64,000 nucleotides of DNA from Panorpa germanica (Eukaryota; Arthropoda; Insecta; Mecoptera; Panorpidae). Below the pieces are notes generated by a model. The model was not told the DNA's origin. It searched no databases and saw nothing but the letters and a program-made list of their open reading frames with translations. The translations under genes and the position numbers were made by a program. The stretch lies in assembly GCA_963678705.1 (NCBI GenBank), contig OY783219.1, forward strand, positions 5,580,001 to 5,644,000, read 5' to 3'. Below, in pieces: positions 1 to 64,000 of the stretch (its first letter is position 1; every line of letters starts with the position of its first letter).

Positions 1-248
1 TGGTCTTGTTTCTTTCAATTTGGGCGGAGGAGAGGTTGAACTAGAAATGGTAAATTACAGATTATCTCACTGGAATTTGAGCAGGTTTAGCTGGTGATAA
101 AGGGTGATAATTACGTTGTTGTCCTTCTTGGTAATGGTGAAATTGGGGCCGGTTTTGTTGCTGTCCTTCATGGCTTGAAGCATAGCTTGACGCTTCTTCT
201 CAGCCTCTTCAAGACGACGACGCTTCTCTTCAATATCACGTTGTTTCT
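1..248 (-). pseudogene. Partial copy of troponin T (internal fragment)
   Basis: Bases 1-248 match 5167-5414 of the complete troponin T gene with no difference that I can see. The copy holds the end of one coding exon, the whole 74-bp intron (41-114) and the start of the next exon. It is cut off on the left by the window edge and on the right at 248/249, where sequence unrelated to troponin T begins. Near-identity that includes an intron means either a very recent DNA-level duplication or an assembly duplicate. It has no start codon and cannot make troponin T by itself. Confidence 0.9.
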
Positions 249-415
249 CATGAATCATATGTTCTTTGTACTAAATAATGTTCGCCTATATCTAATGCAG
301 ATTCTTCAGGTTCTGCATCTGGCTCCGGTAATTCTGTTGAAGCATAACCATTCTTTTTTTCTGTATCATTATTTACAGTCTCTGCTTTTGTGTCTTTACA
401 TTCCTCTGTCACCAT
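249..415 (-). CDS. mof: First coding exon of a MOF/KAT8-like MYST acetyltransferase, interrupted
   Basis: On the minus strand an ATG at 415 opens a 55-codon reading frame. It is acidic at first and ends with the stretch DIGEHYLVQRTYDS. This resembles the start of the chromo-barrel domain of MOF/KAT8 histone H4K16 acetyltransferases, in which a tryptophan follows (recalled family pattern: IGE-Y-L-x-R then a TW or SW). Here the next codon would be TG plus one base. The base supplied by the adjoining troponin T fragment turns it into TGA, so the frame stops exactly at the junction. The rest of the gene is not in the window. Assignment rests on a short motif, so a different chromo-barrel protein is possible. 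Confidence 0.6.
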
Positions 416-587
416 TTTAATTAATTAATATTATATATATTTCGTTACACGTTATTATAAAAATTACACAGCTAGAAATAACGAAAGACGCAATAAACAC
501 TTCCTTACATATTCTTTTTGTTAGTATTCCGCCATTTTTTTTGTTCTACCAATATCAAAATAATAAATTGTACAGTTATCTGCTCGC
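416..587. promoter_or_regulatory. Putative divergent promoter between mof-like exon and small gene
   Basis: Two start codons point away from each other across 172 bp (415 minus strand, 588 plus strand). The interval is AT-rich and holds no clear TATA box that I would defend. Short head-to-head spacing is the only evidence. Confidence 0.35.
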
Positions 588-845
588 ATGTGGTTTAGTA
601 AAGAAACAATCCATTGTGTTTTTGAGTTATTGATTTATAGAGGTCGCTAGAAGTTTCAAGAATATTTAAATATGAATTAGTTATATTAAATAATTACTTT
701 TCAAGAAGACTACATTTCGAATTTTGCAGCCGATACTTTAAAAAAGCAAAGGAGCACTGAAGATGACCATGAAAGAATATCCGAAGACTATGAGACTTGG
801 AAGAATAGAATTTTGGAAGCTGCCTACAAGGATATCCAGTGCTGA
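588..845 (+). CDS. Unrecognised small protein, two exons (56 aa)
   Basis: I do not recognise this protein. Exon 1 is 588-642 (18 codons plus one base) and exon 2 is 730-845, ending in TGA. The junction is in phase 1 and gives GCC (Ala). The acceptor is a good TTTTGCAG. The donor (GAG followed by GTCGCT) is weak, which is the main doubt. The product starts MWFSKETIHCVFELLIY and continues with a charged, helix-like tail containing EDYETWKNRILEAAYKDIQ. It has no signal peptide or obvious transmembrane segment. It starts 172 bp from the divergent mof-like exon. An AATAAA-like signal lies near 1022. A plausible alternative is that only exon 2 is real and belongs to a gene with other upstream exons. 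Confidence 0.4.
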
Positions 846-2204
846 TTACTGATTTTTCTAAATAGATATTTAACAATTGTATTATTCTAGGAATCGTTAA
901 GTTTTCCCTTTTGTACTAAGCAAGGGCTGTTTTTGTACTGTAATTGATTTAAGGTCGCCTGTCTGAGGAAGTTGCTCTTACGCAGTTCGCACGTCTTATT
1001 TCTAAGCATTTCTAAGATAAAATAATAAACACAATTTGAATAATAGACACACATATTTTATTTAATAATATTTATACCTTACAGACTAGACTGTACTCAA
1101 GAATTTCAATTTTTAATTGAAATTAAAATAATAATTAATAAAATAATATTTAAAACAAAAAAATAATATATTTATATACATATTAATAATATATGTAATT
1201 AATAATAACATTAATAATTAATTTTAAGATAATTTTGATATTAAGCTTACAATAAATTTATTGTATTGCAATTCAAAACATAAGTTAAATAAAATAAAAC
1301 AATCATACGTTAAGGTATTATTTAAAAATAATTAGATCTTTCAAAAATACACAAAATTCTGATTACTAAATTTAAATGTAAGAAAACAAACATGTTTTTT
1401 GCCAAACCCAATACCATATCTTTTGTAAGTGGTTTTTGAAATAGATCTTTTTATTTATCAAGCTCACAAATTATATACAGCTAGTTTATTATTTAGGCTT
1501 CTTTAAGTTAATTAAATTTAATTAGTTAATATCGACATCATAAAAATGAATTACATTTTAAAATAAAATGAAGTGTATATGTGTATATATATTCGAAATA
1601 GAATTTTTAATGTTTTAAAATATTTTAAAATTCAATTTAAAATTAAAAAACATATGTTTATTTTTTAATGAAAATTTAATTTATTTGCACCTTAACTTTA
1701 ATGACTTGATTATAAAATCAAGTAATAGTTACAAATTGATATTTTTTTAAAAATATAATTAATAATATTTAGATAAATATGTAATATTTTTTCTTTGCAA
1801 TTATTGTTTGATGTTGTTGTGTTTTTTGGGTGATGTTGTATGAGGTTTTCAGTTATCCTTATCTGCAATTAAAAAGGCATTTATTAAAATAACATCCTGG
1901 ACAACAGCCACGCATTATGATTGGGTAATTTTTCATAATTTTTAATGAAGAATTATTTATTTTAACTTTACATCAATATTGTCACAAACAAATTTTGAAA
2001 TAACGTTTTCTATCGGTTCTAGCTATTATTAAATTAATTCGCTAGTGATAATTATAGACAAAAGTACATATATACTATACTCAATACATATACTTGTTAA
2101 ATACTACCACATTGTTGAGAAATATGGAAATATTACCAATTTTTCTTTTACTAATTTGCAGTCCTAAATTGATTCATGTAGATTACAATTTACTCACTAT
2201 ATAT
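846..2204. other. Intergenic AT-rich stretch with troponin T 3' UTR
   Basis: There is no coding signal on either strand. The troponin T stop is at 2205, so its 3' UTR must run leftwards into this interval. Several AATAAA-like motifs exist, and I cannot choose the cleavage site. Sequence from about 1040 to 1790 is very AT-rich. Confidence 0.5.
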
Positions 2205-2247
2205 TTATTCTTCTTCCTCTTCCTCCTCTTCTTCTTCCTCTTCTTCT

Positions 2248-2282
<35 letters not shown>

Positions 2283-5200
2283 AGGCTCGGGCTCGAAAGT
2301 GGGTTCTTCCAATTCTTCGTCAAGGTCGATATCATCAGCCTTAACATCCTCCTCACCTTCGGGTGATTCTGGGTCTCCAGCTTTCTTGCCTGGACGTTCT
2401 CCGAACCATTTGGGCAACTTGGCTACACAATCGAAAACCAACGATTAAAAAATACAATCTTCAAAATATGAATTGTTTCAAAAAGAGGTTATTTACAAAA
2501 CTTATACATTGTTTAAAAAAAAAACACATTTACTCAAAAGAATTCAGGGTTTTAAAATAGTGTGTTTTGTATTTTGTAAAACTAATTTACGATTCGATGA
2601 TGGAAATATTTTTTAGTTTGTCATTTAAAAATGCTGTACAATGGGCTTGTGTCCTTATTTTTTAGTGGTCGATTTTTGAATTGTTGATTGAAATTGATGT
2701 TAATAAATGTGTATTGGCGTGTCTATTTTATTAAATATCTAAATGTTGACGGAGATATAGCAATTAAAAATTTGAATTTTAGTTTTAGCGCTAGAGTCAG
2801 TTATTTGTTGAGTAGGTCAGTGCTGTGGTAATGTTTTGGAGCTGTTGGTAGTCAAAATAATCAAGTCAAGTCAAAGAATAATAAGTTTTCATTTTATTTA
2901 ACGCTTTTACGGCAGGCATAATATTGAAATTTTATTGTTCCTTGAAATAGCTGTAAATAGTATTTGATATATAAATACATATAGCAGAGATTTATGATCT
3001 GTAAGGTTGGCAGCGGTTGTGATGTCACGTGCATTTGGAATGTGTACAACATTGAATCCCTTTAATAATTAAAGAGACAAAATGACTTTTTTAATTGTTA
3101 ATATCTCCTTACTATCTCCTAATATCAATATATAGTACACTTTTATAGAAGTTAAGACATAGGACACGAGCCCATTTATTAGCTGTGTACAAAACTTACC
3201 TTTCTGGCGACCGCCGAATTGTTGGCTTCTGTCGGTCCAGATACGCTCAAGACTTTCCTTATTTTGTGTTTCTAGTCCCTATGGATGAATTGTTATTGGA
3301 ATGTAAATCAAAAATGCAGGATAAATCAACAACTAAATGCAACATATAACAATCCACTGTAAAATGAAAAAATCATTGCTTGTTGAACTTGGAAGTTGTG
3401 AAATAGATGTCTTATTAGACATTGTGATAAATTGTAGACAATTAGGCGTATATGTAGCCTTGCGTTTTTGTTCAATAAATATTTCATTGATATAAGTTTG
3501 TATTAGACAACTTCCAAGCACGCTGCGTTCAAGAAATTTGATTTTACAGTGCTATAAAAGAGGGTATGGGGTCGCAGACTGCACTATCTTTGTACAGGTT
3601 AGCCGATTCGGCGACTGCTAAGATTTGAATTAAGTAGATATATGTTTTAGAAGAGAAATCCATTGGTCCAGCAGCAGATTGCTAGTTGCTTTTGTGACAT
3701 AAATAGCAGAGAGAAACCTTATATAATCTTCTTCCTTAAGTTCGTTGATACAGTAAGAGAAAGGAGTCGGAAAAGGAGATGATTCGAAAGAAGGAATTGA
3801 TTGGAAAACAAGAAAAGGTGTAAAGGAACTATAATTCGAAGGGCGGATTGTAATGCTGGAAGGAGAGAAACAACGAAAGAAAGAAGAGTTTGTTTTGGTT
3901 TAGGGAGAATGTTGAAGTGAAAATATCCAGTAAACATTTTGGAGTCACTTTGCCATCATATTGAAGACGCGTCTGATTTTTTTGTAATGAAAGAGTTCAG
4001 TTTCTAAGGTCGTTAGGCTACAAATGGCGAAACTACTCGATCTACCGGAATACAAATGAAGATAAAGTTGATGCGAACTATAATTGAAGTGCAATAGTGA
4101 TAGAAACGTCTCAAAACAAGACACGTCACCAAATTGTTTACTGGGTAGCAAAACTGCAACAGTAAATTAAATGAGCCAATCAACAAGTTGACCAATGGAT
4201 TTTTCCTGCAATAAATGGGTGAGATTAACAACAAATTAGGGTATTTCTCGACGAAATGTTCAATTTGATATTTCTGTGATATTAATAAACACTGAGAGAA
4301 TAAATAATAACGGAAAACGATATAATTATTAACAACATCATAAGGAATCAAGTAACATGTAAAGAAAAAGACAAAGGGGGTTGTTTTTTTTAATAGTACG
4401 ATAAAGTAATGTAGACGAACACATTGAAAATCGACATGGGGGCTAACACATTTACGAAGAAAACAACGTGCTTAGCAACACGTGCCGAAATCCCACGTGG
4501 ACTTGACTTACATCGTTTACGTTTCATGAATTGGTCATTTCGTTTCTTCCACGTGTGCTCCATGGTTTCCGACAATAATGTGTCGTAACCCTGAACAAAA
4601 GTTCACTCTCTTAAAAATATTCTTAGCATTTGTTTGATTATAAAGGTATTAATCAACGGACGGTAATTCCCGAAATTTTCTCATCGAACTAAAGTATGCT
4701 ATATGGGATTGAGCTAATTATTTGGAAGGAAATTCTACTTACACCCTCGAAGAGCTTCTTCTTGTCGTCGTAAGACCTTGTGTCCACACGACGTTCATAT
4801 TTGGAGGCGACTTGGATCTTGGGCTGCAAAGAACACCAACAATTAACGACTGAACCACCACGATCATCATCTAATTATAGATTAAGGAACTTACGGGGTA
4901 TTTGCCAGTAAGGGCTTCTGGGTCTAAACCCTTCTTTAAGGCTTTGTGTCTGAGTTGTTGTTTCTGCCTTTCTTTCAATTCTTTAAGATCGTAATCTTGA
5001 CGTTTTTGACGTTCCTCAAGATCGTATTTCTCGGTCTCCAATTTGACAATTGTTTCCCAGAGTTCAGTAGCCTTATTGCGAAGTTTGTCAATATTCAAAT
5101 TTTCAACATCTAGTGGTTTAATACGGAAAGACAGAGAAATTTTCTTTTCTTCTTCCAATTGTTCCTTGGTCTTGTTTCTTTCAATTTGGGCGGAGGAGAG

Positions 5201-8200
5201 GTTGAACTAGAAATGGTAAATTACAGATTATCTCACTGGAATTTGAGCAGGTTTAGCTGGTGATAAAGGGTGATAATTACGTTGTTGTCCTTCTTGGTAA
5301 TGGTGAAATTGGGGCCGGTTTTGTTGCTGTCCTTCATGGCTTGAAGCATAGCTTGACGCTTCTTCTCAGCCTCTTCAAGACGACGACGCTTCTCTTCAAT
5401 ATCACGTTGTTTCTTTTCTTCAATTTCACGGACGCGACGCTCTTCTTCTTCCTTCTTGCGTTGAGCCATGCGTTTTTCTTCCTCAGCGCGGGAGACCTTG
5501 CGCTTGGCTTGCTTCTCCTTGAGACGCTTGAGGTCCTCTTCTTCTTTGGCGCGCTGTTTACGCCATTCGTTGATGTATTCCTTCAACTGATCATCGAGGT
5601 CGGATCTCTTCTGGTCCTGACGCTGTAAATATTTGCAAAATACAACTAATTAACTTCCGAACCCGAAAAATGAATTTCTGCAATAACCTCCAAATAAATT
5701 ACCTTGATGAATTCAGGATTCTCACCCCCATCCCTAAAAAATTCAAATATCAAATTAATATAATATATTTATGTCAAAGTTTGTTTAATAATTGAATAAG
5801 CGAAAGACATATTTACAAAAGTCAGCCATTTAAAAAATATCTATTAAAAAAAAAAGGAAAATATTTTTTTTTTTTTTTTGGAAACCATTCATTGTTTGAT
5901 CATGCAGGTAAATTAGGTTTTCCATTTGTTAGTCGACAAAGCAGTAGCGGAATTTGTTGGAGGAAAACATTTATAGAAATTTTGATGAAAACTTTTATAA
6001 AAGTGAAAATGAAAACAAGAAAAACATATATATAATAGGTACATTTAACATGTAACAAATATATCAGTAGATTTCCTTTTCTTTTGGATAAAAAGGATTT
6101 AAAAAGGACATCAGTTCATGTCGTCCTGGTAGAAATACCTTTTTGCGATGAAGCACTTATATACTAAACATTGAGCTGTTTTTTTTAAATAGAAGCCAAA
6201 CCATTTTTAATTGATGAATCTCCAATTATTTATCAATCACAACAAATACAGATAATAAATCCTTGCCAGAAGTTGTCCATAGATAATATTCTATTCAAAA
6301 ATGAAAAAAAAACTATTCTTTATTAAAAATTTGTAAAAAAGCCAATCCAAAAAAATTAATTAGCTGTTATTAATTACAAAACGTAGCAGAAGTATTAAGC
6401 AAACAATACAAAACTGTCTTTTTATTATTTGTATTGTTTGGTATTTGATTTCCTCACAAAGATAATAGTTTATTTCATTAAAAGAAACATACATCTGGAG
6501 CATTTCTTATAAACACCCACTTCTGACACCAATAATTTTAATTTTTTTTAATTTAAATTTATTTTTATTGCGATCAATAAAATTAGAACTACTAATCTTT
6601 GTGATAAATCATTGAAAGCAAAATAAAACATATTTGTTTATAAAAATAATTGGAGAGGCTTTGTTTTTATAAACTACTGGCAAGGAAATAAATATTTCTG
6701 TAATTACAAAATAACTTACTCAGTTTTTACGACCGTTCTTCATAATTTAATCAATTTTACCGGGAATTATGATAAATCAAGCCCAGGGTTGTTGTTTAAT
6801 TGTGTGTTTTTTTTATGATTGTAATATTTGTGGTTTTTTTGGGTTTTTATATTTTTGATGGGCACGGTGCGGTAGAGTAGGAACCAAGGAGAAAAATAGA
6901 AAGAAAAAAAATTGTGTTAAAAACTATTTTTTTGTTTTCTTAAATAATTACTAATCACACAAAATATTTTTACTAATTAAAAATATATTAATTCTAAGTC
7001 ATTCTACTAAGTCTATACTAATTAAAGTTTCATTTTCTACTAATTTACTAATTGCACGGGAAAACGCATCATCGAACTTGGTAAGCATCAATTTTCTGGA
7101 AAACTATAACACCTACAAACATGTTGTGTTATTTTTCTTGTAAATAATAACATTATCTACAACTTTGATTAATGACTTTTTCTTGTAACTTTTATAACAT
7201 GAAAGTTATAAGTAAAAATAAAACTTAAATATATTTTTGTTTATAACTTTTCTACTATAAAAGTTACAAAGAAAAGTTATTAAGAAAAGTTGTAGATAAT
7301 ATTATTATCTACAAAAAAGCTCTTTACTAAATTTGTGTACGACGTATAGTTTTCGAGATACATAAAAGAAATGATTACATTCTTATTTTCAAGATGGCGA
7401 CCGAATGGAGGCGCCCCGATCACCTTTTACTTATTGCTTATCCAAGTAACACGTTTCCCCAACTAAATCAATTTTCAAAAAAGTATATCTGGAACATTGT
7501 TTTTTAATTCATAAACTTTGAATTTCAATTAATTAATAATACAACTGCAAATTATAATGTTCTAAATCAACTTTTAATGAAATTTTTGAAACTAATTACT
7601 AACTAAAGTACTAAAATAAGCTAGGTAGTTAAAAGCAGTCTTCTGTTAAATTTGCATTTCAAAATTTTACTTCTAAATTATATTTAAAGAATTTTAATTT
7701 TTAATATTTCTTCAATTCTAATTATTTAGCTATATTATTAAGCATGTATAACTAATCTATTCTTAATTGTTAATGAGAGTAATTAACTATTAAACGATTT
7801 TATTTTACCAAAACAGCTACAACAGAAGTTTCAACTTACTTGCTGAAATATAAGAAAGAAATAATTATTAATTATGGTGTTTATAATGTTAAAAATTTCG
7901 ACTAAACACAATTACGTATATTTTACATACAAAATATAGTTTTTATAAAAGATCTATATAACAGTTTTATAAAGAATCTTGCAGACTATATATTTAAAAG
8001 AAATTTTAAGCAAAAATGTTACATTATATCTCGTACAGATTGGTGACATGCGACATCCAACATTTATATATTTTTATACATAAATTTAGACATAAGTGTA
8101 CTAAATGTGTTGTACTTTTAACATACAGACTAGTGCGACACTAATAAAACCTTTACGTATGCTATTTTAAAAAATTCTAGTTAGTATTTTTATGAAACAA

Positions 8201-8736
8201 AAATGTTTCAAAACTCAGTCGGAACATCTAAAGAAATTAGGGTTTTGAATATGATCTCTTAGTTTTGCAAGTGATGTAATATTTACGTTTTGTGTGTAGT
8301 AGACTTCATTGAATATTTTATTTCAATAATTTTATGTAAGAATACTTACGTCTCGGTGACCTCGACCTCCTCCTCCTCCTCAGAACTAAAATATTAAACA
8401 TTTATTTATTTAGTAACGTTTTTTACAGTAATTAAGAATTAAACTATTAGTGACAAGGGGCGGACCACAAATTTAAGGGGGGTCACAGAATTATAAGTGA
8501 AGAAAAATAACATTTACGTAACAAATATGTTAAATTATTACGTAATCTGTTGGTTACCACAGGGGGGGGGGGGTATCTATTTCCTAAAACTTACTGCGTT
8601 TATATTTTTGATTTGTTTGTTTTTTTAATTATTTTGCGTTGTGTAATAGCTGACTATAAATTTTTAATTAAAAATAATAGAATAATTTTTGTTGATTTTG
8701 TTTTAGTACTTACGAGTATTCTTCTTCGTCAGACAT
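2205..8736 (-). CDS. up: Troponin T (upheld), thin-filament tropomyosin-binding subunit
   Basis: Troponin T anchors the troponin complex to tropomyosin in striated muscle. Minus-strand coding exons are 8714-8736, 8350-8385, 5703-5733, 5281-5622, 4895-5206, 4743-4823, one of two alternatives (4512-4590 or 3200-3278), and 2205-2422. All junctions keep frame and give 373 aa. The N-terminus is acidic (MSDEEEYSSEEEEEVEV). The core has the conserved tropomyosin-binding coiled coil, including RQDQKRSDLDDQLKEYINEW, and the KLPKWFGERPG segment. The tail is mostly glutamate (2208-2283), a mark of arthropod troponin T thought to bind calcium. The start is chosen because the first residues match insect troponin T and an upstream acceptor at 8753 shows a 5' UTR intron. 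Introns carry MITEs. Part of exons 4-5 is duplicated at 1-248. Confidence 0.96.
2208..2283 (-). repeat. GAG/GAA codon repeat (polyglutamate tail)
   Basis: A mixed run of GAG and GAA codons gives an almost pure glutamate C-terminus just before the TAA at 2205-2207. Codon mixing argues against simple slippage alone. Confidence 0.9.
2638..3178. mobile_element. MITE family A, near-complete copy
   Basis: This element of about 540 bp ends in terminal inverted repeats of about 16 bp (ATGGGCTTGTGTCCT on the left; AGGACACGAGCCCAT on the right). It lies in the troponin T intron before the last exon. Other copies are at 18103-18660 (reverse orientation), 41877-42035 and 48318-48510. No open frame. The superfamily cannot be set without clear target-site duplications. 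Confidence 0.75.
3200..3278 (-). other. up: Troponin T mutually exclusive exon, variant 2 (79 nt)
   Basis: Encodes GLETQNKESLERIWTDRSQQ and then FGGRQK. The acceptor is CCATAG and the donor GTAAGT. The final G plus CC gives alanine. The intron between the two variants (3279-4511) contains a MITE copy. Confidence 0.9.
3928..4145. mobile_element. MITE family D, copy 1
   Basis: Ends in CCAGTAAACATTTT and a near-inverted ATTGTTTACTGGG. Internal sequence matches 15582-15843 and 19714-19975. This copy is about 45 bp shorter, with an internal deletion. It sits in the intron between the two alternative troponin T exons. Confidence 0.8.
4512..4590 (-). other. up: Troponin T mutually exclusive exon, variant 1 (79 nt)
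   Basis: Encodes GYDTLLSETMEHTWKKRNDQF and a basic end (MKRKR). It has a TTCAG acceptor and GTAAGT donor. It ends with one base (T) that combines with CC of the last exon to give serine. It has the same length and phase as variant 2, so including both would break the frame. This corresponds to the alternative exon 10A/10B pair known in Drosophila up. Confidence 0.88.
7085..7415. repeat. Interspersed repeat family B, copy 1
   Basis: About 330 bp with internal inverted pieces of the form ACTATAAAAGTTAC and ending in ATTTTCAAGATGGCGACC. It matches 21590-22000 and a short piece at 35030-35080. Noncoding and lies in a troponin T intron. Confidence 0.6.
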
Positions 8737-8752
8737 GTTGATGGGTTAGGGT
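8737..8752 (-). other. up: Troponin T 5' UTR, end of noncoding exon sequence before ATG
   Basis: Minus strand reads TTTTGCAG followed by 16 bases and the ATG. This is a good acceptor, so the transcription start lies in a separate noncoding exon above 8753 that I could not locate. Confidence 0.7.
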
Positions 8753-9656
8753 CTGCAAAAGAAAATAATTTTATTAATATTGATTAATAATATTTAATAT
8801 TAATTTAATATGTTATTAATTGCAAAAAAAAAAAATGGTGAAAATTTTTCGTGATTTAGTTTTTTTAATTGCAACGTCTTATCACACATTGACATAGATT
8901 AGTTACGTCACTGATAAACAAACGAATGTATCTCAGATTTTTTAGAAAAGATCGTCGCGTGTATTCACAGTCGATTCAAAAACATTTTCTTCATCTTTCC
9001 AAGAAAATCGATACTCGCGCGAAAACGCACGCTACAGATGTTTTTAAATAGCTTAATGTAGAAAGTATTTATCCCACTGATAAGAGCTGCCAATATGTGA
9101 CGCATACGTCACAAATATGTGTCCATCGCATAATTATTTACTGCGCGTTTTAAATTGTCTTGCGATGAACAACAGTCGCTATTTTAGTAAATAGATCAAG
9201 GTCTAACAAACAAAATTAAAGTACAACGTCATTTGCGTATGCACGGGGCTTCAAAGTAATCTTTTATTAACATAAGACGGTACTAAATTCAAATTTACAC
9301 CGTGTCTAAAATATGCAATAACTAAAATGATTTACATTTAAAATACATAACAAATAAACATAAAACAATTGAACTCAAAATTGGAACATTTTAAAATTTT
9401 CATTAAGGTGCCCTACTTTGGAGTAACGTAGCTCCGTCCCTGTAAGACACACAAAAAAATATTGTATACAAAACTTGTACGGAATTGAGTCCTCTATAAG
9501 TTTGATAATAACTATTTTTATCGTAGAACGCACTGGTAACAAGATATTGCTAAAAAAACCGTTTTGGTAACAAGATGGTAGAAAATATATTTGGTTACGG
9601 TCAGGAAAAGAAATTTCGTATTTTAAAGCTTCAGTTTATGGGGTGTGGTAAAGCCT

Positions 9657-10143
9657 TATTCCCACTCACTGTTTTGATATTTAATTTACTGTTTTTATTT
9701 AATATTGTAATCTAGATTTCAGGTTTTCGTTTAAGCATTCCTTTTTACATTTGTGTTTTAATTTAAGTTTAGTTAATTTAGTTGGTGCGTATGCATAGTT
9801 AGTATGTTATTTTGACAGTTCGACCTAAAAATGAATGTGAAATAATTAAAATTGCTATTTTTAATAAGAAATTGTTTTCACTTCTATATTTTTCAAAAAC
9901 TGACTTCTTTAAACTTCTTTTAAAAGTAAATCCTACTGCATTTTGACAGATTGTCACATTTTGGAGGCTATAATATAATACAGTTTTTCTTAATTTAATA
10001 TTTTTAATTTAAAACATTGGACCTTGTAAGGTTCTAAAAAAAAAAATTAAATTAAAAATGGTACTGTGAATAACTACGCGTATTGCCATATGCTAAACAA
10101 TTTAAATTAAATACAAAATTAAAAGAAAGCAGTGAGTGGGAAT
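9657..10143. mobile_element. Putative MITE with CCCACTCACTG ends
   Basis: ATTCCCACTCACTG at the left end and CAGTGAGTGGGAAT at the right end form 14-bp inverted repeats about 487 bp apart. The interior is AT-rich with no open frame. No second copy in the window. Confidence 0.5.
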
Positions 10144-10784
10144 GATACTTAATGCATTTATGTTTCTGAAACTTTCGCCTCCGTTTTTGATCCGAAATGG
10201 CTTCGAAACGGATACTCTTTTCTTTCTAGAATTCTAGAATATCGTATTCGAATCGAAATTGTTTGTCTAACTTTATTCATGATGTAATGAGAGACATCTC
10301 TATTGTATAACCAGAATTAAATAAGAAATACATAGAAATTCGATCTTAATTATTATATATAAAAATATATTGATTTTCTATTTAGGAGAAGTGTATTTTC
10401 ATCAACAAATTAATTCATCTTTATTTATACTATATCATTAAATGAAATAAAATCAAATAATTTAGACATTCGACAAAGTGTAACCCGATATTTGTCTGTT
10501 TCTGCCGTAACTTTATATGGAGTCCTTCGCATCCCAAGATCTGTGGATAATTCTGAAGTACCGACCAAATAACGAGCAGCAATCGGCTCTAACGGTAGTT
10601 TATTTTCGTTCGCTAGAAATTGAGGAGGAGTTCTTCATTATATAGCAGTCGTACACGACTTGACTTGGTTGATTTATTTTTAGCTCCTGTATTTACGTCT
10701 TCATGTTTTTAACCAACCTACACTTTATTACATGCTCTAAATTATTTACTTGCTCGCTAAACACATCTAAGATTTATCTAACAT

Positions 10785-10896
10785 AACAAAAGATACCTGT
10801 TATGTAAACAATTTACCTATAGAAAACGTTTTGTGACCTATTTTACTGGTTTTTGAATTGTACATTTAACTATTTGCGCATTAGCATAGTTATAGT
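10785..10896. repeat. Interspersed repeat family F, copy 1
   Basis: Shares the string TTTGCGCATTAGCATA and the preceding GACCTATTTTACTG block with 11425-11520 and 53757-53875. It is probably a fragment of one transposon family. Confidence 0.5.
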
Positions 10897-10897
10897 T

Positions 10898-11100
10898 TAA
10901 ATTACGAGAGTTCGGTGGCGACTTATACTTAAAACAAGTTGTGGAGTATAAACTGCCGATATAACTAAAAAGCACTGACTCACTTATTTTTCTATAATGT
11001 ATATAGAAAGAAATAAGATAAAATTCATTATCGTATTATAGATTTATACCGCTCTTATAACCTCTTTTAAGTATAAGTCGCCGCCGAACTATCGTAATTT
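10898..11100. mobile_element. MITE family E, copy 1
   Basis: About 203 bp with long inverted ends: ATTACGAGAGTTCGGTGGCG left and CGCCGCCGAACTATCGTAAT right. It is the inverse of the copy at 37418-37617. A diverged third copy follows at about 11120-11300. Confidence 0.8.
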
Positions 11101-11119
11101 GATCTATATAAAACTTCTG

Positions 11120-11300
11120 CAGTCTTTACAGTAGCCATCTTTCAAATAAGAGCCGTATAAATCTACGATATAAAGGTGAATTGTATCTTATTCTTTCCTA
11201 TATACATTACAAAAAAATTAATGCGGTAGTGTGTTTTCATTTTGTCCTAGATACGGCGGCACAACTTGTTTTAAGCATAAGTGACCTCCTTTGGATTAAA
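11120..11300. mobile_element. MITE family E, diverged copy
   Basis: Aligns by eye to the interior and one end of family E (ATACATTACAAAAAAATTAA, then ACAACTTGTTTTAAGCATAA). One terminal repeat is decayed. Confidence 0.5.
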
Positions 11301-11424
11301 TATTACTAGGTTTTGCATGTTTTGAGTTTTGCGAGCTTATATACAATCGCCTTTAATGTTCAAGGTAGCGGATTCGAACCAATATCTAGATTTAATGAAT
11401 GTATAAATACATAACATAACACAA

Positions 11425-11520
11425 AATTAACGATTTTACTAATTATACAACGTTTTGTGACCTATTTTACTGTCTTTTGTAAATAAATGTACCGTTGTGC
11501 ATTACCATGCTTATAACACT
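11425..11520. repeat. Interspersed repeat family F, copy 2
   Basis: Matches 10785-10896 over GTTTTGTGACCTATTTTACTG and the GCATTA block. The flanking TATTACTAGGTTTTGC string also recurs near 54210, so the full element is longer than this block. Confidence 0.5.
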
Positions 11521-14205
11521 TTTTTAAAGCCTTTTGGAATAGCTATAAAATGAGAGCCTTTTAGATTAAATCCCTTGGAATACAAAACGTAAACTCAGGT
11601 AGTATTTAACGTAATATTTTTTACATAACGTTATGTTTTATTATTTACCTAGGTTTACATTGTCATTAAATAAATGCAAAAGGCATTTAATTTAAATGTT
11701 TGTACTAAAATATTAATTTAAATTGTAACTTGAAAATATTGAATTCTCAAAAGAGATTTTTTTATGTAACAGGTAAACTTTTTTATGTTAAATAAACCTT
11801 AAATGTATGTAACTATGTTTAGAGTGATATAACTACAAGAAAGTAAAGTAACAATAATATTTTGTGTGTTCGGGTTCCATAATAAATATCCAATATTAAG
11901 CAAAAGTAAATACAATTTCTTGCTAGATTATGGTGTACAAGCTTAATACTTAAATATCTATTAGTTAGGCAGCGATGTAGTACACAAAAGTACGATAACT
12001 TGACACCGAAAGGTAAAAAAGTTATTGAAGTTATTACATTTTTAAGTTCTACAGGTAGAAAATGTAACTAAATGTAACACTTTAATAAGCTAGCAAGTGT
12101 GTAAGTTGTCTTGCAAGATAATATATCTATGTAAGAAGAAATTAACCTTGGAATTAGCTTATGGTAAACTAAGACTGAAAACGAATTTAAGCAAATAGGA
12201 TAATATTTGTGCAGTAGTATTAAAAATGTAATAGTAGTTATTTATATAGAATTGAGGGGTTCTTGATTTAAATTTGGGCAATGCCCCATGAAGGTATAAC
12301 GTGTCATTGACAACATTTTCTAATATTTAATTTAAAGTAATAATTTTCAAGTCAAGTCAAATTTTAAAGTAATTTTATGTAATTTAAAAGTACAGAAAAT
12401 CAAATTTGACTTGACCCAAGTGACCCTTTTTCTTGTGTAAGACACATTAATCCTAAACGTCGACCTATTACCGATACTGAGTCCTATCACCGACAATCTC
12501 CTACTATATTGACAGCTTTTATGGTGTCGTAGCCTCATATATGTGAACAATACTTCTGCCTTATAAGTTTTATGATTATGATAACACATAATCAAATTAA
12601 TTTTAAAATATAAACCTGATCTTGTGAACGAACACGAAGACACAGCAGTCTGGCGTCTAGCTTAAATGATTTTGGTTTTTGTATCCTTTTTTGTTTACTA
12701 AAAGTTTTAAAATTTAGTTTTAACCGACACCAAATTAATCAAATGTTATATGTACAACTTGTTCAAAAAATATTCTTTTGAAATGCAATGTTTTTCTCAG
12801 TTCCTTTTTTAATCTTTTAATGATGCAATATGTATATGTATATATATATATAGGGCATAATTTGGGCCAGCAAAATAGATATTAGCTCATATCTATTTCG
12901 GATGATACGTTCTTAAAAAGTTTGTTAAATATTTTGTCTAAATCTATAATTAGAATCCATTTTAAACACGCATGCGCGATGAGGCTTTAATAATTAAAAA
13001 TAACTACGAGGTATCACAAAATTAATTATATAACTTATATAAAAGAAAACGAAAATATAATTTGAATTAGCAAAGATTCAAACCGATAATTATTTTATTT
13101 GAATTATTGAATTCTTTACGTGTAAGTGTTACTTTGGTAGTATTTTATTTTTAGCAGGTGTATTGTGAATTTGTATATGATATTTGAATTTGAACACCTC
13201 CATATATAGATAGTCCATATGTAAAATATTCCATCAAGGTTGCAGATTCACCACCACTTTTTCACAAAAAATTTTCACCATCACTTTTTTTTTAAATATA
13301 CACTTATTAAACTTAATTAATTAATAGACTAAATATATGAATTAGTAATTAGCAATTAAAGCGTTAGCTAAAGAAATACTTAAAGCACTATTTAAATTAG
13401 TAATTTGCGTAATATCATTTTTTTTTTTGCATGTATTAAGTAAATAATATAAAAAAGCTTGTATTTATTTTATGAAATTTGTAACTTACAGTAAAAACGG
13501 TAAAAATAAGGAGCCGCTCGGCTATGTACTGATTCACTACCGACAGCCGACGGTGGAATGAGGTCCGCGAGTAATAAAGCGGGTCTAACTTTTCTAGAAT
13601 TATTCTTAAATTATTTAAGAAAATTTTTATATCTCCCACTACTGATACTGTTGTACGACGCATGCGCAGTGGATACAAATCTTTTCTATACTTATAACTT
13701 AGATTTATTTAAGCAAGTATTTCTAAATTGTGTAACTGCACGACGACTGGTGATTGTTTTTTTTAAAGGACTTTTTGTGATGGGAACATAATATCCAAAC
13801 ACCCACGATTATTTTTTTTTTTTATACTTTTTCTTTTTGTTCAACTATTTTGTTTCTTGATAGATTTTTATGAAATTGATGGAAATTTAGGAAATATTTT
13901 TCGTAATTAAAACAGGCGAAAGTATAGTTAGATATTAAGTACAAACATTAAACGTACTTAATATGAGCGCGCTAGTTATTTCTTTTCTTTTTTTAAATAT
14001 GTGGACCATTCTCGAATTTGCTTTATTTGTATATTAATTTTGATCACCGATGAACCCCTTCAATGTTGGCAGTATTTGTCATAGCCTTTTATATGTAGAC
14101 GACACCGCTGCCTAATAACTGTACTATTATGTATGTACATGATCAATATAAATTAATAATAACCAAACGCAGAAAATATATTTTTACTGCAACTTTATTT
14201 GCCAA

Positions 14206-14570
14206 TGTTAAGGTGAAACGATACTTGGCCATTTTGGCGAAATATAGATGCCGACACTATACAGCAAGTTAAAAATTATTAAATACACTATGTTTTTTTA
14301 TGTTTAAATCGTTTTATGTAAGTAACTATAAACGCAAATCAAAATCTAAAGCTGCAATTAGTTAGATGAATAACATATCTACATTTTAAGCTTTCTTCCA
14401 CTGACTTTTAATGAGTTGGAACCGCAAAAATAGGTTTTGAAAATGAATATTACTATATTTTCTAGTTAAATTCCAATTTTTATATGACTGGTAACATTTC
14501 TAAGGGTTTGTTATAAATTTTATAACCTTTATTATGGTTTTCAAACTTACGCTTAAAACTTATACTTAAG
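14206..14570. mobile_element. MITE family C, copy 1 (one end degraded)
   Basis: Starts with the family C terminus TTAAGGTGAAACGATACTTG. The interior matches 33621-33996 and 50593-50991. The right terminal repeat cannot be seen. Confidence 0.75.
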
Positions 14571-15581
14571 AATAATATTCGGTAATAGTCATATAAAAAT
14601 TGGAAGTGGGCAATTCGAAGAAATGGGCAAGTGACAGAGAATATTGCTAATGTTCTACATGTGTTGTAAAATAAATTAGATTATTAATATAAAATGTATT
14701 TCAATAAATATCTTTAAGAAATATTAACATCCAGAAATAATAGCAGAATAATATTAAATAAAAATAATTTTAAAACGATAAATAATTCTACTTTGACAGA
14801 TTTTAGTTTATTAAAACAGTCGATAAAAAAGAACGCTGTAGTTTTAAATCAAAACTAAAACAATAGCTTGAAATGATGTTAAGAATTAATTTTAAAAATA
14901 CGTAAAAGTAAAACTTCTGAAAATAATTGTATACTATTACTTCATTTAAAAATATTATTATAAAATAGAAAATTGTAAACTATAGTGCCAGCCAGGCTGA
15001 CAACAGCAAAACATAAAAACTATAACGAACTGCTGTGTCTTTATTTGTAAATTGGCTCAGAATCAAAATGAATGATTCCAAGATGTTACAAAAGCTATAA
15101 CATGCTTTTAAATGTATAAATATAAAAAATGGTTATATTTGCAACAAGTTACTTGTTATGTTCAAGTTTTGCTTAACAAAAATATAACCTATGCAAAATT
15201 AACAGATTTCAAAATGGGTAATTTTTATTAAAGTGTGTTAACCTTATATTTCTAACGAGTTTTTACTTTTTTTTAAATATCCAAAAGTTTACGGTGATAT
15301 TGCTATTTAGATAAATTTAATTTTCTGTTTTGTCGATTAATTTTGAACCATCTTGTGACGTCACGTAATAAGTCTGTAGACTAACAAGTTAACAATCTTA
15401 TTTATTTTGTCTTTAGGTATCTTTTTCTTTTTAAAATCAATTTATTGGTGGTCCTATCTTCTTTGTGTTCATTTTCGTTTCTTGTTTTGAAACAGAGAAG
15501 ATTAAAATAGCTAAACCTGTGGAATAGGTGGATATATAAATTATTCATAGTGGGATTTAATTAATTTTTCATTTACAGCTA

Positions 15582-15843
15582 CCCAGTAAACATTTAGTGA
15601 AGTACCCTATTTAGTAACGTTTCTATCACTATTTCACTTCAATTATAGTTCGCATCAACTTTATCTTCATTTGTATTCCGACAGGTGGAGTGGTTCCGTC
15701 ATCTGTAGCCGATAAAACAGACATTTCATATGAACGATTGTGAGAAACTGAACTATAAATGAACTCTTTCATGACAAAGAAATCATACGCATCTCCAATA
15801 TGATGTCAAAGTGACTCCAAAATGCTCCAAAATGTTTACTGGG
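15582..15843. mobile_element. MITE family D, copy 2 (full length)
   Basis: 262 bp from CCCAGTAAACATTT to AAATGTTTACTGGG, in reverse orientation relative to the copies at 3928 and 19714. A TA lies next to each end here, but not at copy 3, so the target site is unresolved. Confidence 0.85.
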
Positions 15844-15859
15844 TATATATTTGACATTA

Positions 15860-16195
15860 TTATTAACTAACAGAACCGACAGACGTTGTCCTGTCCAAAT
15901 TTCAACAAATTTTTTCATAATTCAACTGAAAATAAACAACTGAATCAATTTTTCGTCACTATTAGCTTGATTATCAATTTGACAATCAGCTGTCAAACTG
16001 CTGAAAAAAGTACTTTCAGTTTTTCGACAATTTTTCTTTTTTCCGGCCAAATTTTCGTATTTTTCTTTCCCTGGAAACGTTATTTAGACTATTAGGAACA
16101 TTTTCAAGAAAAAATTGGCCAAATCGGTCCAGCCGTTTTGAAGTGATGCGCGCTTACCAACGACCAGCATTTAGTTTTTATTTATATAGAAGATT
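15860..16195 (+). mobile_element. Decayed retroelement or SINE 3' region
   Basis: Contains GACAGACGTTGTCCTGTCC and AAATCGGTCCAGCCGTTTTG near its end, strings typical of the 3' parts of dispersed insect retroelements. This assignment is from memory. No reverse transcriptase frame remains. Confidence 0.4.
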
Positions 16196-16465
16196 ACAAT
16201 ATATTTTTTTATTCCGGCTCGCGTATTTCTTTCAATTCCTCGATGTGGCCTGCATACTCTAAAAGATTAGATAATCGTGCTCTGTTGGATAATGGAGATG
16301 GCAATTCATAGAAGGGAAGAGGGTAAGAATTGGAAGTGGAGGAATTATAATTTTTTTGTAACTACTGTAAATAGAAAAAGTGAGTATTTATATCTCCATA
16401 ATATTGTGACATATAAAAAAATAATTGCTTTACGAAATTAAGACATGGTTCACAACTCCGTGTTC

Positions 16466-16622
16466 TAGTTCATTAGTGAAACATCTCGAAATATTCGTGT
16501 CACAAGTATGCTTGCAGTATGAGACAAGTTTATCTGCATTATAATTTTGTTTGGCTGCACTCTACTCAAATCGAATTTGGTTTCATATTTCGAAAATGAC
16601 CCACTAATGAACTGGACGTTCG
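16466..16622. mobile_element. Putative short MITE with GTTCATTAGTG ends
   Basis: TAGTTCATTAGTG at the left and CACTAATGAACTGG at the right are inverted repeats about 155 bp apart. Single copy in the window. Confidence 0.45.
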
Positions 16623-17407
16623 ATATCAAAAACGAGTCGACGAATATGACCAAAGTTGTTAAATCGCCTTAAAACTAAAGAAAAGAAAACCAAATCTAAT
16701 CGTATTAAAATAAATATATGTTTTTGTAAAATTCTAAAATATTTATAACATTTATTAAAATGTATATTTGAAATATTTGTAACAGGTCGATAAAACAGGA
16801 CGCTGCATTCCTACAAATAGTGTGTGTGTGTGTTACGTTTATTAACCTATTAAAAAGTTTGAAAATACAGATTTAAATATAATTTTGAATCTAAACAAAT
16901 TTATACGTTACAGAGATAGAATATCATAGTCATATGTGTTAGACAAAATTGAAATAATACATTGACTTCAAAAAACGAAGGATGGTGCGCCGGGTGCGCG
17001 GAGCTCGGGTGTGTTCGGATTGACACGAACGGTGTTATAAATGCAAGGAGCCGTGGAGGAACACTGATGCACAAAATAAGGTCTTGAGAGTTTTTATCGA
17101 TAGATGTTACGTTTCTTTCAGTGACAATTCGTTTGTAAACATCCATTTCTTTTTTATTTATTTACATTATTGTACAACATATTAAGTTTATTGTGTAAAA
17201 ATTTGAAGTCGATTAGAGTAAAACTGTCGGAAATATAGAGTTTTAAGTCTTCACCTCTCTGATTGGGTTTCGTCTTTCTTTGAAACTTTTAAACGCGTTT
17301 TCTCACACATAGCTTTTTCAGAGTCGGTGTCCTCTCTAGATCAAAATCTACTGCACCAATCTTTTTGAAATTTTGCACACTCTTTCTTTACATAAATGCC
17401 GAGATAT

Positions 17408-17552
17408 CGCTGTCGAGTTTTTTTTTTATTTTTTAGTTTTAACGTATTTTAAAATAACAAAATTTCTGATTTTTACATGAAAAATCGATATTTTGATTTC
17501 TAAGTGCTGTAAAAATTTGATAAATCTATAAAATAAAAAAAACTCGACAGCG
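17408..17552. repeat. Hairpin-forming inverted repeat
   Basis: CGCTGTCGAGTTTTTTTTTT at the left pairs with AAAAAAACTCGACAGCG at the right around a loop of roughly 95 bp. It could be a small foldback element. Confidence 0.55.
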
Positions 17553-18102
17553 TTACCTGCAGAAACTTATCAAGTAATGAAATCATTTTGGTTTTTCAAT
17601 TTCAGAAAATCCAGTGATGAGTTATGAGTGGCACCGTAATGTTACTTTTTTTTGTGACGTGAGCGGAGATTCGCTGTCAATGCCTCCTTTCTTGATATTT
17701 ATTTATGAAAATTTCACAAAGTATTCTTTAAATGTCATTTTACCATGTAGTAATTATAGAAATAATTATATACTAACTGTGTCGTCAAAAAACATTATCG
17801 AAAATATGCTTTTTTTTTGTATCGATTACACTGGATACAATTGAATTCGATATAAATTTGTGTCTTTCCTACTTGACCACCAGTGCTATCAAAGCACCCG
17901 TAGTCGCAAAGCACGGTCCCAGATCTGTAGTGCACGCTCATACATAGACGTTCTATACATAAACGTCGCGGCGCTCCTTATTTGGCGTCTGGACGAGCCT
18001 TCACGAACATCAGTCGTAATACATAACGGCGGCGACGCTTCCTTGCTTTACAGCCGATAGAACTACCACTAAACATACCAGGGCATTTATTAGACGACTT
18101 AG

Positions 18103-18660
18103 ACAATGGTCTTCATTTCTACAAAAGTGTACTATATATTGATAAAGTTGGTTACTAGAACCTCAAATGTTCAATTATTTTTTAATAACTCCTTATATGT
18201 TAAGAGATATTAACAATTAAAAAAGTCATTTGTCTCTTTAATTATTAAAGGGATTCAACGTTGTACACATTCCAAATGCATGTGACCTCACAACCTTACA
18301 GATCATAAATCTCTGCTATATATATTTATATATCAAAATATCAAATATTAAACACAGCTTAAATAAAATAAAAACTCATTATTCTTTGACTTGACTTGAT
18401 TATTTCGACCACCAACGGCTACAAAACATTACCACAGCACTGACCTACTCAACAAGTAACTGACGTTAAAATGCATTTCACGTCATACAAATATGGTGGA
18501 CCATTTCTAGCGCTAAAACTACAATTCAAATTTTTAATTGCTATATCTCCGTCAACATTTAGATATTTAATAAAATAGACACGCCAATACACATTTATTA
18601 ACATCAATTTCAATTAACAATTGAAAAATCGACCACTGAAAAATGAGGACACAAGCCAGC
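18103..18660. mobile_element. MITE family A, copy 2 (inverted)
   Basis: Reverse-complement match to 2638-3178 over nearly the full length. It ends in GAGGACACAAGCCAGC and lies about 100 bp upstream of the first tandem V-ATPase gene, so it may be part of that gene's promoter region. Confidence 0.75.
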
Positions 18661-18756
18661 ACCCTCTAGTTTCAGCTGAGTCATCTACTAAGTTCACAAG
18701 TAGGCCATGATAGTGTAATGGTGCAATGACATTTGATGAGTAATCTTTTTCTTAAA

Positions 18757-19433
18757 ATGTCAAATGATACTACTCCTCTTTATGCCTATTTCTTCGGAGT
18801 CATGGGAGCTTCTGCGGCAATAATCTTCAGTGGTAAATTTATTACAACATTTTCCTTACCCTAAACTCTTCAAATAATCGTGAAGTAACCTCTTACAACA
18901 TTTTAAAGATGGTTTTCATCTTGGAATATAAATTTCAGCTTTCGGAGCTTCCTATGGGACTGCTAAATCGGGCGTTGGGATTGCTGCGATGGCCGTGGCG
19001 AAACCGGAGTTGATTATGAAGTCTATCATTCCTGTGGTCATGGCTGGAATCATCGCTATTTATGGTTTGGTAGTTGCTGTGCTGATAGCTGGAGGAATTC
19101 CCCCGGAAGGATACACAATTCACGCGTAAATTTGTTACCAATTAACTAAAAACTGCTTCTTTAAAGAAATTCAGCCATTTGCTTTGAAGAGGAGTTCATG
19201 TTGTATGTTTTTCCAGCGCGTACATTCATCTTGGAGCCGGACTATCTGTGGGCTTGTCAGGATTAGCAGCAGGTTTCGCCATCGGCATCGTAGGAGATGC
19301 TGGAGTCCGTGGAACAGCTCAACAACCGCGTCTGTTCGTGGGAATGATCTTGATTCTTATTTTCGCGGAAGTCTTAGGCCTTTACGGACTCATCGTTGCC
19401 ATTTACTTGTACACGAAGACATCTTCTGGATAG
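18757..19433 (+). CDS. V-ATPase subunit c (16 kDa proteolipid), tandem copy 1
   Basis: Subunit c forms the membrane rotor ring of the V-ATPase Vo sector and carries protons. Exons are 18757-18832, 18939-19125 and 19217-19433, giving 159 aa with intron phases 1 and 2. The protein begins [19 protein letters not shown] and has four predicted transmembrane helices. Hairpin one carries GTAKSG-GIA, and helix four carries the proton-binding glutamate (about residue 139) in [19 protein letters not shown]. The linker between helices 2 and 3 ([14 protein letters not shown]) and the C-terminal SSG extension differ from the minus-strand copy. A nearly identical stretch in exon 3 is shared with copy 2. 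The intact active residue argues for function. Expression is unknown. Confidence 0.93.
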
Positions 19434-19713
19434 TCAAAACTTTTGGAAGATAGATTTTTATTTTATAAGTTCTCCCGACTAAAATTAAACTTATTTTGGA
19501 TATGTAGATAATTAGAAAGTATATTATAAGTATTATTTTGGTTTTCTTAAGGTGTCATCACTGAGTAATACGTCACGAAACTTTATCTATGATATCTGAA
19601 GGACACAGTGTTTTATTTCGATGAGCGGTTATATCTGTCGTTGGTAAGATATTAACAAAATTGCAAGATCGAAGTCTTGAGGTGGTTTTAACATTTAAGA
19701 TCGCTCTTATCTT

Positions 19714-19975
19714 CCCAGTAAACATTTAGGAGCATTTTGCAGTCACTTTGACATCATATTGAAGATGCGTATGATTTTTTTGTCATGAAAGAGTACATTT
19801 ATAGTTCAGTTTCTCACAATTCTTCATATGAAATGTCTGTTTTATCGGCTACAGATGACAGAACCACTCCACCTGTCGGAATACAAATGAAGATAAAGTT
19901 GTTGCGAACTATAATTGAAGTGAAACAGTGCTAGAAACGTCACAACATAGGGCACTTCACTAAATGTTTACTGGG
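19714..19975. mobile_element. MITE family D, copy 3 (full length)
   Basis: 262 bp, from CCCAGTAAACATTT to AAATGTTTACTGGG, the same size as copy 2 and in the opposite orientation. Confidence 0.85.
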
Positions 19976-21589
19976 TTGTATTAAACGGCTACCTTCTTAG
20001 CTCAGAGTTTGTCATAACAATTCCAATACAATAAATGCTACAAAGAAAATTAAAGTAGCTGCCATTTGTAGAAGGAACGAAAGAACCACCTTTATAAGGT
20101 ATTTTGCTTTTGAAATGACAGCCAATTCTCATTCAATACTATATGAGTAATACTTTTAGAAAACTGCGTGCTGCCAATTTGAAAACGTGTTCCATTTTCC
20201 TGTAGGTACAACGCGCTCATTATTGGATTTGGGGAAAATTTGTTCAAGAGAAATTTGTTCAAAATTTTATACTCTTTAATTACCAAAGCCATTTAACCAT
20301 CTGATAGTGAGATATTTAAAAGAAATCCAAAAATTTCGTGTTTATAAGACAGGGCAAGTTTTCCAAGGACTTCCGAAATGGTAAATTTGGTGAATCATTA
20401 CTGGCCTTAATAAATATAGGGTATTTAAACAAGACCGGTAATTTTAAATCACTAGAAAAACGCAAAATTTCAACGACATTTGGCAGATATTGTGTTTAAT
20501 TAAAAACCTTAGAGTTTGCACTTTAGATTAAAATAAAAATATCAACATTTTTCATTGAAATTGTGCGTTTTCTACTGATTTAATAAATAACCGCTCTTAT
20601 TGAAAGGCCCTTACCTGCCCGAACCGAATGAGAATGCAACTGTGTTGTTAGTCGTAGAACGCACGTGTATACGAGTAAGAGAAAACACACAAAACGAACG
20701 AAACTGAACTGATTTGCTATTTGGTTTTGACCACGTTTTGAGCGACTATGTTTCTAGGTCGCAGGGCAATTACGTTGCATGCTATTGATGGTGACATCAT
20801 GAGCAGAAAGTACTTAAATACATACATACAAATACCTCAGAATACGACACAATAAAATCCCCTATGATGCTATTGTTAAAAATTCTATAGAGTCACGAAA
20901 CACGGCTCAACATGGCTCGTTTTTCGTTGGAAACTTCTTGTGCAGACGGATTTATTTGTACCTAGGATACGTTATTAAATTTGAAATATGACACAAGGCA
21001 AATTCTAATAAAAACAGAAGAATTAGAGCGAATGCTTCAGATACTTTTTTGATTAACTAATAAAATCACTGCAAGCGCCTCCGCAGATATTTATAAGCTG
21101 TTCCAGCGTTGATATCGAATTCATTGATATGGTAAGGGAATCCGGGTTCCGATTGCGTTGAAGCCCACCAGTAGATATTTGCAAAAGCAAACTAACTCGA
21201 ATATTTATTTTATATTTCATTTTGGAGAGAGAAAGGTGAGCTTTTGGTCACTTTGTCAAATCAGGAAGTGGGTCAGAAGGCTTGAGTTTTATCCATGTCG
21301 TTAGGATGATATCTCTCTCCCTCACGTATTCGCTCGCTTGCAAGAAACGATGGAAAAATTTAATTTTATCACGTTAAGTATTTACTGTATAAGGAAATCG
21401 TGAAATTTGTGTGAAAAAAATCGGATTTGTTTATCAACCTCAATTTTTAAGAGATAGACCTCCATCTTGAAAAATGGCGGCTAAAATCTTGGAATATCTC
21501 TTTACCAGTGGATTCTATGCTAAAAATAGTTATTATCAATCTGATAGAGGGCTCAATTTCCTACAATTGATGTATACAACATTTTTGTG

Positions 21590-22000
21590 TATCTCTAATA
21601 GATATTGAGCTACACCGCTGGAAAGTAGAGCACTCCATTGAAAATTAGTAATGATTCAAACACCGAATGCATAATTGCCCATACTTCCTAAACCCATTAT
21701 AGTATATAGCATACATCACATATATTATTAAAAAAGATTTTTAACGTTTTTACAATTTTTATATAAATATTTTTTTAATAAAATAAATGCTAAATGTATT
21801 ATGACGGAATGTAACATTTATTATTGCTTACAACTTTTTTACTATAAAAGTTACCACAAAAAGTTATTAATAAAAGTTGTAGATAATATTGTTACCTACA
21901 AAAAAGTTCTTTACAAAAATTTTGTGGAAGTTATAGTTTTCAAGATAAACAAGAAAAACTGATTACAACCGTATTTTCAAAATGGCGGCTGAGTGGGACT
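21590..22000. repeat. Interspersed repeat family B, copy 2
   Basis: Matches 7085-7415, including GTTGTAGATAATATTGTTA-like sequence and the end ATTTTCAAAATGGCGGC. Boundaries are approximate. Confidence 0.55.
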
Positions 22001-22257
22001 AAACCTGGAATAGGTTATGATCGCATGCGCATAGAGAACAAATAGGGACTTATACCTTTCTCTCTCGCACACATTTTGGACACACTTTTAATCTATCACA
22101 CTCCAGATATATATGCTCTAAGGAATCATCATTATCAACATATTTAAACGCAGTTGGCCATAAGATTTACTTTTTCTAAGTTGGCTACATTTTAATATCA
22201 AATGTCAATATCTAAATGGTTATTAAAGTAATCAACGGACTTGTTTATTAATTCAAA

Positions 22258-22893
22258 ATGTCTGCTGAAGATGACGCGCCCCTTTACGCATATTTCTTCG
22301 GGGTTATGGGGGCCACTTCAGCGATTGTGTTCAGCGGTGGGTAACATACAATTACTAAATTACTTTTCAGAGAACGTTCTGATAGATTTGTATGCATTTC
22401 AGCACTAGGAGCGTCGTACGGCACCGCTAAATCAGGAGTGGGGATTGCGGCCATGTCAGTGATGAAACCAGATTTAATAATGAAGTCCATCATCCCCGTT
22501 GTCATGGCAGGAATCATCGCCATTTACGGTTTAGTCGTTGCTGTGTTAATCGCTGGAGGGATAACTGTACCACCAACTAAATACAAACTAGCGACGTAAG
22601 TGTTACAGGTGCAAGTTTACTTTCACAACAACTGCCATACTTCCCTATTCATCCTTTTTATTTGTCTCTTTTTCAGAGCTTACATCCATTTTGGAGCTGG
22701 ACTTTCGGTTGGTTTCTCGGGTTTAGCAGCAGGTTTCGCTATCGGCATCGTAGGAGATGCTGGAGTCCGTGGAACAGCCCAACAACCGCGTCTGTTCGTG
22801 GGAATGATCTTGATACTTATTTTCGCTGAAGTCTTAGGCCTGTATGGACTTATCGTTGCCATTTACTTGTACACGAAGACATCTTCTGGCTAG
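22258..22893 (+). CDS. V-ATPase subunit c, tandem copy 2
   Basis: Exons are 22258-22336, 22403-22595 and 22677-22893, giving 162 aa. Intron phases and positions are the same as in the other copies. It starts [20 protein letters not shown]. The rotor-ring core, the glycine-rich helices and the proton-binding glutamate (about residue 142) are intact. The helix 2-3 linker is [16 protein letters not shown]. The first donor is GTGGGT. The C-terminus ends KTSSG as in copy 1, and exon 3 is almost identical in nucleotides to copy 1 over about 85 bp, suggesting recent gene conversion or duplication. AATAAA occurs near 23004. It is a variant V-ATPase ring subunit, possibly tissue-restricted by analogy with the Drosophila Vha16 paralogs (inference). 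Confidence 0.93.
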
Positions 22894-23346
22894 TCATCTA
22901 ACTCTAGTGTTAAAATATCTTTGTACAAAATTGTTCATTTAAGCTCTTTAATTTATTGGATTTAGTTTTACTTCTATTTATCATTACTATGTAAGGACAA
23001 AACAATAAAGATATCGATTATTTTCTTAAATATATTGTTTTTTATTATATAAAACCTCTATTAATTAGCTAAGATATTATTAAGTTCGTATAAGTAATTG
23101 TTTAGCCATTATTCAAACACAATACGCGCCATCTGTTAAGCAGTAGGTACAACACATAAAGTTAGTTATCCCTTTCATAGGTGGCACTATTATTTTTTTA
23201 AATTACAACGCCTGATCAGTATGCCACAATATATACTTCTAAATGTGTAAATATAGCTGAATGCTGAACAGGCGTTAAAAATAAGATTTCTCTGCATTAT
23301 TTAATATGAAAGAAGGTTATACTCTTCTTAAAATTAGCAAATGTGT
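22894..23346. other. 3' flank of V-ATPase copy 2, duplicated in the flank of copy 4
   Basis: From about 23085 the sequence resembles 29670-29885: AATTGTTTAGC, then GGTGGCACTATT or GATGGCGCTATT, then ACGCCTGATCAGTATG or ACACCTGATCAGTATG, then AAGAAGG-TATACTC. This shows that the duplicated unit extended beyond the gene. Confidence 0.55.
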
Positions 23347-23348
23347 CG

Positions 23349-24690
23349 TTGTATTTTAAATTTTATCGAAATAGGATTTTCTGCATTTCTTCAAAGGATA
23401 AGCAACCTTTCTTAAATTCATAGACATTATTTTCTAAAAGAAATTTGAAAATATCGATGCAGTTTTAATCATTATATTCTAAAATAAATAACTGCTTCAT
23501 TACATTTTAAATATCTATGCGATTGTGGTTTTTGTGCGACCTTTTTTATTTTCATGGACTTTTATTTTTAAAGGATAATTTACATTTTCTTGAAATTTTT
23601 TGATGCAGTTATGTTCGTTAGGCTTTAAATTAAACAACTGCTTCATTACATTTTAAATATTCACGCGATTCTGACTTTTATGCGACCTTTTTTAAATTCA
23701 TGGACTTTTTTTTTCTAAAATTTTTTTTTCATTTCTTGAAATTTTTTGATGCAGATATGTTCGTTAGGATTTAAATTAAAAAACTGCTTCCTTACATTTT
23801 AAATATCCACGCGATTTTGGCTTTTATGCGACTTTTTTTAAATTCATGGACTTTTTTTTCTAAAATTTTTTTTTGGATTTCTTGAAATTTTTTGATGCAG
23901 TTATGTTCGCTAGGCTTTAAATTAAAAAACTGCTTCATTACATTTTAAATATGCTCGCGATTCTGACTTTTATACGACCTTTTTTAAATTCATGGACTTT
24001 TTTTTCTTAAAATTTTTTTTGGATTTCTTGAAATATTTTGATGCAGTTATGTTCGTTAGGCTTTAAATTAAAAAACTGCTTCATCACATTTTAAATATCC
24101 ACGCGATTCTGACTTTCATGTGACCTTTTTTAAATTCATGGACTTTTTTTTCTTAAATTTTTTTTTTTGATTTCTTGAAATTCTTTGCTGCAGTTATGTT
24201 TGTTAGGATTTAAATTAAAAAACTGCTTCCTTACATTTTAAATATCCACGCGATTTTGGCTTTTATGCGACTTTTTTTTAAATTCATGGACTTTTTTTTC
24301 TAAAATTTTCTTTTGGATTTCTTGAAATTTTTTGATGCAGTTATGTTCGTTAGGCTTTAAATTAAAAAACTGCTTCATTACATTTTAAATATGCTCGCGA
24401 TTCTGACTTTTATACGACTTTTTTTTAAATTCATGGACTTTTTTTTCTAAAATTTTTTTTTGGATTTCTTGAAATTTTTTGATGCAGTTATGTTCGTTAG
24501 GCTTTAAATTAAAAAACTGCTTCATTACATTTTAAATATGCACGCGATTCTGACTTTTATGCGACCTTTTTTAAATTCATGGACTTTTTTTTCATAAAAT
24601 TTCTTTTGGATTTCTTGAAATTTTTTGATGCAGTTATGTTCCTTATGCTCTAAAATAAAAAACTGCATCATTAGATTTTAAATATCTACG
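23349..24690. repeat. Tandem array, 146-147 bp unit, left arm of a large palindrome
   Basis: About nine units. The landmark CTTCATTACATTTTAAAT (or CTTCCTTAC) starts at 23495, 23641, 23787, 23933, 24079, 24226, 24373 and 24520, and a diverged form at 24666. Spacing is 146 or 147 bp throughout. Units contain CGCGATTCTGACTTTTATGC, TTCATGGAC and GATGCAGTTATGTTCGTTAG. Inner units are near-identical; the outermost one is diverged. Confidence 0.93.
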
Positions 24691-25282
24691 CAGATACTCA
24701 AAAAATGGCATTGCTTTTAAAATCATAAAAGTGAACCTTTTCATCATTTTTAACAAGATTATAGTCTTCTTTCATTGAGATTTAATATATTGATATATCA
24801 TAAACTAAAATACTTATTTAAAAATGAATTATAAATTTGAAATCAGCATTCAAAATTAAGTTAAAATCCGTTATAAAATGATATGTATATTTTCTTAAAT
24901 TTTTATGAAAAGTAACAAGAGTATAGCCTTCTTACTTTTCATAAAAATTTAAGAAAATATATATGTCATTTTATACAGGATTTTAACTTAATTTTGTTAT
25001 AAAATGATATGTATATTTTCTTAAATTTTTATGAAAAGTAACAAGAGTATAGCCTTCTTACTTTTCATAAAAATTTAAGAAAATATATATGTCATTTTAT
25101 ACAGGATTTTAACTTAATTTTGAATGCTGATTTCAAATTTATAATTCATTTTTAAATAAGTATTTTAGTTTATGATATATCAATATATTAAATCTCAATG
25201 AAAGAAGACTATAATCTTGTTAAAAATGATGAAAAGGTTCACTTTTATGATTTTAAAAGCAATGCCATTTTTTGAGTATCTG
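24691..25282. repeat. Hairpin core of the palindrome
   Basis: About 180 bp on each side (24691-24870 and 25103-25282) are perfect reverse complements by eye, centred near 24986/24987. Between them a 126-bp block (24871-24996) is repeated directly (24997-25122, the repeat reaching into the right-hand arm). Each block is itself a hairpin, with stems ATTTTCTTAAATTTTTATGA and TCATAAAAATTTAAGAAAAT around a loop containing AACAAGAGTATAGCCTTCTT. Confidence 0.92.
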
Positions 25283-26870
25283 CGTAGATATTTAAAATCT
25301 AATGATGCAGTTTTTTATTTTAGAGCATAAGGAACATAACTGCATCAAAAAATTTCAAGAAATCCAAAAGAAATTTTATGAAAAAAAAGTCCATGAATTT
25401 AAAAAAGGTCGTATAAAAGTCAAAATCGCGTGCATATTTAAAATGTAATGAAGCAGTTTTTTAATTTAAAGCCTAACGAACATAACTGCATCAAAAAATT
25501 TCAAGAAATCCAAAAAAAAATTTTAGAAAAAAAAGTCCATGAATTTAAAAATAGTCGTATAAAAGTCAGAATCGCGTGGATATTTAAAATGTAAGGAAGC
25601 AGTTTTTTAATTTAAAGCCTAACGAACATAACTGCATCAAAAAATTTCAAGAAATCCAAAAAAAAAATTTAGAAAAAAAAGTCCATGAATTTAAAAAAAA
25701 GTCGCATAAAAGCCAAAATCGCGTGGATATTTAAAATGTAAGGAAGCAGTTTTTTAATTTAAATCCTAACGAACATAACTGCATCAAAAAATTTCAAGAA
25801 ATCCAAAAAAAATTTTAAGAAAAAAAAGTCCATGAATTTAAAAAAGGTCGTATAAAAGTCAGAATCGCGTGGATATTTAAAATGTAAGGAAGCAGTTTTT
25901 TAATTTAAAGCCTAACGAACATAACTGCATCAATAAATTTCAAGAAATCCAAAAGAAAAATTTAGAAAAAAAAGTCCATGAATTTAAAAAAAAGTCGCAT
26001 AAAAGCCAAAATCGCGTGGATATTTAAAATGTAAGGAAGCAGTTTTTTAATTTAAATCCTAACGAACATAACTGCATCAAAAAATTTCAAGAAATCCAAA
26101 AAAAAATTTAGAAAAAAAAGTCCATGAATTTAAAAAAAAGTCGCATAAAAGCCAAAATCGCGTGGATATTTAAAATGTAAGGAAGCAGTTTTTTAATTTA
26201 AATCCTAACGAACATAACTGCATCAAAAAATTTCAAGAAATCCAAAAAAAATTTTAAGAAAAAAAAGTCCATGAATTTAAAAAAGGTCGTATAAAAGTCA
26301 GAATCGCGTGGATATTTAAAATGTAATGAAGCAGTTTTTTAATTTAAATCCTAACGAACATAACTGCATCAAAAAATTTCAAGAAATCCAAAAAAAAATT
26401 TAAGAAAAAAAAGTCCATGAATTTAAAAAAGGTCGCATAAAAGCTAGAATCGCGTACTTATTTAAAATGTAATGAAGCAGTTTTTTAATTTAAAGCTGGC
26501 GAACATAACTGCATCAGAAACGTTCAAGAAATACAAAAAAAAATTTAGAAAAAAAAGTCCATGAATTTAAAAAAGGTCGCATAAAAGCTAGAATCGCGTA
26601 CTTATTAAAAATGTAATGAAGCAGTTCTTTATTTTACATCATAGTGAACATAACTGCATCAAACAATTTTAAGAATATGTAACTTTTCTATTAAAAAAAG
26701 TCCATGAAAATGAAAAAGGTCGCATAAAAGACAGAATCGCGTAGGTATTTAAAATGTAATGAAGCAGTTCTTTATTTTAGAGCATAGCGAACATAACTAC
26801 ATCAAAAAAGTTCAAGAAAACGTAAATTTTCCATTTTTAAGAAACAGTCCATGAAACCCAAAACGTAAAT
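25283..26870. repeat. Tandem array, 146-bp unit, right arm of the palindrome
   Basis: Reverse complement of the left array. Unit ends (AAGCAG or TGCAG) fall at 25310, 25456, 25602, 25749, 25895, 26042, 26188, 26334, 26480, 26624 and 26767, so it has about eleven units. Outer units are progressively diverged and slightly shorter (143-144 bp). Confidence 0.93.
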
Positions 26871-26940
26871 ATAGTTGCATGCTGATCAGGCGTTGAAAAA
26901 TATGATATTTTTGCATTATTTGAGATGAAAGAAGGTTATT

Positions 26941-27135
26941 ATAGAAGAGGCAGACCCTGACCACATTCTGTGGCAATGTAAAAATACAGCAATGGCAAGA
27001 AATGGACTCCAACGGGCGGTGCTACAGACTTCGCAGACGCTTCCTGTTAACACTGCCTATTTGATTGAGAAACCAAAATTTATAACAGCAGTAGCCATGA
27101 ATAGATCATTCTTGTTGTCTGGATACAAAGTATAA
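26941..27135 (+). pseudogene. C-terminal fragment of a non-LTR retrotransposon reverse transcriptase
   Basis: An open 64-codon frame reads EADPDHILWQCKNTAMARNG and ends with FLLSGYKV and a stop. The DPDHILWQC pattern is the zinc-knuckle-like C-terminus of Jockey/R1/I-type polyproteins. The catalytic domain is absent. A second, deleted copy lies in reverse at 33070-33300. Confidence 0.75.
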
Positions 27136-27407
27136 GAAGAAGCAGAATATATTATGGGCGATAAAAGGCTACGTGCCTATGAAGCCCGAGAAACTATATT
27201 TAAAAAGAATTTAAAAAAATAAAGAAGGTTATTATAACTTTCATTTAAATGTAAAATTTTGTAACTTGAATTGAATTGGAAAAAGAAAAAATTTGAAAAA
27301 ATTCACTTCCTATCAATATTAAGTAGGCCATGTCACAGAGAAACTTCATAAGATTAAATTAATTATTTCCGCAATATATTTTGCATTAAAAATAACTGAA
27401 AGAGAAA

Positions 27408-28094
27408 ATGACTGTAATAAGTACAACAACTACAACAAGTACAACAGTTACAACAGCAGCTCCAGAAATTGATCTCGATGATGAAGCTGTAGATGCACCA
27501 ATGTACGCATACTTCTTTGGAACTTTAGGGGCGACGATATCCATAGTCTTCAGCGGTAAACTAATTTGTGTCAGACATAATTAACATTCCTTCATTGTAA
27601 ATCAATTAATTGTGTTTTTAGCGTTCGGAGCATCGTACGGGACCGCTAAATCTGGGACCGGTATTGCCAGCATGGCCGTTATGAAGCCCGAACTAATAAT
27701 GAAGTCCATAATTCCCATTGTCATGGCGGGCATCATTGCAATCTATGGTTTGGTGGTTGCAGTGCTGATAGCCGGTGCAATTCCGCAACCCCCCACGAAG
27801 TACACCCTTTATAGGCAAGGCAATAACGATGCTGTCCCTATATTTACATGAGTTGCTTCTTTATATTATTACATGTTCTCCTGCAGTGGTTTGGTGCATT
27901 TTGGAGCTGGATTCTCGGTGGGTCTGTCAGGACTAGCAGCTGGAATCGCTATCGGCATCGTTGGAGATGCTGGAGTCCGTGGAACGTCTATACAACCACG
28001 ACTTTTCGTCGGAATGATCTTGATTCTTATCTTCGCTGAAGTCTTAGGGCTGTACGGGCTCATCGTTGCCATCTACTTGTATACTAAGACCTGA
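27408..28094 (+). CDS. V-ATPase subunit c, tandem copy 3 with threonine-rich N-terminus
   Basis: Exons are 27408-27555, 27622-27814 and 27887-28094, giving 182 aa. The N-terminus is extended by about 25 residues relative to the usual protein, with a threonine-rich run ([14 protein letters not shown]) followed by acidic residues, before [18 protein letters not shown]. The ring helices and glutamate (about residue 165) are intact. The second intron uses a GC donor (TATAG then GCAAGG) with a CTGCAG acceptor. Reading through instead would stop 12 codons later and lose helices 3 and 4. It ends YLYTKT. The long N-terminus would face the lumen in the standard V-ATPase c topology (known topology; effect inferred). 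Confidence 0.9.
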
Positions 28095-28109
28095 GTCCAA
28101 GACTGTCAC

Positions 28110-28720
28110 AAATATTGTATGAAATAAATTATTTTGTAAAGCTGACTACATTTTATTATTTATTATTAATTGTGCGCCTTTCGGCTTTACAATCTACCGT
28201 ATTCTATTTCTTATTACATTTCATTCCTATCTTAACAATTCAACCTTAATACTAAACTTTATTTATTTATTAATACTAAAAAATTATTCTAGACTTTTAC
28301 TACTTCCAAAAGTGCTTTCTGCTTCTTCTTCTTCTCTTGACCCTCTCTCTTCATGTTCCTTATGCAACCCAGGTACGAGATTATTTATTGTCGTGTTTTT
28401 CTTTCCTTTTTTCTATTTCCGCCATCCACCTCTTTCCTTCACTGCCTTCCTTTAATAGCTGCACAATATGCTTCTCGCTAATTACTTTTTCCTGACAAGC
28501 AAACTTAATGTGCTCCAGTTTCGCACACTCTACACATTCTTTCCTCTCTACTTTCCCAGTATCTGTTTCCTTTCTCCTCGTTTCCCAATCTAAACCTTGC
28601 AATCCTTCTCATGTTTTTTGTGTCTTTTTCTCTTAAGTATTGTGGTATCTCTCTCTCTCAAATCCTTTTTCTATTTTGTGTTGTAATTGCTCTTGCAAAG
28701 GAGGCTACATTATTTGTGTT
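28110..28720 (-). mobile_element. 3' end of a non-LTR retrotransposon (family H), truncated
   Basis: On the minus strand a frame encodes a CCHC-like knuckle (CVECAKLEHIKFAC) followed by EGSEGKRWMAEIEKRKEK and a stop at 28381. This looks like the end of an R1/I-type polyprotein. After it come GGGTTGCATAAGGAACATGA and, at the 3' end, GTAAAGCCGAAAGGCGCACA with a TAATAA-type tail. The same 3' end recurs at 53085-53690. The 5' part is missing. The insertion lies just past the 3' end of V-ATPase copy 3. Confidence 0.75.
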
Positions 28721-28868
28721 TAGCTTTAGCAAGTTGTTAAAATCCATATCTAATAATAATATTAAAACGTGAAAAGTAGGCTTCGTTTAAAATAATATAA
28801 ATTAACTGCGGTGACATTTCAAATTATCTAAAATCAATTTAATTGAATTGAGTAAAAATCAAATCCCT

Positions 28869-29641
28869 ATGTCCCTCGAACCCGTCGAACCAGATGACAA
28901 TGAGGAAAAGAATCCTTATGAAGGAGAGGCTGTCTACGCCGTATTTTGTGGAGTCATGGGTTGCGCAACTGCAATAATATTTAGTGGTAAAACATAACCT
29001 CACTTTGAGTTATACATATTTGCTTTTTAACTGGACAAATTCTATATTATCCAGCTCTAGGTGCAGCGTATGGAACAGCTAAATCGGGCACCGGAATTGC
29101 TGCCATGTCTGTTATGAAACCGGAACTTATAATGAAGGCAATTATTCCGATAGTCATGGCCGGTATTGTGGCTATTTACGGCCTCGTTGTCGCTGTCTTG
29201 TTAGCTGGGGGACTTGAAGTTGCCGGGGAATATCCGGTATATAAGTTAGTAAAACTTCTTTCTTAAAGTTACTTGTCAGAACCTGGAATATTCAATTATT
29301 ATTTCAGTTCAGATTAGAGTTATACTAGTTGCTATCTAATCAGGCGTGGTATATCTAGCTAAGATAGGTGGTCCAATGGTTCAGATATAGAATATTGAAT
29401 GACATTCACTTAAAGGCAATTTATGTATTTCCCCAGAGGATTTATCCATTTAGGAGCTGGTCTCTCGGTAGGGTTATCAGGACTTGCTGCAGGATATGCT
29501 ATTGGCATTGTAGGAGATGCAGGAGTCAGAAAAACAGTGGAGCAGCCCAGACTCTTTGTTGGAATGATTTTAGTTTTAATTTTTGCTGAAGTTTTAGGTT
29601 TATATGGATTAATTGTTGCTATTTACTTGTATACCAAATAA
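28869..29641 (+). CDS. V-ATPase subunit c, tandem copy 4
   Basis: Exons are 28869-28986, 29055-29244 and 29437-29641, giving 170 aa with the usual intron phases. The N-terminus has about 14 extra acidic residues ([20 protein letters not shown]) before [18 protein letters not shown]. Two cysteines in helix 1 replace the usual F or A residues. Helix 4 keeps the proton-binding glutamate (about residue 154). It lacks the SSG tail and ends YLYTK like the minus-strand copy. Codon third positions are more A/T-rich than in the other tandem copies, so it has not shared their recent conversion. AATAAA follows closely, at about 29655. Confidence 0.92.
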
Positions 29642-32131
29642 AAACAATATTTAATAAAATAATAATTAATTTTCTACAGATAATTGTTTAGCAATAATTT
29701 AAACATAAACTTGGCCACCTATGAAACAGTAAACACAACAGATAAAGTCAAGCAATTGTTTTATAGATGGCGCTATTAATTTATAAATTACAACACCTGA
29801 TCAGTATGAATTTAAACATACTTCATAGTCACATGCGTTTTTTCTACATTATTAGAAAAGAAAGAAGGATATACTCCTTTGGTATATAAGATTACAAGTA
29901 CTACTTACCAACCCTATCCATCTGCAACTGAATCCAAACTAGGAAGCAAGCACTTCAATTATTCTCACGTCTTAGCTAGAGCTCAAACCACCAACTCATT
30001 GTGATCTAGATGGTAAAATGATTTAACATCATTCTTCCCCATTCTACAAACGTTGATAAAATGGAAATGATGCTAATTATTGTTCTTAATTTAACTACAG
30101 CATTTCAAGCAATTTCAGCAGCTTTGAAACGAGATATTAATAATTAAGCACGCATATTTAAGGTGCAGGAGGCCTACAAAATAAAGGCATTGTTTTCAAA
30201 TGTTTTTAAAAAGTTACCCTATTGTAAAGAAATAAATTAGGAAAAGTTTGCCATATTTCTCAATAGTGCGATTGTATTTAGTCTGTATGTATATAAAAGC
30301 TTGAGTAGTTTCTGAAGAAATATCATAGTATAATGAACGGTTATACTATATATATAAGACTACACTTTTTGCGTTCGATTTTCACTAATGAACTAACTTA
30401 AATAATATTGAAACACAAACACACATTTCAAAGAAAATTTTATTAAACAATATGTCTTCTTATTTTAACAATGGATTGATATTCATTTCAATTCAACTAC
30501 AAAACAAGGAATAATATATAGCCGACAACTTTACAATAAGTATATTCTTTTTTTTTTTTGATTAGCATATAAATATCTTTTATAAATTAATTTTATTTGT
30601 CACAATATCTATATTTGTTTAATATTTGTCATTTTGGAGACCAAGAGCACATTGTTTACATTTGATATTTGTTAGCTAAAGCTAAGGTCTTCAGTAATTT
30701 GTAAGACTGGTTCATAAATAATATTTTCTTATTACTTTGTATATTTAATGCCCTAGCGATATAGATAGAACTCTGTGCAATCTTCTATTAAAGAAACACA
30801 CATACATATTTACAATTCTGTTTCAAAATATATTATTATATATACAATTAAAAATAATTATTAAGAAATAATAACACATTTTTTTAATTGGTACATTTTT
30901 CATTTTAATATTGGGAGCTGTATGTTTTTTAAAAATTTACAAATATATTTTAAATAACACTGAAAAATCATAATTAAAAATAAAAACAAACAAAAAATAA
31001 ATAATAATAATTAATAATTGTTGCCACAGAGCTACCAATGCGCTGGACTCCAGAAACAAACTTCATTTGGAATGTACAATTGTTTTTTTTTTATTTTAAT
31101 TTAAATTCTCTAGACCCCGAACAATCTTACTTGAACAATTGGATAACTATGCATATTGTATTACTAGGTTACAATTTGAGGGTATTTCTTTCCGTTGTAT
31201 TTTGTTTTTTTTTTAATAAAAATGTAAAACCAAAACTAACTCGAACTCGAAGGTTGTTACAGTTCGTTAGAGATCTCAATTAATTTGTCAGATGTTAAAA
31301 CAATCATCAAATCAAATGACAGAGTTAATTTTGATTTTCCCTAATAAAATAGTGTTCAATGAAAGATTCAAAGGAGCGATAAAAATGGTTCTCTTCGATT
31401 TATAATGTTACAAGTCTATCTACTAAACTGTACACATGAATTAACGTAATTAAGTTAATTAATACCTTACACCTAGAAATACTCTACGATAAAATAACGA
31501 TTATAATTAAATGGATAGGAATTTGGACAGGAATCAGGATTCTACAGGATCAGGGGTGAGGTAATATTGATTCTGATTGAATCAATTCAGCCTCTAAAAA
31601 CAATAAACACTTAAAATAAATTGTGCTAGGTTTTTGTTTAGAAATGATATTTTTTATTTATTTTTTTTATGATAACTTTACTCAATAGAGTTATATTTTT
31701 AATATAAATTTGAAATCGTATCGATCTGATTTTTATCATGATTATTAGAACGAAAAAAGGTAACAGAAAAGGAAAACGGATCTAAAATCTACAAATGATA
31801 CTTTACAATGGACTCGTTGTCCTTTAAAATGAAGGGGAACAATCGCAGCACAGATTGATAACACCAACATCTTTAAGACAATTTCTAAACAATAATAATG
31901 TTTGTATAGAAACTTTTGTAAGAAAGTTTTTCTACAAATTAAGATGGTGAATGAGATGTGTTTGTTTTTTTTTAACATTTAAACGCACTGTCACCTGTTT
32001 GGGACAATTTTAAATCTGTGTTTTGTTTTTTAATATAACTAACATAATTCCCAATATGGAAACTATGTTAATCTATGATAAACAGATGACAGAGGAGAAA
32101 TTAGTGAGTTTTTATTTTAAAGGAGACAAGT
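29642..32131. other. Convergent interval, including the 3' UTR of the minus-strand V-ATPase gene
   Basis: No coding signal. The minus-strand gene stops at 32132, so its 3' UTR runs leftwards. An AATAAA on that strand at about 30437 would give a UTR of about 1.7 kb, but closer signals also exist. 29670-29885 repeats the 3' flank of copy 2. Confidence 0.5.
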
Positions 32132-35100
32132 TTATTTTGTGTATAAGTAAATAGCGACAATGAGACCGTAAAGACCCAATACTTCAGCGAAAATTAAAAT
32201 TAAAATCATTCCGACGAAGAGACGAGGTTGTTGTGCTGTTCCTCTGACTCCAGCATCTCCTACGATACCGATGGCGAAACCAGCAGCAAGTCCTGAGAAA
32301 CCGACAGAAAGACCAGATCCCAGATGGATGAATCCTCTGCAAAAAACAACAAATTTATAAATAAATAGATGTCAAACACAAGCTGTTTTATATAATTATG
32401 CATAATTATCAAGCAATTAGTTAGTGTCTTATCAATAGAGATTAAATAAGATAACTGGCGTGATATATATATTACGCATTTCTAATTAAAATAAGCAACA
32501 AATTAAATTCATCTTTTAACCACAAAATAGAATATTGTACATACGAATATAATCAAACAGGACATTGTAAAATATGTTGGAACTATTCTTGTTTATGTAT
32601 GTTACTTACAATACCAGCATATATTCATAAAATTAAAGTAGTGTTATCAAAAGCCATTGATTGCCCTTATCTCTTATCTAGCGTTAACTCCGTTACAGAA
32701 ATTAAAGCGCGAGTAGCATTAAATAATGTTAATATAATTTCCAATAATGAAATTAGTATAAAAAATATGGAAATAATAACATACTTGAAAAGTGGATATA
32801 GAGCAGGGCCCTCCAAAGCACCAGCAATCAGGACAGCAACGACAAGACCGTAGATAGCGATGATACCCGCCATGACAACGGGGATGATAGATTTCATGAT
32901 CAATTCTGGCCTCATTACTGACATGGCAGCGATACCTGTTCCTGATTTAGCGGTTCCATAGGCGGCTCCAAGAGCTGGAAAACACAACAAATTTATCATC
33001 AATACAAATACCAACAACATTTCATACTTTTACGAACAGATGTTTACATCTTACAACTTGATACTATATTTTTTATATATAGTTTCTCGGGCTTCCTAGG
33101 CACGTAGTCTTTTATCGCCCCTAATTCATTTTATACTTTATATCCAGACAACAAGAATGATCTGTTCATGGCTACTACTGTTATAAATTTCTGTTTCTCA
33201 ATCAAAAGGGTGGTGTTAACAGGAAGCGTTTGCGAAGTCTGTAGCACCGCCCTTTGGTATTTTTACATTGCCACAGAAACTTGTATTGTATAGTATATGA
33301 AGATGCATTTTAGAGAATCCAGGCCTCATTATATATGACCTACATAACTGCCTAATTACTATAACATCATATTTTATATACATACATAATTTGAAAGCAC
33401 AGTCAGTGCCTCAACACTTTCGGCGCAACAGTTTTAGCTCCTATTTTATTTAATTCAACAAATCAATTGTTTCAAATCTAATACAATTTTTATAATTACA
33501 TTACAAATATTTTAATGGCGTGATAAAGAAAAACCCTTTATCCAATAAAATTTAAATCATTTATAGATTCAGAGATATAAGCACAGCAAATAGTGGCATC
33601 TCTTGTGTTACTAAAATTTACTTAATGTGAAACAATACTTAGCTATTTTCTCTCGCGAAATATAGATGGCGATACTATACAGCAGGTTAAATATTATCAT
33701 AAAAAAACATGTTTTTTTATGTTTAAATCGTTTTATGTAAGTAACTATAAACGCGAATTAAAATCTAAAGCTGCAATTAGTTAGATGAATAACGTATCTA
33801 CATTTTAAGCTTTCTTCCACTGATTTTTAATGAGTTGGAACCGCAAAAATTACTTTTGAAAATGAATATTGCTATATTTTCTAGTTAAATTCCAATTTTT
33901 ATATGACTCGTAATATTTCTAAGGGTTTGTCATCAATAAAGGTTATAAAATTTATGACAAACCTTTAGAAATGTGTTTCACTTTCGTTTCACCTTAAAGG
34001 TAAACGAGCTGTAATATATTTTACATTGTCTGAGTAACGTATATTTAATATACATATTTATTTATAAATAAAAATGCAAAAAACAAGAAAATGATCGGAA
34101 TTCCCCATATAAAATGTGACGTCAGAGAATATAGACATCTTAGAAACAAGTTCGAATAGTTTAATAACTTCTTGATTATTACGTGAAGAGTATGTTACAT
34201 TATTAAAACATTCAACGCTTTCAAATCAATAAAAATTGAATAACGAACTAAAATACATCGTAAATTCTAAAAAAAAATTCTTATTATAATAATGATTATT
34301 ACTCGGGTTAATTCAAAATGAAAGAGTTGCGATAAATTAAAATATAATTTCCCTTTACATTTAGGCAAGAATAGAATATACAGAATACGAGGGTAACATC
34401 TCTTAACTTGCGGGGGTGGACGAACCAGAGTATTGATCAATTTTACGCTGAATGGCGTGAACGCAATAGAATTTGGAAATTGCAAAAAAAAACCATACAA
34501 ATCTTTAATTAAAAATTAATACAGACTTCGTATGGAATAACTTCTACAGATTGTAAAGAAAAATACGTTTGCAATCGTAGAATTTTAGTATCGTTAAAAA
34601 ATTTCTAATGATTGTTTAATGCTAAAACGAAATTCTTTTATAGAAAGAATTTAAAACATATTCTACTTGTTATTAAAAAAATAGCTATTACAAAATAAGT
34701 ATTTTTCAATAGTTTTATCTATAATCTTCTAGTCTCTAGCTAAAACAACAATGATCTAAACATAGATTTAGTACAGAGGCTGTGCTTCACTCTTTGCAAG
34801 CTATTTAAAAGCCTGCATATAAACAAGGTATTCCTATTGTTGATACCACATTGGCACAATGCCATACGAAGTTTTTTAAATCTATTCTATGACAGTTTTG
34901 TCGTGTATCATATATTGAATGAACCATTTCTTATTTTTCTATAAAACTTTACTATATATTGATGGAGTATCAGCACCTCACATATGTGCAATTACTAAGA
35001 TATTGTAATAAAATAAATATAGAGCACAACCTTATTTTCAACATGGTCGCCGAATGGGAGGCACTCTGACAATATAAATTTAAATACAACCCTTTACATG

Positions 35101-38100
35101 TTGGAAAAGGGAAATTGCTGCCTACCCAAAAAGCATAGTACGACAATTATTAGTTCTGCACACATTTTACAAAAAAGATTATTTAACACGACATAATTTT
35201 TGTTTTTTTGTTAGAACGGAGTATTTTGTTGATTCATAAAATGTGACTCATAATACACAGATAAATATGCGAGGATGTATGTATGTGTGTATTTATATAC
35301 ATTCAACAAACATGCCATTATCATTATTGTAATTGTACATGTTCAAAATATTCGTTTAATTCAAATATAATCACTGAGTAAATATATAAATAATACATAT
35401 CTAGACTTTTAAAATATTGAAGATTATTGTCGTGTGCAATACATTGGGGCAGGCAGCAATTTTCTTATTTCATCATGTAAAAAGGGCACAAACCTGGTTT
35501 TAAATTCGTATTTTAGGGGTGACAGGCACCATAACTGTTTGTTGAGTGTTTTAGATTAAAAAAAAAAACAGAAATATATTTGACATAACTCTTTTCTAAA
35601 TCATAAAATCATACATAGTTTGTCTTCGTTTTTTAAAGAAGTAGTTGAAGTCAGATACTATATACAATTAATTTCTCGTGTAAATTTAAAAATAAAGGTA
35701 ATAATTGATAGGCTACAAGGTAATTACGACTAGATAAAATTAATTTCGCGTAAAAACTAAGAAAAGAAAACTTCACAATTTTTATCCCGTTTACAGTATT
35801 TTAAATGATTAATATTTAAAAAATATATCGTCGAAATAAGAGTAGGATTAAGTTGTTCCCAAATATATACCTAGCTTCTCCGTCAATAGTAGGTAAAACT
35901 AGGCGCACCGCATTACTTTAATAGCCATTGTACACAAAGATATTTTTAGAAATGTTAAACCATGTACATTACAGAATAGGTATATCGGCATGCCATGTAT
36001 TTGAAGGGTGCGAACAAACATTAACCATGCCTAGAAAATGCTACTGAAACTATCACGCAGAGAAAAGATATTATTTTTCATGATAAAAATATATTTTTGA
36101 TATTCATAATATTTTTCATGCTAAAACAGCGTCTGACGTCATTTTACCATTCGTTGGAATAGGTCATTTGACATTTGTCTGTAGTTGAAATTTATCGTGA
36201 AGCTTGATAAAATATTTTATAAAATTTAGAGACAAATCAATTATTGTATTGGTGCAAGCGATCGATTCACGCAATATATTACGAAGTAGTGACGTAACAA
36301 TATTTTTATACAGAAGCCATTTATATAGTTTAACTGACGAGAATCTTTCAAGTGCTTCTTATAACTTGTATTTTATTTAGAGCGAGATCAAACGAGTTTG
36401 TGAACATATTCTTATAAATCGATCAAAATTAATTTACATATTTCACAATATTACAAAAGATAAATGAACTTGAGTATTTAAAAAACTATTGAAAGTAATT
36501 ATTAGTTCAGGTGCACTGTTTTAAATGAGGAAAGATTCCATGCATAATATTACGAATTAAATATGTGAAAAAAATGTAATCATTCTTTATGTGTGTAGCT
36601 CTTATATAAAGTAACAATTCTATGTGAAATAAAACTAAATTGTATTCTTTCCAAATATTGTGGTTACAGTATTACGACAAAATATGAAGTAATGCACCGC
36701 AATAGTAAGCTTGTCATAAATTGCTGATAAATAAACTTTTATGTGGTGGAATTTTTTGTTTATACTGAGAATAATATTTACTAATAAATCCAATATTTTT
36801 GACCGTTTAGAATCCATGAATTCGATTTTAATTTATTATTTTAAGTCAATGGAAGCTAAACCAAATATAATAGATAACAATATAATAGACAATATATAAA
36901 TATACAGTATCAAAACAATTGAAGACAATAATACTAATATATTAAACAAACAATTGCAGAAACATGTTACTCTGTCAATGACGTCATGGTACATTCACTA
37001 TCAGACGTATATATAATACAGTTATACCATATAAATTTTGATATGGTTCAAAGTAATTAAAAGTTAGATATTTTGATTTTATTAAAAGTTATGGCTGCTT
37101 TTGAATTTACAGAGAAATAACAGAAAACTTTTGAGAATTTTTACTATTTGAAATTGCTTTTCGCATCCATACGCTATCTGATATTAGTTTCATAACTTAT
37201 TAACATTATTATATAGTCTGTCCCTTTAAATTTCATGTTACCTAGCTCTTGATTCCTTTAATTAAAATTAGACATTAGAAAGATATGAATCGGTCATTAT
37301 CTGTGTTCATATTAATTCTTCTCTTAACTTTTTACGACAAAGACAGTAGCGTCTTTACTGTGCAACCACCCTAACTATAGTATTTTAAACAAAGTTACAT
37401 TTATTTATATAGTCAAAATCACGATAGTTCGCCGGCGACTTATACTTAAAAGAGGTTATAAGAGTGGTATAAACCTATAATACGATAATGAATTTTATCT
37501 TATTCGTTCCAATATACATTATAGAAAAATAAGTGAGTCAGTGCTTTTTAGTTATAACGGCAGTTTATACCACACAACTTGTTTTAAGTATGAGTCGCCG
37601 CCGAACTCTCGTAATTTGAACTATACATTCATATTTGTAAAGTTAAAATATTTGCAGAAGTAAAAGCTTTACAATTTTCAAAATGTTAAAATTTACCTTC
37701 AGTAGAATGCCGAAAACAAAAATATTAGTTACAAAACGCTATTATATAACTGTTACGTCAATTTTACATTTGTGAAACAGGATATATTATTATACAAGGT
37801 CTTAAAAAAATGTATAAATTATTATTTGTCTTTGGCTATTAAATTTAAAAAAAACTGCTATCTATAATCATGAAATTAAAAATACAATCATATTTATTTG
37901 CGATAATTTAAATAATGCATTAAGTGACTGAAGAATGAGTACGTAACATCCAAACTTAAGATTTACATTTATTTTAACAAAGAAAACATTAAGCTCGCTA
38001 AAAATATTAAAACATAATTTGAATATAGATTTTAAAGTAATATACCGATTACTTACTTAAAGAGGAGCTAAATTGTTTAAAATCACATTATCTTACGGTG

Positions 38101-39391
38101 AAATAATTAACATTAATATTGCAACTACGTCAACAGGTTTTTCTATAATCGCCAATTAGAACCTTGGAGAATTTATTAAAGAACATAATATCTGAAAACG
38201 TGAATTTGTGGTGCAGAAATACGAAATAGATTTATTTGCTAATTGATTGTAAGGTCATGTGAAAATATTATATAAATTTGAACAGTACTAGAATGAACAC
38301 GTACTGTTCAAAAGTTAAATTAATTGCAATACCATTTCTACGATTAGAATTGCATGTTGCATAAATGGAAAACGCATAAAATAGAATCTAAGTTTATTAG
38401 TAGTAATGCCAGTAATAACGTATAAGTAAAACACAAGTAAAAACAAATCTTTTATCACAAGACACCATGGAATGCACGAGGTGTCTCACATGATAACATG
38501 TGATAAGGTAACACCCACTTCAAACAAAAGTCAACCTGCTGAAAATAATAAATTTCCATATTTCCAACTTTCAATAATTGATTCCATAGATTAGAGAACA
38601 CTTTTACTATGAATGTATTGATTGTTACATTGAAATAAGCAACTGTATATGGTTACAGAGGTTATGTCTCATTTTAAGCAGAACTGTCATGTGATCTATT
38701 ACAACTACATTATTTTACAAAACAATTATCACGTCCCATGACACCAGCTGTTGCAAATTCAGTAATAAAAAAGACACAGTTAAGCGTAACAATCTGTGAC
38801 TAAAAGAATTATTGTCATATAATGATTACTTTATAAATAATTAATTGCAAAATATGATAGTTACAGTAATTTTGGTGGTTATATCTAAAATGACAAGACA
38901 ATGAGAATTCAAAATGGGCGTAAAGAGGCACATGACTATAGCAAACAAGTGGGTCAGTCATAAGATCAATTTGTAAGTCTCAAGATCAGTAAATATGTAA
39001 TTAGTACTCAAAACTATATGCCGACAATTCTGTATGAAATATTCCAATGCGCAACGCCAGTTGAACTTTGTCTAAAACTGTAATTACAAGTTTAAGATAT
39101 ACCATAAGTGTTTTAAAACTACGTGCAAAGTTCTTTGACGTAATTAAAAGAATATAATAATGCAAAACATTGTAAATGGTTATACTGTTATAGTTAATAT
39201 TTTGACTGATCGGTCAAAGAAAGTCTTGGAACAGGCCTTGGCCCATTAAATCGATACTACCACAAGCTAGGTGTTAAACAATGTAACATTACTTTTTAAA
39301 AAAAATACATACCACTAAAGATAATAGCTGATGCTGCTCCCATGACTCCAAAGAAGGGTCCGTAGACGGGGTTTTCTTCACCAAGAGCCAT
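32132..39391 (-). CDS. Vha16-1: V-ATPase subunit c (16 kDa proteolipid), likely main isoform
   Basis: Minus-strand exons are 39313-39391, 32785-32974 and 32132-32336, giving 157 aa. Intron phases are the same as in the tandem copies. The protein starts [20 protein letters not shown], matching the canonical insect Vha16 N-terminus, and ends AIYLYTK. The proton-binding glutamate is at about 141. The linker [17 protein letters not shown] is unlike that of the tandem copies. Subunit c is the proton-carrying rotor of the vacuolar ATPase in endomembranes and ion-transporting epithelia. Canonical sequence, a large first intron (32975-39312) and an upstream TATA-like site suggest this is the widely expressed copy (inference). 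It converges on the four plus-strand copies. Confidence 0.95.
33070..33300 (-). pseudogene. Deleted copy of the reverse transcriptase C-terminal fragment
   Basis: Reverse-complement match to 26950-27190. It keeps CAGACTTCGCAAACGCTTCC and AGATCATTCTTGTTGTCTGG but has lost the DPDH region. It lies in the first intron of the minus-strand V-ATPase gene. Confidence 0.7.
33621..33996. mobile_element. MITE family C, copy 2
   Basis: Bounded by CTTAATGTGAAACAATACTT and TTTCGTTTCACCTTAAAG. The interior matches 50593-50991 over almost the whole length. It is inserted in the V-ATPase first intron. Confidence 0.8.
34925..35090. repeat. Fragments of repeat families A and B
   Basis: TACTATATATTGATGGAGTA resembles the end of family A (34960-34990). 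CTTATTTTCAACATGGTCGC resembles the end of family B (35032 onward). Both are short and diverged. Confidence 0.4.
37418..37617. mobile_element. MITE family E, copy 2
   Basis: About 200 bp, the reverse complement of 10898-11100, bounded by ATCACGATAGTTCGCCGGCG and CGCCGCCGAACTCTCGTAAT. It lies in the V-ATPase first intron. Confidence 0.8.
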
Positions 39392-39600
39392 TTTTATAAT
39401 TATTTATTTGGAGTATTTACAGGTCTAGACGGGATTTCTGAAGAACTGTCTCCACACACTCACTTTGCTAAACTAGATGTCCTACACAGTCTCTACACTG
39501 AATGAAATGTACAATGGTCATATGACAAGTATGCTCAGGTGAGGTTCTATATAACACAGACTGTGATTGGATAAAATGGAAAAAGATATCCCCACCTATC
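39392..39600 (-). promoter_or_regulatory. Putative promoter and 5' UTR of Vha16-1
   Basis: On the minus strand a CCAAT (about 39568) is followed by GTTATATAG (39547-39555) and, about 45 bp on, TCAGTG, which fits an arthropod initiator. Spacing is loose, so this is a suggestion only. Confidence 0.35.
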
Positions 39601-40368
39601 CAATGATAAGACTCGTACTTGAAATATAGACTATGACGTTGCTGGCCACATACTCTCGTTGCTGACGAACTTCGGTCTTTTTGACTGTACTGAAGAATAT
39701 TGATAATAGTATTTCTAACTTAAATGATAATTTGTTATATATTTCCTAATATTCTGCGTTTTTAAATTACTAAAATATTTAATACAAATATTTATTTAAC
39801 ATATATATTCACATGATTAGTTAAATCGAGTAAAAATCTTTTAAGCTACTCATGTGATTACTTTACAGAAACGCGGGATTTTTAAACCGAAACTTTAAAA
39901 TAATTTAAAACTATTTTAATAGATTAATATATTTTAACCTTTATATAGTATTTGAAAATCATGTGGTATTACTTAAAAATGAATACTTCTTCATAGATTG
40001 AATAATCAGATTAGTAACAATAAGATATTTTGTATCCCGTGACTTCAAATATCATCACGTTCATGATTACAACTAGTCAGCTGGTCTTATAAAATTTTAT
40101 CATACTTTTTATCATATGAAAAAGTAAAATACTTATACATTTTTGCTATTTATTAAATAAAATTTTAAATTGAAATAACTTAGCTCAAGACTTGATGTTG
40201 CAAGGTCAAGAATAATTATTTTATACAAATTTATTTATGTGTTCTTGTAACTCAATAAAAAGAAAGGAAAGTGGCACTGCCTGTGCCTGTCACAACTGAA
40301 TCATGTGTTTTTAGTGTCTTTAATGTTAAAGTCAGTAATTACAATATGAATTTTTTGAGACCAGTCAC

Positions 40369-40592
40369 CAGGGCCGAATTAATTAACGTGAGCCTACTGT
40401 AGGTTTACCGAAAAATAAGCAAAAGATTTTTATTAAATCTATTAAATTTATTAAATTAATGAAATCTATAATATGGCATCGTTAAATTTTCTAAAAGGTA
40501 CTGTGGCCTCATTAAAATTCTAAATGGAAATATGACCCTCGTAGTAATAATATCTTCCTAAAACTTACCAAATATCTAGTTCAGCCCTGGTT
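40369..40592. mobile_element. Putative hAT-type MITE 1
   Basis: CCAGGGCCGAATTAATTAAC on the left and TAGTTCAGCCCTGG on the right are imperfect inverted repeats. CAGGGYYGAAYTA ends are typical of hAT elements. An 8-bp target duplication was not seen. Confidence 0.5.
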
Positions 40593-40678
40593 ATGTCCCT
40601 GATATATTAGCAAAACGATGTACGCTTCGGTGACCTTTTTAATAAAGCCGAATCCCGAAGATAAACCTGTTGTATTTA

Positions 40679-40834
40679 CAGAGGCGTACCAGGAGTAATG
40701 GGGCCTAAGCTTACCACAATTATATAATTAAACCGGTACTCTAATTTACATCCCACGCAAAATCAATTGTATCTAGACATAATTGAACCGAGTTTTCCGG
40801 GCATGCTGTAGATCGACCCAAAATTAGTACGCCT
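40679..40834. mobile_element. Putative hAT-type MITE 2
   Basis: CAGAGGCGTACCAGG on the left and TTAGTACGCCTCTG on the right form 12-14 bp inverted repeats about 155 bp apart. The internal AATCAATTGTATCTAGACAT string recurs in inverted form near 57820-57860. Confidence 0.6.
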
Positions 40835-41876
40835 CTGAACAGAGGTCATGGAATCTGATTGCTGATTCAAGAGTAATATATTAGAAAACAATTTTGAAGA
40901 GCACAAGGTTTTAATCATAAGGTACTACCAAGAATATATGGTATTTTTAATAATAAGACAGAGTAGTTGCCTACTTGCAAGGGGTAAATTAATCTATGAA
41001 GATTTTTTTACAATATATTGACCTATTCAATCTTAATTTTTTAAAGTTATTAAATTAATTACTGGTTGTATATATGTAAAAAAACATAAATCATAATTTC
41101 TACAATGATTTACTAATTTAATAATCAATATTTAATTGTTATCAGTAGAATTATAATTAATAGACTCTTATATGAAAAGATTTTTATCGATTGTCATTGT
41201 TGAAAAATATATTTAAATGCTGTAAGAACATGACAGATAAGAAAATTACTGTGGAGTGAATCACAGAGCCTCTTCAGGTGCATATTGACAAAAATAACAG
41301 AATAATAACAAGAAAGATATTCCTAAAAGAAAATTTATATACATTTTTGCATATCCCGTCTATTAAACATATTATAATTAATGCTAAATAATGATAAAAA
41401 ATATACCCAATTATTAATTTTACTTTCCCGATCGCTGTATCTCCTTTGGTTATTTGACAAGGTCTCAAATATATAGAGAAATATATTTTTACTTAGAGAT
41501 ATACTTTTTCTTAATAGATTTTATTTAAAATTTAATATATTTTTTAAAATAGTTTTGCTAATACCAAACAAGCAATTTTCATGTGATTTTTAATCTAAAG
41601 CATTTAATCTTCAAAATTTATGAACCTACCTTCATTATTTGATTGACATGTGCTAATTATTGATAACACACTAAGTTACTAGTTGCGTGAGCGATGTTAC
41701 CTAATATGTATATAAAATTTAATATCCTATTTAATGGTTTTTTGAAAAATAAATTGACCTTTTTGCTGGTTAATAGTATAACCATGAAATTTCTCATATT
41801 ATATAATGTTTCATATTAAATTTCATGATAATGGCTCTTGCATTTATTTACTGACAATGCAAACGAATGGGCTTCT

Positions 41877-42035
41877 AGACCATGTAACCATTTCTAATAA
41901 ATGTTAGTATATATTGATAAAGTTGGCTACCAGAACCTTATAAATGTTCTTATATTTAAAAACTCCTTATATTTTAGGAGATATTAACAATTAAAAAAAT
42001 CATTTTGTCTCTTTCATTATTAAAGGGATTCAACG
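41877..42035. mobile_element. MITE family A, truncated copy
   Basis: Matches the end of family A, from TATATATTGATAAAGTTGGC to AAAGGGATTCAACGTT. The rest is absent. Confidence 0.65.
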
Positions 42036-42325
42036 TTATAGAAAATTCTAATTATTTCTTCAGTGACGTATTATGCATATTTAAAACATGCGGCAAGATT
42101 GAAATTCAATTTTGATATAGCTATAACATCCTCAGCTTTTAGGTATTTAAAAAAACAAAACTCAAAACATACAGATAGTAATATGTATTTGTAGATGCAA
42201 GTTAAAAGGGTATTAATTAATTAATATTTGTGGATTTACATATAGTATACAAAAAAAGTATTGACGTTATATGTTTGGAAAGTTTCTTTTGTCTTGCTAT
42301 CAGCATAGCGGTTTTATCTACATCG

Positions 42326-42393
42326 TAGCTCCGTTGGTGAGACAACGGATAAGATATGCCTCCATGTGACAACAAGTTCACGAGCTGATGTAC
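42326..42393 (+). other. tRNA-like relic (possible SINE head)
   Basis: TAGCTCCGTTGGTGAGACAA looks like a tRNA D-arm and A box. AGTTCACGAGCT about 45 bp later is a weak B box. The acceptor stem does not pair, so this is not a working tRNA. Confidence 0.3.
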
Positions 42394-43667
42394 CGTTGAA
42401 GATGTATACTGTGGTGTTCAAATACAGGAGCATATTATAAAAGCATACAACGCATTGTAAATGAAACATTTAAATTTTCCGACAAAGGAACTAAAAATCT
42501 GCATTCCTCTATCTTCAAAGGACGATATTTCTTTATGATCTTTTATTAATTAGATGGCGTCAAATCTTTGCATAATAAAGATCATAAAGATCAAGTTTCA
42601 TCCCGTTTTAGGAATATAGGCATAATCAACTGTACAGTTATTTTTAAATTACATTTGAATGTACCGCTGGATTTAATCGAAGGTCTCTGCCACATCTGTA
42701 GATTCATAAAAGAAGCAATTGTATTCTTTAAAAATGATTTCATTATTTTATTACAATTGATTTGTTGAAAGTATTCAATAATAATACAATTACATATTAA
42801 TCGAGGTATTTTGGAATTTAAAAACAAACTAACTTCTTATTTATATATTTGGTTTTTAAATCACGCGAATATTTATTATGGACTGCATAGCTCAAATCTA
42901 TTGTTAGATTAAATAACTATATGATAAAACTAATGAAATAATTATTAAATAAATATTTTAAAATGTATAAAATATAATTTACAAATAATTTAATGAACTA
43001 TATAATTAGTATGCATTAATTGCAAATAGTTATATATTTTAAAATTAAATAAAGTTTAAAGCACAGGTTGTCAATTTGAATTTCAAGTGAGTGTGGCGCG
43101 TTCTTGTAATGGTAGTGATTCTGTGTCTTGTGTTTTTAATAATTAATTAAATATATATATTAGTGTTAATTAATCTAAAAAATATATAGATAATGTAAAA
43201 TATATACTAGTTTATTATTTCAAATAGTTTTTTATATTTAGAAAGTGTAGTTTTTAAAATTATTGTGTCTTAAATATCAAACATTTACATTTCAGTAATA
43301 TGTTTATTTCCGTTAAAGTTTGAACAAGTTTAATATTTAAGTTAGTGGATATATAGTTTATACAGTGTATTAAAAATCAGTGTGTATTGTTTTAATTACA
43401 TCAAAGTCTTGATATTAAATACAGGGTTAATAATTATGTTTTTAATAGCATTAGAATATACTTGTAATTCTTTATTCAAAATTTTGTGATAATGTGAGTT
43501 TGTGTGATTGTGCCTTTTATTGGGATATCATTGCGGGGACGCTATCTTGCAACATCTTAATAATTAAAAGGTTATTAATAATTTAATTTTTAATACATAT
43601 ATTTAATTTATATTGATACATTGAAAGTTTTAAACAGTATTTAGCATAACATTCTTTTTTATTACAG

Positions 43668-43707
43668 GCTTCTTGACGATCTTTTGTGTCGCTGCAATAA
43701 GCCAAAG
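43668..43707 (+). other. Isolated exon-like segment of unknown gene
   Basis: An excellent acceptor (TTTTTTATTACAG) is followed by 40 bases that translate as LLDDLLCRCNKPK and then a GTTGGT donor. No partner exons were found. It may be part of an unrecognised or noncoding transcript starting near 43080. Confidence 0.25.
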
Positions 43708-43860
43708 GTTGGTGAATTTCTTTTAAGCATGGGGATTTAACATATAATATATTCTATTATACTCTATGGGGTTTAACAAAATATTATGTCCGGTTTAATT
43801 AAATTATTACATAAAAGTATATAAAGCTTAAACATAGTGTATTGTGAAACATTTTGTTGG

Positions 43861-46800
43861 TTACTGAACAACCAACTTGTTATGTGAATTTAATTGTTCA
43901 AAATTGTCAATTTTCGAATACAGGACATCGTATTCCTTCTGCAATATAATAAGATAATTCGTTATTATTCTTAGTTAAAGATATCATCAAATAACAACAC
44001 AAAAAATGACATAATTGTATTTAAGAACCTTTACCTTAGCATGTATGACAAATACATCATTATCTATATCCATAAACGCATGGCATTTATTCGCAATAAG
44101 GACCATGAAATTAGCAGCACTCTTCAATTCATTAAAAAAAAGTTCATCTTGAGGTGTACTTATCATTAAAGCCAGGTTCTTGAAATCAATCAAAACAAAT
44201 TTGGTTGTCCTGTAAGAAAAACATTACAACGTAATTTCTTTTCAAAGTGCCAAAGAATAGTTAAATATTTAAATAATTTTATTATTTATACTTTTGGTCC
44301 ATATTATATTTCATTCCAAAAAACAAAAGCATCTTTTCTTGATGTTGTGATAGTTGTTCGTTATTTCCGTGAACTATTTTAAAAGTTATTTCTGGGTTGC
44401 CGTTTTCAAATGCATTGATTGTTAAATATGCTTCAGCTAGGTCATTATTATTCATAATAACCTAGAAAATAAAACAATAGAGCAAATAATCGACTAAGCG
44501 ATGCATGAGTCACAATTTATTATTGCTTTTACCTTAAATAATTTATTTATATTTTCTGACAGGTTGTTTACAAGAATTTTAAAACTTTCTTTATGTTGCT
44601 CTTCCATATTTAATAATTGCAATCTCATATCATCAATTTTTTTTCCAATTACTTTTTGGGGTTGTATATCCTTCTTTGAGAAAGGCATACACTATACAGC
44701 AAAAAAATTCAATAAATCAATAATATTTACAGTATAATAATAATTCAGTTAAGCATGTTGTATAAATTTGACATGTATGTACATTAGGCTAGTCCTTAGC
44801 ACCGAAAAAAATATTTTTTTCCTTTTGGGTTAGTATACTAACTTATTATAATAAGTAAGTAAAAGTTTTCTGAAATCTAACAAGTACCCAAACGTGACTA
44901 AAATTATAAAACAATTAATAATTCTATATTCATTTATTCACTAATATATTTCTATTTTTTTTTTTAATTTTTTTGCAGATTTTTTTTAAAACTCCAAAAG
45001 AAAAATTTCTAATAATTGTAAATAATTCTAATTTTTTATAGAAACGCATTTCATTTTTTCGGAGCTAAGTTTTAAAGTCAATTAAAAAACTTAGGGAGTG
45101 AGACCGTAAAAGCAGCGAGGTTGAAAAAGAAGGACCAGTCTAATGTACATTTATAAACAATTTGGATATTTACAATTTCGTTGAGGATTTTTACTTTTTC
45201 TAATACATTTTTGAGGTTTTCAAAAATGGTTTGCAAATTTCTGCGGTTCCTTGCTTTTACCAAACTATCGGTATTTTTAAATTCTTCTTCAAGAGCGGAA
45301 TAATCTGTTAAACTGTTAAAATCAAATTATATCAATACTAAATGCAACTCAATATATCAATATATTATCTACTTAAACTTATAAACAATATAGAAAATTT
45401 GATTACCTTCGATCTTCCGCTATATTTGTCATGATACCTCCTTCACATGTTAGTACTCTTCTTCTTGCACTTTTATTCACTTTGATACCCATATTCAACT
45501 CCTAAAAATAAACAAAGTTAATAACATTTAATAGTTTTTTTATTTGATTTTTCTTGCTATCTGCAACTTACAATAGTTTTTTTCAACAGTAAAAACATTT
45601 CTCTTTTGAGAAAGAATAGATCAATTTTTGAACAAGCCTGTTTCAGTTTTAGATCATAGACTTTTTTACGGGTTTCCTCCAATTTCGTTTTTGTCTGAAA
45701 TATAATTTGATAAGTTTCCTAGCTTTATATTTTCCACATAATTTGTAAACACTTACATTATCATATTGTGCTCGTTTGAAGTCCATTAAGTCTTCATTTG
45801 CGGACACTATATTTTCATTCATATTATACTCTTTTTTAGTTTTTTTTACAAGCTTTTTACAGTCGTTTATTTTTTGGTTTTGCTCATTCAATCGGTCCTC
45901 ATTTGCTTCACTGATTTCTTTCAATTTATTAATTGTATCTGTGAATTTTTTATTATTTAATAAATATGCTTCTCTATGCATGTTTAATTATACTTCTACA
46001 CAGTTATATTTTAAGACAAAACGAATTTGCAATAGAAATACCTTCTAACTTCTTAGCATAGTCTTCTATAAAGTTGATCCCTTCTAACGTTTTTTTAATA
46101 TCAATATGCAAATCACATTTTACTTTCATATATTTCAAAATATCTATGGGGTATATTATCTCTTTAAGGTTTAATTTGCATGACACCTTATCAATCATTA
46201 ATTTGATTTTTTCTTTCGGTGACACATATAAATTCTGCAAATATGTTATTTGTGTTTTAGAGGCTTATATATTTACAATTAAAATAATTAGTATATATAT
46301 TTAATTTAATCACCGCCAAGTTGAAAGTCTTAGACATAGCGAAATCAGAATAAAAACCTTCCAAAATTTCTTCATTCAATAGACTGATCCCACTGTGTAA
46401 ATCATCTTCACTAACTAACATTTTTACCTATATTATAGAAATTAAACGTTTATATAAATTATCTAATATCTAATAATTAGGCCAACAAAACACTTACGAA
46501 TTCTGTAGTAGTTATCAAATTTTCTTCCAAAACTATCATAGAATCATTCATTGTTTCGTGCATTATATCATAATTTCCACCCCAAATATCACCATTCTTC
46601 CAGTAAATTCTGTCATTGGGTAGCAAAAGCTATAATTTCAAAAAATATATATAATTTATTATTAAAATATTATCTTTCGTTGTATAAACATGTAACTTAC
46701 AGTTTTTCTTGCTTCTTCCTTTAACCGCTGAAATTCTATTTCATCACTACAATAAATAACATCACCAAATGGAAATCGAGCAATTTTCTTTCCAGTAGTA

Positions 46801-49591
46801 GTTGAATTATTTGAAAATTTATCAGCTAGTGAAGGAGTTCCATCCCTTAAAAAAATTAACAATGATTTTGATCACTTTACCATAATTAACATGCTAATAA
46901 ATATAACTTTCGAAGTTACTAGGAAGCAAATAAATAGTACCTAGAAATATTTGGGAGAGTTGACTTTGTTATAATCATTTTTGGGTCGACTGATATACTT
47001 AATAATTTGTTTTTATTTCTTGTATCTTCAACGACGACTGCTTTCATATATTTGTTCATGCTAAAAAAGTTTTTCTCCATATTCGTGATGTTATCATCTG
47101 GTATACATATTTCATAGACCTGAGGAACCTAAAATAATAAAGTAAATTAAATTTTTATAAATAAGCTTTTCTTTATTTATGTAGCTTATAACTTCGCCGA
47201 ACATAGATTTCTGCATAGTTATCAAACACAAATAAATTGAATGAACAGTAGAGATTTTTAAGAAGCTATGATTTTTATTCTGAATATTTACTTTAATCAA
47301 ACGATTCTTAAACTCTCGGTCTAGCGACAGTCTAGTGTTTGATTGTAGCTCCACATTTACTTTTTCCAACTTCTTTCTATTGTTACGTAACTCTAGACAT
47401 ACCAAGTCGATATATTTTTCTGGATTTCTTCGTTTTCTGATGATTTAAATTTATATTAATGATTGGCATTTTAAATCAATTTATTTTTTACAAATAATTT
47501 AATTTACTGCTTACATTTCTTTTCTTTGTTTGCTCCACTCTTGATTCCTTCTTACTAATAAGTTATAGTTAGTATTTAAAATTCTGTTTGTTTCATTATC
47601 ATCCTCAACTGCTTGCTTAGATTGCCTGACAAACACAGACTCCCTTAAAAAAGTTTCAGCATTTGGGCCAGTGTATAAAGCTTCCTATAAAAAATAACAA
47701 AGACATTAATAAGGCTATATTTGTTCAGAAGAAAAACTACACCAATATAAAAAGAAATTACCAATTTTTGCATGAAAGTTAAAGGAATAAGAGATGCTTT
47801 ATACTCTTCATTAATGTTGTCTGGAACGTAACTTGTAATTTCCATAAGCAGAGTAAGATCGTCTTCAAATTTCGGTTTTTCCGCTAAATATTCTTTTAGT
47901 ATCAGTGACAATTTTTTTATTGTACGATCAACACCTTTAATTTGTTTTTTAGTAGAATCATTTATTTTCTGCAGAAGTCGATATTTGTTTTCCGCAATAT
48001 CCATGTCACTAAGCTAAAAAATATTAATCTGAATTATGTTATCTAAATTTTAAACTATATAAATCTAGATTTTTATTAAATTACCATTTCTGCGCTATTT
48101 TTAATGTGTTTCATTAGACCATATTGTAACTTATTAGCTTGATTTTCAAACTTCATTTTCAATTTCTTCAGTTCTGATATTTCTTCCCATATATTATCCA
48201 AAACATTCTGATGTGCAACAATATCTTGCTCTTTGTGAAACAAGTCGAACAAAACTAACTTTTCGTTTGCCTCAAACTTAAAAAAAAAACCAAATTTATT
48301 TATTATTTAACTAATTATAATGGGCCTGTGTACTCATTTTTTGGGGGTCGATTTTATAATTGTTGATTGAAATTGATGTTAATAATTGTATATTGACGTT
48401 TTTGTTTTATTAAATATTTAAATATTGACGGAGATTTAGGAATTAAAAATTTGAATTGTAGTTTTAGCGCTAGAAATGGTCGGCTATATTTATGACGTAA
48501 CATGCCCCACTATTAAGGAATATAAACATGACTATGTATAAATAGAAATATATACTTACGCAATTTATCCATAAATACTGCATAATGTCTTTACATTCTA
48601 TCTTATGTAGCCGATTTACAAAGATTTGCTTTCTTGTAGTTTTAGCTATTTCCAGATTGTATTCTTCCGTGGTTATTAATTCTGCTAAATTATTCTTATT
48701 TTCTTCTAATTGATTGCTAATAAAATATTAAATTTATTTATAATTACATTATTTAGAATCTTAAATTAGTGATAAATATATTGTTATTGTTTTACCCAAT
48801 TTCAAATACATCTGTTATACTTTGGAACTTCTTATATAATTTATCAACTTTTGTAAAATCAACGTTAACCGCATCCCAATCTATATCTCTTTCGGTTATA
48901 AATTTCTTATATTCAACTGGCAACACACTCTACAATAATTTAAATAAAAATAATCAATACAAAATAAATTATTAAAGTTTTGAAAATATTAAATTCTTAT
49001 TTATATAATTACCTCATTATTTATTTCATAATGTGATGAATTATCTTTAATTTTCCGCGAAAGAACTGTATCATCGTCTAACAAACAGCTAACAGAAGGT
49101 CTGTAATTATAAATATTTAAAAAAATAAAACAAGCATAAGGGAATTAGGAGAAAATAGAAGAAACGACTATTTCAAAAGCATTACCCCATTTTTGGATCA
49201 TCGCTAGCGGATTGTAAGTCATCTACATCTGCATTAATAGATAGAACGAACTTATAAGCTCGGATTAAGTCAGAAATACCTTTAAAAACATTTATAATTA
49301 CATAAATTAGAATACAACTGAAGCTCTTAGAGTTAGGAACTTTTAAGTAAAATTAAACTTTAATATAAGATTTTTTTTAAAAGGTAATAAAACATAATTA
49401 AGTAGTATCAGAAATAGATCGATGTTAAATTATAGAAGAACATTTTCTTCTACAACACGTGATATTAAAAAACAAATATATTTACCTGTTTTATTTCCAA
49501 TTATTGATGAAAAATTATCTTTTAAATCAATTGTAGTATTATATTTAAACGATAGGAAATTTTCAAGAATTAATCTTTTTATCGCAGACAT
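43861..49591 (-). CDS. SMC1-like coiled-coil protein with degenerate ATPase heads
   Basis: Twenty-two minus-strand exons keep one frame for 1087 aa: 49486-49591, 49186-49279, 49013-49100, 48796-48929, 48560-48716, 48085-48276, 47762-48013, 47515-47684, 47292-47436, 46941-47128, 46701-46845, 46498-46629, 46314-46427, 46042-46234, 45757-45971, 45572-45694, 45407-45501, 45174-45312, 44533-44691, 44292-44461, 44035-44209, 43861-43938. Architecture is SMC: N-head (IKRLILENFLSFK), coiled coil, hinge at about 440-600 (NKYMKAVVVED, KNGDIWGGN), second coil and C-head. Order and spacing best fit cohesin SMC1. Key ATPase residues are gone: Walker A reads IIGNKTGISDL (no GKS), the LSGGE signature reads LSQHQEK (about 984), and Walker B reads FVLIDF without the acidic pair (about 1008). 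It is likely a fast-evolving, ATPase-dead paralog. Confidence 0.85.
48318..48510. mobile_element. MITE family A, partial copy in the SMC-like gene
   Basis: AATGGGCCTGTGTACTCATT matches the family A terminus. Homology continues through GTTTTAGCGCTAGAAATGG. It lies wholly within the fifth intron (48277-48559). Confidence 0.7.
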
Positions 49592-50061
49592 TTTTTAAGA
49601 TTTCACTTACAACAATTACAGAATTATGCGAAAATGAACACTGAAATATAAAGGTATTTGAAAACCGTTTGAACAACCTTGAAATTATAGCTCGGTAATA
49701 CGACGGTTTTTTAATTATATATCTATATATAAGAACTCTTAAATTTATATTCATAGGTGGCATATATGAATACTCTATTTAGAGTACTCTATTTGAATTT
49801 TACAAATAAAAATAATAATATTTGTAAATTTAATAAGATACTAAACTAGTTGTTTTAAATTAAACATCAATTAACAAATAATTGTATTTATTTGAAATGT
49901 ACACAATAACTTTTCTTTTTAATTAATACACAATTTACGTAAAATAATATATTTAAACAATTGGCTAATACGTACAAATTTATAAAATATTAAACTAGTA
50001 CTTAAAAAAGAACAAATAATTTGAATTCGAACAGTAAAAATTTAATTTCTATGGCACTTAG

Positions 50062-53000
50062 TTAATGCTTATCTAAAGCTAGCGTTAACAGCTCGTTCAT
50101 AGAAGTTAATAAAGTCCTTGGATCCTCCACAAGTCCTGCTCCAACCATAGCATTTGCGAATAACTGTAAAAATATTGAATATTGATTAAAATAAATATTA
50201 TATATATATGCGTAATTACAAAACATGAATTACCTGTTGAGTAACAAGTTTGGCAAGCTGGGCATTCGTTCCTTTCAATTTATGCAGTTTTTTGATTACG
50301 GGATGTTTTGGATTAACTTCCAACTGTGGTTGTAACAGCGTATATCTATTATCCTCTGGAATTTGATGGCTCTGAGTTCTGATAAAATGACGGGCAGCCG
50401 CCATTTCTTCTACTGTTACTACGCAGGGGTGTTGATCGAGTCTTGTAGTTGCTTTTACGCTAAACACTTTGCCTGGTAACGTTTCTTTAATCCATGGCAA
50501 TAAATCATCTATCTCACTTCGCTTTAAACTATCATCGCCTAATTTTTTACATAAATTATCTTACATTTATCATTTCAAAGTTTAAATTAATATTAAGGTA
50601 AAACGATACTTGGCCATTTTTAACTCGCGAAATATAGATGGCGATACTATATAGCAGGTTAAATATTATGAAAAAAAAAACATGTTTTTTTATGTTTAAA
50701 TCGTTTTATGTAAGTAACTATAAACGCGAATCAAAATCTAAAGCTGCAATTAGTTAGATGAATAACGTACCTACATTTTAAGCTTTCTTCCACTGACTTT
50801 TAATGAGTTGGAACCGCAAAAATAAGTTTTGAAAATGATTATTGCTATATTTTCTAGTTAAATTCCATTTTTTATATAACTGGTAACATTTCTAAGGGTT
50901 TGTCATAAATTTTATAACCTTTATTATGGTTACGGGTTAAGACTTAAAAATATACAGAGTATTGAATGGCCAAGTATTGTTTCACCTTATATAATATATA
51001 GTTTACCTAGATTAGTTAAATCTGATGCTTCCTTATCTTGACGCATTTCTTTTTCTACAGAAGTAACATTATGACTATTAAATTGTCGTAGTTGCATTAA
51101 AACTAATTCGTCATACGGTTCAAAACAGAACAAAACTTCAACATCCTTTTTCTTAAGAGCTTCGAAATATGGTGAAGACTCGGCCAAAACGCGACTGAAA
51201 TAAATTAGACATTACAAATCGGATCTCTTTAGTTTTATGTTTTAATTGATTTAGAAAAATACCTCGGAGCTGCAAGATAGTAGATATCTTTCTGTCCCTC
51301 TTTAAGCCGACTGCAATATTCTGGTAAACTAACACGAGAACCAGCACCATGAGTTGATGATTCAAATCTCAAAAGTTTTGCAATTTCTTCCTATAAAATT
51401 AAATATATTTTGAAAAAAGCACTTCATATATATGTGTTATTCAGTAATGTTTTATTATTTTACTTTTTCTTGTTGTTCTGAACTCATAACAATACCCTCT
51501 TTCAAAAACATGCCATAATCTTTGTAAAATCCATGAAATTCTTCAGTCTTCTTTACAGATTGATCATGGAGAAATCGCAAAACTCTGTTGGTAAGTACTG
51601 TGCGCAATTTTCTAATTAGAGCGCTATTTTGTAATAGCTCTCGGCTTAAATTAAGCGGAATATCTTCAGAATCAACGACACCTTAAAAGAAAAACTAACA
51701 TTGTATTAAAAAATAAAATAAAAATATTAGCTAATAATATATTAGTCAGAGAAATCCGATGAATTTCTCTGACTACATATCGATCGTTCAGTTTCGAATA
51801 TAAACAATCGATATGTGCACTAACCTTTTACAAATCTTAACCATTTAGGTAAAATATTCTCTGCTTTGCTCTTAATTAAAACTTTTCTTGAATATAGTGA
51901 CACTCCTATATCTGTTTCTCGGCTTAATTCAAATAATCCTGGTTTTCCATCCGGAAAATATAGTAATGCTCTAATAGACAATGGTACGTCTGCTTTATAA
52001 TGAAGAATAAATCTGGGTTTATCATAGGAGTTGCTTACGAAACGGTAAAATTCATTATGTTGATCATCAGTAACATCTTTCGACTCCATCAACCACAATG
52101 GCTGTTGAAATGTATAAAAAATTAATTAAACAACCACTTTACTACCCGCTAAACACAAATGTACTCATGTATTATTTAACGTAATATCTTTTACCTAAAG
52201 TTACATTCTCTTACGAATATTTACCGAAATTTAAGTTGTAATGTTTAAATCAGCAGAATCGAGATTGTTACTAATTAAATTACTATGATACATTATATAA
52301 TTTTGTATAAAAGTCTTTATTACGTCGGAAAACAAACTTATGCCAAAAGATAATATTTGTGATGTAATCTTATAAAAGGTAAACTTATTATGTTAAATAA
52401 AATTTACATAAACGTTAACTGTGTTTAGAGGGTAAGAATTATAGGATATTTCTTATAAATACCTGTATGTTATTAGCTTTATGTCCATTTAAATAAATAG
52501 GACTTCCAACAAAATTACTGTACTTTTTAATTATATCTAAAAATTAAATAATAATTAATATTTTCCAATATTTATATGCACCATTACTGAAATACTTACT
52601 TCTAATTGTATCTTCATCAGCAAATTCGCGGCTTTCAGTCTTCAATGCAATTACAATTTTAGTTCCTGGTTGAACACCTTCTGCTTCCTGTATTTCATAT
52701 GAACCGGAACCATCTGAAGACCATCTGTATCCTTTAGAATTTGCTCTTGATGATTTGGTATAGACAGTTACCTGTTAAATAGTTTATACATTTTAAATAA
52801 GTTTACCTTTAAATTAGGTAATATGTTAAAAATCTGGAATACATACATTTTCAGCTACCATAAATGCAGAATAAAATCCTACACCAAACTGTCCGATTAT
52901 ATTTGATGTATCTCCTGCAGCGCCTTTCTTTTTTAATTGTTCGAGAAATGCTTTAGATCCAGATCTTGCTATAGTCCCTAGATTAGATACTAATTCCTCA

Positions 53001-54906
53001 CGTGTCATTCCTATACCTGTATCCTAATTTAAAAAAATGATATTATTGATTAATTTATAAAAAAAAAATTATAGTAATAACTGCAACCCAGCTTGTGGCT
53101 GGGTTGCATAAGGAACATGAAGAGAGAGGAAGTACTCAAAGAGGCAGTGAAGGGAAGCAGGAGAAAGAAAGAAGTAGCGAGGAAACAGTTAAACTTCAGT
53201 CCAGAAAAATAGAGGATATTCGGAAAGGAGATAAGGACAAGAGGTAGATGACGGAGATAGAGACAATAGTAACATAGTAAAGGTAGAGAGTCAAGAGGAA
53301 ATAGTAAAGATAGAGCGTCTATGCCTGTAATAGACATAATTAGAGAAGTGAAAACAAAGAGATAAGGCAGGAAGGATAGTGAAAAGATAATAGAGGGTTT
53401 GTCGAGAGGAGACAAGGAAGGCAAGAGGTGATAGATGAAGATACAGGCAATAAGGAAGGAGAAGCAGGAAACGGTTTGCCGAGAGGAGACAAAGAAGACA
53501 AGAGGTGAGGAAACGGTGAGAATGAAGGAAGACTAGGAAAAATGAAGGAAGAGGGTCAAGAGAAGAAGAAGCAGTACTTTTGGAAATAGAAAGGTCTAGA
53601 ATAGTTTAAGTTTATTTTCAAGTTGAAGTTCTATGAAATGTATTAAGAATGTAGATTGTAAAGCTGAAAGGCGAACAATTAATATAATATAATAATTATT
53701 ATAGTAATAAAAGTGCACTCAAAATATAAAGGTGTATTCAAGGTTTAATTTGCATAACAAAAGTTACCTGTTACGCAAACGATTTTACCAAATATACAAC
53801 GTTTAGAGATCTATTTTACTGATTTTTTTAAAATAAATCTATCCTTTTGCGCATTAGCATATTTATAAGGGCTCAATAAGAAAAACAATTAATGAATTCG
53901 ATTTTTTAATGAAACAAGGAAGATATGAAAAGTAGAATGAAAGCATGTGCAGCAGTATCTTATATAATTGTGTTTACTGAGGGCATCATCAGAATTAACA
54001 CATGGAATGCGGCTGATGGCTTACAGAACGCATTTATACGAGTAAAGATAAAGATACCGCTTTCATACGACTTCTTCTAAGCGTCCTTCAACGTTTCATT
54101 TATTAAATTCAACGCGTTGACCACAAAACACCTTTTTGAGTATTATAAACCTTGAAGAAATCAAGGTTTAAATGCTTTAAATGGCTATAAAATAAGACTT
54201 TTAGATTAATTATTACTAGGTTTTGCTTAGTTTCGTTGTTTACCTGTATCGTTAAAATTTGGTTTAATTTATCGCATCCTATGTGTATTTCTAATGGCGT
54301 GGATGTCCCCTTAATTCCTGAGCCTTCAGTAAGATTTTCATATCGAAGTTTTTCTAAAGCATCGCTTGCATTTGATATCAACTCACGTATGAAAACCTAT
54401 ATAAAATTATATTGCATTATATCTAACATACGAAAAAATTAATATAGGAATCAACACACATTTATGCTACATTAACATAAATGCTACATTTAATGTTTCT
54501 ATTTGATTCACCTCTTTTTCTGAATATAAGGATCTAGCAACTATATCTAATAGCATTCGAGTTTCTGCTTGGAATTCTAACTTGTCGGTACTTCCAGTTG
54601 TTTTTTCGGTATTTTGAATTATGTTATGGAGACCTTCTACCGATGTATTTGCTTTTACCGATGTATTATCTATTATTTTAGCAGTAATGTCAGCGTTGAC
54701 ATGACGAGATAAGTGTATGTTTCTACTGTCTAAAAATTAATAAAGCAAGTAATTATTCTATGCTATTAAGCCGGTTTATCTAATTATGAATAGTTACCTT
54801 TAAATGCACTTAGTCTTAAAATATTTGGTGAGGTACTTTTAAATTTTACAGATTGTAATAATTGTCTTCCAATTGTGGAATATGATAATCTTAAAGCTGC
54901 GGACAT
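50062..54906 (-). CDS. Trap1: TRAP1, mitochondrial Hsp90 chaperone
   Basis: Twelve minus-strand exons: 54798-54906, 54512-54729, 54244-54396, 52847-53023, 52600-52771, 52463-52536, 51825-52101, 51464-51681, 51263-51390, 51007-51194, 50234-50538, 50062-50163. They join in frame to 706 aa, the usual TRAP1 length. TRAP1 is an ATP-driven chaperone of the mitochondrial matrix. The N-terminus is basic and serine-rich with no acids ([20 protein letters not shown]), as expected for a presequence. The GHKL ATPase shows [15 protein letters not shown] (from 114), DTGIGM (161), GTIARSGS and GQFGVGFYS (about 204). The middle domain has [16 protein letters not shown] and [10 protein letters not shown]. The MEEVD end of cytosolic Hsp90 is absent. 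Introns hold a retroelement fragment (53085-53690) and a MITE C (50593-50991). Confidence 0.96.
50593..50991. mobile_element. MITE family C, copy 3 (full length, 0.4 kb)
   Basis: Both ends are visible: TTAAGGTAAAACGATACTTG and CAAGTATTGTTTCACCTTAT (about 24-bp inverted repeats including GGCCA). It lies in the TRAP1 intron 50539-51006. TTA/TAA at the ends fits a TA-rich target, but the target duplication is not proven. Confidence 0.85.
53085..53690 (+). mobile_element. 3' end of non-LTR retrotransposon family H, GA-rich, in TRAP1 intron
   Basis: GGTTGCATAAGGAACATGAA at the start and GTAAAGCTGAAAGGCGAACA near the end match the minus-strand element at 28110-28720. The middle 400 bp is a strongly purine-biased plus strand (GGAAG, GAGAGG, AGATAG) that may be an expanded minisatellite. 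It is inserted antisense to TRAP1. Confidence 0.7.
53757..53875. repeat. Interspersed repeat family F, copy 3
   Basis: Shares ATCTATTTTACTGATTTTTT and TTTTGCGCATTAGCATATTT with 10785-10896. Related sequence (TATTACTAGGTTTTGC) continues near 54210. Confidence 0.5.
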
Positions 54907-55307
54907 ATTTTTAAAGAATTTTTAGTATTACACAAATGATACAAACAAATTTAGCTTATAACGTTTTAGGTTATGGTTATACCACAAATCGTTATTGAAT
55001 GTAAAAAAAAAAGAACATTGATGAGTATTTAATGAATGTAAGTTGGCGTTTACTTTCTATGTTTTGTTTTATTTTAATATCTCATTAATGACGAGTGGTA
55101 CTGACTCTGATATTAATTAACGCACGAGATGTGAAATGTCAGATTTAGTTACAATATATCACACAGCTAATGGCGGCGCTGTATTAATTGACGTTTCAGA
55201 TTTTTTGATAACGCGACACGACACCAAAGCACCAAAAAACACCGCATATGCGGTTTTACATACGTGTAATTTTCTTTATTTTGTGATAAAAGTGTATTTC
55301 AAAGAAA
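54907..55307. promoter_or_regulatory. Divergent promoter region between TRAP1 and OST3
   Basis: 401 bp separate the two start codons, which point away from each other. It contains a 14-bp perfect palindrome ACCGCATATGCGGT (55241-55254) and the local GC-richer block TAATGGCGGCGCTG (55168-55181). Promoter function is inferred from position only. Confidence 0.45.
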
Positions 55308-57291
55308 ATGAAGAAAATTTTATTGTTTAGTATACTTTTAATACTCCTCTCATTAGATTATGGAGATGGACAAACCCGCTCGAAAAGCGTATGTACAAAT
55401 TATTACAAATGTTAAACAAGAAAAGCTATGAATACTATTATCGAGTTATTTACAATTTTAGGGTCTCACAATGGCAGAGAGGGTTCAACAATTGACAGAT
55501 ATGAACAATAAAAAGCCTGTGTTAAGATTCAATGGTAATAAATTTAGGGATTACATAAAAACAGCACCCCGAAATTACTCTGTGATTGTAATGTTTACTG
55601 CAATGGCACCCTCAAGACAATGTATGATCTGTCGTCATGCGAGTGACGAATTTACAATTGTTGCTAATTCCTATCGCTATTCACAAATTTATTCCAATAA
55701 ATTGTTCTTTGCTATGGTTGATTTTGACGAAGGTTCTGACGTTTTCCAAATGGTAATCATGAGATAATTAAGGAAAATTGTTTACAATGTTGGTAGATTA
55801 ACATTTATGAATCTTTCTCAGCTTCGTTTAAATACAGCCCCAGTATTTATTCATTTCCCGGCTAAAGGTAAACCTAAATCCAGTGACACTATGGATATCC
55901 AAAGAATTGGATTCTCGGCCGAGTCAATTGTGAAATGGATCGGGGAGAGAACTGATACTCAAGTAAATATAATATTAGAATAATCGCAATATATTTTTCG
56001 GAATTAACTTGTTATTTATTAATTTATTTCACAACAGATTCGCGTATTCCGTCCTCCTAATTATTCTGGAACTCTGGGTTTAATTATTCTCTTTGGAGTC
56101 GTTTCTGGTTTTCTGTATGTCCGCCGAAACAATCTCGACTTTTTGTATAAGAAACAACCATGGGCTCTATTAGCAGTGCTTTTCTGTTTCACTATGGTAT
56201 CAGGTCAGATGTGGAATCATATTAGAGGACCTCCTTTCGTACATAAAGGACAAAATGGAGGAGTTGCGTATATACATGGATCATCTCAAGGACAGTTTAT
56301 TTTAGAGACCTACATCGTAATGGTTTTAAGTATCCTTTACAGAAATAAAATAAACATTTATCGTTTTAACCATGGGACATATTTTTAATTGAAATTTAAT
56401 ACAAAATATGGATATTACTTTACATTATATAATATGTAATCTAATATTATAATTTATAGCTGTTATAAAACTTTCAATCCCTAAAAGGACCTTTTTGGGA
56501 TTATATGAACCGTAAAAAGGTTTAGAAGTTTTATAAGTAATTCACTAAAAAGTAGATTTTTCTTTTCAAAACTCTGTAAAATGGGTCATAAAACGACCCC
56601 TCCTTTATTAGGTAAAATCGTAGACGTGGCAAGTAACTTTTGTTAAGTGTTATAAACCTCGTTTTAACCCTAAAAAGGGATTCTAAATTTATTATTCCAA
56701 ATGGTCATTTAATGATTGCTTATACCTATGGTAAAATTGAAACATCTATAAAATATATATGACTTTAACTACAAAATTTAGATGCTGCCATTGTTTTGGG
56801 AATGATTTTAATGACTGAAGCCGCTCAACGAAAAGGAGATGTTCGCAAGAGGCGCATATTTGCAATCGCTGGCCTAGTTTTGGTAGTAGTTTTCTTCTCA
56901 TTAATTGTATCCGTCTTCAGATCAAAGGCACAGGGCTATCCATATAGGTAAAACATTCCAAAATTTTAATTAATACAGTAATACCCCGAAATTACGCGAT
57001 AGATGGAACCGACGAAATATTATATAATCTAGCATAAAAAGCTTCATTAATATCAACTGTGTTTGATGGGTAAATAAGTTCATTCTTTTGCATCGGTTTC
57101 TGTCCTGTTTGAAAAATAATGGTAAAACGAAATAATTATGAACCACATACTCAAAGTTTGCATAAATCGGGGAATTACTGTATTCACAAAGAGTTTCTAT
57201 TGATATAATAGCTTTCACATATTGTTTTTATATATATTCTTTCTATAACAATGGATTTTCTTTTTTTTTTTACAGTTTCCTATTTAAATAA
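55308..57291 (+). CDS. Oligosaccharyltransferase subunit OST3/TUSC3/MAGT1
   Basis: This ER-membrane thioredoxin-like subunit of the STT3B oligosaccharyltransferase aids N-glycosylation of cysteine-rich sites. Six plus-strand exons: 55308-55388, 55462-55752, 55822-55962, 56038-56329, 56782-56947 and 57276-57291, giving 328 aa. A signal peptide ([16 protein letters not shown]) leads to a luminal thioredoxin fold with the redox motif CMIC (81-84), then four membrane segments. TFTA-like [10 protein letters not shown] and the conserved [12 protein letters not shown] loop are present. The last five codons come from a 16-nt terminal exon that yields GYPYSFLFK, matching the family's YPYSF end. Without that splice the protein would stop at GYPYR. 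Alternative names across species differ (Ostgamma in flies). Confidence 0.93.
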
Positions 57292-57577
57292 TTATCTTAC
57301 ATCAATAATAGTCAAAAGCAATATCAGGTTTGATGTTTTTTATTAATAAGATGTGCAATTGCGTGCGTATGAAATACTACATTTAAAATCATATACAGTA
57401 AGTGTATAATTGAATAAAATTTTATGTCTGTAAATGTTTTCTATATAAAAATAAAAACACTTGAAAACCAATTAAATATTTTGAGATCTATGAGATAAAA
57501 GTGACTTGTTTTTTACTTAAAAATTTATTATTTAAATAGAGTTTAGAATATATATATAATATAGATATAATATTTTA

Positions 57578-59017
57578 TTAAAGAAGATGAGGGTATATTG
57601 CTTTCTTTTGTGGATAATCTTTAAAAGTCTTCTGATACCACCAGTGCGTCATTAAGGCACATTCCGTCTGCAAATAAAGAAATTTTAAATTAAAACATAG
57701 TATATCACAATCTTTTACTGTGTTTACCGTATTAATCCTAATATGCCTATTAAATATGCCTATCGTTGAAGGTAATTGTAACTGGTTGCAAGTGATTTCA
57801 TCGTAAAACATTCGTGACTAGATACAATTGATTTCGGTGGAAGAAAATTGTGTCTAGATACAATCGATATTCGCGGGATAGTTCCACTAACGTTTTTTAT
57901 GTGCTTGCGGCATTCCTTTTACTTAATAACTTAACTATATTTAAGAAAATAGAAGTTTAACTTTACCTGATTTGAAATAACCCAAAACATAATATACCAC
58001 CACGTCGTATTTTGGTAAAGAATGCCTCCCAGTGAAACATACAAAACGACTTCAAAAAACATGTGGGGCGCTGAAACCAAGTCAAACCAGCCTCCTCGAG
58101 GAACAGAATATTTATGGCTAACAACTGATCCTATAAATGAAAGCATGCAGTTATTTAGAGGATATTAATATAAGAATCCATTAAGAAGTGTATATTTACC
58201 TGTATGTTTGTCCTTTCTTAAGTTTGCCAGTATCACATTCGCTCTAAATTGGTTTACCCAAGCGAATAAAAATACTGCAGATAGTAAAGTATTAACAATG
58301 ATGGTGTCTAGACCATTATCTAGATGTTGATTGCTGCGAGCTACAAAAGAAATATATCTTTTGTTATTTAAAAGCCTAAAAGAACAATGTATTTTATTTA
58401 TTCGTATTCATACAATTAACAAATCCATCAGAATACAGAAGTATTGCTACGGGGCATCCAAAATAATGCAAAAGTCCAACTAAATAATGTGATACGTTAA
58501 TTTTGCTTGTCGGACTGAATATTTGAATACAGTAAGTTTCATAAAGACGTCTTAAACATTGTAAATATAAGAGAACTAAAGCGAAAAGAGTTGATGTTGC
58601 TGAAGCTGTAAATAAAATATAGATTTTAAGTAATTAACTATATGGAATCTTTTGCATACTTTTGAAAATGTACTTACTTTTTACTTCTCTATTATCTCCT
58701 CCACAGAAATCTAAAAATTTAATTACCCATGCTGGTGTTACTCCACCGAAATAGTAAATATATATTGCTAAAGTTAATGCGGTTAAAGACCAAATAGTAG
58801 AGAAGACGTAAAAATGTCTAAACCATGATTTTGGAAGTTCTAATCTGCTAATGATAGCATCCTTAATGCCCTTATGTGAATATTTACCATACCTAAAAGA
58901 CTGAACTATACAAACCGGTAGAATTGATTCAAATATATTCATTAATAGACCAAAAAAAACCATAATAACGGTAGATAGAATGAAATAACAATCAATTAAA
59001 TTTAAATTAGGAATCAT
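57578..59017 (-). CDS. Srd5a3: Polyprenol reductase (SRD5A3/DFG10 family)
   Basis: Reduces polyprenol to dolichol in the ER, supplying the lipid carrier for N-glycosylation. Minus-strand exons are 58678-59017, 58414-58605, 58200-58340, 57967-58130 and 57578-57667, giving 308 aa, close to the family length. It is a multi-pass membrane protein. Family marks are LQCLRRLYETYCIQIFS (about 130-146), HYLVGLLHY, and the C-terminal NADPH-side region HKYSVPRGGWFDLVSAPHMF followed by ending HWWYQKTFKDYPQKKAIYP. The second donor (AATT then GTATGA) was chosen because it is the only one keeping phase with the next exon. It starts 1 kb from the divergent Nup155 gene. A copy of its last exon lies at 59668-59757. 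Confidence 0.93.
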
Positions 59018-60016
59018 TTTATATGTATTTTACTGTTTTCAGTTAAAGAGCGAAAAGTAAACTAACAATTCTATGTTTAAAAAGTAGCAATGTGTTAGAG
59101 TGCAAGGAGAAAGTATTTAATAGTTTATTACTACTTTCTAAATATAGTAAAAATCTTTTCCTGTTGTTTAGATGTTTTTTGTTAAGGTTTTAGTTATAAT
59201 AAATTAGAAAATTAGCAAATAATTAAAATAAGAATAAAATTTCGATTATTAATAAATGTTAATGGGTTAGATAAAAGATATACATATATTTTATTACTTA
59301 ACCTATAACGTCATTATGTTATAGAAACTTTACCGCTAATAATAAGAGTAAACATTTTTTTAATTTACTTAAATAGTATATTTTACAATAAATACCACCG
59401 ACCTTATTAGTTCTGTACTTTATGCATTATTACGAACAAATTATGGAAAATATAATTGGTTTGTGAATATAATTTAAGGAAGTACTAATATTTTGTAATA
59501 GATAACATAATTGTAACATTTTTATCTCTAGCTTTTGTTGTAAGTAGATATGCCTTAAGCAGGTATTATGCCAGGTATACAATCAAATGTAATTTCCATA
59601 ATAAATTATCTATTTTTTTGCACATAAATATTATATCATGTTTTAGAATATAATACTAAACTTTCTTTTAAAGAAGATAAGGGTATATTGCTTTTTTTCG
59701 TGGATAATTTTTAAAAGTTTTCTGATACCACCAATGCGTCAACAAGGCACTTTCCGTCTGAAAATAATAACAAATTATTCTATATTATTTGCTTTAATTA
59801 TATATAAAATATAATTATATATCATTTCAAAATATTATCCAGTGCCCGGTATATAATTTTGTTTATACGTCATATACAAATAGATCAATTTCTCTTCTGT
59901 TAACTGTTTTAAAAAATATTATTTATATGGTTGAGTGTACATGTGTTTTTGACATTTTATGTACAGCAAAAAGTAAGTAAACAATAATTATATGTCAGGT
60001 ATTTGCTATTATTAAA
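59018..60016. promoter_or_regulatory. Divergent intergenic region, SRD5A3 / Nup155
   Basis: About 1 kb between opposed start codons; AT-rich. It contains the duplicated terminal exon of SRD5A3. No core promoter motif I can defend. Confidence 0.35.
59668..59757 (-). pseudogene. Duplicated terminal exon of SRD5A3
   Basis: Close copy of 57578-57667. It keeps the acceptor (TTTTCAG), the open frame (THWWYQKTFKNYPRKKAIYP) and the stop, with several substitutions including C to S and D to N. It lies upstream of the gene's own start codon, so it cannot splice to it in cis. Its presence shows an old local duplication whose other exons are gone. Confidence 0.85.
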
Positions 60017-63000
60017 ATGAAGACTGTGAGTGAATCTAATTATAAAAAGGCAAGTGCATTAGTTGAAGAACACATATTAAATGATACAAGTGCAATGACA
60101 ATATCAAGTAAGATCGAAAACTGTGTAGCAAATGGACCTAAGTCAAGTGGTTTGCAGGATAATGATTATCCTAATTTAATAGCATTATCCCAAGGCATAA
60201 TAAAAATAAGTGAAGCGAAAATTGTTAAGCAAGCACCTATTCCACATGAAATTATACAACATTTTGGTCATATGCGGTGTAATTGTATGATGGGCATATT
60301 TGAAAATATCTCCAGACTCTGGTTAGCAGTGGACAGTGATATTTATTTGTGGTCATACGAAGAAGATGTAGATGTTACATTCTATGATGGTTTAACAGAA
60401 GTTATTTTAGCAGCTGCAATACTGCAACCAAAGCCAGGATTATTTAATCCATGTGTGCATAAACTTCTAGTGTTAAGTACAATAACAGAAACGTATTTTA
60501 TTGGAATGACCTTTTGCATAAACGACAATAAAACTCAAAAACTTCATTTAATGTCAACACCGATATTTTCAGTGTCTAATGATGGCATAATATTAAACGT
60601 TGTGTCCACAATGGATAATGGAAGAGTTTTTTTAGGTGGAAAAGATGGTAATCTTTATGAAATCGTTACATCAAGTGGGTGGTTTGGACAGAAATTTCAG
60701 AAAGTGAATAGGTCAGCTAATGTATTATCATACATATTACCTTCTATTATATTTGGTGATTATACACCTATTGTTGCTATAACAATTGACGAATTTAGAA
60801 ATTGTCTATATTGTCTTCGCGAAGATAGTTCTATTGAACTATATGATTTAGGACAGAATGGTCAGAGCATTAGAAGAGTTCAAAAAATTTCTCTAATGAA
60901 TATACGATACTTCAATGATAGCTTTGGAGAATCAGACACTATCATAGCTCACCCCATTATTTCAGTTATTCCCGTAACTGAGTGCATACATGTACAAATG
61001 GTCGCTGTAACACAAAATGGCATGAGATTATATTTCTCTACATATATGGGAGGAACAGGACGGCCCACTCAACTGAGTATAGTACACGTGAGACATCCTC
61101 CAGGATATCCTACAAGATCTATACACCCCCAACTTAATGGAATACAAATTGCTACTTATAACAAAGGACATACTTTGATGGTTGCAAATCAAGGAGAAGA
61201 AGATATATTATGGTATCTTAGTTCAGATTTATTTTCTTTAGGGAATCGTTTAGTAGAATCTTTTGCAAAAATTAATCTAGACATTCCTACATGGGCAATA
61301 TCGGAAATAAACCACCATCACAAAGACCGTGGTATTTGTAGTAATTATTTTGGAACACATACGAAAAACAAAAGGAACTGGATTATTTTATCACCACAAG
61401 GATATAGAATTGTTACATATTTGACACCAGTTGACATTCTTAAACAGTTATTGACTGATAATCAAGGAGCAGGCAATGTACAAGTTAAAACATTTTTTAA
61501 GATGCAACCTGAATCGGAAGCATGTGCTGCTAGCTTAATAATAGCTTGTTTAGAGAAAGACACATTCCCAGAACTTGCACAGTGGGCAACGCAAGCTTTC
61601 TTTATTTATGGAGGTGCACCAATTGTAGTAAAAATTGAAAATGGTATCAGGTCTAATATGAGACCTTCCTCCAGCTCTAAGAGTATGAATTTTAGTTCAC
61701 TATGTGCCCCAAGTACAAGCAGCAATTCTTATCAAAGATTAATAACAAAGACGCCATTGCAGGAGATTCCTAAATACACTGTTAAATTTTCTGCTAAACA
61801 TACTGGGGTTAATTTATTCTTTAGCAGAGTTATAAGACCTATCTGGAACAGTCTTTGTGTCACTAAAATTTGTTCGCCGGTTGGACATACAATGATTTGT
61901 TCCCAGATTACCAAAAATGATTGTGATTACTTATTGGATCAATTATACCCTATAAAAATGTTTTTAAATAGTTATACAACAATGGTATCAAATAAACAAA
62001 TTCAATCAAACGTAATAGACTCAGCTACTGAAGAAAGTAGGATTGATCCGTACAAGGAAGAAAAAATGGAACTGGATATACTGAAGATATTTATAAGCCA
62101 CGTCTGTGAAATATTAGGACTATGGAAAATATTATGCGAACATCCTTTTCACATAATTACGCAGTCGCTAACAAAAAAGCAACAATTAAAGCTACAGAAA
62201 ATATGTTTTAAGGAACTGTTTGTGTCCGGAACGAAGTTATGTTCTGCGCTTATAGTAGCTCTGATAAATATATACATTGAAGACAATGCAGATATCGATT
62301 GCATTAGCAATAAATTGAGAGATATATGTCCAAGTTTATATAAACAACAAGATGCAGCTTGCGCAAAAGCAGCTGAAATATTAATTCAAGTTAAAAACAC
62401 AATCCATCTAAAACAACCGAAGGAGGTGGAAGAATTGATTGAAACAGCTCTAGTTCTCTGTAAAAGTGCAGGTCCAAATGTTCCTTTATCTACAATTTGT
62501 CCACATTTTGCTAATGTTCGAGGCTATTATGCTATAGTTGAGTTATGTGTTGCGTGTGCCATGATTTATGATCCTACAAATATAGCTTTAAATCACTATT
62601 CTAACAATGAACCGATTTCTGACAAAGAAGGTGCAGAGTACTTATCAAACAGATTAAAAATCTATGAGTCAATTTTTACCACGCTTAATCAGTTAATGGA
62701 TAAAAGTACCAAAGATATTTCAGTGTCTATACCTAATAAACCTGGACCACTTGGTGTTGATAGTTTAGTTCTTATGGACTCCGACTCAGCTAGGAAATTT
62801 GTTAAAGACATTATTTTATTATGTATTCAAAGTAATGACCAATTATTACACATCGCAGTTTACGACTGGATGTTTTCCAACGATATGATAACTGATATTC
62901 TATCTGTATCTGATTCATCGTTAAACATGTTTTTAGAAAGGGTTTTTAAACAAAAGCCCGAGTCAATACAAGTCTGCGAATTGCTTTGGAGATATCATGA

Positions 63001-63901
63001 AATGCATGATCGTCATATAGCTGCAGCTAACATACTGTATGGATTAGCTTTAACAGAAAGTGCTAATTTAAATTTGCAGGAAAGGATAAGTTACATGAGT
63101 CGAGCATTAATGGCTTTACGACATCCTGCTGCAGCCCAAAACGGTATTTTTATGAAGCAAGTAGAGGATAAAATAGAAGTTGCAAAAATTCAAGTAAATG
63201 TTATTAAAAATATAGAACTCAATCGAAATGATATTTTAGATGCTAACTCTTTAATTAATTTGCTGAATAAAAAGATATTCGACATCACACAACTGTATGA
63301 AGAATTTGCGGAACCTTTAAATTTGTGGGAGGTTAAATTGATGATTATTAAATGTTCTGATCATGACGATGAACACTTGGTGGAAGGTATATGGCAAAAT
63401 ATAATAACAAACCGTTTAAAAGCAGAAGAATGTGATCATGAACCTACTCAACTAGAAAAAGTGGTGTTAGAATTGAAACCTGTTTTTAAAGAATATGTGA
63501 ACACAGCTTATTGTCTGCCTTTGAATTTTTTGATTAAATATTTGGAAGTTCTCTGTTGCAAGAAAAATGCACGATGCTCTTTGGTCGCTTCTACTTTTCT
63601 GGAAGTGGGAATATCTTTTGAGACACTTTTGAACATTTATACCTGTATGATGTCAATGAATGATAGAATATGGGGCCATTTAAATAATGAACTTTATTTA
63701 ATACAAGCGTCGATTCATTTAGTATTTTTGTACTTGGAAACTAAAAACCGTATTCCTCCTGGTGATAAAATAAAAATAAAAGTCGCAATTCAGGACTTTA
63801 TCACAAGCTGCTTAAATGCTACGTATAGTATTTCTGCGGATGATACAGATGAAACGATTGAAGTACTGCGAAATCTGCAATCTCAACTAAACCGTGAATA
63901 A
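60017..63901 (+). CDS. Nup154: Nucleoporin Nup155/Nup154, intronless
   Basis: A single open frame of 1294 aa encodes the inner-ring scaffold nucleoporin that links the nuclear pore to the membrane. The N-terminal beta-propeller is clear: HFGHMRCNCMMGIFENISRL and WLAVDSDIYLWSYEEDVDVT start the best-conserved block (about 80-120), followed by FYDGLTEVILAAAILQPKPG. The rest is an alpha-solenoid with the family's C-terminal helices. The length is slightly below the roughly 1,370-1,390 aa of fly and human proteins, the difference lying in loops and ends. Neighbouring genes have many introns, and this one has none, so it may derive from an mRNA copy or simple intron loss. AATAAA at 63898-63903 overlaps the stop codon. 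Confidence 0.95.
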   Translation: MKTVSESNYKKASALVEEHILNDTSAMTISSKIENCVANGPKSSGLQDNDYPNLIALSQGIIKISEAKIVKQAPIPHEIIQHFGHMRCNCMMGIFENISRLWLAVDSDIYLWSYEEDVDVTFYDGLTEVILAAAILQPKPGLFNPCVHKLLVLSTITETYFIGMTFCINDNKTQKLHLMSTPIFSVSNDGIILNVVSTMDNGRVFLGGKDGNLYEIVTSSGWFGQKFQKVNRSANVLSYILPSIIFGDYTPIVAITIDEFRNCLYCLREDSSIELYDLGQNGQSIRRVQKISLMNIRYFNDSFGESDTIIAHPIISVIPVTECIHVQMVAVTQNGMRLYFSTYMGGTGRPTQLSIVHVRHPPGYPTRSIHPQLNGIQIATYNKGHTLMVANQGEEDILWYLSSDLFSLGNRLVESFAKINLDIPTWAISEINHHHKDRGICSNYFGTHTKNKRNWIILSPQGYRIVTYLTPVDILKQLLTDNQGAGNVQVKTFFKMQPESEACAASLIIACLEKDTFPELAQWATQAFFIYGGAPIVVKIENGIRSNMRPSSSSKSMNFSSLCAPSTSSNSYQRLITKTPLQEIPKYTVKFSAKHTGVNLFFSRVIRPIWNSLCVTKICSPVGHTMICSQITKNDCDYLLDQLYPIKMFLNSYTTMVSNKQIQSNVIDSATEESRIDPYKEEKMELDILKIFISHVCEILGLWKILCEHPFHIITQSLTKKQQLKLQKICFKELFVSGTKLCSALIVALINIYIEDNADIDCISNKLRDICPSLYKQQDAACAKAAEILIQVKNTIHLKQPKEVEELIETALVLCKSAGPNVPLSTICPHFANVRGYYAIVELCVACAMIYDPTNIALNHYSNNEPISDKEGAEYLSNRLKIYESIFTTLNQLMDKSTKDISVSIPNKPGPLGVDSLVLMDSDSARKFVKDIILLCIQSNDQLLHIAVYDWMFSNDMITDILSVSDSSLNMFLERVFKQKPESIQVCELLWRYHEMHDRHIAAANILYGLALTESANLNLQERISYMSRALMALRHPAAAQNGIFMKQVEDKIEVAKIQVNVIKNIELNRNDILDANSLINLLNKKIFDITQLYEEFAEPLNLWEVKLMIIKCSDHDDEHLVEGIWQNIITNRLKAEECDHEPTQLEKVVLELKPVFKEYVNTAYCLPLNFLIKYLEVLCCKKNARCSLVASTFLEVGISFETLLNIYTCMMSMNDRIWGHLNNELYLIQASIHLVFLYLETKNRIPPGDKIKIKVAIQDFITSCLNATYSISADDTDETIEVLRNLQSQLNRE

Positions 63902-64000
63902 AATGCCAAACTTTAAAAGAAGACTTAATTTATTAAATAGGAAATATGATTTATTTTTGTTATTATTTATTTATTATTTTAATGAAACGGACTATGAAAT

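Follow-up and report, generated by a model that had tools for sequence, protein, structure and literature searches.

The window, a 64,000-nucleotide stretch of Panorpa germanica DNA, carries an SMC1-like gene on the minus strand, with its ATG at position 49591 and its stop codon at position 43861, exactly where a preliminary description of the sequence had placed it. In our model the gene has 23 exons and encodes 1093 amino acid residues in 3282 nt, free of stops and frameshifts. The earlier count was 22 exons and 1087 residues, and our guess is that the gap probably comes from a doubtful 18-nt exon near the hinge. The gene lies between an HSP90-family gene and the V-ATPase c cluster. Its features are as follows.

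43861..49591, minus strand: SMC1-like gene, 23 exons, 1093 aa (GT-AG model, codon frame, introns common with the genome's own canonical SMC1)
48560..49591, minus strand: exons 1-5, N-terminal head with the beginning of the putative N-terminal arm (Pfam SMC_N; score against human SMC1A)
49486..49498, minus strand: Walker A remnant, part 1, GNKT and the first base of G (aligned to GPNGSG of SMC1)
49272..49279, minus strand: Walker A remnant, part 2, the rest of G, then I-S, with lysine replaced by isoleucine (alignment)
47292..48276, minus strand: exons 6-9, putative N-terminal arm
47193..47210, minus strand: exon 10, 18-nt microexon, doubtful (hand-built model)
46498..47128, minus strand: exons 11-13, putative hinge region (two SMC1A hinge blocks; common intron at position 1929 of the coding sequence of the own SMC1)
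46576..46599, minus strand: putative hinge motif KNGDIWGG, aligned to KSGVISGG/KSGIISGG (blocks and alignment)
45174..46427, minus strand: exons 14-19, putative C-terminal arm
43861..44691, minus strand: exons 20-23, putative C-terminal head region (SMC1A block; common introns at positions 3078 and 3258 of the coding sequence of the own SMC1)
44333..44353, minus strand: signature remnant LSQHQEK, in place of LSGGEKT (block and alignment)
44182..44199, minus strand: Walker B remnant FVLIDF, in place of FFVLDE, aspartate kept and glutamate lost (block and alignment)

The model was built by hand, and exon ends were picked manually and for openness of the frame at a time when the canonical SMC1 of the genome was still unknown. 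When human SMC1A or the own SMC1 guided a spliced alignment to the window DNA, the gene was recovered only in part, and the hand-built model was therefore kept. The frame is open across all exons, and all 22 introns, which range from 62 to 482 nt, are of the GT-AG type; the description of introns in phase without a stop thus holds, for 22 introns instead of 21. Exons have a GC content of 0.30, introns one of 0.21. In every one of the 23 exons the chosen frame has the highest codon score of the three, with a score below zero in exons 9, 17 and 23, and both alternative frames contain a stop in 22 exons, all but the 18-nt exon 10. The 81-nt intron that precedes exon 10 has no in-frame stop and might be retained. 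Together with the weak acceptor of exon 16 and the very far divergence of the gene, the doubtful exon 10 would suit a recent or ongoing pseudogene, which was long constrained, is now fading in function and has acquired no stop so far. Some sawfly SMC duplicates on long branches possibly lack coding potential according to their authors, in the available portion of PMC13239252, and they point in the same direction. Against such decay stand the 22 GT-AG pairs and the uninterrupted 3282 nt, given that 1093 codons of the exon base composition would contain an expected 98.8 stops if they were unconstrained, and we consider it rather unlikely. The open frame supports the claim of selection on the protein over long times, and it would be compatible with function having been lost recently.

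The preliminary description had proposed a search for a separate canonical SMC1 in the same genome, and one is present on a different contig (C18). This protein is identical to human SMC1A at 638 of 1217 aligned residues (52%), while the window protein is identical to it at 227 of 1051 (22%). The gene structures are much closer. Thirteen of the 20 introns of the own SMC1 coincide with introns of the window gene, within four alignment columns and in the same phase; random placement of introns gave a mean of 1.78 matches and a maximum of 8 in 50,000 placements. As a control, the introns of the own SMC3 (contig C3) were compared with the window gene, and one of 21 matched. This comparison supersedes a weaker one with human SMC1A, in which two of six introns, their places taken from variant names in the accessible text of PMC10138066, match within one column (P 0.012, random placement). 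Because the introns are common to both genes in place and phase, the window gene is a DNA-level copy of SMC1, which agrees with the SMC1 derivation first proposed. A search of the genome with the window protein gave 22 matches, all of them within its own locus. The window gene is very probably an SMC1 paralog that is coding and has lost its ATP site.

The ATP site is altered at each of its motifs. Walker A reads GNKTGIS for the GPNGSGKS of SMC1, with isoleucine for lysine, and the signature reads LSQHQE for LSGGEK, both as previously described. All four columns of the Q-loop (VFQG) are gapped in the window protein, and the D-loop has ALM for ALD, with methionine for aspartate. Walker B was said to have lost its acidic pair; the catalytic glutamate is indeed replaced, by phenylalanine, but the aspartate is retained. 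Splice forms missed in the model could in principle restore the motifs and make this an active SMC1. We found nothing that supports this idea, and it is extremely improbable. Six motif patterns were scanned in all six frames across positions 40861 to 52591, which includes 3 kb on either side of the gene. The scan found no intact Walker A, signature or Walker B; its sole match was a GKSN string that crosses an exon-intron border and lies between stops. Moreover, intron 1 of the window gene has the phase (1) and the alignment column of its counterpart in the own SMC1 (offset 0), so that the next residue occupies the position of the Walker A lysine, and it reads I.

The window protein was described as having the full SMC layout and matching SMC1, and this stands best for the N-terminal head. 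The whole protein has no SMC match in Pfam, even at E 1. Its fragment of residues 1-141 is matched by Pfam SMC_N with E 1.3e-7 and 31.7 bits, below the curated cut-off of 40, and exons 1-5 score 95 against human SMC1A, a value reached in none of 2000 shuffles (mean 27.7), and 64 against SMC3. The N-terminal head is the only part of the protein recognised by a profile. In residues 1-125 of the window protein, 26 of 67 SMC1 invariants are kept (39%), compared with 16-24% in the other five regions.

The assignment of the hinge and of the C-terminal head, which is based on collinear blocks and common introns, is weaker than claimed. Of all ungapped placements along the window protein, two human SMC1A hinge blocks fit best in exons 11-13, where they are collinear, and GDIWGG, aligned there to GVISGG as the top placement in the protein, would supply the hinge glycines; the region has no hinge match in Pfam or in the PDB (phmmer). 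For the C-terminal head, an ungapped block of 76 residues from human SMC1A finds the best of its 1017 placements in exons 20-23 (4 of 20000 shuffles). The block is weaker against the own SMC1 (52 residues, 128 of 20000 shuffles), and this head also lacks an SMC match in Pfam or the PDB (phmmer). MAFFT places the signature region differently. We preferred the ungapped block, since over its 66 residues LS, F, D, AL and NF line up with human SMC1A and no gap is needed; this is a choice, as the own SMC1 has no NF and has one residue fewer at this point. Within this 66-residue block, only 2 of 43 invariants outside the ATP motifs are kept. On this alignment, the ATP residues are not singled out for loss, the C-terminal head having diverged throughout, and it may be unable to fold as an SMC head. 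A match of this head to 2'-5'-oligoadenylate synthase 2 (E 0.0011) surpasses every SMC match of the fragment; it was rejected, as its two stretches alone gave E 0.92 and 68 and nothing similar was found in Pfam.

The heptad signal of the arms is weak. Between fixed anchors, the spans on either side of the hinge are 65 and 58 residues shorter than in the own SMC1, and this similar shrinkage fits arms that still fold against each other. Such shortening by about the same amount, along with the persistent GG motif and the collinear hinge blocks, speaks against a neofunctionalised coiled-coil protein, one that descends from SMC1, no longer does cohesin work and uses the fold of the N-terminal lobe as a scaffold while the remainder has diverged towards a different use. 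The concentration of kept invariants in the first 125 residues, the hinge and C-terminal head that Pfam and phmmer do not recognise, and the weak block against the own SMC1 are what this reading would predict, and it is possible, if not probable.

The own canonical SMC1 and the window protein have in common the apparent order of N-terminal head, arm, hinge, arm and C-terminal head, the places and phases of introns, and the GG motif of the putative hinge. The window protein differs in its low identity, in being about 130 residues shorter, and in the loss of the Walker A lysine, the Q-loop, the signature glycines, the catalytic glutamate and the D-loop aspartate. As far as the available text of PMC5373644 describes it, the closest known system is SMCL-1 of Caenorhabditis elegans, an SMC-like protein predicted to be unable to hydrolyse ATP and proposed to regulate its parent complex. 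Both proteins are derived from an SMC and have an imperfect signature and a Walker B without the glutamate. However, SMCL-1 is a condensin-type protein that retains Walker A and is missing the hinge and arms (PMC5373644, same portion), whereas the window protein descends from SMC1, has lost Walker A and, with 1093 residues, probably keeps a hinge region and arms. Second SMC1 copies specific to a lineage, like that of the present genome, are also reported in arthropods, as SMC1A/SMC1B in Daphnia (PMC2680839) and as sawfly duplicates, some of them on long branches (PMC13239252); the accessible parts of these two papers, the first of which also names vertebrate SMC1-beta, do not describe a loss of ATPase motifs in those copies. 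SMC1-beta resembles the window gene in being a second SMC1 paralog within one genome. It is a catalytically competent, meiosis-specific SMC that arose by a different duplication.

SMC1 is an essential component of cohesin, the ring that keeps chromosomes together. Cohesin loading and loop extrusion are considered to require hydrolysis of ATP by the SMC1-SMC3 heads. For the window protein, we propose a role as a cohesin-linked, non-catalytic mimic of SMC1, to which we give about an even chance. A DNA-level duplication of the cohesin SMC1 produced the paralog, which stayed open and coding and, as its sequence shows, lost the residues for ATP binding and hydrolysis. We infer that the protein still forms a rod folded back on itself and that its hinge is sufficiently preserved for pairing with one of the SMC3 proteins of the genome. 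Such a dimer could not hydrolyse ATP, because both composite sites need Walker or signature residues of SMC1. It might hold chromatin as a passive strut; alternatively, the window protein might draw SMC3 and kleisin off active cohesin. Its use is perhaps confined to one tissue, such as the germline.

The genome has three SMC3 genes and two SMC4-type genes, all with intact motifs. One SMC3-like gene, on contig C2, is intronless, and two intron-bearing SMC3 copies have a dN of 0.14 and a saturated dS. A more elaborate proposal, which we hold to be unlikely, is a second, specialised cohesin that pairs the ATPase-dead SMC1 with a divergent SMC3, for example that of the intronless gene. Its ring or rod would bind chromosomes independently of loading or loop extrusion powered by ATP, and could serve as a passive germline cohesin or a built-in inhibitor of active cohesin. 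The duplication of SMC1, SMC3 and SMC4 in this genome hints at a wide SMC expansion, maybe with specialised complexes.

As a mimic of SMC1, the window protein would be to cohesin what SMCL-1 is to condensin; the two proteins retain opposite parts of an SMC. An almost full-length natural SMC1 paralog that lacks an ATP site would reveal what an SMC rod is capable of without its motor, and this SMC1 copy may shape or restrain cohesin instead of powering it.

The gene model of the SMC1-like gene, which we built by hand, is as follows:

49591 to 43861, minus strand: SMC1-like gene, 23 exons, GT-AG introns, open frame of 1093 amino acids

The exons join into a frame free of stops, as the preliminary description had claimed. 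At the exon composition, 98.8 stops per 1093 codons would be expected in unconstrained sequence, a figure that is uncorrected for exon ends picked to keep the frame open. A codon score, trained on the adjoining nucleoporin gene, ranks the chosen frame first in all 23 exons, with negative values for exons 9, 17 and 23, and both alternative frames contain a stop in 22 of the 23. The GC content is 30% in the exons and 21% in the introns. The model is uncertain at exon 10 (18 nt) and at the junction of exons 15 and 16, where the acceptor is poor; in both places the alternatives, judged by eye, leave the reading frame intact. A polyadenylation-like AATAAA/ATTAAA is found about 60 nt past the stop (43799).

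The SMC1-like gene has several neighbours in the window. An HSP90-family gene resembling TRAP1 (50060-52125) is encoded on the same strand; two of its fragments give Pfam HSP90 matches, and about 0.5 kb separates its 3′ end from the downstream SMC1-like ATG. Segment 59981-63901 is one intronless open frame of 1295 amino acids that matches Pfam Nucleoporin_N and Nucleoporin_C, presumably of the NUP155 type. Seven open frames in segment 19188-33029, six on the plus strand and one on the minus strand, resemble exons of V-ATPase subunit c in a tandem-like cluster, and both of the two tested match Pfam ATP-synt_C. The plus-strand frames at 91-420 and 5257-5628 begin with an identical peptide, and the second sits opposite a frame resembling troponin T, so that a piece of troponin T seems to be duplicated at the window edge.

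The gene is real and unusual, and encodes an SMC paralog predicted to be ATP-dead. Walker A, GPNGSGKSN in SMC1, is replaced by G-NKTGISD, in which K38 has become isoleucine. R57 is replaced by serine, the Q-loop columns are gaps, the signature LSGGEK reads LSQHQE and the D-loop ALD reads ALM. Walker B has changed from V-L-D-E to L-I-D-F. The loss of every ATPase motif, as first described, thus holds for Walker A and the signature, while the acidic pair of Walker B is only half lost, the aspartate being retained and the glutamate gone. Alternative splicing that restores the motifs, named at the outset as a reading that could overturn this one, is not borne out: a search for six motif patterns in six frames within 3 kb matched only a GKSN string, which spans an exon-intron border and lies between stops.

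A profile search for SMC_N covered the genome of 464 Mb in 249 contigs, with the window at C16:5580001-5644000. It gave at least 15 matches at no fewer than 7 loci (grouped by hand, with 13 of 41 first-look candidates scored), and among these matches the window gene was absent. A search of the genome with the window protein gave 22 matches, none of them outside its own locus. The separate canonical SMC1 that had been proposed as a check was found on contig C18, where tblastn identified an ordinary SMC1. Splicing its 21 exons gives a protein model of 1224 amino acids, identical to human SMC1A at 638 of 1217 aligned residues and to the window protein at 227 of 1051. The other seven SMC loci each carry the full set of three motifs, seen in six frames on C1, C2, C4 and at C21:32M, and in the spliced models of the canonical SMC1 and two SMC3 genes. 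The window gene is therefore the one motif-less example among the eight loci examined in this genome.

The introns firmly indicate that the gene descends from SMC1 by duplication at the DNA level. For 13 of the 20 introns of the canonical SMC1, a window intron of the same phase lies within 4 alignment columns (within one column for 6). Random placement, repeated 50,000 times, gave 1.78 shared introns on average and never more than 8, and as a control only 1 of 21 introns of the SMC3 gene on C3 fell within 4 columns and none within one. Six further SMC1 introns have their nearest same-phase window intron 6-21 columns off, and the intron at cds 2506 has no close one in this alignment. In phase order, all SMC1 introns can be recovered among the 22 window introns if the phase-2 introns at cds 1544 and 3029 are omitted, an agreement that is weak alone since most phases are 0. 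Exon 7 is 252 nt long in both genes. These common introns rule out a retrocopy origin or descent from another SMC, and because the window exon ends were fixed before the canonical SMC1 was known, they also serve as a check of the gene model.

Judged by sequence, the case for SMC1 identity is uneven across the regions of the protein. The N-head fragment matched Pfam SMC_N with an E-value of 1.3e-7 (31.7 bits; curated cut-off 40), and scored 95 with human SMC1A and 64 with SMC3, values reached by 0 and 1 of 2000 shuffles, respectively. Against PDB, with E up to 10, 11 of its 17 listed sequences were SMC chains, SMC1A being the top one (E 0.011). Local scores with SMC1A and SMC3 were 48 (7/2000 shuffles) and 43 (53/2000) for the hinge, and 44 (62/2000) and 41 (130/2000) for the C-head. 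Each of the two ungapped hinge blocks was best placed at its expected site. The C-head block of human SMC1A (76 residues from LSGGEK onward) had its top placement of 1017 at residue 990, which is collinear; in reverse, the collinear site was the best of 1157 on SMC1A (score 28; 4/20,000 shuffles). The SMC1 likeness in hinge and head layout that was first described is partly supported by the N-head match and these collinear blocks; in PDB, the hinge fragment matched nothing up to E 10 and neither of the two chains matched by the C-head fragment was an SMC. Nowhere is the sequence evidence weaker than at the C-head: the C-head block of the window protein reached a score of 23 on SMC3 by chance. 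On the canonical SMC1 of the same genome, its best placement of 1148 was the collinear one, but with a score of 16; the initial 52 residues of the canonical SMC1 block scored 7 at the collinear site (128/20,000 shuffles), which ranked fifth on the window protein. A likeness of the C-head fragment (44185-44577) to OAS2, with E 0.0011 in PDB and above any SMC, is probably due to chance; its two stretches singly gave E 0.92 and 68.

In the SMC1-SMC3 pair, each composite ATP site takes its Walker motifs from one head and its signature from the other, an arrangement established for SMC/ABC ATPases. As the window protein supplies neither kind of motif, both sites would be dead. That both heads are required is described in PMC5373644, whose subject is SMCL-1. 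Should hinge pairing with SMC3 persist, a motorless dimer would form; it might serve as a poison subunit, the role proposed for SMCL-1, or alternatively as a passive strut. Among the papers listed by the literature searches, which covered few subscription journals, no title or abstract opening described an ATPase-dead SMC1 paralog in an insect. Related literature comprises work on SMC1A/B in Daphnia (PMC2680839), SMC duplicates in sawflies (PMC13239252), SMC1A splice variants (PMC10138066), and the loss of condensin II and positive selection on cohesin in insects (PMC6759200), as well as PMC10003631.

At least three SMC3 genes, all with intact motifs, occur in the genome, along with at least one Rad21/Rec8 C-terminal match.

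SMC3 and SMC4-type loci elsewhere in the genome (SMC4-type assigned from N-heads alone, set against solved structures)
C21:12.505-12.513 Mb (L016): SMC3, 657/1197 identical to human
C3:1.278-1.283 Mb (L014): SMC3, 645/1197 identical to human
C2:26.708-26.712 Mb (L011): SMC3, intronless, 452/1181 identical to human SMC3
C4:15.76 Mb (L013): SMC4-type, best PDB chain SMC4 (E 6.8e-52), motifs intact
C21:32.03 Mb (L015): SMC4-type, best PDB chain SMC4 (E 3.5e-51), motifs intact

The SMC3 proteins of C3 and C21 are identical at 969 of 1203 residues (dN 0.14, dS saturated), and their intron sets agree except for one small additional junction in the C21 model. From the usual fate of cohesin paralogs, one might guess that the window gene is used in the germline. 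Though no tie between the other copies and the window gene was observed, a specialised SMC1 makes sense against this background of SMC duplication.
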